In this document: positions 1 through 64,000 of the stretch, piece after piece | How positions within the stretch are numbered: the stretch's first letter is position 1 | Layout: each line of letters starts with the position of its first letter | Assembly: GCF_020171315.1 (NCBI RefSeq) | Contig: NZ_JAIUZP010000005.1 | Location: 186,001-250,000, forward strand | Direction of reading: 5' to 3' | Source of the DNA: Pseudooceanicola nanhaiensis | GTDB lineage: Bacteria > Pseudomonadota > Alphaproteobacteria > Rhodobacterales > Rhodobacteraceae | DNA length: 64,000 bases | The notes under the pieces: generated by a model | Database searches by the model: none | What the model saw: the letters and a program-made list of their open reading frames with translations, nothing else | What the model was told of the DNA's origin: nothing | Made by a program: the position numbers and the translations under genes

Positions 1-1053
1 ATTGCCTGCGACGGGCGGCCGGTGGCGATCTACGGGCCCAATGGTGCGGGCAAGACCTCGGTGCTGGAGGCGGTCTCGCTCTTCTCGCCGGGGCGCGGTC
101 TGCGCCGGGCGAGCGCCGAGGAGATGGCGCGGCGGCCCGAATCCCTCGGCTGGAAGCTGACCGGCGTGATGCAGTCGCTGCGGCAGGTGCACGAAGTCGA
201 GATCTGGGCCGAGGGCGGGGCCGCCCGGCAGCTGCGGCTGGATGGCAAGGCGGCGGCGCAGGGCGCACTTGGGCGCGTGGCGCGGCTGCTCTGGCTGGTG
301 CCTTCCATGGATCGGCTCTGGATCGAGGGCGCCGAGGGGCGGCGGCGGTTCCTGGACCGCATGACGCTTTCGTTCTTTCCCGGACATGGCGATGCCTCGC
401 TGGCCTATGAGAAGGCCATGCGCGAGCGCAACCGCCTGCTCAAGGACATGGTCCGCGACGGCCATTGGTATGCCGCGCTGGAGGGCCAGATGGCCGAGGC
501 GGGCGCCATGGTGGATGCCAACCGGCGCGCAGCGCTGGCCCGGCTGGCCGAGGCCGCGCAGGGGGCCGAGACGGCCTTTCCCCAGCCTGAGCTGACCCTG
601 GTGCAGTCCGATGGCGAGATGCCGGAGGACGCGGAGGCACTGCGCGCGGCGCTGGCGGCGGGGCGCGCCCGGGATCTGGCCGCCGGGCGTACGCTGGTGG
701 GGCCGCACAGGACGGATATGGAGGCCCATTGGGCCGCAAAGGGGATCGCGGCCAAGGACGCCTCCACCGGCGAGCAGAAGGCCCTGCTGATCTCGCTGAT
801 CCTCGCCAATGCCCGGGCGTTGGCGCAGGAGATCGGCGCAGCGCCGATCCTGCTGCTGGACGAGGTGGCGGCGCATCTGGACGCGGGCCGCCGCGCCGCG
901 CTCTACGACGAGATCTGCGCCCTTGGCGCGCAGGCCTGGATGACCGGGACGGGGCCGGAACTCTTCACCGATCTGGGCGACCGCGCACAGTACCTTGAAG
1001 TGACCGAGGAGAGCGGCGAAAGTCGCATCAGGGCGGAGGAGGCCCCCACATGA
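1..1053 (+). CDS. recF: DNA replication/repair protein RecF, 5' end cut by the window
   Basis: RecF is an SMC-like ABC ATPase that helps load RecA at single-strand gaps through RecFOR. The reading frame is open from base 1 with no convincing start, so the N-terminal residues lie outside the window. About 350 residues are visible. A Walker A motif GPNGAGKT is at visible residues 12-19, an ABC signature STGEQK near 255-260, and a Walker B LLLDEVAAHLD near 284-294. This order and spacing are typical of RecF. The gene ends in an ATGA overlap with the next gene, which suggests translational coupling. RecF and gyrB this close together are usual near the alphaproteobacterial dnaA-dnaN locus, so dnaN probably lies upstream (inference). 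Confidence 0.95.
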   Translation: MACDGRPVAIYGPNGAGKTSVLEAVSLFSPGRGLRRASAEEMARRPESLGWKLTGVMQSLRQVHEVEIWAEGGAARQLRLDGKAAAQGALGRVARLLWLVPSMDRLWIEGAEGRRRFLDRMTLSFFPGHGDASLAYEKAMRERNRLLKDMVRDGHWYAALEGQMAEAGAMVDANRRAALARLAEAAQGAETAFPQPELTLVQSDGEMPEDAEALRAALAAGRARDLAAGRTLVGPHRTDMEAHWAAKGIAAKDASTGEQKALLISLILANARALAQEIGAAPILLLDEVAAHLDAGRRAALYDEICALGAQAWMTGTGPELFTDLGDRAQYLEVTEESGESRIRAEEAPT

Positions 1054-1529
1054 GCGAGAGCAGATTGCCCGTGCAGCGCGTGACGCTGATCACCCTCGGC
1101 GTGGCCGATCTGGCGCGGTCGCGCGCCTTCTATGCCGATCTCGGCTGGCAGCCGGTCGCGGCGCAGGAGGGCGTCTGCTTCTACCAGATGGACGGCATGG
1201 GGCTGGGGCTCTTCGGGCGTGAGGCGCTGGCCGAGGATCAGGGCCGCGCGGGCACGCGGCTCGAGACGGGCGCGATCACGCTGGCGCAGAATTTCTCGGA
1301 CCGGCACGGGGTGGACGCGGCTTATGCCGCCGCCATGACCGCCGGGGCGGAGCCGCTGAAGGCGCCGGAGGAGGTCTTCTGGGGCGGATACTCGGGCTAT
1401 TACGCCGATCCCGACGGCCATGTCTGGGAGGTGGCGCACAACCCCTTCTGGCCGCTGGACGGGCAGGGGCGGCTGACGATCCCTTCGGACGGCGGTGCCC
1501 CGGACGAGTCCATGGAAGAGGACAGCTGA
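1050..1529 (+). CDS. VOC family (glyoxalase/bleomycin-resistance fold) protein
   Basis: A 159-residue protein of the vicinal oxygen chelate superfamily, which includes metal-dependent lyases, dioxygenases and resistance proteins. The paired beta-alpha-beta-beta-beta pattern is seen in the N-terminal segment (VTLITLGVADLARSRAFYADLGW) and in a C-terminal YYADPDGHVWEVAHNPFW stretch. The second is the classic VOC ending with the acidic metal-ligand region (WEV). The ATG overlaps the recF stop (ATGA), and the gene stops 3 nt before the LysE-type gene, so the three form one transcription unit. The substrate cannot be told from sequence, and a glyoxalase I assignment would be too specific. Confidence 0.85.
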   Translation: MSESRLPVQRVTLITLGVADLARSRAFYADLGWQPVAAQEGVCFYQMDGMGLGLFGREALAEDQGRAGTRLETGAITLAQNFSDRHGVDAAYAAAMTAGAEPLKAPEEVFWGGYSGYYADPDGHVWEVAHNPFWPLDGQGRLTIPSDGGAPDESMEEDS

Positions 1530-1532
1530 GCC

Positions 1533-2153
1533 ATGACGCTGACAGGATGGGAGCTGGCCTTCTACGCGGGGGCCATGGTGGTGATGTTCTTCACCCCCGG
1601 GCCGGTCTGGCTGGCGCTGATGGCGCGGGCGCTGTCGGGCGGGTTCCGCGCGGCCTGGCCGGTGGCGCTTGGGGTCTGCCTCGGCGATGCGCTCTGGCCC
1701 TTCCTCGCGATCATCGGGGTGACCTGGGTCGTCTCGGTCTTCTCGGGCTTCCTGATGGTGCTGCGGCTGATCGGGGCGGCGATGTTCCTGACCATGGGCG
1801 TGCTGCTGATCCGCAATGCCGACCGGCAGATCGCCGCGGACAGCCGCCTCACACGCCCCGGCATGTGGGCGGGCTTTGCCGCCGGGATCATGGTGATCCT
1901 CGGCAATCCCAAGGCGATCCTCTTCTACATGGGTGTACTGCCGGGCTTCTTCGACCTGACGCAGGTGACGGCGACGGACATTGCCGCGATCGTCGCGATT
2001 TCGGTCCTCGTGCCCTTCGTGGGCAACCTCGTGCTGGCGCTTTTCGTGGACCGGATGCGCCGCCTTCTGCAGTCCGGTACGGCGCTGCGGCGGACCAATA
2101 TCGCGGCTGGTGCGATGATGATTCTGGTGGGCGCGATCCTGCCCTTCGTCTGA
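1533..2153 (+). CDS. LysE family translocator (amino-acid/metabolite exporter)
   Basis: A 206-residue integral membrane protein with about six hydrophobic segments. It carries the LysE/RhtB hallmark FFTPGPVWLALMARALSGGF near residues 15-34 and the later GNPKAILFYMGVLPGF element near 120-135. Family members export amino acids such as lysine, homoserine or threonine, or related metabolites, across the inner membrane by proton motive force. It follows the VOC gene by 3 nt. Length and motifs are normal for the family. The exported substrate is unknown. Confidence 0.9.
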   Translation: MTLTGWELAFYAGAMVVMFFTPGPVWLALMARALSGGFRAAWPVALGVCLGDALWPFLAIIGVTWVVSVFSGFLMVLRLIGAAMFLTMGVLLIRNADRQIAADSRLTRPGMWAGFAAGIMVILGNPKAILFYMGVLPGFFDLTQVTATDIAAIVAISVLVPFVGNLVLALFVDRMRRLLQSGTALRRTNIAAGAMMILVGAILPFV

Positions 2154-4661
<2,508 letters not shown>

Positions 4662-4685
4662 GGGGCTTAGAGAGCTGAAATTGAG

Positions 4686-4714
4686 ACGGCGCACGTGAAA
4701 ACGTGCGCCGTTTT
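4686..4714 (+). terminator. Rho-independent terminator of gyrB
   Basis: A perfect 11-bp inverted repeat (ACGGCGCACGT and its complement) surrounds a GAAA tetraloop and is followed by TTTT. It begins 24 nt after the gyrB stop codon. The long GC-rich stem, tetraloop and T-run make this a textbook intrinsic terminator. Confidence 0.92.
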
Positions 4715-5007
4715 CACGTCTGTATAGGGTCGCTGTGCGACCGGCGCGGTCATACTGTTCATCGCGCAGGCGGCGGCCCGACGCACCGCTGACCTGACAT
4801 AACGCGTGCCGCCGTCCGGTCCGGTCGCGCCCCAGAATGCGGCGTAGACAAAGGACCCGCCGCGCGGAGCTCGAGCCCGTTTTCCCTCCCCGCCATCCCG
4901 ACCGTCCGGCGCCAAGCCGCGGTCCCCGGCCGTCACCGCCAACTCCCCGCTCCAGACGCCGCCGGATGGCGTGCGCCTTGTCATTGCAAACGGTCAACTG
5001 CGCCCGC
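4715..5007. other. Non-coding stretch between gyrB terminator and the IclR promoter
   Basis: About 290 bases with no supported gene. A minus-strand frame of 105 codons runs through it, but it crosses the gyrB terminator, has no ribosome binding site and resembles no family I know, so it is not called. No repeats or tRNA-like structures were seen. Confidence 0.6.
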
Positions 5008-5036
5008 TTGACGCAGCTGTCGCTCTCGGGTACTAA
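5008..5036 (+). promoter_or_regulatory. Candidate sigma-70 promoter of the IclR gene
   Basis: TTGACG at 5008-5013 and TACTAA at 5031-5036 are separated by 17 nt, the optimal spacing. The -35 matches five of six consensus bases but the -10 is weak. The predicted start point falls just before the nested palindromes at 5048-5071, so a bound repressor would block elongation or initiation. This is prediction from sequence only. Confidence 0.4.
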
Positions 5037-5047
5037 GTTTTAAATAT

Positions 5048-5071
5048 TGAACGCGTTCAGTATACTGAACG
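5048..5071. promoter_or_regulatory. Nested palindromes, likely IclR operator
   Basis: Two overlapping perfect palindromes are present: TGAACGCGTTCA (12 bp, 5048-5059) and an 18-bp palindrome CGTTCAGTATACTGAACG at 5054-5071. They share the half-site GTTCA, so TGAAC/GTTCA half-sites occur three times within 24 bp. They end 18 nt before the IclR start codon. Position and symmetry fit autoregulation by the IclR protein, but binding is inferred. Confidence 0.6.
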
Positions 5072-5089
5072 TACCATTTGGAGGAGTGG

Positions 5090-5842
5090 ATGAGTTCAGG
5101 ACGTGGATCGGAACGTGTGCTGATCTTGCTGGAATGGCTGGCCGGGCAGACCCGTGCCGTCACGCTGGCAGAGGCGAGCGCCGCGCTTGAAGCGCCGAAA
5201 TCAAGCGTGCTGAACCTGCTCCGGATGCTTGTCGACATGGGCTATGCCGAGCGCGAGGGCGACACCGCCTATCGCCTCGTCCGTCTGCCCGGCGAGGTGG
5301 CGGCCGGTCACGTGCTTCAGGGCACGCTGCTGCGCCGGTGCGAGCCCGCCGTGCGCGCCGCCGTCGCGGCCTCCAAGGAGACCGGGTTTATCGCCGTCGT
5401 CGATGGCGCCTATGTCCGCTACCTCTGCAAGATCCTGCCTGACCGCGAAATCCGCTATGACCGCAACATCGAGATCCCGCGCCGCACGGTGCAGGTGAGC
5501 AGCGGTGTCGCGATCCTGACCGGGCTGAGCGATGCGGCGCTGGCCGACGAGGCCGCACGGGCCGAGGCCGAAGGTCTGGGCGCGGCGCAGGCGCTGGTGG
5601 AGCGCGTGCAGGAGGCGCGCGCGGCAGGCTATGCCGTCACCCGGCGCGGTGTCGTTGAAGGGGCCGCGGGCGTGGCCGCCCCGATCCTCGACGCCAAGGG
5701 CAAGGTCGTCGGCGCCCTGAACATCGCGGGCCCTGCCGCCCGGCTGGCAGAGAACCTCGACCAGATCATCGACATCGTGCGCTCGGGCGCGGCGGAAGCC
5801 TCCGCCGCCCTTGGCTGGCGCGGTGCCCCACTTGGCGCGTGA
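5090..5842 (+). CDS. IclR family transcriptional regulator
   Basis: A 250-residue regulator with an N-terminal winged helix (residues about 8-60, LAEASAALEAPKSSVLNLLRML) and a C-terminal IclR effector-binding domain (SGVAILTGL near 135-145, GVAAPILDAKGKVVGALNIAGP near 198-219). The frame is open from a TTG at 5078, but ATG 5090 is preferred because GGAGG lies 5 nt upstream and the protein then begins MSSGRGSERV. IclR proteins usually repress or activate adjacent catabolic operons in response to small carboxylates or aromatics. It stands directly before the first TctC gene, 40 nt away on the same strand, so it very likely controls the 5.1-14.9 kb cluster. Confidence 0.92.
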   Translation: MSSGRGSERVLILLEWLAGQTRAVTLAEASAALEAPKSSVLNLLRMLVDMGYAEREGDTAYRLVRLPGEVAAGHVLQGTLLRRCEPAVRAAVAASKETGFIAVVDGAYVRYLCKILPDREIRYDRNIEIPRRTVQVSSGVAILTGLSDAALADEAARAEAEGLGAAQALVERVQEARAAGYAVTRRGVVEGAAGVAAPILDAKGKVVGALNIAGPAARLAENLDQIIDIVRSGAAEASAALGWRGAPLGA

Positions 5843-5882
5843 CCGCGCCGCGAACACACTCAATATGGAGGAGATTGTGAAA

Positions 5883-6842
5883 ATGACGTTTCTGAGCAAG
5901 GCCGCAGGTATCGCGGCCGTCAGCCTGGCCCTGGTGGGCGCACCGGCGCTGGCAGAGGGCTTCCCCGACCGCCCGATGGAATTCGTGGCGGGCTATGGCC
6001 CGGGCGGCGGCCACGACACCATGCTGCGCACCATGGCGCGGCTGATGGAGCAGGAAAACATCGTCGACGTGCCGATCAACGTCGTGAACAAGGAAGGCGG
6101 CAGCTCTGCCGTGGCGATGGGCTATCTCAACGCGCGCAAGGAAAGCCCCTATTACCTGATGTCGATCACCTCGTCGCATATCGCGACGCCGCTGACCTCG
6201 AACATCGGCCTGAACTACGCCGACTTCACCCCCATCGCACGGATCGGGATCGACCCGGAGCTGCTGGTGGTGAACACCGCCAAGGGCTACGAAAGCCTTG
6301 CGGACCTGAAGGCCGAGGGCCGGATGCTGAACGTTGGCGGCACCGCCACCGGCAGCATCGAGCATATCGTGACCATGCAGCTGGCCGAGAAGACCGGCAT
6401 GGAGCTGAACTTCATCCCCTTCCAGGGCGACGGTGAAGTGGTGACCGCGCTGCTGTCGAACCAGATCGACTTTGCCATCACCAACCCGGGCCCGGTCAGC
6501 GATTACCTCTCGAGCGACAAGTTCAAGGCGCTGGCCATCAGCACCGAGGAACGGATCGACAGCCTGCCCGACGTTCCGACCTTCTCGGAGCAGGGCGCCG
6601 ACATCAAGATCTCGCTCTTCCGTGGCCTGACCGCCGCGCCGGGCATCTCGGACGAAGAGCGCGACGCGCTGATCGCCATGGTGACCAAGCTGTTCGAGAC
6701 CGAAGCCTGGCAGAAAGAGTACATCGAGCCCAACGCCGTGGTGCCGCTGGTCGTGACCGGCCAGGAGTTCACCGACTACCTGGCTGAGACCGAGGCCGTC
6801 TATCGCGAGACGCTCGGCGATCTCGGCATGCTCGGCAACTGA
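5883..6842 (+). CDS. tctC: Tripartite tricarboxylate transporter substrate-binding protein (TctC family), copy 1
   Basis: A periplasmic binding protein of the Bug/TctC family (319 residues) that captures a carboxylate and passes it to a TctA/TctB membrane pair. A signal peptide is visible (FLSKAAGIAAVSLALVGAPALA), followed by the family start FPDRPMEFVAGYGPGGGHDTM. Three in-frame starts are possible: ATG 5865, GTG 5877 and ATG 5883. ATG 5883 is favoured because it gives the most normal signal peptide with GGAGGAG upstream, but GTG 5877 has tighter spacing to that site. A perfect GC hairpin follows the stop, then tctB and tctA. The ligand is unknown. Confidence 0.92.
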   Translation: MTFLSKAAGIAAVSLALVGAPALAEGFPDRPMEFVAGYGPGGGHDTMLRTMARLMEQENIVDVPINVVNKEGGSSAVAMGYLNARKESPYYLMSITSSHIATPLTSNIGLNYADFTPIARIGIDPELLVVNTAKGYESLADLKAEGRMLNVGGTATGSIEHIVTMQLAEKTGMELNFIPFQGDGEVVTALLSNQIDFAITNPGPVSDYLSSDKFKALAISTEERIDSLPDVPTFSEQGADIKISLFRGLTAAPGISDEERDALIAMVTKLFETEAWQKEYIEPNAVVPLVVTGQEFTDYLAETEAVYRETLGDLGMLGN

Positions 6843-6847
6843 CGACA

Positions 6848-6874
6848 GGCGCGCGCCGCCCCACCGGCGGCGCG
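6848..6874 (+). other. Intra-operon GC hairpin after tctC copy 1
   Basis: A perfect 11-bp inverted repeat (GGCGCGCCGCC and complement) with a CCACC loop begins 5 nt after the tctC stop. No T-run follows, so it is unlikely to terminate all transcription. It is better explained as a 3' RNA stabiliser or partial terminator favouring the binding-protein message over tctBA. Equivalent hairpins follow three other binding-protein genes here. Confidence 0.7.
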
Positions 6875-6922
6875 CCCGACGCACGTCCTTCCCTCAATCG
6901 ACTTTCCAAGCCGGAGACTGCC

Positions 6923-7366
6923 ATGCGGGCTTCCGAACTGCTCCTTATTGCCGGAACGGCCGTCTTCGCGGTGGTCCTCGGCGTCCAGAGCACCGACTTC
7001 CAGTATTTCTCGAAACAGGGGTTCGGCCCCGGTTTCGTCCCGATGAACTTCGCCATCCTCGCGCTGCTGCTGGCGGCCTACCTCCTGATCAAGGCGCGGC
7101 TGAAGGCCGAGGGCCCCTTCCTGCCGGAGAAGATCTCTGAACGGCTCAAGGCTGCAGGCCCCGCGATCATCGCCGCCGCGCTGCTGTTCGGCGCCACCGC
7201 ACTGATGCACTTCGGTTCGGTCCTCGCTCCGCTCTACGCGGTGATGGTGGTGATCTCGCTCGCCTTCCTCGGCCACAGCCTCGTGCGGGCGCTGGTCCTC
7301 AATGCCGTCACCCTCGCGGCGATCTACGGGATCTTCAGCCTCTGGCTGAACATCCCCGTCGTCTGA
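6923..7366 (+). CDS. tctB: Tripartite tricarboxylate transporter small membrane subunit (TctB family), copy 1
   Basis: A 147-residue membrane protein with four hydrophobic segments, typical of TctB, the poorly conserved small subunit of TTT transporters. The assignment rests mostly on size, topology and position between tctC and tctA. Conserved-looking features are the N-terminal LLLIAGTAVFAVVL helix and FGPGFVPMNFAILALLLAAYLL. A GGAGA lies upstream of ATG 6923. The gene ends 15 nt before tctA. Confidence 0.85.
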   Translation: MRASELLLIAGTAVFAVVLGVQSTDFQYFSKQGFGPGFVPMNFAILALLLAAYLLIKARLKAEGPFLPEKISERLKAAGPAIIAAALLFGATALMHFGSVLAPLYAVMVVISLAFLGHSLVRALVLNAVTLAAIYGIFSLWLNIPVV

Positions 7367-7381
7367 TCGGAGACCCCTGAC

Positions 7382-8896
7382 ATGGACGCACTCAGCAACC
7401 TCATGATGGGCTTCGGCGAGATCCTCACGCCCTTCAACATCGCCATCATCTTTGCCGCCGGCCTCATCGGCACCGTCGTGGGCGCACTGCCCGGCCTCGG
7501 GCCGTCGGCGGGCATCGCCCTGATGCTGCCGCTGACCTTCGGCATGCCCGAGGCCTCGGGACTCTGCCTTCTGACCGGTGTCTACATGGGCACCATGTAC
7601 GGCGGGCGGATCACCTCGATCCTGATCAACGCGCCCGGCGACGCGCCCGCGATCATCACGGCGCTCGAGGGCTACCCGATGATGCAGCAGGGCCGGGGCG
7701 CCATGGCCCTCGGAATCTCGGCCTTCTCGTCGTTCATCGGCGGCCTCTTCGGCCTGCTGGTGCTGATCTTTGCCGCGCCGATCATCGCCTCCTATGCGAT
7801 CTACCTCGGGCCGCCGGAATACTTCCTGCTGATGGCCACGGGCCTTGGCACCGTGATGCTGCTGGCCGGGGACCAGATCGCCAAGGCGTTCCTCGTGACC
7901 TGCCTCGGCGTGCTGGTCAGCACGTTCGGCAGCGACTACGTCTCGGGGCAGATCCGCTTTGCCTTCGTGCCCGAACTGATCGAGGGCATCGACTTCGTCG
8001 CGATCATCATCGGCCTCTACGGTCTGGGCGAGGTGTTCTACAACCTCGAGAAGCGGGTGAAGCTGAACCTCGGCAAACCCGGCTTCCGGATGAAGGAATT
8101 CATCCCCGGCAAGGCAGAGCTGAGCGAGGCCGCCGCGCCGACCCTGCGCGGCTCGCTTCTCGGCACGCTCATCGGGATCGTTCCGGGCGCAGGCGCCACT
8201 GTGGCGACCTTCCTCGACTACGCGCTGGAAAAGCGTCTGTCGAAGAAGCCCGAAACCTTCGGCACCGGCAATATCGCGGGTCTGGCGGGGCCTGAAGCCA
8301 CCAACAACGCGGCCGTCCCCGGTTCGCTCATCCCGCTGATCACGCTGGGCATTCCGGGCTCGGGCGGGACGGCGATCATGCTGGGCGCGCTGATCATGTT
8401 CGGCATGCGGCCCGGTCCGCTCTTGATGACCACATCGGGCGATATCGTCTGGGCGATGATCGCGGGCCTCGTGCTGGCGAACGTCTTCCTGCTGGCCTCC
8501 AACGTGCTGCTGATCCCGGTCTTCGTGAACCTGCTGCGCGCGGTGCAGGGCAACCTCGCCAACGTGGTGATTGCGCTCTGCGTCGTGGGGGCCTTCTCGC
8601 TCGCCTACAGCCCGTTCAACATCTGGATCATGCTGATCTTCGGTGTCGTGGGCTACCTGTTCAAGAAGAACGATTATCCCACCGGGCCGTTCATCCTGGC
8701 CGTCGTCCTCGCCCCGCTGGCAGAGAACTACTTCCGCCAGTCGATCATGCTGGGGCAGGGCAGCGCGGGCATCTTCCTCGACCGGCCGATCTCGCTGACC
8801 ATCCTGATCGTGATGGCGCTGATCGTCGTCCTGTCGGTCGTCAGCCAGATCCGCAAATCGCGCAAGATGCGCCTCGCCGCCGCGGAAGGCGAATGA
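7382..8896 (+). CDS. tctA: Tripartite tricarboxylate transporter large permease (TctA family), copy 1
   Basis: A 504-residue permease with about 12 membrane segments that carries the substrate across the inner membrane using an ion gradient. The duplicated TctA signature is visible: ALPGLGPSAGIALMLPLTF near residues 34-52 and GIVPGAGATVATFLDYALEK near 264-283. LINAPGDAPAIITALEGYP near 82-100 and EATNNAAVPGSLIPLITLGIPGSG near 304-327 are also family hallmarks. Length is normal. A hairpin separates it from the CoA-transferase gene, but the strand and close spacing suggest a common operon. Confidence 0.96.
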   Translation: MDALSNLMMGFGEILTPFNIAIIFAAGLIGTVVGALPGLGPSAGIALMLPLTFGMPEASGLCLLTGVYMGTMYGGRITSILINAPGDAPAIITALEGYPMMQQGRGAMALGISAFSSFIGGLFGLLVLIFAAPIIASYAIYLGPPEYFLLMATGLGTVMLLAGDQIAKAFLVTCLGVLVSTFGSDYVSGQIRFAFVPELIEGIDFVAIIIGLYGLGEVFYNLEKRVKLNLGKPGFRMKEFIPGKAELSEAAAPTLRGSLLGTLIGIVPGAGATVATFLDYALEKRLSKKPETFGTGNIAGLAGPEATNNAAVPGSLIPLITLGIPGSGGTAIMLGALIMFGMRPGPLLMTTSGDIVWAMIAGLVLANVFLLASNVLLIPVFVNLLRAVQGNLANVVIALCVVGAFSLAYSPFNIWIMLIFGVVGYLFKKNDYPTGPFILAVVLAPLAENYFRQSIMLGQGSAGIFLDRPISLTILIVMALIVVLSVVSQIRKSRKMRLAAAEGE

Positions 8897-8920
8897 TGCG
8901 GCCCGCCTGCACAACCAAAT

Positions 8921-8948
8921 GCCCCTCTCCGCGCCAGCGGGGAAGGGC
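8921..8948 (+). other. Hairpin between tctA copy 1 and the CoA-transferase gene
   Basis: A 12-bp stem with one mismatch and one G-U pair encloses a GCCA loop. The left arm is GCCCCTCTCCGC at 8921-8932 and the right arm is at 8937-8948. There is no T-run, so it may tune expression between transporter and enzyme genes rather than end the operon. Confidence 0.5.
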
Positions 8949-8981
8949 CCATCCGACATCCCAGAAACGGAGAGCAAGACA

Positions 8982-10229
8982 ATGACCGAACAGCACTGGC
9001 ACACCCGGGACTTCGACGCAGAGGCGACGGGCCCAATGACCGGGGTGCGCGTTCTGGACCTGTCGCGCCTCGTGGCCGGGAACATGTGCTCGCTCCAGCT
9101 GGCCGATTTCGGTGCCGACGTGGTCAAGGTCGAACCCCAGCCCATGGGCGACCCGCTGCGCGCATGGAAGCAGAAGGGGCAGAGCTCCTTCTGGAAGACC
9201 TATGGCCGCAACAAGCGTTCCATCGCGCTTGACTTCCGGGCCGAGGGCGGGCTCGAGGTGCTGGAACGGCTGATGGCGCAGTCCGACATCATGATCGAAA
9301 GCTTCCGCCCCGGCACGATGGAGAAGATGGGCCTTGGCCCCGACGTGCTGGCGCAGCGTTTCCCGCGCCTGATCCTGCTGCGGGTCTCGGGCTTTGGCCA
9401 GACCGGACCCTATTCGCCGCGTCCCGGCTTCGGCACGCTGGTCGAGGGCATGTCGGGCTTTGCCCACCGCAACGGCGAGGCGGGGGGCGATCCGCTGCTG
9501 CCGCCGCTGGCGCTGGCCGACATGATCGCGGGGCTCTACGGCTCCAACGCGCTGATGATGGCGCTGCGCTCGCGCGAGCAGACGGGCCGCGGGCAGGTCG
9601 TGGACCTGTCGCTGCTGGAGGCCATGGTCTCCGTCCTCGGGCCCGAGCCGCTGGACTACCGCCTCACGGGCACGCCCAAGCCGCGCGTCGGCAACGGCTC
9701 CAACACCTCCAGCCCGCGCAATGTCTACCGCAGCAAGGACGACCATTTCATCGCTGTCTCCGCCTCGGTCCAGAACGCGGCGACGCGGATGTTCAACACC
9801 ATCGGCCGTCCCGACATGAACACCGATCCGCGTTTTGCCACCAACGAGGAGCGCATCAAGCGCCGCGAGGAAGTCGACGCCATCGTCGGCGGCTGGATGG
9901 CCGAACGCACCCGCGACGAACTGCTGGAAATCTTCGAACGCGACGGGATCACCGCCGCGCCGCTCTACTCCGTCGCTGACATCGTCGAGGACCCGCATTT
10001 CATCGAGCGCGAAGTCTTCGTCGAGGTGCCCGATGAAGATCTCGACCACGTTCCGATGCACAGCCCGCTGCCGCGTCTCTCGGCCACGCCGGGCACGCTG
10101 CGGCGCCCTGCGCCTGCGTATGGTGAGCATGGCCGCGCGATCCTCTCCGAAGCCGGCTACGGCGCGGAGGAGATCGACAGCATGGTGGCCTCCGGCCTGA
10201 TCGCCCTGCCCGAGGAGGTCGCGGCATGA
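8982..10229 (+). CDS. Class III CoA-transferase (CaiB/BaiF family)
   Basis: A 415-residue CoA-transferase of the formyl-CoA transferase/CaiB family, which moves CoA from a donor such as succinyl-CoA to an organic acid. The N-terminal GVRVLDLSRLVAGNMCSLQLAD is the family signature, followed by GADVVKVEP, YGRNKRSIALDF, and ALADMIAGLYG, in which Asp180 corresponds to the catalytic aspartate. The frame extends to 8919, but ATG 8982 is chosen because GGAGAG lies about 8 nt upstream. It overlaps the lyase gene by ATGA. The pairing with a CitE-type lyase resembles citramalate or itaconate breakdown, where an acid is activated by a CoA-transferase and then cleaved; the true substrate is unknown. Confidence 0.93.
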   Translation: MTEQHWHTRDFDAEATGPMTGVRVLDLSRLVAGNMCSLQLADFGADVVKVEPQPMGDPLRAWKQKGQSSFWKTYGRNKRSIALDFRAEGGLEVLERLMAQSDIMIESFRPGTMEKMGLGPDVLAQRFPRLILLRVSGFGQTGPYSPRPGFGTLVEGMSGFAHRNGEAGGDPLLPPLALADMIAGLYGSNALMMALRSREQTGRGQVVDLSLLEAMVSVLGPEPLDYRLTGTPKPRVGNGSNTSSPRNVYRSKDDHFIAVSASVQNAATRMFNTIGRPDMNTDPRFATNEERIKRREEVDAIVGGWMAERTRDELLEIFERDGITAAPLYSVADIVEDPHFIEREVFVEVPDEDLDHVPMHSPLPRLSATPGTLRRPAPAYGEHGRAILSEAGYGAEEIDSMVASGLIALPEEVAA

Positions 10230-11062
10230 GGTTGCGCTCGCTGCTCTACGTCCCCGCCAATGCCGAACGCTTCGTGGCCAAGGCCCATGAACGCGGCACC
10301 GATGCGGTGATCCTCGATCTTGAGGACGCGGTCGAGGAGGGCTCCAAGGACGCCGCCCGCGCGGCCCTTGCAACCGCCGTGCCGCATGTGGCCCGGAACG
10401 GGACCAAGGCCTATGTCCGGGTGAACACCGGCCCGCGCATGGGCGAGGACGCCCGCGCGGCGCTGGCCGCCGGGGCCGACGGGATCATGCTGCCCAAGGC
10501 CGAGACGGCCGCCTCCGTCGACGCGCTGCTGGCCGAACTGGGCGCCGCAGACGATGGCAGTACCGAGATCCTCGCCATCATCGAAGACGCGGCGGGCCTG
10601 ATGGACGCACGCCAAGTGGCGGCGCATCCGCGGGTCGTGGCGCTTGCGCTCGGGGCGGAGGATTTTGCGACCTCGACCGGCGGCCAGCCGATCCCCGAGG
10701 TGCTGCGCCTGCCCAAGCTGATGGTGCATTACGCCGCCAAGGCGGAGGGCAAGCTCTCGCTCGGAATGCTGCGCTCTGTCGCGGATTTCAACGATGCCGA
10801 GGGGCTGGTGGCCGCCGCCGAGGAGGCCGCGCGTTTCGGCTTCGACGGGGCGAGCTGCATCCACCCCAAGGTCGTCGCGGTGCTGAACGCGGCCTTCTCG
10901 CCCTCCGAGGCGGCGCTGACCCGCGCCCGCCGGATCGTGGAGGCCGCCGAAGCCGAGGCCGCGAAGGGCACCGGTGCCTTCATGCTGGATGGCGAATTCG
11001 TCGACCTGCCGGTGCTGAACCGGGCGAAGGCCGTGCTGGCCAAGGCGGGGGTGACTGCATGA
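10226..11062 (+). CDS. HpcH/HpaI aldolase / citrate lyase beta-subunit (CitE) family protein
   Basis: A 278-residue TIM-barrel lyase of the CitE-like family, members of which cleave malyl-CoA, citramalyl-CoA or similar thioesters. The family start LRSLLYVPANAERFVAKA is followed by AVILDLEDAV, AYVRVNTGP, GIMLPKAE, ILAIIEDAAGLM, LALGAEDF and CIHPKVV near the C-terminus. Glu and Asp residues that bind Mg2+ are present in IIED and GAEDF. The segment that is usually ARAAGI.AIDTVF is changed here to KAEGKLSLGMLRSVADFND, so substrate specificity may differ from characterised enzymes. ATGA overlaps join it to both neighbours. Confidence 0.9.
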   Translation: MRLRSLLYVPANAERFVAKAHERGTDAVILDLEDAVEEGSKDAARAALATAVPHVARNGTKAYVRVNTGPRMGEDARAALAAGADGIMLPKAETAASVDALLAELGAADDGSTEILAIIEDAAGLMDARQVAAHPRVVALALGAEDFATSTGGQPIPEVLRLPKLMVHYAAKAEGKLSLGMLRSVADFNDAEGLVAAAEEAARFGFDGASCIHPKVVAVLNAAFSPSEAALTRARRIVEAAEAEAAKGTGAFMLDGEFVDLPVLNRAKAVLAKAGVTA

Positions 11063-11871
11063 AGGCCTGCGACAGTCACCTGCACGTCTACGACGCCCGT
11101 TTCGCGCCCGCGCCGGGCGCGACGGTGCCGTCCGGCCTGACGCTGGACGACTACCTCGCCGTGCGCGGGGCCTACGGGACGGAGCGTGCGGTGCTGGTGC
11201 AGGCCAAGGTGTTCGGCATCGACAACGCCTGCCTCGTGGAGGCGCTGCAACGCCTCGGGGCGGACGGCCGCGGCATTGCCGTGGTCGATCCCGCGATCTC
11301 CGATGCCGAGCTGGAAGCGCTCCATACCGCCGGGGTGCGGGGGCTGCGCTTCTCGCTCTGGAACCCGTCGAACGCCGTGGCCCGGCCTGACGATATTGCC
11401 ACGATGGCGGCGCGCGTCGCGCCCTTCGGGTGGCATCTGCAACTGCATATGCACGCCGATCAGACCGCCGCCTCGGCCGATCTCCTCATGGGGCTCGCCT
11501 GCCCGATGGTCTTTGACCACATGGGCCGCCTGCCGTCGGGCAGCACGCCGCAGGATCATCCGGCCTTCGACCTGATCGCGGGGCTGGCCCGCGACGGGCG
11601 CGCCTGGGTCAAGTTGTCGGGCCCCTACCTGAACCGGCGCGAAGGCGCCGCGGGGGCAGGGGACACGCTGGCCATCGCCCGGTCCTGGGTCGGCGCGATC
11701 CCGGACCGTCTGGTCTGGGGCTCCGACTGGCCGCACATCACCGAACAGCCGGCCCCGCCGGCCCCCGCGTCGATCGCCGCCACGCTGACAGACTGGTGTG
11801 ACGGGGACGCCGCCCTCATCGACCACATCGCGCGGCAGACGCCCGCGCGGCTCTACGATTTCGAACCCTGA
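11059..11871 (+). CDS. Amidohydrolase family protein (2-pyrone-4,6-dicarboxylate lactonase-like)
   Basis: A 270-residue TIM-barrel metal hydrolase of the group that contains LigI and related lactonases. The N-terminal metal motif is CDSHLHVYD (HxH), followed by HLQLHMHAD, MVFDHMGRLP and the C-terminal WGSDWPH with its catalytic Asp. The family opens lactone rings of sugar acids or aromatic-derived dicarboxylates, often without needing metal. The start overlaps the lyase stop by ATGA and the next gene is the second tctC 29 nt on. It probably produces the linear acid that the CoA-transferase activates (inference). Confidence 0.88.
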   Translation: MKACDSHLHVYDARFAPAPGATVPSGLTLDDYLAVRGAYGTERAVLVQAKVFGIDNACLVEALQRLGADGRGIAVVDPAISDAELEALHTAGVRGLRFSLWNPSNAVARPDDIATMAARVAPFGWHLQLHMHADQTAASADLLMGLACPMVFDHMGRLPSGSTPQDHPAFDLIAGLARDGRAWVKLSGPYLNRREGAAGAGDTLAIARSWVGAIPDRLVWGSDWPHITEQPAPPAPASIAATLTDWCDGDAALIDHIARQTPARLYDFEP

Positions 11872-11900
11872 CATTTCACAGCACATTGGAGGAGGACCCC

Positions 11901-12881
11901 ATGCTGAAACTCACCCGCCGCACCCTCATGGCCACCGTGGCCGCCACCGTCGCCCTTGCTGGCGCCGCGCAGGCCGCCGACTGGCCGGGCCGCAAGATCA
12001 CGCTGATCGTGCCCTATTCCGCAGGCGGCTCGGCCGACCGCGTGGCGCGCAACATCGCGCCCTTCCTCGAGAAGGAACTGGGCACCTCCATCGTGGTGGA
12101 AAACCGCCCCGGTGCCTCCAGCCAGATCGGCACCTCGATGTTCCTGGCCAAGCCCGCGGATGCGAACACGCTGCTGCTGAACGCACAGCCCTATTTCAGC
12201 GCCTCGATCGCGCTGCAGAACGCGCCCTATACCGTGGATGACCTCGAGGTGCTGAACGTCCACAACGTCGGCAACATCTCGATCACCGTGAAGTCGGACA
12301 GCCCCTACCAGACCTTCGCCGACATGAACGACGCCATCAAGGCGAACCCCGGCGAGGTCTCCATCGGGACCGTGCGCGGCGGGGCCTCGCACATGCTGAC
12401 GCTGCTGCTGGCGGACAAGCTGGGCTGGGATGCGCGCATCGTGACCTATGACAGCGGCGCGCCGGTGCGGACTGCCGTGCTGGGCGGGCAGATCGATAGC
12501 TCGACCAATGGCGCGGTCTCGGATGCGGCGATGAAGCCCGAGGTCCGCTCGCTGGCGATCTCGACCTCGACCGGCATCTCGGCCTTCCCGGACGCGCCCT
12601 ACATCAACGACGTGCTGAAGGACTATGGCGTCGACGTGCCCGAGATCGGCGATGTCCGCTTCCTCGCCGTCAAGGCCGGCACCAAGGAGGCCCACCCCGA
12701 CCGGTTCCAGAAGCTGCTCGATGCCTACGAGGCGGTGATGGCCAACCCCGAGTATCAGGCGATCCTGCAGGAGCAGGGTGCGGCGGAAGAGACCGCCTTC
12801 CGCGGGCCGGAAGAGAGCACCAAGATCGTCAAGGACATGGATGCCCTGATGCAAACCTACAAGTCGGCCTTCGGCGGCTGA
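11901..12881 (+). CDS. tctC: Tripartite tricarboxylate transporter substrate-binding protein (TctC family), copy 2
   Basis: A second TctC-type periplasmic binding protein, 326 residues. A signal peptide (LTRRTLMATVAATVALAGAAQA) precedes the mature start ADWPGRKITLIVPYSAGGSADRVARN, which is the Bug-family beta-alpha-beta opening. ATG 11901 is chosen over an in-frame TTG at 11886 because GGAGGAGG lies 5-6 nt upstream. It is clearly diverged from copy 1 at residue level, so the two transporters may take different but related ligands. A perfect 11-bp hairpin follows 7 nt after the stop, exactly as after copy 1. Confidence 0.92.
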   Translation: MLKLTRRTLMATVAATVALAGAAQAADWPGRKITLIVPYSAGGSADRVARNIAPFLEKELGTSIVVENRPGASSQIGTSMFLAKPADANTLLLNAQPYFSASIALQNAPYTVDDLEVLNVHNVGNISITVKSDSPYQTFADMNDAIKANPGEVSIGTVRGGASHMLTLLLADKLGWDARIVTYDSGAPVRTAVLGGQIDSSTNGAVSDAAMKPEVRSLAISTSTGISAFPDAPYINDVLKDYGVDVPEIGDVRFLAVKAGTKEAHPDRFQKLLDAYEAVMANPEYQAILQEQGAAEETAFRGPEESTKIVKDMDALMQTYKSAFGG

Positions 12882-12888
12882 CCCCTGT

Positions 12889-12915
12889 CCCCGCGGTCCA
12901 TCCGGGACCGCGGGG
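12889..12915 (+). other. Intra-operon GC hairpin after tctC copy 2
   Basis: A perfect 11-bp inverted repeat (CCCCGCGGTCC and complement) with a 5-nt ATCCG loop begins 7 nt after the tctC stop and lacks a T-run. Stem length, loop size and position match the hairpin after copy 1, although the stem sequence is unrelated. That argues for selection on structure. Confidence 0.72.
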
Positions 12916-12942
12916 ATGACACGACGAGGCAGGAGAGTTTTC

Positions 12943-13380
12943 ATGGAAAGAGAAAGACGCGGCAGCGCGCTGATCGTGCCGGTGCTGATGCTGGCCTTCG
13001 CTTGCGCCTATGGCTGGAGCAACCGGCATGTGCCGCCCGGTGACATGCATTTTGCATGGCCGCTGACCATCGGCCTGGGCGTGCTGTCGCTGGTGCTGAT
13101 CGGATCGGTCCTGCTGGCGCGGCTTCCCGTGGGCCCCGCGCTGACGCCCGCGCGGCTGAAGCGCCCGGTGCTGCTCTTCCTGTGCACGCTGATCCTGCTG
13201 GGCTTCGCCGGGTATGACTTCCCGCTCGCCACCACGGCCTTCCTGCTGCTGGCGATCCCGCTCATGGGCTACCGCCGCTGGGTCGCGGTGATCCCGGTCG
13301 CCGTGGTGCTGCCGGTGCTGCTCTACTGGGGCTTCACGGCGCTTGGCGTGCCGCTGGCCTCCTTCTGGCTGGAGGGCTGA
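12943..13380 (+). CDS. tctB: Tripartite tricarboxylate transporter small membrane subunit (TctB family), copy 2
   Basis: A 145-residue protein with four predicted membrane segments. The hydrophobic stretches ALIVPVLMLAFACAYGW, LTIGLGVLSLVLIGSVLL, PVLLFLCTLILLGFAGY and AVIPVAVVLPVLLYWGF are visible. The frame opens at 12916, but ATG 12943 has AGGAGAG upstream at normal spacing. The earlier ATG lies next to the hairpin and would add nine basic residues. It stops 4 nt before the tctA start. The assignment rests on size, topology and position. Confidence 0.85.
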   Translation: MERERRGSALIVPVLMLAFACAYGWSNRHVPPGDMHFAWPLTIGLGVLSLVLIGSVLLARLPVGPALTPARLKRPVLLFLCTLILLGFAGYDFPLATTAFLLLAIPLMGYRRWVAVIPVAVVLPVLLYWGFTALGVPLASFWLEG

Positions 13381-13384
13381 TCGG

Positions 13385-14896
13385 ATGGACGTGCTGATTT
13401 CTGCCATCACCCCGCTCGCGGATGTCTGGGTGATCCTCTACATGCTGCTGGGCCTTCTGGCGGGCGTGCTCTTCGGTGCGATCCCCGGGCTGAACGCGGG
13501 CATCGGCATCGCGCTGATGCTGCCCGTCACCTACACGATGGACCCGCTGACCTCGCTCGTGTTCCTGACGTCGATCTACACCGGCGGTGTCTTCGGCGGG
13601 GCGATCACCGCGATCCTGATCAACGCGCCGGGCTCGCCCTCGGCGGTGGCCACCACGCTCGACGGCTACCCGATGGCGGTGAAGGGGCAGGCGAACGAGG
13701 CATTGGGCCTGTCGCTGGGCGCTTCGGCCACCGGCGGCCTGCTGGGGATGATCTTCCTCTGCGTGATCATCCAGCCGCTGGCCGCCTTCGCGCTGAAGTT
13801 CGGCCCGGCCGAGACCTTCCTGCTGGTGATCTTTGCCCTGACCTCCATCGCGTCGCTGTCCGAGGGCAGTTTCCTCAAGGGGATCGTGGCGGGGCTCTTC
13901 GGCCTGCTGCTGGGGACCATCGGCTTCTCGGCCTCCGGCTCCATGCGGTTCACCTTCGGCCAGACCTACCTGATGGACGGGATGCCGATCATCCCCGCGC
14001 TCATCGGGTTCCTTGCCCTGTCCGAGCTCTTCTCGCGGCTCGAGGAGGACGACGTCGAACTGCCGAGCGCCGGTCGGCTGAACTTCGGCAAGATCGTGAA
14101 GGGCATGCTCATGGTGCCGCGCCGGATCTGGGCCGTGCTGCGCTCCTCCGTCATCGGCATCTTCATCGGGGCCATCCCCGGCGTCGGCGCGACCGTCGGC
14201 AGCCTGATCTCCTACGAGACTGCCCGCCGCTCCAGCCGCACGCCCGAGAAGTTCGGCCGCGGCGAGCCGGACGGGATCATCGCGGCGGAATCGGCCAACA
14301 ACGCCTCCGAAGGCGGGGCCATGGCAACCATGCTGGCGCTTGGTATTCCCGGCGGCGCGGCGACGGCGATCCTCATCGGGGCGTTGACGATCCAGGGCAT
14401 CGTTCCGGGGCCGCGGCTGGTCTATGAACATCAGGACGTGATCTTCGGCCTGCTGGCGGCCGAGATGCTGGAACAGATCCTGCTGCTGGCCGTAGGCTTC
14501 GTAGTGGCGGCGGCCTTCCTGCGGGTGATCTACACGCCCTACGCGGTGCTCGTGCCGGTGGTGCTGGCCATGTGCTACATCGGGGCCTTCTCGGTCCGGA
14601 ACGCGGGCTTTGACGCGATGCTGCTGATCGGCTGCGGCGCCCTCGGCTGGCTGATGAAGCGCGAGGGCTACCCGGTCGTGGCCGTGGTCATCGGGCTGAT
14701 GCTGGGCAAGACGGCGGACGCGGAGCTGATCCGTATCTTCCAGCTCTACGGCGGCGATTTCACCGTCTTCTTCAAGAGCCCGATCTGCCTCGTGCTGATC
14801 CTCGCCACGATCCTCAGCCTCGCGGCCCCGATCTGGGCGGCCTATACCAAGCGCCGCTACAGCGGGCCCGACCTGAAGGGCGACACCGGGGCGTAA
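13385..14896 (+). CDS. tctA: Tripartite tricarboxylate transporter large permease (TctA family), copy 2
   Basis: A 503-residue permease with the two TctA signatures: AIPGLNAGIGIALMLPVTY near residues 33-51 and IGAIPGVGATVGSLISYETAR near 260-280. LINAPGSPSAVATTLDGYP and ESANNASEGGAMATMLALGIPGGAATAILIGAL are also as expected. ATG 13385 is preferred over the upstream in-frame ATG 13343 because GGAGG lies about 8 nt before it and the earlier start would sit inside tctB. This is the last gene of the cluster and is followed by a two-way terminator. Confidence 0.96.
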   Translation: MDVLISAITPLADVWVILYMLLGLLAGVLFGAIPGLNAGIGIALMLPVTYTMDPLTSLVFLTSIYTGGVFGGAITAILINAPGSPSAVATTLDGYPMAVKGQANEALGLSLGASATGGLLGMIFLCVIIQPLAAFALKFGPAETFLLVIFALTSIASLSEGSFLKGIVAGLFGLLLGTIGFSASGSMRFTFGQTYLMDGMPIIPALIGFLALSELFSRLEEDDVELPSAGRLNFGKIVKGMLMVPRRIWAVLRSSVIGIFIGAIPGVGATVGSLISYETARRSSRTPEKFGRGEPDGIIAAESANNASEGGAMATMLALGIPGGAATAILIGALTIQGIVPGPRLVYEHQDVIFGLLAAEMLEQILLLAVGFVVAAAFLRVIYTPYAVLVPVVLAMCYIGAFSVRNAGFDAMLLIGCGALGWLMKREGYPVVAVVIGLMLGKTADAELIRIFQLYGGDFTVFFKSPICLVLILATILSLAAPIWAAYTKRRYSGPDLKGDTGA

Positions 14897-14916
14897 CCCG
14901 CCACGCGTGACACGGA

Positions 14917-14949
14917 AAAACGCCGCGTCCTGTTCGGGCGCGGCGTTTT
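14917..14949. terminator. Bidirectional terminator between tctA copy 2 and the LysR-TrpD2 gene
   Basis: AAAACGCCGCG at 14917-14927 pairs perfectly with 14939-14949 around an 11-nt loop. The plus strand ends in TTTT and the minus strand in TTTTT, so it can stop transcription from both convergent genes. It lies 21 nt after the tctA stop and 24 nt from the end of the opposite gene. Confidence 0.85.
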
Positions 14950-14972
14950 GCGTTCGGCGTGGAGTGGTTGGC

Positions 14973-16397
14973 CTATCCGCCCTTGCGGATCAGCTTCACC
15001 GACCGGCGCCGCCCGGACCAGAGCGCGGCGGCCTGCGCCCTGGCATCCTCGACAGACAGCGCGGGATCGAGGGCGCGCAGCGCGACAACCGCTGTCTCCA
15101 GCACGATCGGCACGCGCTCCGGCTCATCGACATCGCCGTCCCAGACCGCCTGCCAGTATTCCAGCCGGTTCAGGTCCTGCTTTGGCCGCGTGACGGCACG
15201 CAGGGGTTTCGGCCCGGTGACCTCCTCATTGCCCGCCTCGCCGTCGTGCAGGAGGAAGAGGCCCTGCGTGGTCTCGGGCAGCACCTGCGCCACGTCTCGC
15301 AGCCCGTTCAGGACGACGGCCTGCCGCCAGCCCAGACGGCGCATCACGTCGCGTTGCAGGCCGGGGCGGCCGATCTGCCGCTGGCCCAGAAGGCTGACCC
15401 TTGCGCCCAGCGGATTGAGCAGGGCCAGCACGAATTGCGCGGGCGTCGGCATCTGGACGTAGCGGTAAAGGTCGCGCAGCGCGGCCACGGAGGGGGCGAA
15501 GTCCTCCACCGCGAGAAACCGCAGGCGTTCGCGCTCCAAGGCACCCTGATCGAGGCCGGCATGTTGCAGCGCCTTGGGCACCAGCCCGTCGGCGCGGCCA
15601 TGCAGCGCGACGCTGTAGCCCGCCCGCGCCACGAGGCGTGCGGCCAGCAGGAACCACGGGGCGCCTTGCATCCGGGGGCTCAGGTAGGCCGGCCAGTCGA
15701 GGTCCGTCGTGCCGCTGCCCGGCGCGGGTGCGCCGAAGGTGTCGCGGGCGGCACGCACGAAGCCCGCCAGTTCCGCCTCTGTCGCGCCCCGGCCCTGCAG
15801 TGCGATCATCAGCGCCCCCAACTGGACCGGATGGCCATCTTTGCGCAGCAGGATGGCAAAGGCATCCTCGGCCTCTTCCTCGGTCATCGGGCGGGTGCGT
15901 CCTGCGCCGTTGCCGGTCATCGCGATGTAGCCCGCCAGCCGCCGGGCACCCTCGGGCGAGTTGCTGGCATTGGCCAGCCGCCGGGCCAGCATGGCGGCAT
16001 CGGGTCCGCCGCCCTGCGGGGGCGCCTCGTCCAGCGACAGGGGCGGGTGCCGGTCAAGCGGCCCCGGCGCCGGGGCCGCGGGCAGCGGCGCGGCAACGGG
16101 CTCGGACGACGGCGGGGCCAGCAGCGCGTTCGCCTCCGAGATCACGGCCCGCAGGCGCAGGCGCAGGTCCTCGGCAAAGGCCGTGGGGATCATGCCGCTG
16201 CCCGTACGCTCGAACAGCGGGTCGCCGTAATGGGCGCGCAGCTGTTTCAGCATCCGGCTCATCGCGGGGCTGCTCAGCCCCATGCGCGCCGCCGCACGGC
16301 CCACGCTGCCCTCCACGAGGAGCGCGTCGAGCGCCACGAGCAGGCGGAAGTGCGCAGGATCGGCGAGGGGGGTCCGAAGCGGGGAAGGGTCGGCCAT
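14973..16397 (-). CDS. LysR-type HTH domain fused to a TrpD2/YbiB-like glycosyltransferase-fold domain
   Basis: A 474-residue protein of unusual architecture. Residues 15-75 form a LysR-type winged HTH (LVALDALLVEGSVGRAAARM, then LSSPAMSRMLKQLR). A Pro/Ala-rich linker spans about 93-135. Residues about 137-474 resemble the anthranilate phosphoribosyltransferase-fold family that includes YbiB: the helical part PMTEEEAEDAFAILL at 170-184 and LGALMIALQGRG at 193-204, then a degenerate PRPP region. The TrpD GTGGDG-type loop is replaced by GSGTTDLDWPAY (227-238) and KHGN by LHGR (265-268), so catalysis is doubtful. YbiB of E. coli is reported to bind nucleic acids. No LysR effector domain is present. 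It is divergent from the siderophore operon and may regulate it (inference). Confidence 0.85.
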   Translation of the reverse strand: MADPSPLRTPLADPAHFRLLVALDALLVEGSVGRAAARMGLSSPAMSRMLKQLRAHYGDPLFERTGSGMIPTAFAEDLRLRLRAVISEANALLAPPSSEPVAAPLPAAPAPGPLDRHPPLSLDEAPPQGGGPDAAMLARRLANASNSPEGARRLAGYIAMTGNGAGRTRPMTEEEAEDAFAILLRKDGHPVQLGALMIALQGRGATEAELAGFVRAARDTFGAPAPGSGTTDLDWPAYLSPRMQGAPWFLLAARLVARAGYSVALHGRADGLVPKALQHAGLDQGALERERLRFLAVEDFAPSVAALRDLYRYVQMPTPAQFVLALLNPLGARVSLLGQRQIGRPGLQRDVMRRLGWRQAVVLNGLRDVAQVLPETTQGLFLLHDGEAGNEEVTGPKPLRAVTRPKQDLNRLEYWQAVWDGDVDEPERVPIVLETAVVALRALDPALSVEDARAQAAALWSGRRRSVKLIRKGG

Positions 16398-16422
16398 GAG
16401 GGGTAAATTTCGCTGTGGTTAA

Positions 16423-16439
16423 TTTGGAATGATTCAAAG
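16423..16439. promoter_or_regulatory. Candidate iron-control (Irr/ICE-type) box
   Basis: TTTGGAATGATTCAAAG matches the alphaproteobacterial ICE consensus TTTAGAANNNTTCTAAA at 11 of the 14 fixed positions. It lies 26 nt upstream of the LysR-TrpD2 start and about 195 nt upstream of the siderophore-binding-protein start, between divergent genes. Iron control of a siderophore operon is expected, but this is a sequence match only. Confidence 0.4.
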
Positions 16440-16633
16440 GCGGATCGCTTTGAACTCGGTCCTACATGGATATAGCTGATAAAAACAGTCGGAAAGAGGG
16501 TGCCTCCCCTCGGTCTCTTTTCGCCGGGCCCTGCCAGGGGCCGCCCCCTCCCCCGGGGCGCCCGTCCCAAGCCAACGCCCCTTGATTGATGTTCTCCGGT
16601 CGCGTGCCGGCCCCCGATCTCAAGGAGTTTCTC

Positions 16634-17530
16634 ATGCGTTCCCTTCTTGGCGCCGTCCTTCTGGCCTGCACGGCCACCACCCTCAGCGCGCAGGACGTGA
16701 CCGTCCAGACCGCCCGCGGCGATGTCACCCTCGACGGGTTGCCCGAAACCGTGATCACCATGGACCTTGCCGTGCTCGACCTGATCGACGCCATCGGCGG
16801 CGAGGTTGCAGGCGTGCCGACCATGGTCCTGCCCGAGTATCTCTCGAAATACGGTGCCGACAGCTACACCAAGCTGGGCTCGCCCTTCGAGCCGAACGTG
16901 GAGCAGGTGGCCGCGCTGCAGCCCGACCTGATCATCGTCGCGGGCCGCTCCGCGCAGGCCTATGACGAGCTGGCCCGCATCGCCCCGATCATCGACCTGA
17001 CCTCTGAGCCGACGGATATGCTCGCCTCGATCAAGCGCAACGCGGCGACGATCGGCACGCTTTACGGCGCGGAAGAGGCCGCCGAGGACAAGGTGGCGGA
17101 GCTGGAAACCGCCCTTGCCGAGGTCAAGGCCAAGGCCGCCGAGGCCGGCCCCGCGCTGACCCTGCTGACCACCGGCGGGCGGATGAGCACCCACGGCGAC
17201 GCGGGCCGCTTCGGCATTCTCTACAACGAGATGGGCTTCATCCCTGCGATCGAGAACGTGAAGGCCGGCAACCACGGTCAGCCGATCTCCTTCGAGTTCA
17301 TCCGCGAGGTGAACCCGAACTGGATCTTCGTGGTGGACCGGGATGCCGCCATCGGCCGTGACGGCCAGCCTGCGGCGCAGATGCTGGACAATGCGATGGT
17401 GAACGGCACCGCCGCCGCCGAGGCCGGGCATATCGTCTACCTCGAGCCGAGCCACTGGTACCTCGTCGGCGCGGGCGTCACCGCGATGATCGACAGCGCC
17501 ACGGCGATCTCGCAGGCGCTCGACAACTGA
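16634..17530 (+). CDS. Siderophore ABC transporter substrate-binding protein (FatB/VctP/CeuE-like)
   Basis: A periplasmic ferric-siderophore-binding protein of 298 residues. A signal peptide (RSLLGAVLLACTATTLSAQ) is followed by the FecB/PBP-fold start. NVEQVAALQPDLIIVAGR, ARIAPIIDLT and SIKRNAATIGTLYG match the YclQ/VctP/CeuE branch that binds catecholate-type siderophores. The frame extends to 16586, but ATG 16634 has AAGGAG 6 nt upstream. It leads a five-gene operon with two permeases, an ATPase and a TonB receptor. Unlike the other binding-protein genes here, no strong hairpin follows it. Confidence 0.93.
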   Translation: MRSLLGAVLLACTATTLSAQDVTVQTARGDVTLDGLPETVITMDLAVLDLIDAIGGEVAGVPTMVLPEYLSKYGADSYTKLGSPFEPNVEQVAALQPDLIIVAGRSAQAYDELARIAPIIDLTSEPTDMLASIKRNAATIGTLYGAEEAAEDKVAELETALAEVKAKAAEAGPALTLLTTGGRMSTHGDAGRFGILYNEMGFIPAIENVKAGNHGQPISFEFIREVNPNWIFVVDRDAAIGRDGQPAAQMLDNAMVNGTAAAEAGHIVYLEPSHWYLVGAGVTAMIDSATAISQALDN

Positions 17531-17537
17531 GGCAAGG

Positions 17538-18545
17538 GTGAGCGGCGCGGTGGACATATCGCCCTCAGGGGCCCGGGGCGGCAGTGACCGCGCCGGGGCC
17601 CTGATGGTCTGGGGCGGGTTGCTGGCACTGGTCCTGCTGGCCGGGGTCAGCCTCGTGGTCGGCGCGGGCCAGCTGGGCCTGCGCGGGCTGCTGGCCGATC
17701 CCGACACCGCGGGCCTGCTGCTCACCAGCCGCCTGCCGCGCACCGCGGCGTTGATCCTCGCGGGCATGTCCTCGGCGATCACCGGGCTGATCATCCAGCG
17801 GCTGGTGCAGAACCGCTTTGTCGATCCCACCACCATGGGCACCGTGGACAGTGCCGCCCTCGGGCTGCTGCTTGCGGTGATCTTCCTGCCTGCCGCCTCG
17901 CCGATGACCCGCATGGGGATCGCCGCGCTTTTCGCATGGGGCGGTACCGGGCTCTTCCTGCTGCTGCTGCGCGCCGTGCCGCGCCGGTCGCCGCTGATGC
18001 CGCCGCTGCTGGGGATTTCCTATGGCGCGGTGATCGGGGCGGCAGCCAGTTTCATCGCCTGGCAGATGGACCTGATGCAATCGCTGGGCGCGTGGATGTC
18101 GGCAGATTTCTCCATCGTCCTCTCGGGCCGGTACGAGATGCTCTACCTCGCCGCGGGCTTTACCGCGCTGGCCTGGGTCCTTGCCGACCGGTTCACGCTG
18201 GCGGGCCTTGGCGACAGCATGGCAAAGACGCTGGGGCTGAACCCCGGTCAGGTGCTGGCGCTGGGGATCACCATCGTCGCCGCCGTGGCGGGCTGCATCG
18301 TGGTGACCGTGGGCTTCATCCCCTTCCTCGGCCTCATCGTGCCGAACCTCGTGTCGCGCCGGGTGGGGGACAATCTGCGCCGGGCGCTGCCCGCCGTGGC
18401 CCTACTGGGCGCGGTGATGACGCTGGCCTGTGACATCGCGGGGCGGCTGATCTTCCACCCCTACGAGCTGCCCATCGGCGTGACCATGGGCGTGCTGGGG
18501 GCGGTGGTCTTCCTCTCCCTGCTGCTGCGGAGCCAACGCGCATGA
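17538..18545 (+). CDS. Siderophore ABC transporter permease 1 (FecCD family)
   Basis: A 335-residue FecCD-type permease with 8-10 membrane segments. LLLTSRLPRTAALILAGMS, ITGLIIQRLVQNRFVDPTTMG and GFIPFLGLIVPNLVSRRVGD are characteristic of iron-siderophore permeases. The start is a GTG 7 nt after the previous stop with GAGG 5 nt before it. A shorter product from ATG 17604 cannot be excluded. The stop overlaps the next ATG (ATGA), so the two permeases are translationally coupled and probably form a heterodimeric channel. Confidence 0.92.
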   Translation: MSGAVDISPSGARGGSDRAGALMVWGGLLALVLLAGVSLVVGAGQLGLRGLLADPDTAGLLLTSRLPRTAALILAGMSSAITGLIIQRLVQNRFVDPTTMGTVDSAALGLLLAVIFLPAASPMTRMGIAALFAWGGTGLFLLLLRAVPRRSPLMPPLLGISYGAVIGAAASFIAWQMDLMQSLGAWMSADFSIVLSGRYEMLYLAAGFTALAWVLADRFTLAGLGDSMAKTLGLNPGQVLALGITIVAAVAGCIVVTVGFIPFLGLIVPNLVSRRVGDNLRRALPAVALLGAVMTLACDIAGRLIFHPYELPIGVTMGVLGAVVFLSLLLRSQRA

Positions 18546-19507
18546 GCCCCGATGCACGTTTTCACAGGGCCCGGCTGCTGGCGCTGTCGCTGGGCGGGCT
18601 GATGGCGCTGGCCGTGGCGGTCTACATGACCCTTGGGGCGGTCGGCAGCTGGTCCTTCGTACTGTCCTACCGGGGCGAGAAGCTGCTGACGATCCTGCTG
18701 GTGGCCTGGGCGGTGCCGGTCTCGACCGTGCTGTTCCACGTCATCTCGCGCAACCAGATTCTGACGCCCTCGATCATGGGGTTCGACGCGCTCTTCATGC
18801 TGATCCAGACGCTGGCGGTCTTCCTGATTGGCGCGGCCACGGTGACGCAATGGAACCCCGTCCTCGTCTACCTCGGAGAGCTGGCGGCCATGGTGGCCTT
18901 CTCGACGCTGCTCTTCCGCTGGCTCTTTGGCCGCATCGCGCAGAGCCTCGAACTGCTGCTGCTGGTGGGGATCATCTTCGGCGTGCTCTTCCGGTCTGTC
19001 ACGGGGCTGCTGCAACGGCTGATCGACCCGGGCGAATTCCTCGTGCTGCAGGACCGGCTCTTCGCCTCCTTCTCGGGCGCCGATCCGCAGGTGCTGGCCA
19101 TGTCGGCCGCGCTGGTGGCAGCGGCGAGCTTCTGGGCGATCTGGCGGCTGCCCGCGATCGACGCGATGATCCTCGGCCGTGACGGGGCGCTGGCGGTGGG
19201 TGTGCCGCACCGGCGCCTGACGGCCGAGGTCTTCCTGATCGTGACCCTGCTGGTCGCCGCCTCCACCGCGCTGGTGGGGCCGATCACCTTCTTCGGCCTG
19301 CTGGTCGCCAACCTCGCCTATCGCCTGCTGCCCGGTGCGCCGCTGCGCCTGACCCTGCCGCTGGCGGGCCTGCTGGGCGCGCTGCTGCTGGTGGGCGCAC
19401 AGGTGGTTCTGGAGCGCGTGCTGGGCTTCACCGGCACCGTCGGCATGGTGATCGAATTCCTCGGCGGCCTTCTCTTCATCCTCCTTCTGATCGAGCGTGC
19501 CCGATGA
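18542..19507 (+). CDS. Siderophore ABC transporter permease 2 (FecCD family)
   Basis: A 321-residue FecCD-type permease, the partner of the preceding one. VSTVLFHVISRNQILTPSIMG and ALVGPITFFGLLVANLAYRL are the matching family segments. It overlaps its neighbours on both sides by ATGA (18542 and 19504). The pairing of two non-identical permeases is typical of the FatCD, VctDG and YclNO branch rather than the FecC/FecD single-fusion systems. Confidence 0.92.
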   Translation: MSPDARFHRARLLALSLGGLMALAVAVYMTLGAVGSWSFVLSYRGEKLLTILLVAWAVPVSTVLFHVISRNQILTPSIMGFDALFMLIQTLAVFLIGAATVTQWNPVLVYLGELAAMVAFSTLLFRWLFGRIAQSLELLLLVGIIFGVLFRSVTGLLQRLIDPGEFLVLQDRLFASFSGADPQVLAMSAALVAAASFWAIWRLPAIDAMILGRDGALAVGVPHRRLTAEVFLIVTLLVAASTALVGPITFFGLLVANLAYRLLPGAPLRLTLPLAGLLGALLLVGAQVVLERVLGFTGTVGMVIEFLGGLLFILLLIERAR

Positions 19508-20262
19508 TCCGTGTCGAAAACCTTGGCAAAACATACGCTGGCGACTGGGTCGTGGACGTCGAGGCGCTGGAGCTGCCGCGCGGCGGCCTGACCGCGATCA
19601 TCGGCCCGAACGGCGCGGGGAAATCCACGCTGCTCTCGATGATCTCGCGGCTCCAGGCCCCGGACCGGGGGCATGTGACGCTGGACGGACAGGACATCCT
19701 GCGGATCAAGGGCGACGTGCTGGCCCGGCAGCTGACGGTGCTGCGGCAGGACAACGCCATGACCGCGCGGCTGACAGTGGCCGACCTCGTGGCCTTCGGG
19801 CGCTACCCCTATTCCAAGGGCCGCCTGACCGAGGCCGACCGGGCCGAGATCGAGCGCGCGCTGGCGCTGGTGGATATCGTGCCCTACCGGCACCGCTTCC
19901 TCGACGAGCTTTCGGGCGGGCAGCGGCAGCGCGCCTTCATCGCCATGGTGCTGGCGCAGGACACGGAATACGCGCTCTTCGATGAGCCGCTCAACAGCCT
20001 CGACATCCGGCACGCGGTCTCGGTCATGCACCTGCTGCGGCGCGCGGCAGAGGATCTGGGCAAGACCGTCGTGACCGTGCTGCACGACCTGAATTTCGCG
20101 GCCCGCCATGCGGATCGCATCATCGCCATGAAGAACGGACGCCTGCAGGTGGTGGGGAGGCCCGATGAGGTCATCCGCCCGGCCATCCTGCGCGACCTCT
20201 ACGGGCTGGATCTGGACGTGACCGAGCGGCAGGGGAAGCCGCTGGTCGATGTGTTCGGCTAG
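19504..20262 (+). CDS. Siderophore ABC transporter ATP-binding protein
   Basis: A 252-residue ABC ATPase. Walker A is GPNGAGKS near residues 36-43, the signature is LSGGQRQRAFIAMVLAQ near 137-153, Walker B is YALFDEPLNSLD near 157-168, and the switch histidine is in VLHDLNFAARHADR. VAFGRYPYSKGRLT is the Q-loop-adjacent region common to iron-siderophore ATPases. It drives import by the two permeases. The ATG overlaps the previous stop. Confidence 0.95.
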   Translation: MIRVENLGKTYAGDWVVDVEALELPRGGLTAIIGPNGAGKSTLLSMISRLQAPDRGHVTLDGQDILRIKGDVLARQLTVLRQDNAMTARLTVADLVAFGRYPYSKGRLTEADRAEIERALALVDIVPYRHRFLDELSGGQRQRAFIAMVLAQDTEYALFDEPLNSLDIRHAVSVMHLLRRAAEDLGKTVVTVLHDLNFAARHADRIIAMKNGRLQVVGRPDEVIRPAILRDLYGLDLDVTERQGKPLVDVFG

Positions 20263-20271
20263 CCCGCAACA

Positions 20272-20291
20272 GGCCCCGGTTGAACGGGGCC
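20272..20291 (+). other. Hairpin between the siderophore ATPase and TonB-receptor genes
   Basis: GGCCCCG and its complement form a 7-bp stem with a GTTGAA loop, starting 9 nt after the ATPase stop. There is no T-run. It may attenuate or stabilise the message ahead of the outer-membrane receptor gene. Confidence 0.45.
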
Positions 20292-20407
20292 AGACCCCGG
20301 CGCCCCTCTCCCGGTGCCGGTACAACGCCTTCTCCCATCCAGCTATGGCCCTGCGGGGGCAGCCAGAAGCGGACACGGGCACTCACGTGAAACGGAAGGA
20401 CAGTTCC

Positions 20408-22450
20408 TTGACCCACTCCCTCATCGGCCGCCTGCGGCGGTCCAGTGCCATCGGCCTCACCGGGCTGCTGGCGGCCTCGCCGCTGGCCGCACAGGACAGC
20501 GACGACACCAGCGTGATCGCGCTGGACGAGATCATGGTGCAATCCGCCTCGGGCGGCGAAACCACGGTGCAGGATGCGCCGGCCTCGATCTCGGTCATCG
20601 ACAGCGAGACCATCGAGAAGGAAGGCGCGCGCGAACTGACCGACGTGCTGCGCAAGATCCCCGGCCTGAACCTGACGCGCGGTAACAGCGGCACCAATGA
20701 CGTGTCCTTCCGCGGCATGTCCTCCAGCCGGACGCTCTACCTCGTCAACGGCAAGCGGATCAGCTCCTCCGGTGCGATGCTGCGCGACTATCAGGGCGAT
20801 CTGAGCACTATTCCCGTGGATGCCATCGACCGGATCGAAGTGGTCCGGGGCCCGATGTCCACGCTCTACGGCTCGGACGCCATGGGCGGGGTGATCAACA
20901 TCATCACCAAGGAACCCGGCGACATCTGGTCCGGCTCGGTCACGGCGGAATACACCACCGGCTCTGACGACACGACGGCGCCAAGCCGCCAGATCTCGGG
21001 TTACTTCAGCGGTGCGCTTTCCGAGACGGTGAACATGGCGATCTGGAGCAAGTACTCCAAGCAGGACGCGCCGGAGCCCTTCACCTACGTCGATGCGGAG
21101 GGCGAGGAGGCCTCCGTCAGCGGGACGCTCGGCTCCGAGGTGCACCAGATCGGCACGTCGCTGACATGGTCGCCCAGTTCTGCCGTCACCTGGGGCGTCG
21201 AGGCGACCCACAGCCAGGAAAACTACCTCGCCTACGACGATCACGACGGCAACCGCCTGAAAAAGACCGGCGTCGCGCTGACCAACGACTGGCAGATCGC
21301 CGGCGGCACGCTGTCGTCCTACCTGCGCTACGAGCACAGCACCAATGAGCCCTGGGAGACCGACGGCTATTGGGGCGACGCGATCGAATATGACACGGTC
21401 ACCTTCGAAAGCCGCTACAACAACTTCACCTATCTCGCCGACCGCGAGTTGGAATATACCTTCGGCTTCGAAGTGGCGCGGGACAAGCTGAAGGACAACC
21501 AGACCAACCGCGACAACGCCGAGATCGGCGGCTCGGTCATGACCGGCGCGCTCTATGCCGAGGGCCGCTACCAGGTGACCGATGCGCTGAAGCTGACCGC
21601 GGGCCTGCGCCTCGACCAGCACGAGGAATATGGCCTCCACGTCACGCCGCGGATCTATGCGAACTATGACCTCGGCAGCGGGCTGATGCTGAAGGCGGGC
21701 TATGCCCAAGCCTTCGTCGCGCCGGACCTGCGGTCCCTGAACCCAGACTACCTGATCGCCTCGCGCGGGAACGGCTGCAAACCCTATCCCGGGCCCTGCA
21801 ACATCATCGGGAACCCCGACCTCGAACCCGAAACCTCGGACAACTACGAGATCGGGCTGAACTACCAGGGCGCGGGCCTGTCGTGGGAGGTGACGGCCTT
21901 CTACAACGACGTCACCAACATGTTCGGCGCCATGCGCACCGGTGAGCAGAACGAGAGCGGCTACGACATCTTCCAGCGCACCAACATCGACGAAGGCCGC
22001 ACGGCCGGTGTCGAGGGTGGCATGTCCTTCGACGTGAGCCCCGATCTGACCTGGTCGAACACCTTCACCTGGATCGCCCTGTCGGAGTTCAAGTACGACT
22101 TCATGGACGAGACCTACCCGATGGCCACCACGCCCGAGCTGAACATCACCACCGGCCTGTCGTGGCGGGCGAATGACCGGCTGACCCTGAACGGGCAGGT
22201 GACCTACGTCGGGCGTCAGGCGGGCTACATCACCGAGGCGTCGCTGGGCGAGGACGAGGCCAACGCGGTGCCCGCGGGGCAGAACAGCGATCCCTATTTC
22301 CTCGTGGATGTGGGCGTGACCTATGACCTGACGGATCGTGCGCGGGTGAATTTCGGGATCGACAACCTGTTCGACCAGCAGCCGGACAATACGGTTTCGT
22401 ATCGCGAAAACGGCCGCCTGTTCCGGGTTGGTCTGACCTCGCGGTTCTAA
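20408..22450 (+). CDS. TonB-dependent siderophore receptor (FepA/CirA-like), probable TTG start
   Basis: An outer-membrane beta-barrel receptor of about 680 residues that takes up a ferric siderophore with TonB energy. A signal peptide (LRRSSAIGLTGLLAASPLAA) precedes the plug domain: VQDAPASISVIDSETIEKEG, LTDVLRKIPGLNL, GSDAMGGVINIITK. The barrel ends in an aromatic-terminated strand (FRVGLTSRF). In-frame starts exist at ATG 20345, GTG 20387 and TTG 20408. TTG is chosen because GGAAGGA lies 8 nt upstream and it puts the signal peptide at the right place; the other starts lack such a site. It belongs with the siderophore ABC genes and is followed by a terminator. Confidence 0.92.
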   Translation: MTHSLIGRLRRSSAIGLTGLLAASPLAAQDSDDTSVIALDEIMVQSASGGETTVQDAPASISVIDSETIEKEGARELTDVLRKIPGLNLTRGNSGTNDVSFRGMSSSRTLYLVNGKRISSSGAMLRDYQGDLSTIPVDAIDRIEVVRGPMSTLYGSDAMGGVINIITKEPGDIWSGSVTAEYTTGSDDTTAPSRQISGYFSGALSETVNMAIWSKYSKQDAPEPFTYVDAEGEEASVSGTLGSEVHQIGTSLTWSPSSAVTWGVEATHSQENYLAYDDHDGNRLKKTGVALTNDWQIAGGTLSSYLRYEHSTNEPWETDGYWGDAIEYDTVTFESRYNNFTYLADRELEYTFGFEVARDKLKDNQTNRDNAEIGGSVMTGALYAEGRYQVTDALKLTAGLRLDQHEEYGLHVTPRIYANYDLGSGLMLKAGYAQAFVAPDLRSLNPDYLIASRGNGCKPYPGPCNIIGNPDLEPETSDNYEIGLNYQGAGLSWEVTAFYNDVTNMFGAMRTGEQNESGYDIFQRTNIDEGRTAGVEGGMSFDVSPDLTWSNTFTWIALSEFKYDFMDETYPMATTPELNITTGLSWRANDRLTLNGQVTYVGRQAGYITEASLGEDEANAVPAGQNSDPYFLVDVGVTYDLTDRARVNFGIDNLFDQQPDNTVSYRENGRLFRVGLTSRF

Positions 22451-22478
22451 GGCCCCGAGAGGGCAGGGCCGCGCGGGG

Positions 22479-22503
22479 GCCGCACCCCCGTGCGGCGTCT
22501 TTT
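22479..22503 (+). terminator. Terminator of the siderophore operon
   Basis: GCCGCAC and its complement form a perfect 7-bp stem around a CCCC loop, followed by GTCTTTT. It begins 28 nt after the receptor stop codon. Confidence 0.75.
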
Positions 22504-22727
22504 CCCCGGCCTCGTGGTCGGGAGAACCTGACCGAAAAACGGGCTGCCCCTGCGGTACGGGGGTAGCCCCGGCTCAAGCGCCTGAAGACGCAGCGCCGCG
22601 TGGCGCGTGGGGCGGCTGGCGGGGCCCTCCATGCGGCATCCGCTGGCCGGGGCGCGGAGGATGGTCTAGACCGCAGGGGCGGATCGGCGCCGGGATGGTC
22701 CGCCGCTGGCAAGCTACGGGCATCCAC

Positions 22728-23636
22728 ATGCTGTTGATCACGATCTGGCCCCTCTTCGCGCTGATCTGCGTTGGGTATCTCCTCCGGCGCAGGGGATTTC
22801 CCTCGGTCGAGTTCTGGTCCGCGGCAGAGCGGCTGAATTACTTCATCCTCTTCCCCGCCCTGCTGCTGGCAAGCCTCGGCAACGCGCCCGTGCGCGACCC
22901 CGCGCTGCTGCGCTTCGGCGGGGCGGCGGCCGCGACGATCCTGATCGCCTGCGCCCTGCTGGCTTTGCTGCGGCTGGTGCGCCCGATGCCCGCCGCGCGG
23001 TTCGGGCCGCATCTTCAGGGGCTGGTGCGGTTCAACACCTACCTCGCGCTTGCGCTGCTGGCGCTCCTGAGCGGGCCGGAGGGCGTGTCGCGCGCGGCGA
23101 TCTACCTCGCCGTCGCGGTGCCGCTGGTCAACGTGCTGTCGATCCTCGCGCTCAGCGGCGAAGGGGCGGCGCGCAAGCCGCTGCATCTGGCCAAGACGAT
23201 CCTCAGGAACCCGCTCATCCTCGCCTGCCTCACCGGCTTTGCGCTCGCGCTCAGCGGGATCGGCCTACCCTTCGGAACCGGCAGTTTCCTCAAGCTGCTG
23301 GGGCAGGGGAGCCTGCCGCTCGGTCTGCTCTGCGTCGGGGCGGCGCTGAACATCACGGCGCTGCGGCACCGCCTTTCGGGCCTCGTGGGGATCAGTCTGG
23401 CGCGACTGCTGGCAATGCCCGTGCTGGCGGCGCTGGTCTGCCTGCCCTTCGGGTTGAGCGGGGTCGAGGCGATGGTGCTGGTGGTCTTCTCGGCGGTGCC
23501 GACGGCGCCCACGGCCTATGTGCTGACCCAGCAGCTGAAGGGCGACGGCGAGCTGATGGCCGGGATCGTCACCTTCCAGACCATGGCCGCGCTTGCCACC
23601 CTGCCGCTGGTGCTGTGGCTCCTTCCGATCGGCTGA
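22728..23636 (+). CDS. AEC family transporter (auxin efflux carrier-like)
   Basis: A 302-residue membrane protein with ten hydrophobic segments, the AEC/malonate-transporter type. WPLFALICVGYLLRRRGF near the N-terminus, NYFILFPALLLASLG, and the C-terminal FSAVPTAPTAYVLTQQLKGD with VTFQTMAALATLPLVLWLL are family marks. ATG 22728 is preferred over ATG 22695 because homologues begin right at the first helix, but neither has a good ribosome binding site. It stands alone. Substrate unknown; family members export or import small carboxylates. Confidence 0.88.
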   Translation: MLLITIWPLFALICVGYLLRRRGFPSVEFWSAAERLNYFILFPALLLASLGNAPVRDPALLRFGGAAAATILIACALLALLRLVRPMPAARFGPHLQGLVRFNTYLALALLALLSGPEGVSRAAIYLAVAVPLVNVLSILALSGEGAARKPLHLAKTILRNPLILACLTGFALALSGIGLPFGTGSFLKLLGQGSLPLGLLCVGAALNITALRHRLSGLVGISLARLLAMPVLAALVCLPFGLSGVEAMVLVVFSAVPTAPTAYVLTQQLKGDGELMAGIVTFQTMAALATLPLVLWLLPIG

Positions 23637-23661
23637 CCGAGAGGGCCGGGAACAGCGCGCC

Positions 23662-23778
23662 TCAGGCCGGGAGCGGAGCGCCTGCGCGCAAGGCAAGCGC
23701 GAGGTCGGGGCGATCCGTGGTCAGATGCCCGACGTCCCGGTCGAGCCATGCCTGCATCACCTCCGGTTCGTTATTCCT
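23662..23778 (-). pseudogene. C-terminal remnant of a glycerophosphodiester phosphodiesterase
   Basis: Reading the minus strand, about 38 codons resemble the C-terminus of GDPD enzymes: NNEPEVMQAWLDRDVG, then LTTDRPDLALAL, then a stop. GDPD proteins end with a similar pattern of N-[DE]-P-x-x-M, a short helix, a glycine and TDRPDL. Upstream of codon NN the frame is not GDPD-like, so the catalytic barrel is missing. It lies alone between the AEC gene and the isomerase gene. I regard it as the relic of a deleted gene; the similarity is short, so confidence is moderate. Confidence 0.45.
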
Positions 23779-23941
23779 GAAAGGCCGGCGCCGCGGGGGT
23801 GGACCGGCGGGAAAGGGGTGGTGCAAAGCCGGCGCGGCGTGGTCGCCTGCTGCCGCGAATAGGCCCCGCGCCCGATGACAGTTCGGTTTCGGAAAGGTCA
23901 CGGTTTCACGAAGTTTGGAGCACCGCTCCATAGATGCGGAT
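23779..23941. other. Non-coding stretch before the isomerase operon
   Basis: No gene, repeat or clear terminator was seen here. Open frames on both strands lack start signals and family resemblance. It joins the GDPD relic to the operator-like region of the next operon. Confidence 0.5.
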
Positions 23942-23967
23942 CGGTATGGAGTTTTGTGATCATACCG
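23942..23967. promoter_or_regulatory. Inverted repeat, candidate operator of the isomerase/HAD/RpiR operon
   Basis: CGGTATG at 23942-23948 and CATACCG at 23961-23967 form a perfect 7-bp inverted repeat with a 12-nt AT-rich spacer. It lies 114 nt upstream of the first gene of an operon that ends with its own RpiR-type regulator. RpiR proteins bind such split palindromes, so this is a reasonable operator candidate. Confidence 0.4.
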
Positions 23968-24081
23968 TCACATGGGCGCGCTAGGGCAGGCGCATCGCCC
24001 GGCCCATCGCTCGGCCCGGTGGGGTCGGCGCAGGCCCCACCGGTCCCGTCGACCGGGCGTTTCCCAGGATACGGAGCTATC

Positions 24082-24900
24082 ATGACCTCTCTTCCCGTAC
24101 TCGGCGCGGCCATGCCGCTGGATGTGCTCGAAACCTACCGCGACTGGATCCTTGAGGATCAGCGCGATCTGGAACTGCAGGATTTCATCTCCGCCGAGGT
24201 CCTGAACGGCGATGCCGCGCCGCTGGTCGAACGCGCGCGCAAGCTGCTGGACGGTCACAGCGGGCGGCTTGGTATCCACGGGCCGTTCTGGGGGCTGACG
24301 CTGGCCAACCCCGATGCCGACATGCGGGCGCTGACCACCAAGCGGATGGAGCAGGGCCTTGCGGTCTGCGAGGCGCTCGGCGCGACGCAGATGGTGATCC
24401 ACAGCCCCTACACGACGTGGATGTACAACAACCTCGACAACCAGCGCTCGGCCCGTCAGGACGTGGTGGACCTCGTCCATGCCACGCTGGACCCGGTGAT
24501 CGCCCGCGCCGAGGCCGCCAACGTCACCATGGTGATCGAGAATATCGAGGACAAGGACGCCGACGCCCGGGTGGCGCTTGCGCAGTCCTTCGACAGCGCC
24601 TCGGTCAAGGTCTCCATCGACACCGGTCACGCCCATTACGCGCACGGCTCCACCGGCGCGCATCCGGTCGATTACTTCGTGCTCCGCGCGGGCAACATGC
24701 TGGAGCATATCCACATTCAAGACGCCGACGGCCATGCGGACCGGCACTGGGAGATCGGCAAGGGCACCGTGAACTGGCCCGCCGTCTTTGGCGCGCTCGC
24801 CACGCTGGAGAGCAACCCGCGGCTGATCATGGAGCTGCGCGACAAGTCGGGCCTGCTGGCCTCCGCCAAGTACCTCAACGACCTCGGGCTTGCCCGCTGA
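24082..24900 (+). CDS. Sugar phosphate isomerase/epimerase family protein (xylose-isomerase-like TIM barrel)
   Basis: A 272-residue AP-endonuclease-2/xylose-isomerase-like TIM barrel. Metal-site residues are visible in MVIENIED (Glu), SIDTGHAHY (Asp, His), HIHIQDADG followed by DRHWEIGKG (His, Asp, His) and LIMELRD (Glu). Such enzymes epimerise or isomerise ketoses or inositol derivatives, or dehydrate keto-inositols. ATG 24082 is chosen over the longer frame because ACGGAG lies 5 nt upstream. It is followed 57 nt later by a HAD phosphatase and then an RpiR regulator, which suggests phosphosugar metabolism. Confidence 0.85.
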   Translation: MTSLPVLGAAMPLDVLETYRDWILEDQRDLELQDFISAEVLNGDAAPLVERARKLLDGHSGRLGIHGPFWGLTLANPDADMRALTTKRMEQGLAVCEALGATQMVIHSPYTTWMYNNLDNQRSARQDVVDLVHATLDPVIARAEAANVTMVIENIEDKDADARVALAQSFDSASVKVSIDTGHAHYAHGSTGAHPVDYFVLRAGNMLEHIHIQDADGHADRHWEIGKGTVNWPAVFGALATLESNPRLIMELRDKSGLLASAKYLNDLGLAR

Positions 24901-24957
24901 CGCTCGCATGACCCTGACAGCCGGCGGGTGCCACCGGCTGTCCGCCAAGGATTTTCA

Positions 24958-25620
24958 ATGACCGAGTTGATCTGTTTCGACTGCGATGGCGTGCTGGTGG
25001 ACAGCGAAGTGATCGCGACCCGTACGCTGGTGAATTGTTTTGCGGCCATGGGGGTCACCACCTCTGTCGCGGAGGCCGGTGCGCTCTTCACCGGCAAGAG
25101 CGCCGAGGCCACCCGCAGCATCGCCCAAGACCGTTTCGGGCTGGAGCTGACGCCGGCCTTTTACGCGCTCTACGACCGGCTGCTCTACCAGAGGTTCCGG
25201 GGCCAGCTGCGCCCTGTGCCCGGCATCGCCGAGGTGATCGCCGCGCTAAGCCTGCCCCATTGCGTCACCTCCAACAGCGGCCATGCGCGGCTGGAGCTCT
25301 CGCTGGGGCTGACGGGGCTGGCGCGGTGTTTCCGGGACCGGGTGTTCAGTGCCGAGGACGTGGCCCGGGGCAAGCCTGCGCCCGATCTCTTCTTCCATGC
25401 CGCCGCCCGCATGGGGACCGATGCCAGCCGCTGCACGGTGATCGACGACAGTGTCAGCGGGATCGCCGGGGCCGTCGCCGCCGGGGCGCGGGCCATCGGC
25501 TTCACCGGTGGCAGCCACGTCGATGCCGGTCACGCCGCTCGCCTGCGTGAGGCCGGGGCCTGTTGCATCGCGGATTCGGCCGCCGCGCTGGCCGGGCTGC
25601 TGCGCGCCCGCGCGGCTTGA
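24958..25620 (+). CDS. HAD-IA family hydrolase (beta-phosphoglucomutase/phosphatase-like)
   Basis: A 220-residue HAD-superfamily enzyme. Motif I is FDCDGVLVDSE with the nucleophile Asp at residue 8 and the acid/base Asp two later. Motif II is the TSNSGHAR region, motif III the GKPAPDLF lysine, and motif IV VIDDSVSGI. A helical cap lies between motifs I and II, as in subfamily IA sugar-phosphate phosphatases such as YniC or GS1-type enzymes. ATG 24958 has CAAGG upstream. The spacing fits one operon with the isomerase and RpiR genes. Confidence 0.9.
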   Translation: MTELICFDCDGVLVDSEVIATRTLVNCFAAMGVTTSVAEAGALFTGKSAEATRSIAQDRFGLELTPAFYALYDRLLYQRFRGQLRPVPGIAEVIAALSLPHCVTSNSGHARLELSLGLTGLARCFRDRVFSAEDVARGKPAPDLFFHAAARMGTDASRCTVIDDSVSGIAGAVAAGARAIGFTGGSHVDAGHAARLREAGACCIADSAAALAGLLRARAA

Positions 25621-25679
25621 GCGCGCGAGACGCAGCGATCAGGATGGCGGCGGGCCCACCGCCCGAAGGGGGAGCTCAC

Positions 25680-26465
25680 ATGTCCGACCGGACCCTGCTC
25701 ATGCGTGACGTGCTGCGCCGCATCGAGTGCAGCCGGGATGACCTGCCCGGCGCCCTTGGCCGCATCGCGGATTTCGTCCTGCGAGAGCCGGAGGCGGTGG
25801 TGCAGGCCTCGATGTCGGAACTGGCGGTGCTGGCGGGCAGCGGCGAGGCCAGCATCGTGCGGTTCTGTCGCAAGCTGGGCTTCGACGGTTACGCTGCGTT
25901 CAAGCTCTCCCTCGCCTCGGACATCCCCTACCGCCACAGCGCCGTGCCGAAGGAAACAGACCTCGGCACCCGAATCGCGGAGGCGGTGCGCGCCACCGTC
26001 GACAACACCGTCGAGGCCGAACTGGTCGAGGTGGCGCAGAAGCTTGTGGCGGCGCGGCACGTCGATATCTTCGGTGCCGGGGTCTCTGGCATTGTGGCGC
26101 GGCTCTTTGCCTACCGGTTTTCCCGTGTCGGCCTCGTGGCGCGGTGGATCGACGATCCCATCGTCGCGGGAGAGATCGCAGGCGCGCTCGACGCGCGGTC
26201 GGTCTACATGACGATCTCGGAGACCGGCTTGACCGAGCAGACCGAGCGGCTGCTGTCCCTGGCGGGAGAGCGGGGCGCCTACCGGGTCGCAATCTCGGGG
26301 CGGCGGATCGCCGATCTGGCGCGGATGTGTGACAAGGTGCTGATCGCAACGCCGCTGTCGCCTCTGCCGGAACGCGGCGAGATCGGCCCCGTCGCGGCCA
26401 AGATCGTGCTCTGCGAACTGCTGGCCGATCAGGTCAAGAAGGCGCGGGACGGGTCCGGGGCCTGA
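25680..26465 (+). CDS. MurR/RpiR family transcriptional regulator
   Basis: A 261-residue regulator with an N-terminal HTH_6 domain (IADFVLREPEAVVQASMSEL, then GSGEASIVRFCRKLGFDGYAAFK, about residues 28-80) and a C-terminal SIS phosphosugar-binding domain (HVDIFGAGVSGIVARLFAYR near 122-141, and SVYMTISETGLTEQTERLL). Typical RpiR proteins sense a phosphosugar. ATG 25680 is chosen because AGGGGGAG lies just upstream. It is the third gene of the isomerase-HAD operon and probably controls it through the inverted repeat at 23942-23967. Confidence 0.93.
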   Translation: MSDRTLLMRDVLRRIECSRDDLPGALGRIADFVLREPEAVVQASMSELAVLAGSGEASIVRFCRKLGFDGYAAFKLSLASDIPYRHSAVPKETDLGTRIAEAVRATVDNTVEAELVEVAQKLVAARHVDIFGAGVSGIVARLFAYRFSRVGLVARWIDDPIVAGEIAGALDARSVYMTISETGLTEQTERLLSLAGERGAYRVAISGRRIADLARMCDKVLIATPLSPLPERGEIGPVAAKIVLCELLADQVKKARDGSGA

Positions 26466-26631
26466 CGCGGCGGCGCTGTCGTCAGGGGATTTGTGCGGCG
26501 GAGCGTAGCGGGGGCCAGGGCCCCTGCGCGGCGGTGTCCCCGAGAAGGGCATGATCGCCGGAAGCGGCGCGCCAGACGCGGTTGCACCGCGCCGCTGGGG
26601 CGAGGAAACGAACCGGATTTCAAGGGGGTAA

Positions 26632-26707
<76 letters not shown>

Positions 26708-26820
26708 GTTCCGAGACCCGTTCGGGTCTGTGCGGCGTTCTCTATGGGATGGCCGGGGCGGGATCAAGCGGAAAAATCACGCCCCGGGGAATTTCTTGCC
26801 GTCGCTTGCGCGACGTAAAC

Positions 26821-27144
26821 TTACGACTCGTCGTCGTCGGCTGCGACGTCGGCCAGATCGTCCAGCGAGACGTTGTCGTCGTCGTCGTCCTCATCCAGCA
26901 GATCATCATCGAGATCCACGTCGACGTCGTCTTCCAGATCGTCGTTGTCCGCGTCCGACGCATCGACACGCGATTTCTTGGACTGCGAATCCTCCGCGTC
27001 GGCCGCGATCATGCGGCTGCGGTTCGCTTCCACTTCCACGATCTCGCCCGTGTAGGGGCTGACGATCGGGGTCTTGTTCAGATCGTAAAAGCGTTTGCCC
27101 GTGGTCGGGCAGACGCGCTTCACGCCCCATTCTTCCTTGGGCAT
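26821..27144 (-). CDS. FYDLN acid domain protein (TIGR02300 family)
   Basis: A 107-residue cytoplasmic protein typical of alphaproteobacteria. The conserved N-terminal half has WGVKRVCPTTGKRFYDLNK and VSPYTGE, which include the FYDLN motif and a single CP.TG element. The C-terminal half is extremely acidic (runs of Asp, about residues 65-107) and is low-complexity. The frame opens at 27189, but the Met at 27144 is preferred because AAGGTGAG lies upstream and homologues begin MPKEEWG. Function is unknown. The gene is 113 nt upstream of tRNA-Ala on the same strand. Confidence 0.9.
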   Translation of the reverse strand: MPKEEWGVKRVCPTTGKRFYDLNKTPIVSPYTGEIVEVEANRSRMIAADAEDSQSKKSRVDASDADNDDLEDDVDVDLDDDLLDEDDDDDNVSLDDLADVAADDDES

Positions 27145-27334
27145 CGGGCTCACCTTTCGATGGTCTCTCTTGTCGACGATCCGCGCCACCTGCCATAAGC
27201 AAGACAGGGTGTCAAAGCCTTTCCGCCCTGCGCGCAGCCCCTGTCAACCCATGCCGGCCAACCGGTGCAGGATCGGGACACTTGCGGAGGGCAGTGGCAG
27301 CAACAATGGCCGGACCGGCCTTCGAGGGGCTCAT

Positions 27335-28027
27335 ATGGGGCAGCATATCCTTCCGGGCAACCCCCCGGTGGAGATCAATCTGAAACGATCGGGTCGCGCG
27401 CGGCGGATGTCGCTGCGTGTGTCCTCTCTCGATGGCCGGGTGACGCTGACGCTGCCGCGCGGGGTGAGCGACCGCGACGGCCTCGCCTTTGCCTGCGAGA
27501 AGGCCGAGTGGCTGCGCCGCCAACTGTCGGGGCAGGGGGCGCCGGTCTCGGTGGGGCTGGGGGTCGAGGTGCCGCTTGGCGGCCGGATGCTGCCGGTTCT
27601 GGCCACCGATACGGGCCGCGCGCCCCGGGTGGAGGCGGATGCGATCCGCGTGCCGGGCAACCCCGAGACCGCGCCGCGGAGGGTGCAGGCGCTGCTGCGC
27701 CAGATCGCCGGGCAGCGGCTGGCCGAAGCCTCGGACCTCTATGCCGGGCGGCTGGGGCGGCGCTACACGGGGATCACCCTGCGCGACACGCGCTCCCGCT
27801 GGGGCTCCTGCACCTCGACCGGCGGGCTAATGTACTCCTGGCGGCTGGTTATGGCGCCGCGCGAGGTGCTGGACTACGTGGCGGCCCACGAGGTGGCGCA
27901 TCTGGCGGAGATGAACCATTCCGCCGCCTTCTGGCTGGTGGTCGAGCAGATCTACGGGGATTACGCCGCGCCGCGGGACTGGCTGCGGCGCCATGGGGCA
28001 GAGCTTCACCGCTACCGATTCGACTGA
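27335..28027 (+). CDS. YgjP-type (DUF45/M48-like) zinc metallopeptidase
   Basis: A 230-residue protein of the YgjP/WLM family. The N-terminal RRMSLRVSSLDGRVTLTLPRG and the central RDTRSRWGSCTSTGGLMYSW are family signatures. The zinc motif HEVAHLAEMNHSAAFW supplies the HExxH ligands and a downstream histidine. ATG 27335 is chosen over the long frame that begins at 27095 because GAGGGG lies 6 nt upstream. Physiological substrates are unknown. A copy of the hairpin repeat family follows 13 nt after the stop. Confidence 0.93.
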   Translation: MGQHILPGNPPVEINLKRSGRARRMSLRVSSLDGRVTLTLPRGVSDRDGLAFACEKAEWLRRQLSGQGAPVSVGLGVEVPLGGRMLPVLATDTGRAPRVEADAIRVPGNPETAPRRVQALLRQIAGQRLAEASDLYAGRLGRRYTGITLRDTRSRWGSCTSTGGLMYSWRLVMAPREVLDYVAAHEVAHLAEMNHSAAFWLVVEQIYGDYAAPRDWLRRHGAELHRYRFD

Positions 28028-28040
28028 GGCTGGCGGGGAA

Positions 28041-28105
28041 GGGGGGCTGTCTGCCCCCCGGCTGCTACGCAGCCTCCCCCCGAGGATATTTGGGAACAGT
28101 GGATG
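28041..28105 (+). repeat. Hairpin repeat family, copy A
   Basis: The element has three parts. First, GGGGGGC-TGTCT-GCCCCCC forms a 7-bp hairpin (28041-28059). Second, GGCTGC-TAC-GCAGCC forms a 6-bp hairpin (28060-28074). Third comes a tail TCCCCCCGAGGATATTT followed by GGGAACAGTGGATG. It starts 13 nt after the metalloprotease stop on the same strand and may act as its 3' end. Copies B (32394), D (43327) and E (46576) share the full layout; copy C (39085) shares mostly the tail. Confidence 0.85.
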
Positions 28106-28141
28106 GGAGCGGCCCTTGACCCGCCGAGGGTTTGTGATCAC

Positions 28142-28813
28142 ATGTCGATCATGTTGCTCGCTCCGCGCCCTGAAAGCCCCCGTTCCGATCCGACGCCTGC
28201 CGCCCATGACCGGGTGTATCGCGGGCTGCGCACCCGTATCATGCATGGGGCGATTGCGCCGGGGCAGGCGCTGACCCTGCGCGGCATCGGCGCGGAGTTC
28301 GGCGTCTCCATGACGCCCGCGCGCGAAGCGGTTCGGCGGCTGGTGGCGGAGGGCGCCTTGCAGCTCTCGTCGTCGGGGCGGGTCTCGACGCCGGAGCTCA
28401 CGAACGAGCGGATCGAGGAACTGGCGGCGCTGCGGGCGCTGCTGGAGGTCGAACTGGCGAGCCGCGCGCTGCCGCGGGCGCATATGGCGCTGATCGACCG
28501 GCTGCAGACCATCAATGCCTCCATCGGCGAGGTGATCGAGGCCCATGATGCCGTGGGCTATATCCGCACCAACCTCGAGTTTCACCGGACGCTCTATTTG
28601 CGGGCGCAGGCGCCGGCGATGCTGGCCATGGCCGAGACCGTCTGGCTGCAGCTGGGGCCCACGATGCGCAAGCTCTATGGCCGGTTGCAGCGCCGTGAGA
28701 CGCCGCATTTCCACAAGCTGATCATTGCCGCGCTGAAGGCCGGCGATGAGCCCGGGCTGCGGCTGGCGGTGCGTTCGGACGTGACGCAGGGCCTGCGGAT
28801 GCTGACGACCTAA
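28142..28813 (+). CDS. GntR family transcriptional regulator (FCD type)
   Basis: A 223-residue FadR/FCD-subfamily regulator. The winged HTH covers about residues 20-85 (RVYRGLRTRIMHGAIAPGQA, LTLRGIGAEFGVSMTPAREAVRRLVAEGAL) and the all-helical FCD domain follows, with metal-site-like Asp/His positions in LEFHRTLYLRA. ATG 28142 is preferred over the upstream ATG at 28103, which lies in the repeat tail; ATG 28151 is also possible. It overlaps the end of thiQ tail to tail. The target is unknown; no adjacent catabolic operon is on the same strand. Confidence 0.9.
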   Translation: MSIMLLAPRPESPRSDPTPAAHDRVYRGLRTRIMHGAIAPGQALTLRGIGAEFGVSMTPAREAVRRLVAEGALQLSSSGRVSTPELTNERIEELAALRALLEVELASRALPRAHMALIDRLQTINASIGEVIEAHDAVGYIRTNLEFHRTLYLRAQAPAMLAMAETVWLQLGPTMRKLYGRLQRRETPHFHKLIIAALKAGDEPGLRLAVRSDVTQGLRMLTT

Positions 28814-29505
28814 CCCTCGCCGAGGTAGGCGCGCAGGGCGGGTGTGGGATCGTCCAGCAGGGCGATCGGGGCCGGCGGCTCGGCGCGGTTGTCGGAGACG
28901 AGGATCAGCCTGTCGGCGATGCGGCGGGCATCCTCGGGCGCATGGGTGACCATGAGCAGCGTGGCACCGGTCTCCTCCACCACCGCGCGGACGAGGGCGA
29001 GCATCTCTGCACGCAGGGCTGGGCCGAGGGCGGCGAAGGGTTCATCCAGCAGGAGGAGCGGGCGGTTCTGCACCAGCACGCGGGCGAGCGCCGCGCGGCT
29101 TTGCTGGCCGCCGGAGAGGGCGCCGGGGCGCCTGTCCCCCATGCCGTCGAGACCCACGCGGGCGAGGGCCTCGCGGACGCGGGCATGATCGTTGGCGGTG
29201 AGCCGCAGGTTGGGGCTGAGGCCGAGGGCCACGTTGCGGGCGATATCGAGATGCGGAAAGAGGTTGCCATCCTGAAACAGCATCGCCACGGGCCGCGCGG
29301 CGGGCGCGAGGGCGGTCAGGTCGCGGTCCTCCCAGAGGATGCGGCCTGTGCGGGGCGGCAGGAAGCCCGCGATGGCGTTGAGCAGCGTGGACTTGCCCGC
29401 GCCCGAGGGGCCGATCAGCGCGCAGCGGCTGCCGCGGGGCAGGGTGAGGTCTGCGGTCAGGGAGAAATCGCCCTGTTGCAGGATCAGGTGGTCAAGCGTG
29501 AGCAC
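28810..29505 (-). CDS. thiQ: Thiamine ABC transporter ATP-binding protein
   Basis: A 231-residue ABC ATPase that powers thiamine/TPP import with ThiB and ThiP. Walker A is GPSGAGKS near residues 33-40, the signature ALSGGQQSRAALARVLVQ near 129-146, and Walker B LLLLDEPFAALGP near 150-162. The short C-terminus lacks the regulatory domain seen in longer ATPases, as in ThiQ. It overlaps thiP by 14 nt and the convergent GntR gene by 4 nt. The operon is headed by a TPP riboswitch, which supports the ThiQ assignment over a ferric iron ATPase. Confidence 0.93.
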   Translation of the reverse strand: MLTLDHLILQQGDFSLTADLTLPRGSRCALIGPSGAGKSTLLNAIAGFLPPRTGRILWEDRDLTALAPAARPVAMLFQDGNLFPHLDIARNVALGLSPNLRLTANDHARVREALARVGLDGMGDRRPGALSGGQQSRAALARVLVQNRPLLLLDEPFAALGPALRAEMLALVRAVVEETGATLLMVTHAPEDARRIADRLILVSDNRAEPPAPIALLDDPTPALRAYLGEG

Positions 29506-31117
29506 CGGCGCGCCCCCATCGGTCGAAGATCCAGAAAAGCCCGAAGCTGAGCGCGAGCAGCACCAGCGCCGCCCCCTGCGCGGCCTGCATCTGGTAGGCG
29601 CCCATCAGGCGGTACATCTGCAGCGGCAGCGTGGCCTGCTGCGGGTCAGCGAAAAGCGCGATCACCCCGAGGTCGCCCATGGCGAGCGCCGCGGTCAGCC
29701 CGGCGGCAAAGCCGAGGGCGGGGCGCAGGCGTGGCAGGGTGAGCAGGCGCAACCGGGCGAGGCCGGTGAGGCCGAGGTGATCGGCGAGGCGGCCGTGCTC
29801 TGCCTCGATCCGTGCCGCGACGGGGGCGAGGATGCGCAGGGCGAAGGGCAGGGCCATGAGCGTGTTCACCAGAACGGTGATCGGCAGGGCCAGCGTGGCA
29901 GGGGCGGCGAGGGGCAGCACCAGCAGGAAGAGCCCTGTCCCGAGGACGAGGCTGGAGACCGCCAGCGGCAGCAGGCCCGCCGTTTCGACCCAGGTGCGAC
30001 GCGCAAGCGCCATGGCCAGCGCAAGCGCCATGGTGGTGGCAGTGGCCGCGAGGCTGACCAGCAGCGAGTTCAGCGTGGCCGGCCAGAGGCTGGCGGGCAG
30101 GCGGGTGAGGCCGCCGATCCCGTTCAGAACGATCACCGCCAGCGGGACCAGCAGGAAGCCGGCGGCCAATGCGATCGCGGCGCCGTCGATCAGGCGCAGC
30201 GGCAGGCTGCCCGCGTCCCAGCGGGTGACGGGCCGGTCGAGGCCACTGCCGAAGCCCGCGGGCCGTCCGATGCGCAGCGAGATCAGGGCGGCGCCTGCGA
30301 CGAGGGCCAGCTGGATCACGGCCAGCGTGGCGGCGCGGGTCAGGTCGAAATCGAACTGGAAGCTCTGGTAGATCGCGAGCTCGACCGTCGTGGCGGCAGG
30401 GCCGCCGCCGAGGGTGAGCGCCACCGCGAAGGAGGAGAGGCAGATCGCGAAGATCACCAGCGCCGTGCCGGGCAGCGTGGCGCGCAGCATGGGGGCTTCC
30501 AGCAGGCGGAAGACCGCGGAGGGGCGCAGGCCGAGCTGTGCGGCAAGGCGGAAGCGTTCGGCGGGGATCGCCTGCCAGCCCTGAAGGATCAGCCGCACGG
30601 CAAGGGGCAGGTTGAAGAAGACATGGGCCAGCACCACCCCGTGCAGCCCGTAGATACGCAGCGTGGGCAGGCCGAGCGCGGTGAAACCTTCGTTCACCAG
30701 ACCGCCGCGTCCGAAGACGGCAAGCAGGGCGAGGACGGCGACGATCACCGGCAGCAGGAAGGGCGCGCCCATCAGCGTGATGACGAAGCCCCGGCCGGGG
30801 AAGCGGCGGCGGGCAAGGGCGCGGGCCACGGGCACGGCCAGAAGGGTCGAGATCAGGGCCGAAAGCAGCGCCTGCCAGAGGGTGAAGCGCAGCGCGGCCA
30901 GATCGGCGGGGCCGAGGCGGAAGAGGGGCTCACCTTGGTCTTCTGTTGCCGCCCGCCACAGGATCGCGGCGAGCGGCAGGACGAGCGCGAGACAGACAGC
31001 CCCCGCGGCGAGGCGCCCGGCGAGGGCCCCCGGTCCGTGAGTGGGTGCGGGGACTGTCCGAAGGCGGCGGGCCGGTAATGGCGCCGCCGCCGGGGTCTCG
31101 CCTCGTGTCGGATGCAT
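29492..31117 (-). CDS. thiP: Thiamine/thiamine pyrophosphate ABC transporter permease
   Basis: A 541-residue permease made of two fused permease halves, as is usual for ThiP, with about 12 membrane segments. EAA-type loops are seen in RLAAQLGLRPSAVFRLLEAP and RLADHLGLTGLARLRLLTLP. The chosen ATG at 31117 begins MHPTRGETPAAAPL; homologues vary at this end, so the exact start is uncertain. It lies between thiB (75 nt upstream) and thiQ (14-nt overlap). Confidence 0.92.
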   Translation of the reverse strand: MHPTRGETPAAAPLPARRLRTVPAPTHGPGALAGRLAAGAVCLALVLPLAAILWRAATEDQGEPLFRLGPADLAALRFTLWQALLSALISTLLAVPVARALARRRFPGRGFVITLMGAPFLLPVIVAVLALLAVFGRGGLVNEGFTALGLPTLRIYGLHGVVLAHVFFNLPLAVRLILQGWQAIPAERFRLAAQLGLRPSAVFRLLEAPMLRATLPGTALVIFAICLSSFAVALTLGGGPAATTVELAIYQSFQFDFDLTRAATLAVIQLALVAGAALISLRIGRPAGFGSGLDRPVTRWDAGSLPLRLIDGAAIALAAGFLLVPLAVIVLNGIGGLTRLPASLWPATLNSLLVSLAATATTMALALAMALARRTWVETAGLLPLAVSSLVLGTGLFLLVLPLAAPATLALPITVLVNTLMALPFALRILAPVAARIEAEHGRLADHLGLTGLARLRLLTLPRLRPALGFAAGLTAALAMGDLGVIALFADPQQATLPLQMYRLMGAYQMQAAQGAALVLLALSFGLFWIFDRWGRAGAHA

Positions 31118-31158
31118 CGGATCAGGTCTCCGATGTGTCGCAGGTCAGTTTGCCCGTC

Positions 31159-31206
31159 ACGGGGCGAGCCACTGGACGAGTCACCGGGCGCGTCACTGGG
31201 CGAGCG
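31159..31206. repeat. Tandem 12-bp repeat at the end of thiB
   Basis: Four imperfect 12-bp units are arranged head to tail: ACGGGGCGAGCC, ACTGGACGAGTC, ACCGGGCGCGTC and ACTGGGCGAGCG. The last unit and part of the third overlap the thiB stop region; the rest lie in the 75-bp thiB-thiP gap. Such arrays are prone to slippage and may vary between strains. Confidence 0.6.
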
Positions 31207-32170
31207 CCGCGCGCCATTCCTCGAGCGCGGCATCGCGGGCGGCCTGCGCCTCGGCCACCGGCATGAGGAGTGGCGTGGCGGGGACGGTCAGGGTCTCGTA
31301 GCCCTCGGGCAGACCGGCCGCGGGGGTGACGGCGGGGTACATCCAGTTCGTCGTGGGGATCGCGGATTGCACCGCCTCGCCGGTCAGGAACTGGAGGAAC
31401 TGCTGCGCGAGCTCGGGCTGATCGGTCGAGGCGAGCGCGGCGGCCACTTCGACCTGCATGTAATTGCCCTCGTCGAAGGCGAGCGCGGTCTTGGTGGCGT
31501 CATCCTCGGCGATCAGGTGGTAGGCGGGCGAGGTGGTGTAGGACATCACCAGATCGGCCTCGCCCTCGAGGAAGAGGCCATAGGCCTCGGACCAGCCGGG
31601 GGTGACGGTGACGATATTGTCGGCCAGCGCCTCCCAGATCGCCGGGGCCTCGTCGCCGTAGGCCTGTTTCACCCAGAGCAGCAGCCCGAGGCCGGGGGTG
31701 GAGCTGCGCGGATCCTCGATCACGATCGAGGCGTCGCTGTCGGCCAGCGCGCGGAAACTTGTCGGCTGGGGGCCGTCGGTGAGGCCGACGAAGGCAAAAT
31801 AGCCCCAGTCGAAGGGCACGAAGGTCTCGTCCGTCCAGTCGATCGGCAGGCTGTAGTCGGCGGTGACGCCCGAGGGGGCGAAGAGGCCGCTCTCCGCGGC
31901 CGCGCCCATCAGCGCGGTATCGAGGCCGAGGACCACGTCGGCCTCGGTACGGGCGCCTTCGAGGCGCAGCCGCGAGAGCAGCGCCGCGCCGTCGCCCGCC
32001 GTGACGAAGGTCACGTCACAGCCGCAGGTCTTCTCGAATTCCGCCTCGATCACCGGGCCGGGGCCCCATTCGGTGGCGAGGGAATCATAGGTGTAAACAG
32101 TAAGCTCAGGGGTCTGCGCGGCGGCCTGTGTGGCCATGAGCAGTCCCGCAGCAATTGCCAGATGTCGCAT
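31193..32170 (-). CDS. thiB: Thiamine-binding periplasmic protein
   Basis: A 325-residue periplasmic binding protein for thiamine and its phosphates. A signal peptide (RHLAIAAGLLMATQAAA) is followed by ELTVYTYDSLATEWGPGPVI, the usual ThiB opening, and later SYTTSPAYHL and TNWMYPAV. The frame runs to 32284 through the riboswitch, which cannot be coding. GGAGG lies 6 nt before the ATG at 32170 but abuts the ATG at 32176, so 32170 is chosen. It is followed by thiP and thiQ, and expression is presumably switched off by TPP. Confidence 0.95.
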   Translation of the reverse strand: MRHLAIAAGLLMATQAAAQTPELTVYTYDSLATEWGPGPVIEAEFEKTCGCDVTFVTAGDGAALLSRLRLEGARTEADVVLGLDTALMGAAAESGLFAPSGVTADYSLPIDWTDETFVPFDWGYFAFVGLTDGPQPTSFRALADSDASIVIEDPRSSTPGLGLLLWVKQAYGDEAPAIWEALADNIVTVTPGWSEAYGLFLEGEADLVMSYTTSPAYHLIAEDDATKTALAFDEGNYMQVEVAAALASTDQPELAQQFLQFLTGEAVQSAIPTTNWMYPAVTPAAGLPEGYETLTVPATPLLMPVAEAQAARDAALEEWRAALAQ

Positions 32171-32231
32171 TGTCATCCTCCACTTGCGACGGGCGGGGCA
32201 AGTATCGGACGGCCTTGGGGCGCGGATCCGG

Positions 32232-32316
32232 ACCTTCCCTCCGCCGGTCTTAACCGGTTCAGGTTCAACGGGTTCGCGGATCACCGCATCTCAGCCACTG
32301 TGGGGCACCCCGAGGT
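32232..32316 (-). ncRNA. TPP riboswitch (THI element) of thiBPQ
   Basis: The minus strand carries the conserved core of a TPP riboswitch. GGGGTGCCC is near the 5' side, CTGAGA (complement of 32289-32294) lies in the pyrimidine-sensing helix arm, and ACCCGTTGAACCTGA (complement of 32259-32273) forms the pyrophosphate arm. GGTTAAGACC and GGAGGGAAGGT close the element. It ends about 60 nt before the thiB start. TPP binding is expected to reduce translation or transcription of the operon. Confidence 0.95.
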
Positions 32317-32393
32317 GGGGGCGACACTAGTGAGCGACGGGGCGGCTGGCAAGGGGGGTGCGATCGGGCCTGCGGGAGGGGGGCGAGGGGGCA

Positions 32394-32455
32394 GGGGGGC
32401 TGTCTGCCCCCCGGGCCTGCGGCCCTCCCCCCGAGGATATTTGGGAACAGTGGAT
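32394..32455 (+). repeat. Hairpin repeat family, copy B
   Basis: Same three-part layout as copy A. GGGGGGC-TGTCT-GCCCCCC is at 32394-32412, the variable hairpin is GGGCC-TGC-GGCCC (32413-32425), and the tail TCCCCCCGAGGATATTT then GGGAACAGTGGATG runs to 32455. It lies between the TPP riboswitch (opposite strand) and aroC, the only copy not directly downstream of a same-strand gene. The 373-bp gap between thiB and aroC holds only this element and the riboswitch. Confidence 0.85.
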
Positions 32456-32543
32456 GGGGGGCGGGCGGCCTGCCGGGGCCTTGCGCAATTGAACTGCGGG
32501 GCGGTTCGGGATAACGGGGGGCGAAGTCAGGAGGACGCGCCCC

Positions 32544-33647
32544 ATGTCGATGAACAGCTTTGGCCATCTTTTCCGTGTCACCACCTGGGGCGAGAGCCAC
32601 GGGCCGGCGCTGGGGGCGACCGTCGATGGCTGCCCTCCGGGGGTCGAGATCGACGAGGCGATGCTTCAGCAGTGGCTGGACAAGCGCAAGCCGGGCCAGT
32701 CGAAGTACACCACCCAGCGGCGCGAGCCCGATCAGGTGGAGATCCTCTCGGGCGTTTTCGAGGGCAAGACCACCGGCACGCCGGTGCAGCTGATGATCCG
32801 CAACACCGACCAGCGGTCGAAGGATTACTCCGAGATCTCGCAGACCTTCCGGCCCGGTCACGCCGACATCACCTATTTCCAGAAGTATGGCATCCGCGAC
32901 TATCGCGGTGGCGGCCGGTCTTCGGCGCGCGAGACGGCGGCGCGGGTGGCGGCAGGCGGGCTGGCGCGGGCGGTGCTGGCCAAGCTGGCCCCCGAGGTGA
33001 AGATCACCGGCTACATGGTGCAGATGGGGCCGAAGGCGATCGACCGGTCGCGGCTGGACCTCGGCCAGATCGGCGAGAACCCCTTCTGGTGCCCCGATCC
33101 GGTGGCGGCGCAGGACTGGGCCGACTACCTCGACAGCCTGCGCAAGAGCGGCAATTCCGTGGGCGCCGTGGTCGAGGTCATCGCCTCGGGCGTGCCGGCG
33201 GGGCTGGGCGCGCCGGTCTATGGCAAGCTCGACACCGAGCTGGCCGCCGCGATGATGTCGATCAACGCCGTGAAGGGCGTGGAGATCGGCGAGGGCATGG
33301 CGGCCGCGGCGCTGACCGGGGAAGAGAACGCCGACGAGATCTTCATGGGCAACGACGGCAAGCCGGTCTACGGCTCGAACCATGCGGGCGGCATCCTCGG
33401 CGGGATTTCCACCGGGCAGGACCTCGTGGTGCGCTTTGCGGTGAAGCCGACCTCCTCCATCCTGCGACCGCGCGCCTCGATCACGCTGGAGGGCAAACCG
33501 GCCGAGGTGATCACCAAGGGCCGGCACGATCCCTGCGTCGGGATTCGCGCCGTGCCAGTGGGCGAGGCGATGATGGCCTGCGTGGTGCTGGACCATCTGT
33601 TGCTGCACCGCGGCCAGATCGGCGACGCAGGTGGCAAGATCGGCTGA
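32544..33647 (+). CDS. aroC: Chorismate synthase
   Basis: A 367-residue FMN-dependent enzyme that makes chorismate from EPSP, the last step of the shikimate pathway. [19 protein letters not shown] opens the protein, followed by [11 protein letters not shown]-type residues, [15 protein letters not shown], and the C-terminal [15 protein letters not shown] and [14 protein letters not shown]. Length and motifs match bacterial AroC. AGGAGG lies about 10 nt before the ATG. Confidence 0.98.
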
Positions 33648-33680
33648 GCCGACCTTGTCGAAAATTTCACCAATACCCCC

Positions 33681-33696
33681 CTATTCTGACGAATAG
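33681..33696. promoter_or_regulatory. Small inverted repeat upstream of the GST gene
   Basis: CTATTC-TGAC-GAATAG is a perfect 6-bp inverted repeat with a 4-nt spacer, 34 nt after aroC and about 138 nt before the GST start. It is AT-rich compared with its surroundings, so it could be an operator. No regulator could be assigned. Confidence 0.3.
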
Positions 33697-33833
33697 TTTG
33701 CGACGACAAGCTTGTGTAAGGCACAGGCAGGCTTGGACGTGACGCGATCCCGCGTCAGATTATTAAGAAATGAATGGAAGCGTGTCGGCCGCGTATCGTG
33801 GCCGCTGCGCCTTCCGGGTGTTTAGGTGCCTTG

Positions 33834-34442
33834 ATGTTAACGCTGTATTACGCCCCGAACAGCCGCGCGTCGCGCGTCCATCAGCTCTGCATCGAGCTTG
33901 GCGCGCTGCGGCTGGTGAACGTGGTGCCGGTCTCCATCGCCCGCATGGATGGCACCGGCTGGCCCGATGCGATCAATCCCCACCCGGAGGGCAAGGTGCC
34001 GCTGCTGGACCACAATGGCGAGCTGGTCTGGGAAACCGCGGCGATCTTCATCTATCTGGCGGATCTCTTCCCCGAGAACGGGCTGGCCCCGATGCCGGGG
34101 CACACCGGGCGCGGGCAGTATCTGTCGTGGATGTCGTGGTATTCCGGTGTGCTGGAGCCGGTGATGCTGTTCCACCTCTACAAGGTGGAGCACCCCGCCC
34201 TGCGCTATGCCTATCGCGGCCTGCGCGAGGTGCGGGGCCGGCTGGAGACGATCCTGTCGCACCAGCCCTACCTCATGGGGGCGCAATTCTCTGCCGCGGA
34301 CCTGCTGATCGCCGATGCCTTCGGCGCGCTGCCCGACGCGATGCCGCAGAGCGAGGTGATCTCGGAATGGGTCATGCGCTGCCGGACCCGGCCCTCGGTC
34401 ACCGATACGATGATCTTCGACAAGCAGCTGGCGGCGGAGTGA
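33834..34442 (+). CDS. Glutathione S-transferase family protein
   Basis: A 202-residue cytosolic GST-fold protein. The N-terminal thioredoxin-like half starts LTLYYAPNSRASRVHQLCIELG and contains HPEGKVPLLDHNGELVWETAAI, the glutathione-binding Pro and acidic loop. The C-terminal helical half has PYLMGAQFSAADLLIADAFG, the conserved N-capping box. ATG 33834 is chosen over 33774 because AGGTG lies just before it and family members start here. Substrate unknown. Confidence 0.9.
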   Translation: MLTLYYAPNSRASRVHQLCIELGALRLVNVVPVSIARMDGTGWPDAINPHPEGKVPLLDHNGELVWETAAIFIYLADLFPENGLAPMPGHTGRGQYLSWMSWYSGVLEPVMLFHLYKVEHPALRYAYRGLREVRGRLETILSHQPYLMGAQFSAADLLIADAFGALPDAMPQSEVISEWVMRCRTRPSVTDTMIFDKQLAAE

Positions 34443-34443
34443 T

Positions 34444-35316
34444 TCAGCGGGCGCGACGCGCCCGGCCGAGTTGCACCGCGAGGATGCCCGCCGCCACCAC
34501 CGCGACTCCGAGGATGTCGAGCGGGCGCACCGCCTCGCCCAGGACGATGGCCGCGACCAGCACCCCGAAGAACGGGTTCAGGAAGTGGAAGGTCGCGGCG
34601 CGGACCGCCCCGATCCGGTTCACCAGCGTGAACCAGACCCATGTGGCCAGCAGGCCGGGGACGAAGACCGTATAGGTGAAGGCCCAGAGAAGCTCGGGTG
34701 AATAGGACAGCGGACGTTCGTCGAGGATGAGCGCCGCGACGAAGAGGAACGCGCTGCCGGCCAGCATCTGGAGGCCGACCACCATCAGCACGTTGCCGCC
34801 GGAGGAGGCGCCGCGCGCGCTGAGTGTCGCGACCGACAGCGCCAGCGTGCCGGCCAGGCAGAGCGCCACGCCGATCGGATCGGTGCCTGCGCCGAGGCGG
34901 GTACCCATGATCAGCACGACGCCCGTCACCCCGAGGCCGAGCCCCAGCACCGTCATCCGATTCAGCCGGTCGCCGAGCACGGCCCAGCCGATCAGCCCGA
35001 CCATCAGCGGCATGGTCGAGGCGATGATCGAGGCGAGGGAGGCCTCGATCCACTGCATCGCGATGAAGAAGAGCCCGAGGTAGAGCGCGTTCTGGCACAG
35101 GCCGAAGATCACCGTGCCGCGCCACTGCGGGCGGGTCAGGCGCCAGCTTTGGCCAAGCGCGCGGGCGATGGCGACGCCGATGAGCCCGGAGATCAGGAAG
35201 CGCAGCGCCAGCGAGGCCACCGGCGGGGCATGGGCCACGATCACCCGGGCCGAAGAGAAGGCCGACGACCAGAGCAGGGAAAAGAGAACGCCCATGGCGA
35301 TGGCACGCAGATCCAT
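34444..35316 (-). CDS. DMT family (EamA) transporter
   Basis: A 290-residue membrane protein with ten predicted helices and two EamA repeats (PPVASLALRFLISGLIGVAI, MQWIEASLASIIASTMPLMV in the first; LAGSAFLFVAALILDERP, LNPFFGVLVAAIVLGE in the second). Members export amino acids or other small metabolites. The frame opens at 35364, but the Met at 35316 is chosen because the upstream codons overlap the terminator of the HU gene and AAGG precedes 35316. It ends 1 nt after the convergent GST gene. Confidence 0.92.
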   Translation of the reverse strand: MDLRAIAMGVLFSLLWSSAFSSARVIVAHAPPVASLALRFLISGLIGVAIARALGQSWRLTRPQWRGTVIFGLCQNALYLGLFFIAMQWIEASLASIIASTMPLMVGLIGWAVLGDRLNRMTVLGLGLGVTGVVLIMGTRLGAGTDPIGVALCLAGTLALSVATLSARGASSGGNVLMVVGLQMLAGSAFLFVAALILDERPLSYSPELLWAFTYTVFVPGLLATWVWFTLVNRIGAVRAATFHFLNPFFGVLVAAIVLGEAVRPLDILGVAVVAAGILAVQLGRARRAR

Positions 35317-35340
35317 CTTGGCCAACCTTTTGAAATCAGG

Positions 35341-35379
35341 AATTAAAAAGGGCCGCCCGGGCATCGGCCCGGCGGCCCT
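35341..35379 (-). terminator. Terminator of the HU gene
   Basis: On the minus strand a 13-bp stem with a single bulged base encloses a CGAT loop and is followed by TTTTT. It starts 43 nt after the HU stop. It separates the highly expressed HU gene from the DMT exporter on the same strand. Confidence 0.9.
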
Positions 35380-35422
35380 GAAGGGATGTCGGAGGCCACG
35401 CGGGGGCGCGGCCGGTCCGAAA

Positions 35423-35710
35423 TCAGCCGTTCACGCTGTCTTTCAGCGCTTTGGCGATCGTCATTTTGACGACCTTGTCGGCTTCCTTCTTGATCTGCTC
35501 GCCGGTGGCAGGGTTGCGCACCATGCGCTCGGGGCGCTCACGGCAGTAGATTTTGCCAACGCCGGGCAGGGTCACGGCGCCGCCGTCTGCGACTTCCTTG
35601 GTGATCACCGAAACGACGGCGTCCAGCGCGGTCGAGGCGGTTTTCTTGTCTGCGCCCATTTCTTCGGCCAGTGCGGCAACGAGTTGGGTCTTGGTCATCG
35701 GTTTGGCCAT
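35423..35710 (-). CDS. hupB: DNA-binding protein HU
   Basis: A 95-residue histone-like protein that bends and compacts DNA. The helical dimerisation region (MTKTQLVAALAEEMGADKKT) is followed by TLPGVGKIYCRERPERMVRN, the DNA-gripping arm in which the usual GRNP is changed to ERMVRNPATGE. The frame opens at 35728, but the Met at 35710 is chosen because AAGGAG is 8 nt upstream. A strong terminator follows. Whether it is the only HU of the genome is unknown. Confidence 0.93.
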   Translation of the reverse strand: MAKPMTKTQLVAALAEEMGADKKTASTALDAVVSVITKEVADGGAVTLPGVGKIYCRERPERMVRNPATGEQIKKEADKVVKMTIAKALKDSVNG

Positions 35711-35860
35711 TTCTGGTCTCCTTTTCACTGCCCGATGTCTTGGGCGTATCGGTCAACATCTAACCGGATATTGGGGAAAAACACAATAAATAGTGGTCTT
35801 CAAGGGGTATAAAGTCACCGCTTGTGGACAACTGTGACGAACAACGCGCGGTTGATTGGA

Positions 35861-37339
35861 TCATAGGAAAGCCGTCTCGTCGAAAGAGCGCAGTTTCCGG
35901 CTGTGAATCCGCTCCAACGGCATGTCGCGCAGGGTTTCCATGGCGCGAATGCCGATCATCAGGTGGCGCGCCACCTGCGTCTTGTAGAAGTCGCTGGCCA
36001 TGCCGGGCAGCTTCAACTCTCCGTGCAGCGGTTTGTCGCTGACACAGAGCAGCGTGCCGTAGGGCACGCGGAAGCGGAAGCCGTTGGCGGCGATGGTGGC
36101 GCTTTCCATGTCCAGCGCCACGGCGCGGGACTGGCTGAGGCGCTGGACGGGGCCGGAATGGTCCCGCAGCTCCCAGTTCCGGTTGTCGAGGCTGGCGACC
36201 GTGCCCGTGCGCATCACGCGCTTCAGGTCATAGCCGGTCAGGGCGGTCTCTGCCTCGACGGCATCTTCCAGCGCGACCTGGATTTCCGCGAGCGCCGGGA
36301 TCGGCACCCAGAGCGGCAGGTCGTCGTCCAGCACCTTGTCTTCGCGCAGGTAGGCATGGGCGAGGACGAAATCGCCGAGGCTCTGCGAGTTCCGTAGCCC
36401 CGCGCAATGGCCCACCATGAGCCAGGCATGGGGCCGCAGCACGGCGATATGGTCCGTCGCCGTCTTGGCGTTGGAGGGGCCGACGCCGATGTTCACCAGC
36501 GTGATGCCCTGACTGTCGGGCCGCTTGAGGTGATAGGTCGGCATCTGGGGCATCTTGGCCGCCACCGGCAGATCGCCGAGCGCATCTGTGATCTCGGCGT
36601 TCCCGGTCGAGACGAAGCTGGTGTAGCCGCTCTCGGGGTCGGCTAGCATCCGGCGGGCGTAGGCCTCGAACTCGGAGACATAGAACTGGTAGTTCGTGAA
36701 GAGCACGTGGTTCTGGAAATGCTCGGGGTCGGTGGCCGTGTAATGGGCCAGCCGCGCGAGCGAGTAATCCACCCGCTGCGCCGTGAAGGGCGCAAGCGAG
36801 AGCGTGCCGTCGGGCGCGGGCTGGGCCGTGCCGTTCACGATGTCGTCGTTGGTCGTCGTCAGGTCGGGCACGTCGAAGACGTCGCGCAGCGGGAAGCTGG
36901 CCGCGCCCTCGTGCGGGACGGTCAGAGCGCTGTCCCGGGCGACGGCGAAATGCACCGGCATCGGCGTGTCCGAAAGGCCCACCTGCACCGGCACGCCGTG
37001 GTTCTCCAGCAGGAGCTTGATCTGCTGTTCGAGGTAGTTGCGGAACAGGTCGGGGCGGGTGATCGTCGCGGCATAGGTGCCCGGCGCCGCCACGTGGCCG
37101 AAGCTGAGGCGGCTGTCGATCTTGGCGTGGGTCGTGGTGGTGATCCGGACCTCGGGGTAGAAGGCGCGCACGCGCTGATCCGGCTGACCATCGGAGAGGG
37201 CGGCCACGAACTCTGCCTTGAGGAACTCCGTCGCGCCTTCATAGAGGGCGATCAGCCGGTCCACCGCCGGGCGGGCACTGTCGAAGACCTCTGCTGCGGG
37301 CAGGTCGGGGCTGCGGTATGTCGTCTGCGCGTATTCCAT
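35861..37339 (-). CDS. amn: AMP nucleosidase
   Basis: A 492-residue enzyme that hydrolyses AMP to adenine and ribose 5-phosphate. The N-terminal AMNp_N domain (ARPAVDRLIALYEGATEFLK onward) is followed by a nucleoside-phosphorylase-like domain with ITLVNIGVGPSNAKTATDHI, the LMVGHCAGLRNSQSLGDFVL phosphate-site region and LDMESATIAANGFRFRVPYG near the C-terminus, containing the substrate Glu. The frame is open to 37630, but the Met at 37339 is chosen for AAGGA 6 nt upstream and normal length. It is divergent from the NAD-binding gene. Confidence 0.96.
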   Translation of the reverse strand: MEYAQTTYRSPDLPAAEVFDSARPAVDRLIALYEGATEFLKAEFVAALSDGQPDQRVRAFYPEVRITTTTHAKIDSRLSFGHVAAPGTYAATITRPDLFRNYLEQQIKLLLENHGVPVQVGLSDTPMPVHFAVARDSALTVPHEGAASFPLRDVFDVPDLTTTNDDIVNGTAQPAPDGTLSLAPFTAQRVDYSLARLAHYTATDPEHFQNHVLFTNYQFYVSEFEAYARRMLADPESGYTSFVSTGNAEITDALGDLPVAAKMPQMPTYHLKRPDSQGITLVNIGVGPSNAKTATDHIAVLRPHAWLMVGHCAGLRNSQSLGDFVLAHAYLREDKVLDDDLPLWVPIPALAEIQVALEDAVEAETALTGYDLKRVMRTGTVASLDNRNWELRDHSGPVQRLSQSRAVALDMESATIAANGFRFRVPYGTLLCVSDKPLHGELKLPGMASDFYKTQVARHLMIGIRAMETLRDMPLERIHSRKLRSFDETAFL

Positions 37340-37488
37340 CGGGTCCTTGCCGGTTCGGGCCGGTTTTGGCCTATCTGCCTTGAAAACAAGGGGGAGGGCA
37401 AGCCCAGATGCGGTGCGTTTCAGGCGGTTCGTGGCCGTGGGCGGGCATTTGCCTTGACTTGATGACCGACCCGACACACTTCGCTGGC

Positions 37489-38370
37489 ATGACCCTGCTT
37501 CTCTCCTTCGGCCACGGCTACTCTGCCCGGGCCCTGACCCGCCTCCTGCTGCCCGAGGGCTGGCAGGTCCATGGCACCACGCGCAGCGAGGAGAAGGCCC
37601 CGGGCCTCGCCGCCTCCGGCGTGATCCCACACATCTTCCCCCGTGCCGATCTGGCGCCGGTGCTGGCCCGTGCGACCCATGTGCTGATCTCCGCCGGCCC
37701 CGATGCCGAGGGCGATCCCGTCCTGCGCGAGATGCGCGAGGCCTTCGTTGCCGCGGCCCCCCGGCTGGAATGGGTGGGCTACCTCTCCACCACCGGGGTT
37801 TACGGCGACCACGCGGGCGGCTGGGTCGGCGAGGAGACGCCGCTCACCCCCTCCACCCGGCGCGGCCAGTGGCGGGCCGAGGCCGAGGCCCAGTGGCAGA
37901 CGATCCCGGGGCTGCCGCTGCATATCTTCCGGCTGGCGGGCATCTATGGCCCCGGACGTGGCCCCTTCGCCAAGGTGCGCGCGGGCAAGGCGCGGCGCAT
38001 CCTCAAGCCCGGTCAGGTCTTCAGCCGCATCCATGTGGAGGATATCGCGCAGGTCCTCGCCGCCTCCATCGCACGGCCCGATCCCGGCGCGGTCTACAAC
38101 CTCTGCGATGACGAGGCCGCCCCGCCCGAGGACGTGATCACCTATGCGGCCGGGCTTCTCGGCGTCGATCCGCCGCCGGAGGAGGATTTCCGCACCGCCG
38201 AGATGACGCCCATGGCGCGCAGCTTCTATGCTGAGAGCAAGAGGGTGCGGAACGATCGCATCAAGGAGGAACTCGGGGTGCAGCTGCTCTATCCCGACTA
38301 CCGCAGCGGGCTGAAGGCCCTTCTGGAGGAGGAAACCCGCGCAGGTGCAGAATCCGGTGCAGCCCGATGA
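37489..38370 (+). CDS. NAD(P)-dependent epimerase/reductase-like protein (YeeZ-type SDR)
   Basis: A 293-residue extended short-chain dehydrogenase/reductase-like protein. It begins LLLSFGHGYSARAL, a variant of the Rossmann G-x-G-x-x-G turn (GHGYSA), and has WVGYLSTTGVYGDHAGGW with the YxxxT region and RLAGIYGPGRGPF typical of epimerase-like members. Function of YeeZ-type proteins is unclear. ATG 37489 is chosen from the start of the Rossmann strand; ATG 37462 is also possible, and neither has a strong ribosome binding site. Confidence 0.83.
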   Translation: MTLLLSFGHGYSARALTRLLLPEGWQVHGTTRSEEKAPGLAASGVIPHIFPRADLAPVLARATHVLISAGPDAEGDPVLREMREAFVAAAPRLEWVGYLSTTGVYGDHAGGWVGEETPLTPSTRRGQWRAEAEAQWQTIPGLPLHIFRLAGIYGPGRGPFAKVRAGKARRILKPGQVFSRIHVEDIAQVLAASIARPDPGAVYNLCDDEAAPPEDVITYAAGLLGVDPPPEEDFRTAEMTPMARSFYAESKRVRNDRIKEELGVQLLYPDYRSGLKALLEEETRAGAESGAAR

Positions 38371-38401
38371 AACCGGATGCGATCCAGCGCGTTAGCTGTC
38401 C

Positions 38402-39046
38402 ATGAGCTCCACCGAGTTAACATATGCCCCTCCCACGGCTGCGACCCGCGCGGAACCCGAGCTGCGCAGCCTGACGGACATCCTCGACGCCCTCGACCGG
38501 ATCGCGGGCGATGCGCGGGTGTCGGTCCGCGATATCCTCGACGAGATGGGCGTCCGGTCGTTTGCGCCCATCCTTCTGGTGCCCTCGATGATCCTCGTCT
38601 CGCCGCTTTCGGGGATTCCCGGGCTGCCGACGCTGGGGGCGCTCTTCATCTTCCTGCTGACGGCGCAGAAGCTGGTCGGCCGGTCGCGTACCTGGCTGCC
38701 GCAGTTCCTGCTGCGCCGGACCGTGGACGGCGCAAAGTTCGGCCGCGCGGTGACCTGGCTGCGCAAGCCTGCGGGCTGGATCGACCGGCGCACCCACCAG
38801 CGGCTGTCGTGGATGGTGCGGCGCCCGATGAGCATGGTGAACATGCTGGTGATCATGGGGATCTGCGTGATCATCCCCTTCCTCGAAGTGCTGCCGATGG
38901 TGACCTCGATCTTCGCCACGGCGATCAGCTTCTACGCGATCTCGATGCTGGCGCGGGACGGGCTCTTTGCCGTGCTGGGGCACATCTGGTCGGGGGCGGC
39001 GCTCTTCGGGATCTGGTGGCTGATCAGTACGGGCGCCGGGGTGTGA
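38402..39046 (+). CDS. ExoD family membrane protein
   Basis: A 214-residue membrane protein of the ExoD family, linked in rhizobia to exopolysaccharide synthesis and alkali tolerance. LTDILDALDRIAGDARVSVR, the LLVPSMILVSPLSGIPGLPTLGALFIFL segment and the RRPMSMVNMLVIMGICVIIPFLEVLPM region are family-like, with about four hydrophobic stretches. Start ATG 38402 is 32 nt after the previous stop. The function in this organism is not shown by the context. Confidence 0.88.
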   Translation: MSSTELTYAPPTAATRAEPELRSLTDILDALDRIAGDARVSVRDILDEMGVRSFAPILLVPSMILVSPLSGIPGLPTLGALFIFLLTAQKLVGRSRTWLPQFLLRRTVDGAKFGRAVTWLRKPAGWIDRRTHQRLSWMVRRPMSMVNMLVIMGICVIIPFLEVLPMVTSIFATAISFYAISMLARDGLFAVLGHIWSGAALFGIWWLISTGAGV

Positions 39047-39084
39047 GCAAGGGTCTGAGCAGAGTGTGACCCGCTGAGACAGTG

Positions 39085-39136
39085 CCCGGCCGGGAGGTCG
39101 GATGCCTCCGGCGGGGATATTTTGGAACAGTGGATG
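39085..39136 (+). repeat. Hairpin repeat family, copy C (degenerate)
   Basis: This copy keeps the tail GGGGATATTTTGGAACAGTGGATG-like part (split here as GGGGATATTTT and GGAACAGTGGATG) but lacks the GGGGGGC-TGTCT-GCCCCCC hairpin. A GGAGG...CCTCC stem precedes the tail. It starts about 38 nt after the ExoD stop on the same strand. Confidence 0.6.
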
Positions 39137-39157
39137 AGAGGGGCGGTGGCCCCTCTC
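39136..39157. terminator. Hairpin between the convergent ExoD and dxs genes
   Basis: GAGAGGGGC and its complement form a perfect 9-bp stem around a GGTG loop. It lies 12 nt after the dxs stop (minus strand) and 89 nt after the ExoD stop. There is no long T-run on either side, so termination is plausible but not certain. Confidence 0.5.
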
Positions 39158-39169
39158 TTGCGTTGTGGA

Positions 39170-41092
39170 TCAGGCGCGGGACTGGAGCTGGGCGACGCCG
39201 AGGGTGTCGAGGACCTTGGCCTCGATATCGGCGGCATTGAGCTTCGCCACGGCGTACATGTCCGCGGGGCTGGCCTGATCGATGAAGATGTCGGGCAGGA
39301 CCATGGAGCGGTATTTCAGGCCGCTGTCGAAGATGCCTTCCTCGGCCAGAAGCTGGGCCACGTGGCTGCCGAAGCCGCCGATGGCGCCTTCCTCGATCGT
39401 GATCAGCGCCTCGTGGTGGCGGGCCAGTTGCAGGATCAGGTCGCGGTCCAGCGGCTTGGCAAAGCGGGCGTCGGCCACGGTGGCCTTGATGCCGCGGGCA
39501 TCGAGGGCCTCGCAGGCGCGCAGCGTCTCGCCAAGGCGGGTGCCGAAGGAGAGGAGGGCCACGCGGCTGCCCTCGCGCAGGATGCGGCCCTTGCCGATCT
39601 GCAGGACAGCGCCGCGTTCGGGCATGGTGACGCCTTCACCCTCGCCACGGGGGTAGCGGAAGGCGATCGGGCCTTCGTCATGGGCCGCGGCGGTGGCGAC
39701 CATGTGGACCAGCTCCGCCTCGTCCGCGGCAGCCATCACGGTGATGCCCGGCAGGTTGGCGAGGAAGGCGGTGTCGAAGCTGCCCGCATGGGTCGCGCCA
39801 TCGGCGCCCACGAGGCCTGCGCGGTCGATGGCGAAGCGCACGGGCAGGCGCTGGATCGCCACGTCGTGCACGATCTGGTCGTAGCCGCGCTGCAGGAAGG
39901 TGGAGTAGAGCGCGCAGAAGGGTTTCAGCCCGCCCGCCGCGAGGCCCGCGGCGAAGGTCACCGCGTGCTGCTCTGCGATGCCCACGTCGAAGAGCCGCGA
40001 GGGGTAGCGCTCGGCAAAGAGGTTGAGGCCGGTGCCATCGGGCATGGCCGCGGTGACGGCACAGATGCGGCTGTCCTCGGCGGCTTCCTTCAGCAGGCTC
40101 TCGGCGAAGACCTTGGTATAGCTCGGCGCGTTGGAGGGCGCCTTGTGCTGCTTGCCGGTGAGCACGTCGAACTTGGCCGTGGCGTGGCCCTTGTCGTCGG
40201 CCTTTTCCGCCGGGGCGTAGCCCTTGCCCTTCTTGGTGATCACATGCAGCAGGATCGGCCCCGTCGCCCGCGCCTTGACGGTGCGCAGCACGGGCAGCAG
40301 CTGCTCCATGTCGTGCCCGTCCAGCGGGCCGACGTAGGAGAAGCCCAGTTCCTCGAAGAGCGTGCCGCCGACGGTCAGGCTCTTCAGCAGTTCCTTGGCG
40401 CGCTTGGCGCCCTCCTGGAAGGGCGGCGGCAACAGCGAGACGGCACCCTTGGCGGCGGCCTTGAACTCCTGGAAGGGCGCGCCGGCGTAGAGCCGCGTCA
40501 GGTAGGAGGAGAGCGCACCCACCGGCGGGGCGATCGACATCTCGTTGTCGTTCAGGATCACGATCAGTCGCTTCTTCAGTGCGCCCGCGTTGTTCATCGC
40601 CTCGAAGGCCATGCCCGCCGACATCGCCCCGTCGCCGATCACCGCGATGGCGTCGCCCAAGCCCTCGGGCACCTGTCCGCCCAGATCGCGGGCCACGGCA
40701 AAGCCGAGTGCCGCCGAGATCGAGGTGGAGCTATGCGCCGCGCCGAAGGGATCGTAGGGGCTTTCCGAGCGCTTGGTGAAGCCCGAGAGCCCGTCCTTCT
40801 GGCGCAGGGTGCGGATCCGGTCACGGCGGCCCGTGAGGATCTTGTGCGGGTAGGACTGGTGGCTGACGTCCCAGATGAGCTTGTCGCGCGGCGTGTCGAA
40901 GACCGCGTGCAGCGCCACGGTCAGCTCCACCACGCCGAGGCCCGCGCCGAGGTGGCCACCGGTCTCGGAGACGGCGGCGATGGTTTCGGTCCGCAGTTCG
41001 TCGGCGACCTGCCGCAGCTGTGCATCGCTGAAACCCTTCAGGTCGGCGGGGATCCGGACCTTGTCCAGAAGGGGCGTCTCGGGTTTGGTCAT
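39170..41092 (-). CDS. dxs: 1-deoxy-D-xylulose-5-phosphate synthase
   Basis: A 640-residue thiamine-diphosphate enzyme that condenses pyruvate and glyceraldehyde 3-phosphate at the start of the MEP isoprenoid pathway. The frame includes [15 protein letters not shown], the TPP motif [18 protein letters not shown], and the transketolase C-half with [18 protein letters not shown]. The Met at 41092 is chosen over the frame start because GGAGG lies 5 nt upstream. It follows ispA at 33 nt on the same strand, so isoprenoid precursor and chain-building steps share one operon. It is a normal length. Confidence 0.97.
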
Positions 41093-41125
41093 GTCAGCCT
41101 CCGGGGCCTTGTCACGCAAGCTGCG

Positions 41126-41974
41126 TCAGCTGTCGCGCGAGATAACGAAGCGGGCCGCCTGCCGCAAGCTTTCGGCGGCCTCGCCATAGGGGGCGAGGGC
41201 GTCACAGGCGTCCTGCGCCAGTGCACAGGCACGGGCCCGCGCGGGCTCCAGCCCCAGCAGCGAGACGAAGGTCGCCTTGCCGGCGGCCGCGTCCTTCTGC
41301 AGCCGCTTGCCGGCGGTTTCCTCGTCACCCTCTACGTCCAAGATGTCGTCCGCGATCTGGAAGGCAAGGCCCATGGCGCGCGCATAGGCGGCCAGCGGCG
41401 CAGGATCGGCACCGGCCATGACGGCCCCGGCACAGGCGGACCACTCGAAGAGCGCGCCGGTCTTGCCGGCCTGCAGCTCGGTGATCTGCTCCAGCGTCAG
41501 CGGGGTCTTCGCCGTCTCGGCCGCGATGTCGAGCGCCTGCCCATGCACCATCCCGCGCGCGCCTGCGGCGCGGGCGAGCGCCCCCACGAGATCGCCCCGG
41601 CTCACGGCGGAGGCGGCCAGTTCGAAGGCGAGGCTCTGCAGCGCATCGCCCGCGAGGACGGCGGTTGCCTCGTCCCATTTCACGTGCACCGTGGGCTGGC
41701 CGCGGCGCAGGTCGTCGTCGTCCATACAGGGCAGGTCGTCATGGACCAGCGAATAGGCGTGCATCGCCTCGATGGCGGCGGCGGCCTTCAGCGCCTCGGC
41801 GCGGGGCACGTCATGCAGCCGCGCACTCTCCAGCACGAGGAAGGCCCGCAGGCGCTTGCCCCCTTGCACGCCATAGCGCATGGCCGCGCCAACCTCGCCG
41901 GGCATGTCCGCAAGGGTGGCGTCGAGAAAACCGGCGACGTCGTCAGCCGCCTGCGTCAGGGAGGTGCGGAACAC
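41126..41974 (-). CDS. ispA: Polyprenyl synthetase (farnesyl/geranyl diphosphate synthase)
   Basis: A 282-residue prenyltransferase. The first Asp-rich motif is SLVHDDLPCMDDDDLRRG and the second is AFQIADDILDVEGDEE, with GGKRLRAFLV for the diphosphate-binding region. The chain length (FPP is likely from family resemblance) is not proven. The start is a GTG that immediately follows the TGA of xseB, so translation is coupled. It lies between xseB and dxs, the usual alphaproteobacterial order. Confidence 0.93.
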   Translation of the reverse strand: MFRTSLTQAADDVAGFLDATLADMPGEVGAAMRYGVQGGKRLRAFLVLESARLHDVPRAEALKAAAAIEAMHAYSLVHDDLPCMDDDDLRRGQPTVHVKWDEATAVLAGDALQSLAFELAASAVSRGDLVGALARAAGARGMVHGQALDIAAETAKTPLTLEQITELQAGKTGALFEWSACAGAVMAGADPAPLAAYARAMGLAFQIADDILDVEGDEETAGKRLQKDAAAGKATFVSLLGLEPARARACALAQDACDALAPYGEAAESLRQAARFVISRDS

Positions 41975-42226
41975 TCACAGCCCCTCGACCGGCTTCAGGC
42001 CCGCGGGGTTGCCTTCGCCGTCGAGCGTGATGGCGGCCACCTTCTCCTCGGCTTCCTTCAGCTTGGCCTCGCAGCGCTTCTTCAGCTCGGCGCCGCGCTC
42101 GTAGAGACGGATCGATTCCTCCAGCGGAACGTCGCCCCGCTCCAGCCGGCCCACGACGGTCTCCAGCTCTTTCATGGCGTCCTCGAAGCTCAGGTCGGCA
42201 ACGGGGGTTTGCGCGGTCTCGGTCAT
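41975..42226 (-). CDS. xseB: Exodeoxyribonuclease VII small subunit
   Basis: An 83-residue subunit of exonuclease VII, which degrades single-stranded DNA with XseA. DLSFEDAMKELETVVGRLERGDVPLEESIRLYERGAEL is the full family signature. It is the first gene of the xseB-ispA-dxs operon and ends directly against the ispA GTG. Its promoter would lie between 42227 and the divergent phosphotransferase gene at 42356. Confidence 0.96.
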   Translation of the reverse strand: MTETAQTPVADLSFEDAMKELETVVGRLERGDVPLEESIRLYERGAELKKRCEAKLKEAEEKVAAITLDGEGNPAGLKPVEGL

Positions 42227-42355
42227 GATGCGTCCTCGGTCTGGCGGTCGCGCGCACCATAGACGCCACAGGGGGCGGGTTCAATCGGCCCCGGCCGCAA
42301 CGTCCACCGGGCCGCCGGTTGACGCCCGGCCGGCCTGCGGCCAAAGATCACCGCC

Positions 42356-43324
42356 ATGACTGACCTCATCCGCCCGACACAGGACAGCCACCCGAGGATG
42401 GCCGAAGCCCTGCGCGAGGGCCTCGAGACGCTCTGCGCGGGCGATCCCACCCTGCGCGGCGCCGTTCCCGTCGACATGCTCCGCTTCGTGCCCGGGCGGC
42501 GCGTGGTCTTCCGTGGCACGCTCGACGGCACGCCCGCGATCTTCCGCATGGCCAAATCCGACAGGGACGTGGAGGCCTTCGCCGCGGAATGGCAGGAACT
42601 GACCCGCGCCGCCGCCGCCATGGCCGAAGGGGCGAGCGCGGTGAACCGTCCGCTCGCGCTCGGCGCCGGGGGCCGGGTCATGGCGCTGGAACAGGTCGCG
42701 GGCCTGCCCTTGCTGGACCTGCTCTGGCAGCTGGAGACCGAGGACCGCCTGCGCTGGTGCGTCCGCGCGGCCCACTGGCTGGCCGGATTCACCACGGGGA
42801 CCGAGGCGCGGGGCGCGATCAATCGCGGTCCCTGGCGCACATGGGCCGAAGAGGCCGCGGCGAAACAGACCCATGCAGAGCTGATCGAGATCGAGGGTCG
42901 GGTGCTCCAGAAGATGAAGAAGCTCTCCCGCGGCTTGCGCGAGGCGACGTGGCGCACGGCGATCTGCCACGGGGATTTCCACCCGAACAACCTGATCGCC
43001 GTCGGAGACCGGCTCACGGGGATCGACCTCGGCGGGTCGCGCCGGGCGCCGATCTACCGGGACATCGCCCGCTTCCTGACCCATATGTCCCGCCGCGGCA
43101 TGCTGCCCTCCGGTCAGCGCCGCTTCGGCGTCGACGCCGCCGCCTACGAGGCCTTCACCACCGCCTTCGCCATGGACGAGGAGGAGGCCACCCGCATCCT
43201 GCCCTACCTGATCTGCTATGAATGCCTCGTGCGCGTCGAACACCCCGACATGTCCCGCGACCGCATCGCCCACGCCCGCACCATGGCCGAGGGCCTCTTC
43301 GAGGATCTCCGGCAGATCGCCTGA
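42356..43324 (+). CDS. Phosphotransferase family protein (APH-like kinase fold)
   Basis: A 322-residue protein of the aminoglycoside phosphotransferase/choline kinase superfamily. The Brenner motif HGDFHPNN near residues 203-210 carries the catalytic Asp and the Mg-binding Asn. The DFG-like second motif is GIDLGGS, where a second acidic residue is still present. Members phosphorylate diverse small molecules or homoserine, so an antibiotic-resistance role should not be assumed. It is divergent from xseB and followed at 2 nt by repeat copy D. Confidence 0.85.
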   Translation: MTDLIRPTQDSHPRMAEALREGLETLCAGDPTLRGAVPVDMLRFVPGRRVVFRGTLDGTPAIFRMAKSDRDVEAFAAEWQELTRAAAAMAEGASAVNRPLALGAGGRVMALEQVAGLPLLDLLWQLETEDRLRWCVRAAHWLAGFTTGTEARGAINRGPWRTWAEEAAAKQTHAELIEIEGRVLQKMKKLSRGLREATWRTAICHGDFHPNNLIAVGDRLTGIDLGGSRRAPIYRDIARFLTHMSRRGMLPSGQRRFGVDAAAYEAFTTAFAMDEEEATRILPYLICYECLVRVEHPDMSRDRIAHARTMAEGLFEDLRQIA

Positions 43325-43326
43325 CA

Positions 43327-43391
43327 CATCCACTGTTCCGAAATATCCTCGGGGGGAGTCGCGGCACGCGACGGGGGGCAGACAGCCCCCC
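43327..43391 (-). repeat. Hairpin repeat family, copy D
   Basis: On the minus strand GGGGGGC-TGTCT-GCCCCCC comes first, then GTCGCG-TGC-CGCGAC, then the tail TCCCCCCGAGGATATTT with GGAACAGTGGATG, one base different from copies A and B. It starts 62 nt after the stop of the minus-strand petR-type gene and abuts the convergent phosphotransferase stop. The second stem differs completely from copies A and B but is again perfectly paired. Confidence 0.85.
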
Positions 43392-43452
43392 TTCCACGCC
43401 CGCCGCAGGCGCAGCTCTCGGTTATGGTCCCCTTCTGACCCCTGTTCGCCCC

Positions 43453-44169
43453 TCAGTCCGGAGCCAGCATATAGCCCGCGCCCCGCACCGTCTGGAGATA
43501 GCGCGGCTGCTTCGGATCGGCCTCGATCTTGCGCCGCAGGCGGGTGATCTGCACGTCCACCGCCCGGTCCTGCGCCGGTCCCCCGTCGCGCCCCGTGGCG
43601 CGGCCGAGGTCCTCGACCAGCTGCGCCCGGGCGATCGGCTCTCCGGGCCGGGCCGCGAACAGCCGCATCAGCTGCGCCTCGGTCGCCGTCAGCCGCACGA
43701 GGTCCTGCCCCTGCCACAGTTCGCCGCGGTTGATGTCATAGCGCACCTGCCCGAGATGCAGCACCTTGGGCACCTCCGCCGCCGCGCCATCCCGGTCCGG
43801 CATGCGGCGCAGGATGGCATTGATCCGCAGCAGCAGTTCGCGCGGCTCGAAGGGTTTCGCGAGGTAGTCATCCGCCCCGGCTTCCAGCCCCGAGATCCGG
43901 TCGTCGGTCTCGCCCCGGGCGGTCAGCAGCAGGATCGGCGTCGCCATCCGGCGGCGCAGGTCGTTGGTCAGGGTGATCCCGTCCTCGCCCGGCATCATCA
44001 CGTCCATGATGATCATGTCGAACTCCAGACCCGCCAGCAGGCGCCGGGCATGGGCCGCGTCGCGGGCGGCCGAGACAAGGAACCCGTTCTTCTTCAGGAA
44101 GCGCGCCAGCAGCTGGCGGATGCGCTCGTCGTCGTCGACGATCAGCAGGTGCGGGGCAGGATCGCTCAT
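43453..44169 (-). CDS. petR: OmpR/PhoB family response regulator, PetR-like
   Basis: A 238-residue response regulator. The receiver has LLIVDDDERIRQLLARFL, IIMDVMMPGEDG with the phospho-Asp, and ADDYLAKPF with the conserved Lys. The winged-helix output domain has VRLTATEAQLMRLFAARPGE and RRKIEADPKQPRYLQTVRGAGYML. Rhodobacter PetR is an essential OmpR-type regulator paired with the MarR-like PetP, and here the gene overlaps such a gene by ATGA. No histidine kinase lies next to it. The gene name rests on this pairing. Confidence 0.85.
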   Translation of the reverse strand: MSDPAPHLLIVDDDERIRQLLARFLKKNGFLVSAARDAAHARRLLAGLEFDMIIMDVMMPGEDGITLTNDLRRRMATPILLLTARGETDDRISGLEAGADDYLAKPFEPRELLLRINAILRRMPDRDGAAAEVPKVLHLGQVRYDINRGELWQGQDLVRLTATEAQLMRLFAARPGEPIARAQLVEDLGRATGRDGGPAQDRAVDVQITRLRRKIEADPKQPRYLQTVRGAGYMLAPD

Positions 44170-44663
44170 GCCGCACCCTCCCGCAGGGCCGCGCAGAGAC
44201 GGCGCATTTCCGGGTCCATCATCGCGTCCAGCACCTGCCGGAAGCCGGCCACGGCCTCGGGCCCGGCGGCACGGTAGGCGGCGCGCATGTTGCGGCGCTG
44301 CGCGTCGGACAGGCGATGCTCCAGCTCAGTGCCCTGCGCGGTCAGGTAGAGATGGCGTTCCCGCTTGTCGACGGTCCCGATGCGGCTCTCCACGAGGCCG
44401 TCCTCGATCAGGCTGCGCAGCACGCGGTTCAGCGATTGCTTGGTCACGCCGAGGATCGCCAGCAGGCGGTTCACGTTCATGCCGGGGTTCCGGGCGATGA
44501 AATGCAGTGCCCGGTGATGCGCTCGCCCATAGGCCAGCCCGTCGAGGATCTGGTCCGGGGCGGCGGTGAATCCGCGGTAGGCAAAGAACATCGCCTCGAT
44601 GCCCTGGCGCAGCTGTTCGTCGGTCAGGAAGAGCAGGCTTTCACCCATGGGAACCTCTGACAT
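44166..44663 (-). CDS. petP: MarR family transcriptional regulator, PetP-like
   Basis: A 165-residue winged-helix regulator. The HTH is NVNRLLAILGVTKQSLNRVLRSLIEDGLV with the wing VDKRERHLYLT, as in MarR. The frame opens at 44705, but the Met at 44663 is chosen because GAGGTGG lies upstream. Its stop overlaps the petR start. In Rhodobacter petP and petR sit upstream of the cytochrome bc1 genes; here no bc1 genes are nearby and ilvE is the divergent neighbour. Confidence 0.83.
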   Translation of the reverse strand: MSEVPMGESLLFLTDEQLRQGIEAMFFAYRGFTAAPDQILDGLAYGRAHHRALHFIARNPGMNVNRLLAILGVTKQSLNRVLRSLIEDGLVESRIGTVDKRERHLYLTAQGTELEHRLSDAQRRNMRAAYRAAGPEAVAGFRQVLDAMMDPEMRRLCAALREGAA

Positions 44664-44824
44664 GACCACCTCTCTTCGTTCACAAACTGCCCAAGTGCCG
44701 GGCATCTTACGTCAGCGTTATTGACATTCCAAGAGCGAACTGTTAGCGACTCGCCCGTTCTGCGCAACTTTCTGTCCGCTATCGGCTTTGGTTTCGCAAT
44801 ATTCGTAAAGCGTAGGAGAGTGTC

Positions 44825-45694
44825 ATGGCTGGCGCATATGATGATCGTGACGGCAAGATCTGGATGGACGGCAAGATGGTGGAGTGGCGCGATGCCAACG
44901 TACACCTGCTGACCCACGCGCTGCATTACGCCTCCTCCGTCTTCGAGGGCGAGCGCTGCTACAACGGCAAGATTTTCAAGGGTGTGCAGCACTCCGAACG
45001 GCTGCGCAAGTCGGCGCAGATGCTGGACTTCGAGATCCCCTACTCGGTCGAGGAGATCGAGAAGGCGAAATACGAGATGCTGGCCGCCAATGGCTGGACG
45101 GACGCCTACGTGCGCGCCGTTGCATGGCGTGGCGCCGGTGAGGATATGGGTGTCTCCGCCAAGCGCAACCCCGTCCGCCTCGCCATCGCGGGCTGGGAGT
45201 GGGGCAACTACTACGGCGACGCCAAGATGAAGGGCGCCAAGCTCGACATCGCCAAGTGGAAGCGCCCCTCGCCGGAAACGATCCCGGTGCATGCCAAGGC
45301 CGCCGGTCTCTACATGATCTGCACCATGTCCAAGCACGCGGCCGAGGCCAAGGGCTGCTCGGACGCGCTCTTCATGGACTACCGCGGCTACGTGGCCGAG
45401 GCGACCGGCGCCAACATCTTCTTCGTGAAGGATGGCGAGGTGCACACGCCCAAGCCTGATTGCTTCCTGAACGGCATCACCCGCCAGACCGTCATCGGCA
45501 TGCTGGAAGAGCGCGGCGTGACGGTGCACGAGCGCCACATCATGCCGGAAGAGCTGGAAGGCTTCCAGCAGTGCTGGCTGACCGGCACTGCGGCCGAGGT
45601 GACCCCCGTGGGCCAGATCGGCGACTACACCTTCGAGGTCGGCGCCCTGACGCAGGAGATCGCACAGGCCTACGAGGAACTGGTGCGCCGCTGA
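44825..45694 (+). CDS. ilvE: Branched-chain amino acid aminotransferase
   Basis: A 289-residue class IV PLP aminotransferase that makes or degrades leucine, isoleucine and valine. ALHYASSVFEGERCYNGKIF is the N-terminal signature and AEATGANIFFVKDGEVHTPK, LNGITRQTVIGM and CWLTGTAAEVTPVG are the class IV C-terminal motifs. GGAG lies about 10 nt before the ATG. It is divergent from petP and ends 32 nt before a terminator hairpin. Confidence 0.95.
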   Translation: MAGAYDDRDGKIWMDGKMVEWRDANVHLLTHALHYASSVFEGERCYNGKIFKGVQHSERLRKSAQMLDFEIPYSVEEIEKAKYEMLAANGWTDAYVRAVAWRGAGEDMGVSAKRNPVRLAIAGWEWGNYYGDAKMKGAKLDIAKWKRPSPETIPVHAKAAGLYMICTMSKHAAEAKGCSDALFMDYRGYVAEATGANIFFVKDGEVHTPKPDCFLNGITRQTVIGMLEERGVTVHERHIMPEELEGFQQCWLTGTAAEVTPVGQIGDYTFEVGALTQEIAQAYEELVRR

Positions 45695-45726
45695 TCCCGG
45701 CTGATCCCTTTGGGGACAAAGTCACG

Positions 45727-45757
45727 AAGGGCGGGCCTTGGCCCGCCCTTTCGCGTT
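45727..45757. terminator. Terminator between ilvE and the ProC-like gene
   Basis: AAGGGCGGGCC pairs with its complement across TT (in practice a 10-bp stem with a 4-nt loop). CCCTTT follows on the plus strand, then GCGTTT. It sits 32 nt after the ilvE stop and 11 nt from the convergent gene's stop, so it may serve both. Confidence 0.75.
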
Positions 45758-45767
45758 TCCGGGGGGC

Positions 45768-46565
45768 TCAGCCCTTGCCCATCTCGCGGGCCTTCTTGCG
45801 AGCGGCCTCCAGCCCGGCGGCGACCTCGCGCAGCAGCGGGCCTTCCTGCATCCGGGTCAGCCCGGCGGCGGTGGTGCCGGCGTAATTCACCATCTCCTGC
45901 ACCCGCACGGCGGGCGTGGGCCCCTCTGCCATCATGGCGGAGGCCGCGCGGAAAAGCTGGCGCACCGCCCGGTCGGCCACCCCGGCAGGGGCACCCTTGG
46001 CCCGCGCATAGGCCGCCATGCTCTCCGCAAAGAGTGCAACGAAGCCCGGCACCGGCCCGGTGATCGCGGTGAAGACGTCGATCAGGTCCTCGTCGTCGAC
46101 CTCGTCGCTCAGTCCGACGGCGCCGAAGAGGGCGGCTACCTGCGCCGCATCCTCCCGCGTGGCGCCGGGGCCGAGCAGGAAGGGCGAATAGGCCATCCGC
46201 TCCGCCGCGGCCGGGCTGCTCATGGCACGGATGATCCGCGCCCCGCCCGATTGCGCCGCCAGCCGTTTCACCGGCACGCCCGCCATGACCGAGATCACCA
46301 GCCTGCCCGCTGCCGCGATCTCGACGCCCGCGTAGAGCGCGGGCGGCAGCGACAGCACGATGGTGTCACAGGCCGCCACCAGCGCGGCCACATTCGCCGT
46401 CACGGTCACGCCGCGCCGGTCCTCCCAGCCCACCCGGCTGCCGGAGCGGTTGGCGAGCCAGAGCTGATCCTCCCGCAGCGCCCCGCTCTCCAGCAGCCCG
46501 GTCGCGATCGCCGCGCCCAGCATCCCCGTTCCGCCGATGATCCCGATCTTGCCGTTCAGTGCCAT
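45768..46565 (-). CDS. Pyrroline-5-carboxylate reductase family protein
   Basis: A 265-residue ProC-family reductase. The Rossmann start GKIGIIGGTGMLGAAIATGLLESG, LSLPPALYAGV, VISVMAGVPV and IRAMSSPAA are the N-terminal marks, and MVNYAGTTAAGLTRMQ near 229-244 is the C-terminal ProC signature with the GTT motif. Many Rhodobacterales carry more than one paralogue, so proline synthesis is not certain. It lies last in the transporter-App1 strand, separated from App1 by repeat copy E. Confidence 0.82.
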   Translation of the reverse strand: MALNGKIGIIGGTGMLGAAIATGLLESGALREDQLWLANRSGSRVGWEDRRGVTVTANVAALVAACDTIVLSLPPALYAGVEIAAAGRLVISVMAGVPVKRLAAQSGGARIIRAMSSPAAAERMAYSPFLLGPGATREDAAQVAALFGAVGLSDEVDDEDLIDVFTAITGPVPGFVALFAESMAAYARAKGAPAGVADRAVRQLFRAASAMMAEGPTPAVRVQEMVNYAGTTAAGLTRMQEGPLLREVAAGLEAARKKAREMGKG

Positions 46566-46575
46566 GACCTGCTCC

Positions 46576-46643
46576 CTTCATCTTTCCAGCAATACTCTCG
46601 GGGGGAATTGGCCCGCAGGGCCAAGGGGGGGCAGACAGCCCCC
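46576..46643 (-). repeat. Hairpin repeat family, copy E
   Basis: On the minus strand: GGGGGC-TGTCT-GCCCCC, then TTGGCCC-TGC-GGGCCAA, then TTCCCCCCGAGAGTATT and GGAAAGATGAAG. The tail has diverged (GAGAGTATT instead of GAGGATATT; GATGAAG instead of GTGGATG) in a form familiar from other Rhodobacterales intergenic repeats. It starts 8 nt after the App1 stop on the same strand and ends 10 nt before the ProC-like ATG. Confidence 0.8.
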
Positions 46644-46651
46644 AACCCCTC

Positions 46652-47656
46652 TCAGATCCAATCTGCGCCGCCGAGGATCTCGCGGTAATCCCGCCCGCTC
46701 TCCACCCGCAGGCCCATCTCGCGCAGCGCTGCCATGTCGCGCCGGTCGCGCCGGTCGGGCCCGCGCCCCGGTTCGCGCAGGATGACGCCCGCGATCCGCC
46801 CGGGATGGCGCTGTGCCGCCTCGAGGTAGACATGGGGATCATGCTGCCCGGTGTCGCCCACGAGGACGAAGCGCCGGTCGGGATGGGCCGCAAGGATCGC
46901 GTCGATGGCCAGCGACTTGTGATCGCCCCGCTTGCGGTTGAGGAACCGGCGCGAGGTCAGGCCGAAATCCCGCAGGAAGAGCGGCCCGCGCGGCGCGCCG
47001 TGGCGCTCCAGCACGCGGGTCAGGAAATGGTGCAGGTTCCAGGGCGAGGAGCTGACGTAGAACACTGGCCCGCCGCCCTCTGCCAGCCGGGTCAGCAGCT
47101 CCACCGCATCGGGGAAGACGTGGCGCGTCAGGGCGTTGCCGGTCAGCGAGGTCCAGAGGTTGCGGACCAGTGAATAGGCCCCGGTCTCCATCACCGTGTC
47201 GTCGATGTCGGAGATCACCGCGATGCCCGGCCCCGGCGGCGGCACGAGGGCCTCGACCGTGGCGGCGCTGGCGGGCTGGCCCGAGACCTGCGCCGTGACG
47301 CCGTGCCAGCCGGTCTCGTTCCCGTTGCGGGGCAGGCGCAGGGTGAAATAGCCCTCGCTGTCCGTCACCGTCCGCTCGCCGTCGGCCTTGACGACCACGT
47401 GGGCGACCTCGTCGGTGAGGAAAAGTGCCAGCATCTGCAGGAAGTTGACCCAGCGGCTCTGCTCCGGCTCGGGCGCGAAGCGGCGCAGGGCCGACAGGAC
47501 GCGGCCCCGCAGGATCAGCTCATCCGGCGTGGCGTACCCCAGATAGGGGTCGATGACGGGTGGCCCCTCTGGTGGGGTACCCCGAGAAAGACCGATCCGG
47601 CCGAACAGGAATTCGGCCGGATACCAGAGTCGCTTGAGAAGTCTGATCAGGCGCAT
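46652..47656 (-). CDS. App1-type phosphatidate phosphatase domain protein (DUF2183)
   Basis: A 334-residue protein with the App1 catalytic domain, a HAD-related fold first described in a yeast phosphatidate phosphatase. AVISDIDDTVMETGAYSL carries the D-x-D-x-T motif near residues 175-190. VFYVSSSPWNLHHFL, LTSRRFLNRKRGDHK and FVLVGDTGQHDPHVYLEA complete the motif set. The region before the catalytic domain is typical of bacterial members. It starts 15 nt after the preceding ABC permease gene, so it is likely in the same transcript. Confidence 0.9.
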   Translation of the reverse strand: MRLIRLLKRLWYPAEFLFGRIGLSRGTPPEGPPVIDPYLGYATPDELILRGRVLSALRRFAPEPEQSRWVNFLQMLALFLTDEVAHVVVKADGERTVTDSEGYFTLRLPRNGNETGWHGVTAQVSGQPASAATVEALVPPPGPGIAVISDIDDTVMETGAYSLVRNLWTSLTGNALTRHVFPDAVELLTRLAEGGGPVFYVSSSPWNLHHFLTRVLERHGAPRGPLFLRDFGLTSRRFLNRKRGDHKSLAIDAILAAHPDRRFVLVGDTGQHDPHVYLEAAQRHPGRIAGVILREPGRGPDRRDRRDMAALREMGLRVESGRDYREILGGADWI

Positions 47657-47671
47657 GCGCCTTGGGCTATA

Positions 47672-48526
47672 TCAGCCCGGGGACATGCCCCGCAAACGTT
47701 CAGAACGCCGCCGCAGGATTTCCAGCGTCGCCAGCAGGCAGATCGAGATCGCCACCAGCAGCGTCGCCACCGCGAGGATCGTGGGCGAGATCTGCTCGCG
47801 CAGGCCGATGAACATCTGCCAGGGCAGTGTTTTCTGGCCTGCGGAGCCCACGAAGAGCACCACGACCACCTCGTCGAAGGAGGTGATGAAGGCGAAGAGC
47901 GCGCCCGAGATCACCCCGGGCAGGATCAGCGGCATCTGGACGCGGAAGAAGGTGGTGACCGGATCCGCCCCCATGTTGGCCGCAGCCCGGGTCAGCGAAT
48001 TGTCGAAACCGACCAGCGTCGCCGTCACCGTGATGATGACGAAGGGGATGCCGAGCGCGGCATGGGCCAGCACCACGCCGAAGTAGGTGCCCTGAAGCCC
48101 GATGCGCGAGTAGAAGAAGTACATCCCCGCGGCCGAGATGATCAGCGGCACGATCATGGGCGAGATCAGGATCGCCATGATCGCCCGGCGGAAGGGCACA
48201 TGCGGCTGGCTGAGGCCGATGGCCGCCAGCGTGCCGAAGCCGACCGAGAGCAGCGTCGCCACAGGCGCGATCTTCAGCGAGTTCCACATGGCGGCCTGCC
48301 AGTCGGAATTGTTGAAGAAGTCCTGATAGTGTTTCAGCGAATAGCCGTCAGGATCCAGCCGCAGCATCTCGGGCGTGAAGGTGAAGAAGTCCTCGGCGTT
48401 GAAGCTGAGCGGGATGATCACGATGATCGGCGCGATCAGGAAGAAGAAGATCAGCCCGCAGATCACCCGGAAGGCATAGAACCAGATGGTCTGGCCCGTC
48501 GTGGCATAGGGAGGAAGTGAACTCAT
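47672..48526 (-). CDS. ABC transporter permease (PotC/PotI type)
   Basis: A 284-residue permease with six membrane segments. FLIAPIIVIIPLSFNAEDFF opens it, and the EAA loop is RAAANMGADPVTTFFRVQMPLILPG. This is the second permease of a polyamine/opine-type ABC system, with the ATPase, binding protein and first permease upstream. It lies 6 nt after the first permease gene. The substrate is unknown. Confidence 0.92.
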   Translation of the reverse strand: MSSLPPYATTGQTIWFYAFRVICGLIFFFLIAPIIVIIPLSFNAEDFFTFTPEMLRLDPDGYSLKHYQDFFNNSDWQAAMWNSLKIAPVATLLSVGFGTLAAIGLSQPHVPFRRAIMAILISPMIVPLIISAAGMYFFYSRIGLQGTYFGVVLAHAALGIPFVIITVTATLVGFDNSLTRAAANMGADPVTTFFRVQMPLILPGVISGALFAFITSFDEVVVVLFVGSAGQKTLPWQMFIGLREQISPTILAVATLLVAISICLLATLEILRRRSERLRGMSPG

Positions 48527-48532
48527 ATCTGA

Positions 48533-50083
48533 TTACCCCAGCTTCACGTTGTCGATGCCGACGATCCGGTCGTAGACCCAGTACAGGAGCAGAACGACCG
48601 CCAGCAGGATGGTCCCGAGCGCCGCAGCCAGACCCCAGTTCAGCGAGCTGGAGATGTGGTAGGCGATCCGGTTCGAGATGAATGTGCCCGTCGTCCCGCC
48701 GACGATTTCCGGCGTGATGTAGTAGCCGATGGCGAGGATGAAGACGAGGATCGAGCCTGCGCCGATGCCCGGCACCGACTGCGGGAAGTAGACCCGCCAG
48801 AAGGCCGTCCAGTTGGTGGCCCCCAGCGATTTCGCGGCCCGCAGGTAGGTGGGCGGGATGGTCTGCATCACCGAGTAGAGCGGCAGGATCATGAAGGGCA
48901 GCAGGATGTGGGTCATGGCGACGATCGTGCCGAACTGGTTGTTCATCATGATCAATCGGTTGCCGTCATCGACCAGGTGCAGCCAGACGAGGATGTCGTT
49001 GATCACGCCCTGCTGTTGCAGCAGCACCTTCCAGGCCGAGGTCCGCACGAGGAGAGAGGTCCAGAACGGCAGCAGCACGAGGATCATCAGCAGGTTCGCC
49101 GTGCGCATCGGCAGGTTGGCAAGGATCCAGGCGACCGGGTAGCCCAGCATGATGCAGCTGAGCGTGATGGTCACCGACATGAAGATCGTGCGCTTGAACA
49201 GGATGCCATAGATCTGCTGGTTTTCGGGGCGCTGCTCGACCCCGTCCGGGGTCAGCTGCATGTCGACGGCGTTCAGGAAGTACCCAGAGGTGTAGCGCGG
49301 CGAATAGGTCTGGATCATGCGCCAGACATCGGCGTTGCCCCAGTCCTTGTCGGCGTCGATGAACTGCGCCTTGAGATCGACGGTTTCGAAGCTCGGGACG
49401 GCGGCGGCGGCCTGTTGCAGGCGCTCGGGCAGGCCCGACACCGGCGGCTGGGCCGCAAGATCGGTATAAAGCGTGGTGAAGAAGACATCCTCGATATCTT
49501 CCTTGGCGGGATCGTCGCCCTCGCGGTCCAGATAGGCGGTCCAGCGGTCCCAGGCATCGGCGGTGTGAGGCAGGGCCTCGAGAACCGCGTCATCTTCCAT
49601 CATCGTGACCCAGGTGGCGGGGTCTTCCCAGCTGGCATCCAGCGCGGTGAACTGATCCGTGTAGCTGTCAGTGTCGAAGCGGCCCACCGCGCGGCCCGTT
49701 TTGCGGAACAGCGACGAAACGCCGGTCATCTCGTAGTTCAGGCGGCTGCCGAGGCGGGTGTGCAGCTTCTCGGCCTCAGCAAAGAACATATCGACATAGA
49801 ACGCCTCCCAGAGGGCGTCGGGGGGCATGTCGGAGGCCTCGTGATCCCAGTCCGCCAGCACCTCGACCGTGTCGGGCAGCGTGTCGGCGACGATGTCGTT
49901 CTCGACCGAGCGGAACAGCATGTCGGCGATGGGCGCGATGAAGGTGATCAGCACGAAGATCAACAGCGGCGCGATCAGCATCAGCGCGCGCAGCTTCTGC
50001 CGGCGCAGGGCGCGGTTCAGGCTGCGCTTGAGCGGTTTGCCGTCAGCGGCCAGCATTGGGCCGCTCTGGGTTGCCTCAACCAT
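48533..50083 (-). CDS. ABC transporter permease (PotB/PotH type) with a large periplasmic insertion
   Basis: A 516-residue permease, far longer than the usual 280-310. The first membrane segment is at residues 32-57 (LRALMLIAPLLIFVLITFIA and onward). A hydrophilic, acidic stretch of about 238 residues (roughly 59-296) follows before the second segment at about 297-322. The remaining helices and the EAA loop AAKSLGATNWTAFWRVYFPQ near 435-454 are normal. The insert would lie in the periplasm and contact the binding protein. It starts immediately after the DUF1330 stop (TGA then ATG). Confidence 0.9.
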   Translation of the reverse strand: MVEATQSGPMLAADGKPLKRSLNRALRRQKLRALMLIAPLLIFVLITFIAPIADMLFRSVENDIVADTLPDTVEVLADWDHEASDMPPDALWEAFYVDMFFAEAEKLHTRLGSRLNYEMTGVSSLFRKTGRAVGRFDTDSYTDQFTALDASWEDPATWVTMMEDDAVLEALPHTADAWDRWTAYLDREGDDPAKEDIEDVFFTTLYTDLAAQPPVSGLPERLQQAAAAVPSFETVDLKAQFIDADKDWGNADVWRMIQTYSPRYTSGYFLNAVDMQLTPDGVEQRPENQQIYGILFKRTIFMSVTITLSCIMLGYPVAWILANLPMRTANLLMILVLLPFWTSLLVRTSAWKVLLQQQGVINDILVWLHLVDDGNRLIMMNNQFGTIVAMTHILLPFMILPLYSVMQTIPPTYLRAAKSLGATNWTAFWRVYFPQSVPGIGAGSILVFILAIGYYITPEIVGGTTGTFISNRIAYHISSSLNWGLAAALGTILLAVVLLLYWVYDRIVGIDNVKLG

Positions 50084-50371
50084 TCAAACACCCTCCACGA
50101 GCATGATGTCACTGTCCGAGGTACGCCGACGAATTTCGGCAACCTCTTGGTATTCAGGGGAATAAAAGGCGCGCTTTGCGTCCTCGAAGGTCGGGAACTC
50201 GATCACGACGTGACGGTCCTTGACCGGGCCTTCGGGGGCTTCGCTGGCGCCGCCGCGGACGATGAAGCGCCCGCCATAGCCCTGCAGGATCGGCGTGTCC
50301 CGCTCGACGTATTCCTTGTACGCCTCCGGGTCGCGCACGGTGATATGGCCGATGATGTAGCCCTTGGGCAT
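50084..50371 (-). CDS. DUF1330 family protein
   Basis: A 95-residue alpha/beta-barrel-like protein of the DUF1330 (dimeric ferredoxin-like) family. MPKGYIIGHITVRDPEAYKE is the typical beginning, and GRFIVRGG, HVVIEFPTFEDAKRAFYSPEYQ are the conserved later parts. The frame opens at 50410, but the Met at 50371 is the family start and has GGGGAAAG upstream. It sits between binding protein and permease genes of an ABC operon, unusual for this family. Function is unknown. Confidence 0.9.
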   Translation of the reverse strand: MPKGYIIGHITVRDPEAYKEYVERDTPILQGYGGRFIVRGGASEAPEGPVKDRHVVIEFPTFEDAKRAFYSPEYQEVAEIRRRTSDSDIMLVEGV

Positions 50372-50414
50372 GTCTTTCCCCTGTTTGATGCCCTCTGACG
50401 GGGCTTTCATGGGT

Positions 50415-50439
50415 GGAAGGGGCCGCGCGGGCCCCTTCC
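50415..50439 (-). other. Intra-operon GC hairpin after the ABC binding-protein gene
   Basis: On the minus strand GGAAGGGGCC and its complement form a perfect 10-bp stem with a 5-nt loop, 16 nt after the binding-protein stop and before the DUF1330 gene. No T-run follows. It matches the size and position of the hairpins after tctC copies 1 and 2 and potF. Confidence 0.7.
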
Positions 50440-50455
50440 GGACGTTTCAGGGCGC

Positions 50456-51568
50456 TTAGCGCGCCAGCCAGGCCTGGAACTTGGCGTCGATGTCGTCGCG
50501 GTAGTCAGCCCAGAACGAGTAGTTGGTCACGAAGACGTTCGTGGCGTTGGCCGGGTCGGTCGGCATGTGCGGAGCCATGTCGATGCCCAGTTCGGCGTGC
50601 TTGCCGACCAGCGGAGCCGAGGAGGCGCGCGCCGGACCGTAGGAGATGTAGGCCGCCTGATCTGCCAGACGCTGGGTGTCGGTGGCGAACATCAGGAAGT
50701 CCTTGACGCGGGCAAGGCGATCCTCGGGCAGGCCCTCGGGGATGATCCAGCCGTCAAAGTCCAGCATCTCGGCGTCCCAGAGCATGCCGATGGGCTGGTC
50801 CTGCTCGGCGATGGCCGAGAAGAGGCGACCGTTGTAGGTCGAACCCATGAAGACTTCGCCGTCGGCCAGCAGCTGGGGCGTGTCGGCACCGGCGGTCCAC
50901 CAGATGGTCTGGTCCTTGATGGTGTCGAGCTTGGCCAGCGCGCGTTCCTGCCCCTCGGGGGTGGCGAGCACGTCGTAGATCTCGTCCTTCGGCACGCCGT
51001 CGCAGAGCAGAGCCCATTCGACGTTCGCCAGCGGACGCTTGTTCAGCGAGCGGCGGCCCGGATAGGTTTCCAGGTCGAACAGCGCGCAGATGTCGGACGG
51101 CGGCTCGGTCCCTGCGGGCACCATGTCGGTGCGGTAGCCCACGGTGGTCGAGAAGACGATCTGGGGGATGAAGCAGTCGGACACCAGCGAATCGCCGAAG
51201 TCGTCTTCCGCCGAGGAGCCGTCGTCGCCCTTGGCCAGCATTTCATCCACGTCGATTTCCATCGCCAGGCCTTCATCGCACAGGCGGATGGCGTCGGCGG
51301 CTTCCACGTCGACCAGGTCCCAGGTGATGTTGCCGGCTTCGTTCATGGCGCGCAGCTTGGCGACGGCCTCTGCCGAGGATTCGTCCCAAGTGGCCGAAAC
51401 GCCCGCGTTGTTGGCCAGGTAGGGCTCAACATAGGCTTTCAGCTGCGAGTTCTGGTAGGCGCCGCCCCAGGACACGATGGTCATGCTGTCGGCCATGTCC
51501 TGAGCGGACAGACCGCCGGCGGTCAGCGCAAGTGCGGTGCTCGCCAGAAGGGTTTTGGTCAGTTTCAT
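50456..51568 (-). CDS. ABC transporter substrate-binding protein (PotD/PotF type)
   Basis: A 370-residue periplasmic binding protein. The signal peptide (KLTKTLLASTALALTAGGLSA) precedes SMTIVSWGGAYQNSQLKAYV, the opening of the polyamine/iron-type family 1 binding proteins. DITWDLVDVEAADAIRLCDEG and the AWTAGADTPQLLADGEVFMG region follow. The frame opens further upstream, but the Met at 51568 has GGGAG at suitable distance and begins the signal peptide. The ligand could be an amine or an amino-acid derivative; the divergent doeA-like and ArgE-like genes point to an acylated or cyclic amino acid (inference). Confidence 0.9.
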   Translation of the reverse strand: MKLTKTLLASTALALTAGGLSAQDMADSMTIVSWGGAYQNSQLKAYVEPYLANNAGVSATWDESSAEAVAKLRAMNEAGNITWDLVDVEAADAIRLCDEGLAMEIDVDEMLAKGDDGSSAEDDFGDSLVSDCFIPQIVFSTTVGYRTDMVPAGTEPPSDICALFDLETYPGRRSLNKRPLANVEWALLCDGVPKDEIYDVLATPEGQERALAKLDTIKDQTIWWTAGADTPQLLADGEVFMGSTYNGRLFSAIAEQDQPIGMLWDAEMLDFDGWIIPEGLPEDRLARVKDFLMFATDTQRLADQAAYISYGPARASSAPLVGKHAELGIDMAPHMPTDPANATNVFVTNYSFWADYRDDIDAKFQAWLAR

Positions 51569-51711
51569 ACTAGGCTCCCATTTGACCCGTTTGGGTTTTG
51601 TGAGCCCCGCGTCACGGGTGAGACGGCGGGGGCTTCTCTTTCCCTTGCGCGGTGGGGCGCACGGGGAAACTCGCGTGTGGCGCCGGGCCTCAGACCACGC
51701 GCCGAACCGCC

Positions 51712-51730
51712 CCGGTGCGCTGGGCACCGG
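51712..51730. other. Hairpin in the ATPase to binding-protein gap
   Basis: CCGGTGC and GCACCGG form a perfect 7-bp stem with a 5-nt loop within the 247-nt gap between the ATPase stop and the binding-protein start. It has no T-run on the minus strand. The gap is long for an operon and may hold a second promoter for the binding protein. Confidence 0.35.
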
Positions 51731-51815
51731 TGGGGGCGGGACGGGGCTTGGTGGTCACGAAGGCCATGGCGCTCCTGTCGAATGGCACGGGATGCGGGAC
51801 CGCGGGGGGGCGGTC

Positions 51816-52916
<1,101 letters not shown>

Positions 52917-52985
52917 AGGCTAACTCCCCGTTGATGTCGCGCGGGTTGACCCGCTTCTGTACTGTCCCCGAGTAAAACGTCCCAT

Positions 52986-53003
52986 TTGGCTGCATGCAAC
53001 CAA
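52986..53003. promoter_or_regulatory. Palindrome in the ABC/doeA divergent region
   Basis: TTGGCTGCATGCAACCAA is an 18-bp palindrome with one mismatched pair. It lies 69 nt upstream of the ATPase start and about 205 nt upstream of the M24 gene. A second inverted repeat, GACCA-AA-TGGTC, lies at 53051-53062. TTGG/CCAA and TGGT/ACCA half-sites recur through this AT-richer stretch, suggesting a shared regulator for the divergent genes. Confidence 0.4.
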
Positions 53004-53207
53004 TTAGCCCAAAAAACTGGCAAAACTGCTTGGTTTCCCGGGGGCCAATTGACCAAATGGTCTGAAATTACCCAAAGTCTAACAAGGATTCTCCGAATTC
53101 CGGGGGCTGTCCTAGCGGAAAGCGACAGTCCTTCGCTGCAGTGCGACATGAAGCGGACAGGAGACTCCGGCGGCCATGCCGCCCGGACCGAAAATCAGGG
53201 AGCAGAC

Positions 53208-54395
53208 ATGCAAACAGATGCCGTGCCGTTCAGCGCCGCAGAGTACCGGCGCCGACTCGCCAAGACGCGCAAAGCCATGGAAGAGGCCAATCTCGACGTG
53301 CTTTTCGTCGAGGATCCGTCCAACATGGCCTGGCTCACCGGCTATGACGGCTGGTCGTTCTACGTCCATCAGGGCGTGATCGTCACCCATGATCAGGACC
53401 CGGTCTGGTGGGGCCGCAACATGGATGCCAACGGCGCCCGCCGCACTGCGTGGATCGGCGAGGACAGCATCCGCCCCTACGGTGACCAATACGTCCAGTC
53501 GACCGAACTGCACCCGATGCAGAACCTCGCCTTCCTGCTGACGGAAATGGGCTTCGGACAGGCCCGCGTCGGCGTGGAGATGGAGAACTACTACTTCTCC
53601 GCGAAGGCCTACACGACGCTGGTCTCCTCGATGCCCGCGGCGACGATCTGGGATGCCACCGCGCTGGTGAACTGGCAGCGCGCGATCAAGAGCGACGAGG
53701 AAATCACCTTCATGCGCAAGGCGGCCCGGATTGCCGAGAAGATGGTGGATGGTGCCATTTCCCGGGCCCGCCCGGGCCTGCGCAAGAACGAGTTGGTGGC
53801 CTCGATCTATCACGACGCGCTGATGGGCGTGGGCGACGACTGGGGTGATTACCCGGCCATCGTGCCCATGGCGCCCTCGGGGGCCGACGCCTCGGCCCCG
53901 CACCTGACGTGGGACGGCAATACCCTGAAGGAGGGAGAGGCGACTTTCTTCGAGCTGGCGGGGGTGTACCGCCGCTATCACACGCCCTTCTGCCGGACGA
54001 TCTTCCTCGGCACGCCGCCCGATGACCTGCTGCGGGCCGAGGCCGCGCTGGTCGAGGGGCTGGAGGCCGGGCTGGATGCCGCCCGTGCGGGCAATCAGGC
54101 GCGCGACATCGCCGCCGCGCTGGCCCTGCCGCTGGAGCGGGCGGGCATCGTGCGCGGTGCGCGCTGCGGCTATTCCATCGGCCTCAGCTATCCGCCGGAC
54201 TGGGGCGAGCGGACGATCTCGCTGCGCCTCGCGGATGAGACGGTGCTGGAGCCGGGCATGTGCTTCCACTTCATGCCGGGGATCTGGAAACCGGAATGGG
54301 GTCTCGAGATCACCGAGCCGATCCTGATCACCGAAGATGGCCCCGCGCAGCCCTTCTGCGACCGCCCGCGCAAGCTCTTCGTCATCGATGACTGA
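53208..54395 (+). CDS. doeA: M24 family metallopeptidase, ectoine hydrolase (DoeA/EutD)-like
   Basis: A 395-residue pita-bread-fold protein with a creatinase-like N-domain and an M24 C-domain. NMAWLTGYDGWSFYVHQG, ATALVNWQRAIKSDEEITFM, SIGLSYPPDWGERT and MCFHFMPGIWKPEWGLEITE match my recollection of ectoine hydrolase DoeA/EutD. The usual M24 ligand region is altered (FFELAGVYRRYHTPFCRT in place of a D-x-G...D pattern), as in that group. GGGAG precedes the ATG at 53208. The overlap with an ArgE-type deacetylase and divergence from an ABC importer suggest uptake and hydrolysis of a cyclic or acylated amino acid. DoeB, DoeC and DoeD-type genes are not adjacent, so the ectoine assignment is provisional. 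Confidence 0.8.
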   Translation: MQTDAVPFSAAEYRRRLAKTRKAMEEANLDVLFVEDPSNMAWLTGYDGWSFYVHQGVIVTHDQDPVWWGRNMDANGARRTAWIGEDSIRPYGDQYVQSTELHPMQNLAFLLTEMGFGQARVGVEMENYYFSAKAYTTLVSSMPAATIWDATALVNWQRAIKSDEEITFMRKAARIAEKMVDGAISRARPGLRKNELVASIYHDALMGVGDDWGDYPAIVPMAPSGADASAPHLTWDGNTLKEGEATFFELAGVYRRYHTPFCRTIFLGTPPDDLLRAEAALVEGLEAGLDAARAGNQARDIAAALALPLERAGIVRGARCGYSIGLSYPPDWGERTISLRLADETVLEPGMCFHFMPGIWKPEWGLEITEPILITEDGPAQPFCDRPRKLFVIDD

Positions 54396-55548
54396 CCTCA
54401 AGACCACGACCGACGTTCTGGCGGAGCTGGTGGCCTGTCCCACCGTCTCCTCCGACAGCAACCTGCATATGCTGGGGCTGATCGCGAACCGGCTGCATGC
54501 CGTGGGCGCGCGGGTCGAGCTTTACCACGATGCCGGGGGCACCAAGGCGAACCTCGTCGGCACCCTCGGCCCGGACCGGCCGGGGGGCATCATGCTCTCG
54601 GGTCATTCCGATGTGGTGCCGGTGGAGGATCAGCCGTGGAGCTCCGATCCCTTCACCCTGCGCGAGGAGGGCGGGCGCTTCTACGGGCGTGGCACCTGCG
54701 ACATGAAGGGTTTCATCGCCTGCAGCATCGCCATGGCCGAGCATTACGCCACGCTGGACCTGAAGCGGCCGGTGCATTTCGCCTTCACCCATGACGAGGA
54801 GATCGGCTGTCTCGGCGCGCAGGCACTGGCGCCGATTCTCGCGGCGCGGTCCGATACGCCGGCCCTCGCCGTCATCGGGGAGCCGACCTCGATGCGGATC
54901 ATCGAGGGGCACAAGGGCTGCTGTGAGTATCAGGTCACCTTCACCGGGCGGGAGGGCCATGGCTCGGAGCCCGACAAGGGTGTCAACGCGGTGGAGTTCG
55001 CCACCCGCTACATCACCCGCCTGCTGGACCTGAGGGCGGAGTTGCAGACCCGTGCGCCCGCGACCTCGCGCTTCGATCCGCCGTGGACCACGGTGAACAT
55101 CGGGCGGCTGACCGGGGGCCACGTGCCCAATGTCATCCCCGGCCATGCCGAGGTCGACTGGGAAATGCGCCCGGTGCGGGACGAGGACCGTGTCTTCGTC
55201 AAGGAGGCGATCGAGAGCTACACGCAGGACGTGCTGCTGCCGGCCATGCGCCGGGTCTGGCCCGCGGCGGGGATCGAGACGACAGTTCTGGGAGAGGTGG
55301 CCGGGCTGGAGCCGATGGAGGAGAACGCCGCCCGCGATCTGGTGGCGGAGCTGACCGGGGCGAACGGGACGGACCTCGTCTCCTTCGGAACCGAGGCGGG
55401 CCTGTTCCAGCAGATCGGGATGAGCGCCGTGGTCTGTGGCCCCGGCTCCATCGAGCAGGCGCACAAGCCCGATGAATATGTCACCGGTGACCAGCTGGAG
55501 ATGTGTCTTGCGATGCTGCGCCGGTTGGGAACGCGGCTGGCGCGGTGA
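54388..55548 (+). CDS. Acetylornithine deacetylase (ArgE)-type M20 peptidase
   Basis: A 386-residue zinc-dependent M20 deacylase. SGHSDVVPV, GRGTCDMKGFIACSIAM, DEEIGCLGAQAL and a late IEQAHKPDEYV histidine are the metal and catalytic motifs in order, with the lid domain between about 180 and 300. It most resembles acetylornithine deacetylase. The start overlaps the doeA-like gene by 8 nt (GATGACTGA), so translation is coupled. The M14-type DoeB that normally partners DoeA is absent here; this enzyme may take over removal of an acetyl group from diaminobutyrate or a related product (inference). Confidence 0.88.
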   Translation: MTDLKTTTDVLAELVACPTVSSDSNLHMLGLIANRLHAVGARVELYHDAGGTKANLVGTLGPDRPGGIMLSGHSDVVPVEDQPWSSDPFTLREEGGRFYGRGTCDMKGFIACSIAMAEHYATLDLKRPVHFAFTHDEEIGCLGAQALAPILAARSDTPALAVIGEPTSMRIIEGHKGCCEYQVTFTGREGHGSEPDKGVNAVEFATRYITRLLDLRAELQTRAPATSRFDPPWTTVNIGRLTGGHVPNVIPGHAEVDWEMRPVRDEDRVFVKEAIESYTQDVLLPAMRRVWPAAGIETTVLGEVAGLEPMEENAARDLVAELTGANGTDLVSFGTEAGLFQQIGMSAVVCGPGSIEQAHKPDEYVTGDQLEMCLAMLRRLGTRLAR

Positions 55549-55584
55549 TCCTGCCATGCCGCGCCACCCGGCGCGGCGGGCGTC

Positions 55585-55977
55585 TCAGAAGGGCGGGACC
55601 GCGGGCGGCAGCATCCGCCGGATCATGATGTCGGTGAAGGGCCGGATCAGCAGGAACCAGCCCTTGTCCGCGATCTTGTCGCGGTCCAGCTCTCCCGCCG
55701 TCAGGACGATCCGCGCCCCGCGTTCGCCCAGCAGTTCCGGCAGGCCGCTGTCCAGAAACTCGCCATAGCGCATTTCCAGCAGCGCCGCGGTCACATGCGC
55801 GATCCCGTCCAGCACGACCGGGATCTCAGCCGGTTTCTTCACCATCACAACCCTGCAGGGCCCCTGGGCTGACAGCGCGTCCGCGATGTCCGTGGCGATC
55901 AGGGCGTCCGTCTCCAGCACAAGGAAAACAGGCGTGGCACGGACCGGTTTCCCGTCCGCTTCGACTCGGTTGGTCAT
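55585..55977 (-). CDS. Degenerate receiver-domain protein (CheY-like)
   Basis: A 130-residue stand-alone receiver-fold protein lacking the phosphorylation site. LVLETDALIATDIADALSAQ aligns with the acidic N-terminus (E22, D24). The spacing of 44 residues from D24 reaches E68 in ALLEMRYGEFLDSG, where the phospho-Asp should be. The conserved Thr is T93 (VLTAGE) and the conserved Lys-Pro is Arg112-Pro113 (LIRPF). Glu at the phospho-site and Arg for Lys suggest a constitutive or non-phosphorylated interaction module. It is convergent with the ArgE-type gene and divergent from the Crp/Fnr gene. Confidence 0.75.
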   Translation of the reverse strand: MTNRVEADGKPVRATPVFLVLETDALIATDIADALSAQGPCRVVMVKKPAEIPVVLDGIAHVTAALLEMRYGEFLDSGLPELLGERGARIVLTAGELDRDKIADKGWFLLIRPFTDIMIRRMLPPAVPPF

Positions 55978-56062
55978 CTTCGCCTCCGCTTTGCCCGCTA
56001 CAAGTGGAACGAAACGGGCCGCGGCGCATTAAACTGTGACATACCTACGGAGGAACAATCCC

Positions 56063-56794
56063 GTGGCCATCGCCTGTGTCCAATGCCCGCTGCGCAACCG
56101 CAAGATCTTCGATCCGCTGACCGAGTCCGAGGTGCGCTTCATGCAGCGCTTCAAGACCGGCGAACTGGAGGTCGAGGCCGGTGCGGTGCTGATGATGGAG
56201 GGGGCGAACGCGCCGCATCTCTATACGGCGCTGGAGGGTCTGGGCCTGCGTTACAAGACGCTTGAGAGCGGCGAGCGGCAGGTGATCAACTTCGTGATGC
56301 CCGGCGATTTCATCGGGCTTCAGGCCGGGGTGATGAACGAAATGCAGCATTCGGTCGAGGCGACCACCTCGATGAAGCTCTGCGTGTTCAATCGCAACGC
56401 GCTCTGGTCGCTCTTCGCCGATCACCCCGGGCGCGCTTATGATCTGACATGGAGCGCGGCGGTCGAGGAACATCTTCTGGGCGAAACGCTGGCCGCGATC
56501 GGTCACCTCAACGGGATCGAACGTGTCGCGCGGGCCTTCATCCGGCTCTATGACCGGGGCGAGTCCCTCGGCCTTGCGTCGCGGTTCGAAATGGCGCTGC
56601 CCTACAAGCAGCAGGACCTTGCGGATGCGCTTGGCCTGTCGCTGGTGCACACCAACAAGACCCTGAAAAAGCTGCGCGATGCGGGTATGGCCGACTGGCA
56701 GCGTGGCAAGCTGACGATCCTCGACTATCCCGGCCTGTGCGAGATCGGACGGCTGGAGGTGGATGGCGCGCTGCCGACCCGTCCGCTGCTGTAG
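56063..56794 (+). CDS. Crp/Fnr family transcriptional regulator
   Basis: A 243-residue regulator with an N-terminal cyclic-nucleotide-type sensor domain and a C-terminal HTH_Crp (LPYKQQDLADALGLSLVHTNKTLKKLRDAG near 190-219). The start is a GTG at 56063 because GGAGG lies 9 nt upstream; the ORF start at 56036 has none. The N-terminus begins MAIACVQCPLRNRKIF, giving two cysteines (C5, C8) but not the third and fourth ligands of FNR, so a normal 4Fe-4S switch is doubtful. GDFIGLQAGVMNEMQHSVEA is in the sensor domain. It is a type widespread in Rhodobacterales. Confidence 0.9.
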   Translation: MAIACVQCPLRNRKIFDPLTESEVRFMQRFKTGELEVEAGAVLMMEGANAPHLYTALEGLGLRYKTLESGERQVINFVMPGDFIGLQAGVMNEMQHSVEATTSMKLCVFNRNALWSLFADHPGRAYDLTWSAAVEEHLLGETLAAIGHLNGIERVARAFIRLYDRGESLGLASRFEMALPYKQQDLADALGLSLVHTNKTLKKLRDAGMADWQRGKLTILDYPGLCEIGRLEVDGALPTRPLL

Positions 56795-57161
56795 GGTGCA
56801 GGCCTGCGCCGGGGTTTCGGCGGCGGGCGCGGGACAGGTGCGGGCGGGATTGCCGGGATACTTGATTGTGGCGGGAAAGCCAGCCCCGGACAGGAATTGC
56901 AAAAACAGGATAATTCTCTGGCGTCAGCCACCTTGCGTCCATTAGAACGCAAAATTGCCTCGGCGACATTGGTCGCCAAGGCGCGATGCTGATAAAATAC
57001 AGGCGACGACACCACTCACGGAACGAAGCCGTTCGAACGGTAGCACGGAAACCTATGGGGGCAAAGATCATTATCATAATGACAATTTGTCCGGGAGTTT
57101 CCATCGCCGTACGGCAACGTCCGAGTTGACCGGAGGGGCCAAGTGCCGGAGACTATGAAAG
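56795..57161. other. Non-coding stretch before the small HTH gene
   Basis: A 367-bp stretch with no supported gene. It contains a hairpin-forming sequence (56957-56982, below) and an AT-richer region with GATAAAATAC at 56991-57000 that could form a -10 element for the downstream gene. No rRNA, tRNA or repeat-family copy was seen. Confidence 0.6.
56957..56982. promoter_or_regulatory. Inverted repeat upstream of the small HTH gene
   Basis: GCCT-C-GGCGAC pairs with GTCGCC-A-AGGC around an ATTG loop, a 10-bp stem with one internal mismatch. It lies about 180 nt upstream of the HTH gene and 163 nt after the Crp/Fnr stop. It could be a terminator (no T-run), an operator or a leader hairpin. Confidence 0.4.
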
Positions 57162-57479
57162 ATGGATAAGCTCAACTCCATATTCCAGCTGCGGGAAATG
57201 CTCCGCGAGTTGGAGCGGGACGTCGGCCTCGACGACCTGAGCCGTACGGAACGGGATGTTCTGCTGGCGGCCCATAGCCTGTGCGAGCACCCCGGAGACG
57301 TCATCAGCACCGAACAGATTCGCGGCCATACGCTGGTACAGCCGGTGGCACAGGCGACGCTCTACCGGGCGATCCGGACGTTGCTGCGTCTGGGCCTGCT
57401 GGAACGTGCGGCGCAGACCAAGGCCCGTGCCTATGTCGTGCGCAGCGATCTCGTCGGGCGTGACCTGCCCGGGGCCTGA
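57162..57479 (+). CDS. Small winged-helix/HTH-type protein, unrecognised
   Basis: A 105-residue protein. The middle part, LSRTERDVLLAAHSLCEHPGDVISTEQI and then TLVQPVAQATLYRAIRTLLRLGLLERAAQTKARAYVV, looks like a MarR/DtxR-sized winged helix with a recognition helix and wing. I do not recognise a named family, and no effector domain is present. The ATG at 57162 has GGAG about 10 nt upstream. It is followed 67 nt later by a membrane protein that may be in the same transcript. Confidence 0.6.
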   Translation: MDKLNSIFQLREMLRELERDVGLDDLSRTERDVLLAAHSLCEHPGDVISTEQIRGHTLVQPVAQATLYRAIRTLLRLGLLERAAQTKARAYVVRSDLVGRDLPGA

Positions 57480-57546
57480 GGTCCGCATCGCGCCCCGGCC
57501 CCCGTGGGGCTGAAGCGCTCCCTGCTATCCGTCACGGACATTCTGC

Positions 57547-58122
57547 ATGAAATGGCTTCAGAGCTTTGCCGTCGTTGGTGTCGCCTATATCCTGGCGCAT
57601 GGTCTGACGGCCTTCCTGATCACCCCGGTGCAGATGCGACTGCTGCCGGAGATCACCTCCTTCGCAAGTCTGATCTACCTGCCTCACGGGGTGCGGGTGC
57701 TGTCGACGTGGCTGCTGGGGCGGATCGCCTTCATCCCCCTTGCCATGGGCGCCTTCCTGTCCGAGCTGCTCTTTACCCCGGCCGAATTCAGCACCGCCTG
57801 GGAGCCGCATATCCTGCTGTCCATTGCCGTCGGGGCGGCCTCGTCCATCGTGGCCTTCGAGGTGCTGCGTCTCGCGGGGCGGAACCTCTATGCCGGGCAG
57901 TCCTACCGCGTGCACTGGACATGGCTGCTGGTGGTGGGGGGGCTGGCCTCGGTTCTCAACTCCATCGGGCAGGCGGTCGTCTTCTCCGGTTCGCTCCTCT
58001 CCGGCCAGTTCGCGGGGGTGCTGCTGGTCTATGCCCTCGGTGATCTCTGCGGGCTGGTGGTGACGACGCTGGCCCTGATGCTGGTCTTCCGGCGCATGCG
58101 CCTTGGATCGTCGCGGGGCTAA
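57547..58122 (+). CDS. Conserved multi-spanning membrane protein, function unknown
   Basis: A 191-residue inner-membrane protein with about six hydrophobic segments and the conserved-looking patch SLIYLPHGVRVLSTWLLGRI near residues 39-58. The patch is reminiscent of MASE1-type sensory membrane domains, but no output domain is attached. The start ATG at 57547 has no strong ribosome binding site. A two-way terminator follows it. I do not name a function. Confidence 0.6.
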   Translation: MKWLQSFAVVGVAYILAHGLTAFLITPVQMRLLPEITSFASLIYLPHGVRVLSTWLLGRIAFIPLAMGAFLSELLFTPAEFSTAWEPHILLSIAVGAASSIVAFEVLRLAGRNLYAGQSYRVHWTWLLVVGGLASVLNSIGQAVVFSGSLLSGQFAGVLLVYALGDLCGLVVTTLALMLVFRRMRLGSSRG

Positions 58123-58161
58123 GGCCCTTCTGAAAACCGCCTGACCTTCGCGTACGAAAAA

Positions 58162-58193
58162 GCCGCGCAGCCGGGGGCCGCGCGGCGTCTTTC
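58162..58193. terminator. Bidirectional terminator between the membrane protein and spuC genes
   Basis: GCCGCGC at 58162-58168 pairs with GCGCGGC at 58180-58186 around an 11-nt GC-rich loop. The plus strand continues GTCTTTCT; the minus strand ends in TTTTT. It lies 40 nt after the membrane-protein stop and 17 nt from the convergent spuC stop. Confidence 0.8.
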
Positions 58194-58209
58194 TGTCAGC
58201 CGTGTCGGA

Positions 58210-59601
58210 TCAGGCCGGGAACAGGCCCTTTTCCTGCGCCTGCGCCATGCATTCGTCCAGCGACTTGCGGGCGCGTTCGATCAGGATGTCGATCTCCTCC
58301 TTGCTGATCACCAGCGGCGGGGAAATGATCATCCGGTCGCCCACGTGGCGCATCACGAGGTTGTTGGCAAAGCAGCGCTCGCGGCACATGTAGCCCACGG
58401 TGCCCGCCTCGGCGTCGAACTTGGCGCGGGTGTCCTTGTTGGGCGTCAGCGCGATGGAGCCCATCATGCCGACGATCTTGGCCTCGCCCACCATCGGGTG
58501 ATCGAGCAGGCTTTCCCATTTTTCCTTGAGGTAGGGCGCGGTCTCGGCGCCGACGGTGTCGACGATACCTTCCTCTTCCAGCAGGCGGATGTTCTCCAGC
58601 GCCACGGCACAGGCGACCGGGTGGCCGGAATAGGTGTAGCCGTGGTTGAACTCGCAGGCCGAGATCACCGCGTTCACCTCGTCGCAGACGATCGATGCGC
58701 CGATCGGCTGGTAGCCGGAGGAGAGGCCCTTGGCGATGGTCATGATGTGCGGCTTGATGTTCAGCGTCTGGCAGCCGAACCATTTGCCGGTCCGCCCGAA
58801 GCCGCAGATCACCTCGTCCGCGATCAGCAGGATGCCGTATTTGTCGACGATGCGCTGGATCTCGGGCCAGTAGGTCTCGGGGGCGATGATGACGCCGCCC
58901 GCGCCCTGCACCGGCTCTGCGATGAAGGCGCCGACGCGTTCGGGGCCGTAGTGCAGGATCGCCTTTTCCAGCTCCTGCGCGCGGGCAAGGCCGAAGTCCT
59001 CGGGGGACATGTCGCCGCCTTCGGACCACCAGTCGGGCTGGGGAATGTGGTGGATGTCGGGGATCGGCAGGCCGCCCTGGCTGTGGATGCCCGCCATCCC
59101 GCCAAGCGACCCGGAGCCCACGGAGGAGCCGTGGTAGCCGTTGGTGCGGGCGAGGATGATGTTGCGCTCGGGCTGGCCCTTCTCGGCCCAGTAGGTGCGC
59201 ACCATCCGCAGGTTGGTATCGTTCGCCTCGGAGCCGGAGCCGGCATAGAAGACGTGGTTCAGATCGCCCGGCGCGATCTCGGCCAGCTTGGCGGCCAGCG
59301 CGATGGCCGGGACGTGGGACGTCATGAAGAACGTGTTGTAGTACGGCAGTTCCTTCATCTGGCGGGCGGCGGCCTCTGCCAGTTCGTCGCGGCCATAGCC
59401 GACGTTCACGCACCAGAGCCCCGCCATACCGTCGAGAATGCGTTCGCCTTCGCTGTCCGTCAGCCAGCAGCCGTCGGCGCTGGTGATGATGCGGGCGCCT
59501 TTTTCGGCGACCTGCGTCTGGGTCGAGAAGGGATGCATGTGGTGCGCTGCGTCCAGCGCCTGCAGCTCCGCGGTCGGCATGTGGTTGGTAATCGCGGGCA
59601 T
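58210..59601 (-). CDS. spuC: Putrescine-pyruvate aminotransferase (SpuC-like, class III)
   Basis: A 463-residue class III PLP aminotransferase. DGMAGLWCVNVGYGRDELAE, GSGSEANDTNLRMVRTYW, ADEVICGFGRTG and the lysine-containing TIAKGLSSGYQP are the family motifs, in positions matching Pseudomonas SpuC as I recall it. It would move an amino group from putrescine or a related amine to pyruvate. It is divergent from potF, whose operon imports putrescine-like amines, which supports the call. Taurine or other amine substrates in the same family cannot be excluded. Confidence 0.88.
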   Translation of the reverse strand: MPAITNHMPTAELQALDAAHHMHPFSTQTQVAEKGARIITSADGCWLTDSEGERILDGMAGLWCVNVGYGRDELAEAAARQMKELPYYNTFFMTSHVPAIALAAKLAEIAPGDLNHVFYAGSGSEANDTNLRMVRTYWAEKGQPERNIILARTNGYHGSSVGSGSLGGMAGIHSQGGLPIPDIHHIPQPDWWSEGGDMSPEDFGLARAQELEKAILHYGPERVGAFIAEPVQGAGGVIIAPETYWPEIQRIVDKYGILLIADEVICGFGRTGKWFGCQTLNIKPHIMTIAKGLSSGYQPIGASIVCDEVNAVISACEFNHGYTYSGHPVACAVALENIRLLEEEGIVDTVGAETAPYLKEKWESLLDHPMVGEAKIVGMMGSIALTPNKDTRAKFDAEAGTVGYMCRERCFANNLVMRHVGDRMIISPPLVISKEEIDILIERARKSLDECMAQAQEKGLFPA

Positions 59602-59611
59602 GTGACACCTC

Positions 59612-59696
59612 GTTGATCATTTCACGGAATTGTCGCGACGCTAGCCTGCCCTCACGGGAAACGCCATATTGCCTATCCGTCATTTTGTTGATCAAC
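59612..59696. promoter_or_regulatory. Repeated GTTGATCA sites between spuC and potF
   Basis: GTTGATCA occurs at 59612-59619 (11 nt upstream of spuC) and within GTTGATCAAC, a perfect 10-bp palindrome, at 59687-59696 (51 nt upstream of potF). Both sit in the divergent promoter region, about 75 nt apart, and could be operator half-sites for one regulator of putrescine uptake and use. No local regulator gene is adjacent. Confidence 0.45.
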
Positions 59697-59746
59697 TCTC
59701 GGTCATGGACGAGCGCTTAAGACTAAGTCCAAGGGAGATAAACCAA

Positions 59747-60832
59747 ATGACCAATAAACTGCTGACCTTCACTGCCGCCATGGCATTCGGCGCAACCGCC
59801 GCCATGGCCGAGGAGGTCCACGTCTACAACTGGTCCGATTACATCGACGAAGAGCTTCTGTCGAAGTTCGAGGAAGAGACCGGGATCGACCTGGTCTACG
59901 ACGTCTTCGACTCCAACGAACTGCTCGAGACGAAGATGCTGGCGGGTGGTTCGGGCTACGACGTCGTCGTGCCGACCGGCTCGTTCCTGCAGCGCCAGAT
60001 CGCGGCAGGCGCGTTCCAGAAGTTGGACAAGTCCAAGCTGCCGAACCTCGAGAACATGTGGGACGTGATCGAGGATCGCACGGCGCAGTACGACCCCGGC
60101 AACGAGTATTCCATCAACTACATGTGGGGCACCACCGGCATCGGCGTGAACACCGGCAAGGTGGCCGAGGTTCTGGGTGACGACGCGCCCATCAACAGCC
60201 TCGACCTGGTCTTCGACCCGGCGAACATGGAAAAGCTGGCCGCCTGCGGTGTCTACTTCCTCGACGCGCCGACCGAGATGATCCCGGCCGCGCTGAAGTA
60301 TCTGGGCCTGAACCCCGACAGCAAGGATGCCGACGAGATCGAGAAGGCCGGCGAAGTGCTGATGGCCGTGCGTCCCTACGTCGCCAAGTTCCACAGCTCG
60401 GAATACATCAACGCGCTGGCGAACGGCGACATCTGCGTCGCCTTCGGCTGGTCCGGTGACATCCTTCAGGCCCGTGATCGCGCGGCCGAAGCCGACAACG
60501 GCGTCGAAGTGGCCTACAACGCCCCGACCGAGGGTGCGCTGATGTGGTTCGACCAGATGGCGATCCCGACCGATGCGCCGAACCCGGATGGGGCTCACAA
60601 GTTCCTGAACTTCATCATGGATGCCGAGAACATGGCCGCGGCGTCGAACTACGTCTACTACGCCAACGGCAACAAGGCCTCGCAGGAGTTCCTTGTCGAG
60701 GACGTGATCGGCGATACCGCGATCTATCCGGATGAGGCGACTCTCGAGAACCTCTACACCGTTTCGCCCTACGATCCCAAGGTGCAGCGGGTGGTGACGC
60801 GGCTCTGGACCAAGATCAAGTCCGGCACCTGA
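59747..60832 (+). CDS. potF: Putrescine-binding periplasmic protein
   Basis: A 361-residue polyamine-binding protein. A signal peptide (NKLLTFTAAMAFGATAAMA) precedes VHVYNWSDYIDEELLSKFEE, and YDVFDSNELLETKMLAGGSG, WGTTGIGVN and EYINALANGDICVAFGWSGD closely follow E. coli PotF. Polyamine contacts (Trp, Ser, Asp in the NWSDY and GWSGD regions) are present. AAGGGAG is 9 nt before ATG 59747. It is first in the potFGHI operon and is followed by a stable hairpin. Confidence 0.94.
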   Translation: MTNKLLTFTAAMAFGATAAMAEEVHVYNWSDYIDEELLSKFEEETGIDLVYDVFDSNELLETKMLAGGSGYDVVVPTGSFLQRQIAAGAFQKLDKSKLPNLENMWDVIEDRTAQYDPGNEYSINYMWGTTGIGVNTGKVAEVLGDDAPINSLDLVFDPANMEKLAACGVYFLDAPTEMIPAALKYLGLNPDSKDADEIEKAGEVLMAVRPYVAKFHSSEYINALANGDICVAFGWSGDILQARDRAAEADNGVEVAYNAPTEGALMWFDQMAIPTDAPNPDGAHKFLNFIMDAENMAAASNYVYYANGNKASQEFLVEDVIGDTAIYPDEATLENLYTVSPYDPKVQRVVTRLWTKIKSGT

Positions 60833-60851
60833 TCACCCTGCCCGAACGTCA

Positions 60852-60877
60852 GGCCCGCGCGTATCCTCGCGCGGGCC
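60852..60877 (+). other. Intra-operon GC hairpin after potF
   Basis: GGCCCGCGCG and its complement form a perfect 10-bp stem with a TATCCT loop, 19 nt after the potF stop, with no T-run. It probably stabilises the potF message or reduces read-through into potG. Confidence 0.7.
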
Positions 60878-60896
60878 AATTGCACCAGAGGACATC

Positions 60897-62018
60897 ATGC
60901 CCCAGAAAGTCTTCGCGCCGTGGGATGACCCGCAGGAAAAACCGCTGATCCAGTTCAAGAACGTGACCAAGCGGTTCGGCAGTTTCACTGCCATCGACAA
61001 TCTGAACCTCGATATCTTCGAACGCGAGTTCTTTGCCCTTCTCGGCCCGTCGGGCTGTGGCAAGACCACGCTGATGCGGATGCTGGCGGGCTTCGAGACG
61101 CCCACCGAAGGCACCATCCAGCTGTCGGGCAAGGATATCGGCGGCGTGCCCCCGAACCAGCGCGCCGTGAACATGATGTTCCAGAGCTACGCGCTCTTCC
61201 CGCACCTGTCGGTCTGGGAAAACATCGCCTTCGGCCTCAAGCGCGAGGGCAAGGACAAGGGCGCGATCGAGACCCGCGTCAGTGAGATGATGCGCCTCAC
61301 GCGGCTCGAGAAATTCCGCAACCGCAAGCCGCACCAGCTGTCCGGCGGGCAGCGGCAGCGGGTCGCATTGGCCCGGAGCCTCGCAAAGGCGCCCAAGCTT
61401 CTGCTGCTGGATGAACCGCTCGGCGCGCTCGACCGCAAGCTGCGCGAAGAGACCCAGTTCGAGCTGATGGACATTCAGGAGAAGACCGGCACCACCTTCG
61501 TCATCGTGACCCACGATCAGGAAGAGGCGATGACCGTCGCCTCCCGCGTGGCGGTGATGGACGAGGGCAAGCTGGTTCAGGTCGCCACGCCCGACCGGAT
61601 CTATGAAGGCCCGAATTCGGTCTACGTGGCCGATTTCATCGGGGACGTGAACATCATCGAGGGCCGCGCCCACCAGACCGGCGACAAGGTGCAGGTGATC
61701 TGGTCCGAGAGCGAGCCGCCCCTGATGGCGACGACCCAGAAGAATTTCTCTCTCGACCAGAAATGCTACATGGCGATCCGCCCCGAGAAGGTGGGGATTT
61801 CCGCGGACCGGCCTACCGCGGCCAATGCGCTGAAGGGCAAGATCCTCGACATCGCCTATCTGGGCAATATCTCGACCTATCATGTCGAACTGCCCTCCGG
61901 CCACGTGATCAAGGCGCAGGAAGCCAACACCCGCCGGATCGCGCGGCGGCATTTCACTTGGGAAGACGAGGTCTGGATCAGCTGGACCGACACCGCCGCC
62001 GTGCTGCTGGAGCAGTGA
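60897..62018 (+). CDS. potG: Putrescine ABC transporter ATP-binding protein
   Basis: A 373-residue ATPase with ABC and TOBE domains. Walker A is GPSGCGKT near residues 51-58, the signature QLSGGQRQRVALARSL near 145-160, Walker B LLLLDEPLGALD near 170-181, and MAIRPEKVGIS lies in the TOBE part. It belongs with potF, potH and potI and drives putrescine-type import. The start ATG is 64 nt after potF, beyond the hairpin. Confidence 0.94.
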   Translation: MPQKVFAPWDDPQEKPLIQFKNVTKRFGSFTAIDNLNLDIFEREFFALLGPSGCGKTTLMRMLAGFETPTEGTIQLSGKDIGGVPPNQRAVNMMFQSYALFPHLSVWENIAFGLKREGKDKGAIETRVSEMMRLTRLEKFRNRKPHQLSGGQRQRVALARSLAKAPKLLLLDEPLGALDRKLREETQFELMDIQEKTGTTFVIVTHDQEEAMTVASRVAVMDEGKLVQVATPDRIYEGPNSVYVADFIGDVNIIEGRAHQTGDKVQVIWSESEPPLMATTQKNFSLDQKCYMAIRPEKVGISADRPTAANALKGKILDIAYLGNISTYHVELPSGHVIKAQEANTRRIARRHFTWEDEVWISWTDTAAVLLEQ

Positions 62019-62048
62019 GGATGACGCCCGGAACGGAAGGAAGCTGAC

Positions 62049-62939
62049 ATGCGCCGCCTGATCCTGATCGCCGTGCCCTACCTGTGGCTGCTGGCCTTCT
62101 TCCTCGTGCCTTTCCTGATCGTGCTGAAGATCGCGCTCAGCGACTACAACCTTTCGATCCCGCCCTATACGCCGCAGCTGGACCTGTCGGCGGGCTGGCA
62201 GGGGATCAAGGATTTCTACGACGCGCTGGACTTCGAGAACTTCACCTTCCTGACGTCTGACGATCTCTACTGGAAGGCCTACCTCTCCTCGCTCAAGATC
62301 GCGGTGATCTCGACATTCATGACGCTGCTGGTGGGCTACCCCATCGCCTACGGCATGGCACAGGCGCCCGACGAATGGCGGCCCACGCTGATGATGCTGG
62401 TGATCCTGCCGTTCTGGACGTCCTTCCTGATCCGGGTCTACTCGTGGATGGGCATCCTCTCGAACGAGGGGCTTCTGAACAAGTTCCTGCTCTGGACCGG
62501 GGTCATCGACCAGCCGCTGATCATCCTGTCGACCAATACGGCGGTCTACATCGGCATCGTCTACACCTACCTACCGTTCATGATTCTGCCGATCTACGCC
62601 GCGCTGGAGAAGCTGGACGGATCGCTGCTGGAAGCGGCCGAGGACCTCGGCTGCTCGCGCCTCTCGGCCTTCTGGCTGGTGACCTTCCCGCTGTCGCGCA
62701 GCGGCATGGTGGCGGGCTGCTTCCTCGTCTTCATCCCGGCGCTCGGCGAATTCGTGATCCCCTCGCTGCTTGGCGGCTCGTCCACGCTGATGATCGGCAA
62801 GGTGCTGTGGGAGGAGTTCTTCTCCAACCGCGACTGGCCCGTGGCCTCGGCGGTGGCGGTGGTGCTGCTGCTGATCCTCGTGATCCCGATCGTGCTCTTC
62901 CAGCGCAACCAGGAACGCCAGCAGGAGGCCGAACGATGA
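62049..62939 (+). CDS. potH: Putrescine ABC transporter permease PotH
   Basis: A 296-residue permease with six membrane segments. The EAA loop AAEDLGCSRLSAFWLVTFPL is present near residues 198-217, and LIAVPYLWLLAFFLVPFLIV opens it. AAGGAAG precedes the ATG. The stop overlaps the ATG of a 32-codon ORF. Unlike the permease at 48533-50083, its first periplasmic loop is of normal size. Confidence 0.92.
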   Translation: MRRLILIAVPYLWLLAFFLVPFLIVLKIALSDYNLSIPPYTPQLDLSAGWQGIKDFYDALDFENFTFLTSDDLYWKAYLSSLKIAVISTFMTLLVGYPIAYGMAQAPDEWRPTLMMLVILPFWTSFLIRVYSWMGILSNEGLLNKFLLWTGVIDQPLIILSTNTAVYIGIVYTYLPFMILPIYAALEKLDGSLLEAAEDLGCSRLSAFWLVTFPLSRSGMVAGCFLVFIPALGEFVIPSLLGGSSTLMIGKVLWEEFFSNRDWPVASAVAVVLLLILVIPIVLFQRNQERQQEAER

Positions 62940-63034
62940 TCCCCTCCCGGACCTCTCCGGCGCTGCCCGGAAAATTCGAATTTTCCGAACCGTTTTCTGC
63001 GCGGAAAACGGGCAGATCGGAGGCCGTGGCATGA
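62936..63034 (+). CDS. Small ORF (32 codons) bridging potH and potI
   Basis: This frame starts at an ATG that overlaps the potH stop (ATGA at 62936) and ends in a TGA that overlaps the potI ATG (ATGA at 63031). It would encode 32 residues (MIPSRTSPALPG... ending SEAVA). Two palindromes lie inside it: a 20-bp palindrome at 62968-62987 and CCGTTTTC...GAAAACGG at 62990-63011. The double coupling suggests real translation, either as a leader that passes ribosomes to potI or as a remnant of a palindromic repeat inserted in frame. No function is known. Confidence 0.5.
   Translation: MIPSRTSPALPGKFEFSEPFSARKTGRSEAVA
62968..63011. repeat. Paired palindromes in the potH-potI junction
   Basis: A 20-bp perfect palindrome (centre AATTCGAATT, ends CGG/CCG) at 62968-62987 is followed 2 nt later by CCGTTTTC-TGCGCG-GAAAACGG, an 8-bp hairpin at 62990-63011. 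The AT content is higher than in the flanking genes. Both fall within the 32-codon ORF. They may be a mobile palindromic element or an RNA control structure. Confidence 0.6.
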
Positions 63035-63846
63035 GACGTTTCAGCTGGTTCAATGCGACGGCGCTGACGCTGGGCTTCGTCTTCCTCTATCTGCCGATGG
63101 TGATCCTGGTCATCTATTCCTTCAACGCGTCGAAGCTGGTGACGGTCTGGGCCGGGTTCTCGACCCGCTGGTACGGCGAGTTGATGCGCAACGAGGCCTT
63201 CCTCGATGCGGCGCTCGTCACGCTGAAGGTCGGCATCGTCTCCTCGACGCTGGCGACGGTGCTGGGGACGATGGGCGCCTACGTGATGATCCGCGCGGGC
63301 CGCTTCACCGGGCGCACGCTCTTCTCGGGGATGATCTATGCGCCGCTGGTGATGCCCGAGGTGATCACCGGCCTGTCTCTGCTGCTGCTCTTCATCGGCA
63401 TTGGGCTCGACCGGGGGATCGTGACGATCATCCTTGCCCATACGACCTTCTCGATGTGTTACGTCTCGGTGGTGGTGTCCTCGCGGCTGGTCTCCTTCGA
63501 CCGCTCGCTGGAAGAGGCCGCGCTCGACCTCGGGGCCTCGCCCTTCGAGGCGTTCCGGCTGGTCACTCTGCCGATCATCGCGCCTGCGGTGATCTCGGGC
63601 TGGCTGCTGGCCTTCACGCTGTCGCTCGATGATCTCGTGATCGCCTCCTTCACCGCGGGGCCGTCCTCCACCACGCTGCCGATCAAGATCTTCTCGGCGG
63701 TGCGCCTCGGGGTCAGCCCCGAGATCAACGCGCTTTCGACCATCATGATTTCCATTGTGACCGTGGGCGTGATAGGCGCCTCTCTCGTGTCGAAACGCGC
63801 CGCGGTGAAGCGGCAGGAAGAGGAGCGGGCCGCCGTCCGCACCTGA
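63031..63846 (+). CDS. potI: Putrescine ABC transporter permease PotI
   Basis: A 271-residue permease with six membrane segments. LTLGFVFLYLPMVILVIYSF opens the protein and the EAA loop EEAALDLGASPFEAFRLVTLP is near residues 165-185. LDDLVIASFTAGPSSTTLPI is typical of PotC/PotI. It is coupled to the preceding small ORF by ATGA and ends 8 nt before the next ATG. Confidence 0.92.
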   Translation: MRRFSWFNATALTLGFVFLYLPMVILVIYSFNASKLVTVWAGFSTRWYGELMRNEAFLDAALVTLKVGIVSSTLATVLGTMGAYVMIRAGRFTGRTLFSGMIYAPLVMPEVITGLSLLLLFIGIGLDRGIVTIILAHTTFSMCYVSVVVSSRLVSFDRSLEEAALDLGASPFEAFRLVTLPIIAPAVISGWLLAFTLSLDDLVIASFTAGPSSTTLPIKIFSAVRLGVSPEINALSTIMISIVTVGVIGASLVSKRAAVKRQEEERAAVRT

Positions 63847-63854
63847 AAGACCCC

Positions 63855-64000
63855 ATGAAGCATATCTACCCCGCCCATGCCTATTCCATGGGCCCGATCC
63901 GTGACTGTTACTGGGCCGAGGACGTGCCCTCCGAGAGCCTTGCCCGGCCCCGTGCGAAGGGGCCGATCCGTGCGCGCACGGCGATCGTCGGCGCGGGGTT
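63855..64000 (+). CDS. FAD-dependent oxidoreductase, cut by the window end
   Basis: Only 48 codons are visible. The product begins MKHIYPAHAYSMGPIRDCYW and reaches TAIVGAGF, the start of a Rossmann G-x-G-x-x-G dinucleotide site. In this position, right after potFGHI, a D-amino-acid-oxidase-fold amine oxidase such as gamma-glutamylputrescine oxidase (PuuB-type) is the likely identity (inference from context). It starts 8 nt after potI and is probably in the same operon. Confidence 0.7.
   Translation, partial: MKHIYPAHAYSMGPIRDCYWAEDVPSESLARPRAKGPIRARTAIVGAG

What the first reader, a model, noticed from the sequence alone, without database searches (positions are those of the whole stretch)
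28041..28105. Five-copy hairpin repeat family placed mostly just after stop codons
The sequence shows five related elements at 28041-28105 (+), 32394-32455 (+), 39085-39136 (+), 43327-43391 (-) and 46576-46643 (-). Four have a constant GGGGGGC-TGTCT-GCCCCCC-type hairpin (6-7 bp), a second hairpin and a tail TCCCCCCGAGGATATTT plus GGAACAGTGGATG or a diverged form of it. Four of the five lie 8-62 nt downstream of a gene on the same strand. That strand and position bias suggests a 3'-end element (terminator, stabiliser or small RNA) rather than random repeats. Similar tails seem familiar from Rhodobacterales genomes, but I know of no assigned function.
Basis: partly seen in the sequence, partly recalled or inferred. 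Interest (0 to 1): 0.7.

Follow-up and report, generated by a model that had tools for sequence, protein, structure and literature searches.

The report
Dialect-tagged hairpin repeats at gene ends
A short repeated element in a marine bacterium sits at the ends of genes and carries a nearly exact 12-letter tag that differs from species to species, which looks like an unrecognised family of gene-end signals whose reader is not yet known.

Summary
The five copies are real and belong to a large family. The main tail has 67 copies in the genome (reversed-pattern control 0). All 80 copies of the GGGGGCTGTCTGCCCCC hairpin carry a core and a tail. Architecture: hairpin 1, hairpin 2 with variable but complementary arms, a C-run, GRRTATTT, two free bases, a 12-base tail. 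Each genome uses a few nearly exact tail words, and the words differ between species. Against Maritimibacter alkaliphilus, core and tail differ by 1.6% and 3.3%, the two free bases by 28%. At 20 of 68 classified orthologous sites the tail changed to another word while the hairpins stayed. Copies cluster at gene 3' ends: 43 of 91 in convergent gaps, 4 of 91 in divergent gaps. No Rfam match, no REP transposase in 22 genomes, no paper found in eight searches. Best reading: a transcription-unit-end element whose core and tail are read by an unknown, species-specific factor. That mechanism is inferred.

The parts
28041..28105 (+). Element 1, long form: hairpin 1, hairpin 2, C-run, core GGATATTT 28084-28091, spacer 28092-28093, 12-mer GAACAGTGGATG 28094-28105
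   Evidence: sequence and pattern; fold z -3.4
32394..32456 (+). Element 2, long form, between divergent genes; core 32435-32442, 12-mer 32445-32456
   Evidence: one of 4 divergent-gap copies of 91
39085..39136 (+). Element 3, short form with CCTCCGGCGG; core 39115-39122, 12-mer 39125-39136; convergent gap between an ExoD-family gene and the 1-deoxyxylulose-5-phosphate synthase gene
43327..43391 (-). Element 4, long form; 12-mer 43327-43338, core 43341-43348; tail 2 nt from the stop of the convergent gene 42398-43324
46576..46643 (-). Element 5, long form with another tail: GAGTATTG core 46590-46597, 12-mer GGAAAGATGAAG 46576-46587; the next gene on the same strand starts 10 nt further on

Best explanation
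A transcription-unit-end element of Rhodobacterales. Shown: a fixed scaffold (two stem-loops in the long form, a C-run, GRRTATTT), two free bases, and a 12-base tail that is one of a few nearly exact, genome-specific words; placement at 3' ends of genes and rarity in divergent gaps; strong conservation of core and tail at orthologous sites; change of the tail at fixed sites while the hairpins stay. Inferred: the hairpins act in RNA as a 3'-end or decay barrier or as a termination aid, and core plus tail is the binding site of a sequence-specific factor, most likely a protein, whose specificity differs between species and which marks or blocks the end of a transcription unit in either orientation. 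The C-run may pair with the G-run that follows the tail and so show the tail in a loop. How tails are exchanged is unknown; short-patch copying from another element is my guess.
For: 67 copies against 0 in the reversed control; all 80 hairpin-1 copies end in a core (or a one- or two-base variant) and a tail; hairpin-2 arms match their own partner in 40 of 45 distinct segments, 6.3 expected after swapping partners, maximum 17; convergent 43 and divergent 4 of 91 against 43 and 63 of 252; differences between orthologues 5/304 in the core, 15/456 in the 12-mer, 21/76 in the two spacer bases, 123/760 just downstream; genome-specific tails.
Against: No factor was identified and no transcript data were seen. 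Long copies lie in either orientation, which a simple RNA terminator would not explain. Several tail words coexist in one genome, which one factor does not explain. Some copies have decayed: of 71 orthologous places 3 have a mutated core in G005, one heavily. At the dxs 3' end only 3 of 12 other genomes of the genus whose flank was printed carry the element (9 further loci were not read there), so it can be dispensed with. One copy of 91 falls inside a called gene.
Confidence: 0.4

Rival explanations
1. A REP-like dispersed repeat that spreads by copying and survives at gene 3' ends because insertions do least harm there; homogeneity comes from copying, not from host function.
For: Both orientations; gene-end position; presence varies at one site within the genus, and without the element the convergent stop codons there nearly touch (gaps 0, 14, 18 nt in G015, G014, G017; 65 nt filled by the element in G006); tails change at fixed sites.
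Against: The REP-associated transposase family PF01797 is absent in 22 of 22 genomes of the genus. At orthologous sites core and tail are kept while the spacer and flanks drift, which suggests selection on each copy; a homogenising copying process could mimic this only if it spared the spacer.
Confidence: 0.25
2. An ordinary intrinsic terminator family: hairpin plus TATTT ends the transcript, and the tail is incidental.
For: GC hairpins at gene ends; the short form leans to sense orientation (7 and 1).
Against: The T-stretch is only TATTT; the conserved 12-mer lies beyond it; the long form is free in orientation; the other strand has a T-run (4 or more T in 8) in only 9 of 134 copies; a separate ordinary terminator follows the tail in 22 of 93 copies, 6.6 expected.
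Confidence: 0.12
3. A 3' UTR small-RNA module: cleavage in the AU-rich core frees an RNA whose 5' part, the tail, is the seed.
For: A T-rich core that fits the recalled RNase E preference; terminators downstream of the tail in 22 of 93 copies; exact tails.
Against: The element lies antisense to the flanking genes in 19 of 91 copies; no terminator found downstream in 71 of 93; tail words interchange at fixed sites.
Confidence: 0.08
4. A DNA-uptake or self-recognition signal like the Neisseria DUS: a short word with species dialects, spread by preferential uptake.
For: Species dialects, nearly exact words of 12 bases, gene-end position, switching at fixed sites.
Against: Few copies (67 of the main word, 80 with hairpin 1, in 4.8 Mb). 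The exact 12-mer is never found outside the scaffold (58 of 58), whereas uptake signals also sit in coding DNA (recalled). No receptor was looked for.
Confidence: 0.08

Closest known systems
REP / palindromic units with RAYT transposases
   Same: Dispersed extragenic palindromes, orientation-free, at 3' ends of transcription units, family-specific sequence (REP features recalled; the listing of PMC2817692 was seen, not the paper)
   Different: No PF01797 transposase in the genus; hairpin arms vary while a single-stranded core and tail are kept; several exchangeable tail words
Neisseria DNA uptake sequence and its dialects
   Same: Short nearly exact word with species dialects, often at gene ends (recalled; listing of PMC3630211 seen, not the paper)
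   Different: Far fewer copies, always behind a hairpin scaffold or CCTCCGGCGG, never alone
Intrinsic transcription terminators
   Same: GC-rich hairpin and a short T-rich stretch at gene ends
   Different: Only TATTT, no orientation bias in the long form, conserved sequence beyond the T-stretch

Membership tests
REP-RAYT | Y1 transposase (PF01797) in the genome | tested here: not met
   0 of 22 genomes of the genus; the control set rang in 5 of 14 named genomes
REP-RAYT | Extragenic palindromes at 3' ends in either orientation | tested here: met
   43 convergent, 25 and 19 co-directional, 4 divergent of 91
REP-RAYT | Conserved GTAG at the foot of the hairpin (recalled) | tested here: not met
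   Not seen at the hairpin foot in the 67 aligned copies (by eye)
Intrinsic terminator | Hairpin directly followed by a U-run | tested here: not met
   Only TATTT, after a C-run; other strand 4 or more T in 8 in 9 of 134
Intrinsic terminator | Transcript 3' ends at the element | not testable with these tools
   No RNA data
DNA uptake sequence | Word present throughout the genome, coding DNA included (recalled) | tested here: not met
   58 of 58 exact words lie in scaffolds
DNA uptake sequence | Enhanced uptake of tagged DNA | not testable with these tools
   Needs an experiment
Any Rfam 15 RNA family | Covariance-model match over the element | tested here: not met
   Window at gathering thresholds and 12 element loci at E up to 1: none at an element

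The most novel reading that the evidence does not exclude
A genome-wide set of transcription-unit-end tags: a constant hairpin scaffold carrying an exchangeable 12-base cassette that is read by a co-evolving, species-specific factor and rewritten in blocks across the genome without a known transposase, so that each species of Rhodobacterales writes its gene ends in its own dialects.
Probability: 0.3. Interest if true: 0.82.

Novelty: new variant of a known kind. Interest (0 to 1): 0.63.

Why it matters
Repeat families with exact, species-specific words often betray a recogniser, as the uptake sequence did for ComP (recalled). The pattern is widespread: 99 of 149 genomes sampled from the order (all listed as the window's own family, the window's genome included) match one limited tail pattern, with 2 hits in all for the reversed control. 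It sits at gene ends, so the unseen factor may be a general player in ending or insulating transcription in an abundant marine group. The change of whole tails at fixed sites is also a tractable case of concerted evolution of dispersed bacterial repeats without a known transposase.

Tried and rejected
Antisense small-RNA partner with the full 12-mer: none, 58 of 58 exact copies lie in elements; shorter partners not tested. REP-RAYT: no PF01797 in 22 genomes. Known RNA family: none. Phage origin: no match in 50,697 phage records by distant blastn. Recogniser gene beside the elements: 146 of 170 neighbouring proteins scanned; 249 families matched, of which the tool shows 25, the commonest with 7 members and none of the 25 a transposase. 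Reverse-strand terminator: T-run in 9 of 134. Strand from wobble pairs in hairpin 2: 2 G.T against 10 A.C in 142 stems, several at stem ends; inconclusive, and if anything it points to the other strand. Matched lengths of the G-run and both C-runs: correlations 0.35 to 0.48 in 70 copies, suggestive only. Literature: eight searches listed no description of this element; I saw listings and starts of abstracts, and passages of one paper (PMC8632094), whose Rhodobacterales motifs shown there are others. One search was spoiled by a variable clash and redone; the last, background part failed (division by zero) and was also redone. On rechecking, one search counted one site (L029) as switched because G005 holds two elements there; one search corrects 21 to 20 and gives the numbers used here.

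Full report
WHAT IS THERE. The five copies are present. A long copy reads, on its own strand: G5-6, loop CTGTCTG, C5-6 (hairpin 1); a second hairpin; C5-6; GA; GGATATTT; two free bases; GAACAGTGGATG. Copy 3 lacks hairpin 1 and has CCTCCGGCGG before the core (short form). Copy 5 has the tail GGAAAGATGAAG after GAGTATTG. RNA folding of the five gives z-scores from -1.7 to -3.4. No Rfam family matches at an element (for the window, for 12 element loci).

GENOME-WIDE. With up to 3 mismatches the tail pattern has 67 hits in the 4.82-Mb genome and 0 for the reversed pattern; all 67 were read. The exact 12-mer occurs 58 times, 58 of 58 inside these elements. Hairpin 1 (up to 1 mismatch) occurs 80 times: 47 carry the main tail class, 6 the tail AGCGAAAGATG, 27 something else. 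Of those 27, 26 were fetched (20, 6) and one is window copy 5. Each has a C-run, the core or a variant of it (for example TACTT, TGTTT, TGCTT, TATTG), and a tail of another small family such as GAAACGGAAATG, GAAACGAAAATG, GCAACGAAAATG, GGCAAGAAAATG or GGAAAGATGAAG; a few of these tails are shortened or off by a base. So the scaffold is constant and the tail is one of several words. In gaps of 535 kb of this genome and G005, 25 of 29 hits of a C-run or CTCC followed by TATTT or TACTT had a family tail; the other 4 look like chance. Elements without hairpin 1 and with other tails were not all fetched, so the total is larger than I read; one search lists 108 core-pattern hits, chance hits included and the list cut.

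HAIRPIN 2 IS SELECTED FOR PAIRING. Among 45 distinct hairpin-2 segments of this genome, 40 have 5 of 5 complementary bases between their own arms; with arms swapped between elements the mean is 6.3 of 45, maximum 17 in 300 trials. Of 65 long copies, 60 have a stem of 4 to 11 pairs, with 35 different arm pairs; 5 have none.

POSITION. Gene calls come from my own codon-usage caller and are not curated. Of 91 copies with both neighbours called, 43 lie between convergent genes, 25 and 19 in co-directional gaps in sense and antisense, 4 in divergent gaps (93 copies were listed in the like count). Element-free gaps of at least 60 bases were 43 convergent, 146 co-directional and 63 divergent of 252, mostly from G005. 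Both differences are significant (p 5e-8 and 5e-6). With six late loci added the numbers are 45, 27, 23 and 4 of 99 (2 dropped). Orientation is not biased in the long form (18 and 18, later 20 and 22); the short form leans to sense (7 and 1, p 0.07). Of 62 copies whose tail faces the 3' end of an opposite-strand gene, 25 end within 10 bases of its stop codon. An ordinary terminator follows the tail in 22 of 93 copies, 6.6 expected from shuffles. Neighbouring genes are diverse: 146 of 170 were scanned, 249 families matched, and the commonest had 7 members.

DIALECTS. The same architecture carries other words elsewhere: GACCAGAGGAAG in G004, GAACAGAAGAAG in G026, GGCAAGATGAAG in G014, GGCCAGATGA with a variable end in G011, AGCCTGGTGATG and AGCCATCGGATG in G016, RCCAAGATGAAG in G101 and G098. 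The match lists are capped, so I saw the first places only. In the genus 18 of 22 genomes match the generic pattern. Of the 4 without a match, G016, G003 and G009 carry the scaffold with other tails in the stretches that I took; three 20-kb stretches of G010 showed none. Of 149 genomes drawn from the order, 99 match one limited pattern, with 2 reversed-control hits in all. A blastn search found 13 plasmid records, of Phaeobacter, Thioclava, Cereibacter, Paracoccus and Leisingera; five were read and all five show core and tail. No phage record matched.

EVOLUTION. In 38 of 40 aligned orthologous sites (two switched sites set aside; a third, L012, stayed in and inflates the 12-mer count) differences are 5/304 in GGATATTT, 21/76 in the two spacer bases, 15/456 in the 12-mer, 123/760 just downstream, 111/1254 in the hairpin region, 243/1520 at -100 to -61 and 365/3740 at -200 to -101 (alignments). 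These 40 were chosen by the main tail in both genomes or by synteny, so they favour conserved tails. In a wider set, 71 of 94 elements could be placed in the parts of G005 that I held; 68 of the 71 have a recognisable core and tail there, 3 have a mutated core, one of them heavily. The other 23 were not placed; much of G005 was not fetched, so this is no evidence of absence. Of the 68, 20 changed tail word and 48 did not (40 of these with identical last 11 bases); 13 changed exactly from GAACAGTGGATG to AGCGAAAGATG and one went the other way. The G005 loci with AGCGAAAGATG were fetched on purpose, so 20 of 68 is not an unbiased rate. The hairpin region is not more divergent at switched sites (60/900 against 230/2160), but the two spacer bases are (21/40 against 26/96, p 0.006). 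That fits replacement of a block starting after TATTT. It is not proof, because the spacer also has word-specific preferences, and a few intermediate words exist (GAACAAGAGATG, GAGCAAGAGATG), so stepwise change is not excluded.

TURNOVER. At the 3' end of dxs, next to window element 3, 3 of 12 other genomes whose flank was printed carry an element (G005, G006, G013), the other 9 do not, and 9 further loci were not read there. In G006 the 65-nt gap is filled by the element; in G015, G014 and G017 the gap is 0, 14 and 18 nt. This looks like gain or loss of a unit and favours the repeat reading.

MECHANISM. Shown: paired hairpins, nearly exact tails, gene-end position, conservation, exchange of tails. 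Inferred: a factor that reads core plus tail. Neither strand makes a standard intrinsic terminator. A G-run follows the tail within 10 bases in 40 of 53 copies with room, baseline 21%; it could pair with the C-run and hold the tail in a loop, or begin a terminator hairpin. A boundary element read by a species-specific factor explains position, freedom of orientation and dialects, but not the coexistence of several words in one genome. The strongest rival, a REP-like repeat without host role, explains freedom of orientation, turnover and spread, but not the conservation pattern, and the REP transposase is absent.

LITERATURE. Eight searches listed no paper on this element. I saw listings and starts of abstracts, and passages of one paper (PMC8632094). 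Only open-licence PMC papers are held, so a description in a subscription journal would have been missed.

Noticed in passing
window 32219-32322 (-): A TPP riboswitch (70.6 bits) upstream of a solute-binding-protein gene, in the same divergent gap as element 2.
   Followed up: no
L263 and L266 (Phaeobacter and Thioclava plasmids): Nearly identical elements on plasmids of two genera, tail five bases from the stop codon of a GIY-YIG nuclease gene on the opposite strand.
   Followed up: partly
L004, L015, L059, L062 and others, just before hairpin 1: A further repeated unit, about GCGCCTGCGGCGGGCGGGGA, often precedes hairpin 1 (by eye).
   Followed up: no
G005 orthologues of L006, L013, L024, L042 and others: The core varies as TACTT in 5 of 38 orthologous pairs, its only variable position in that set.
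   Followed up: no
L022, L047; G014:C1:566287-566346: Pairs of elements in opposite orientation within about 40 to 180 bases; in L022 and L047 both members changed tail in G005.
   Followed up: partly
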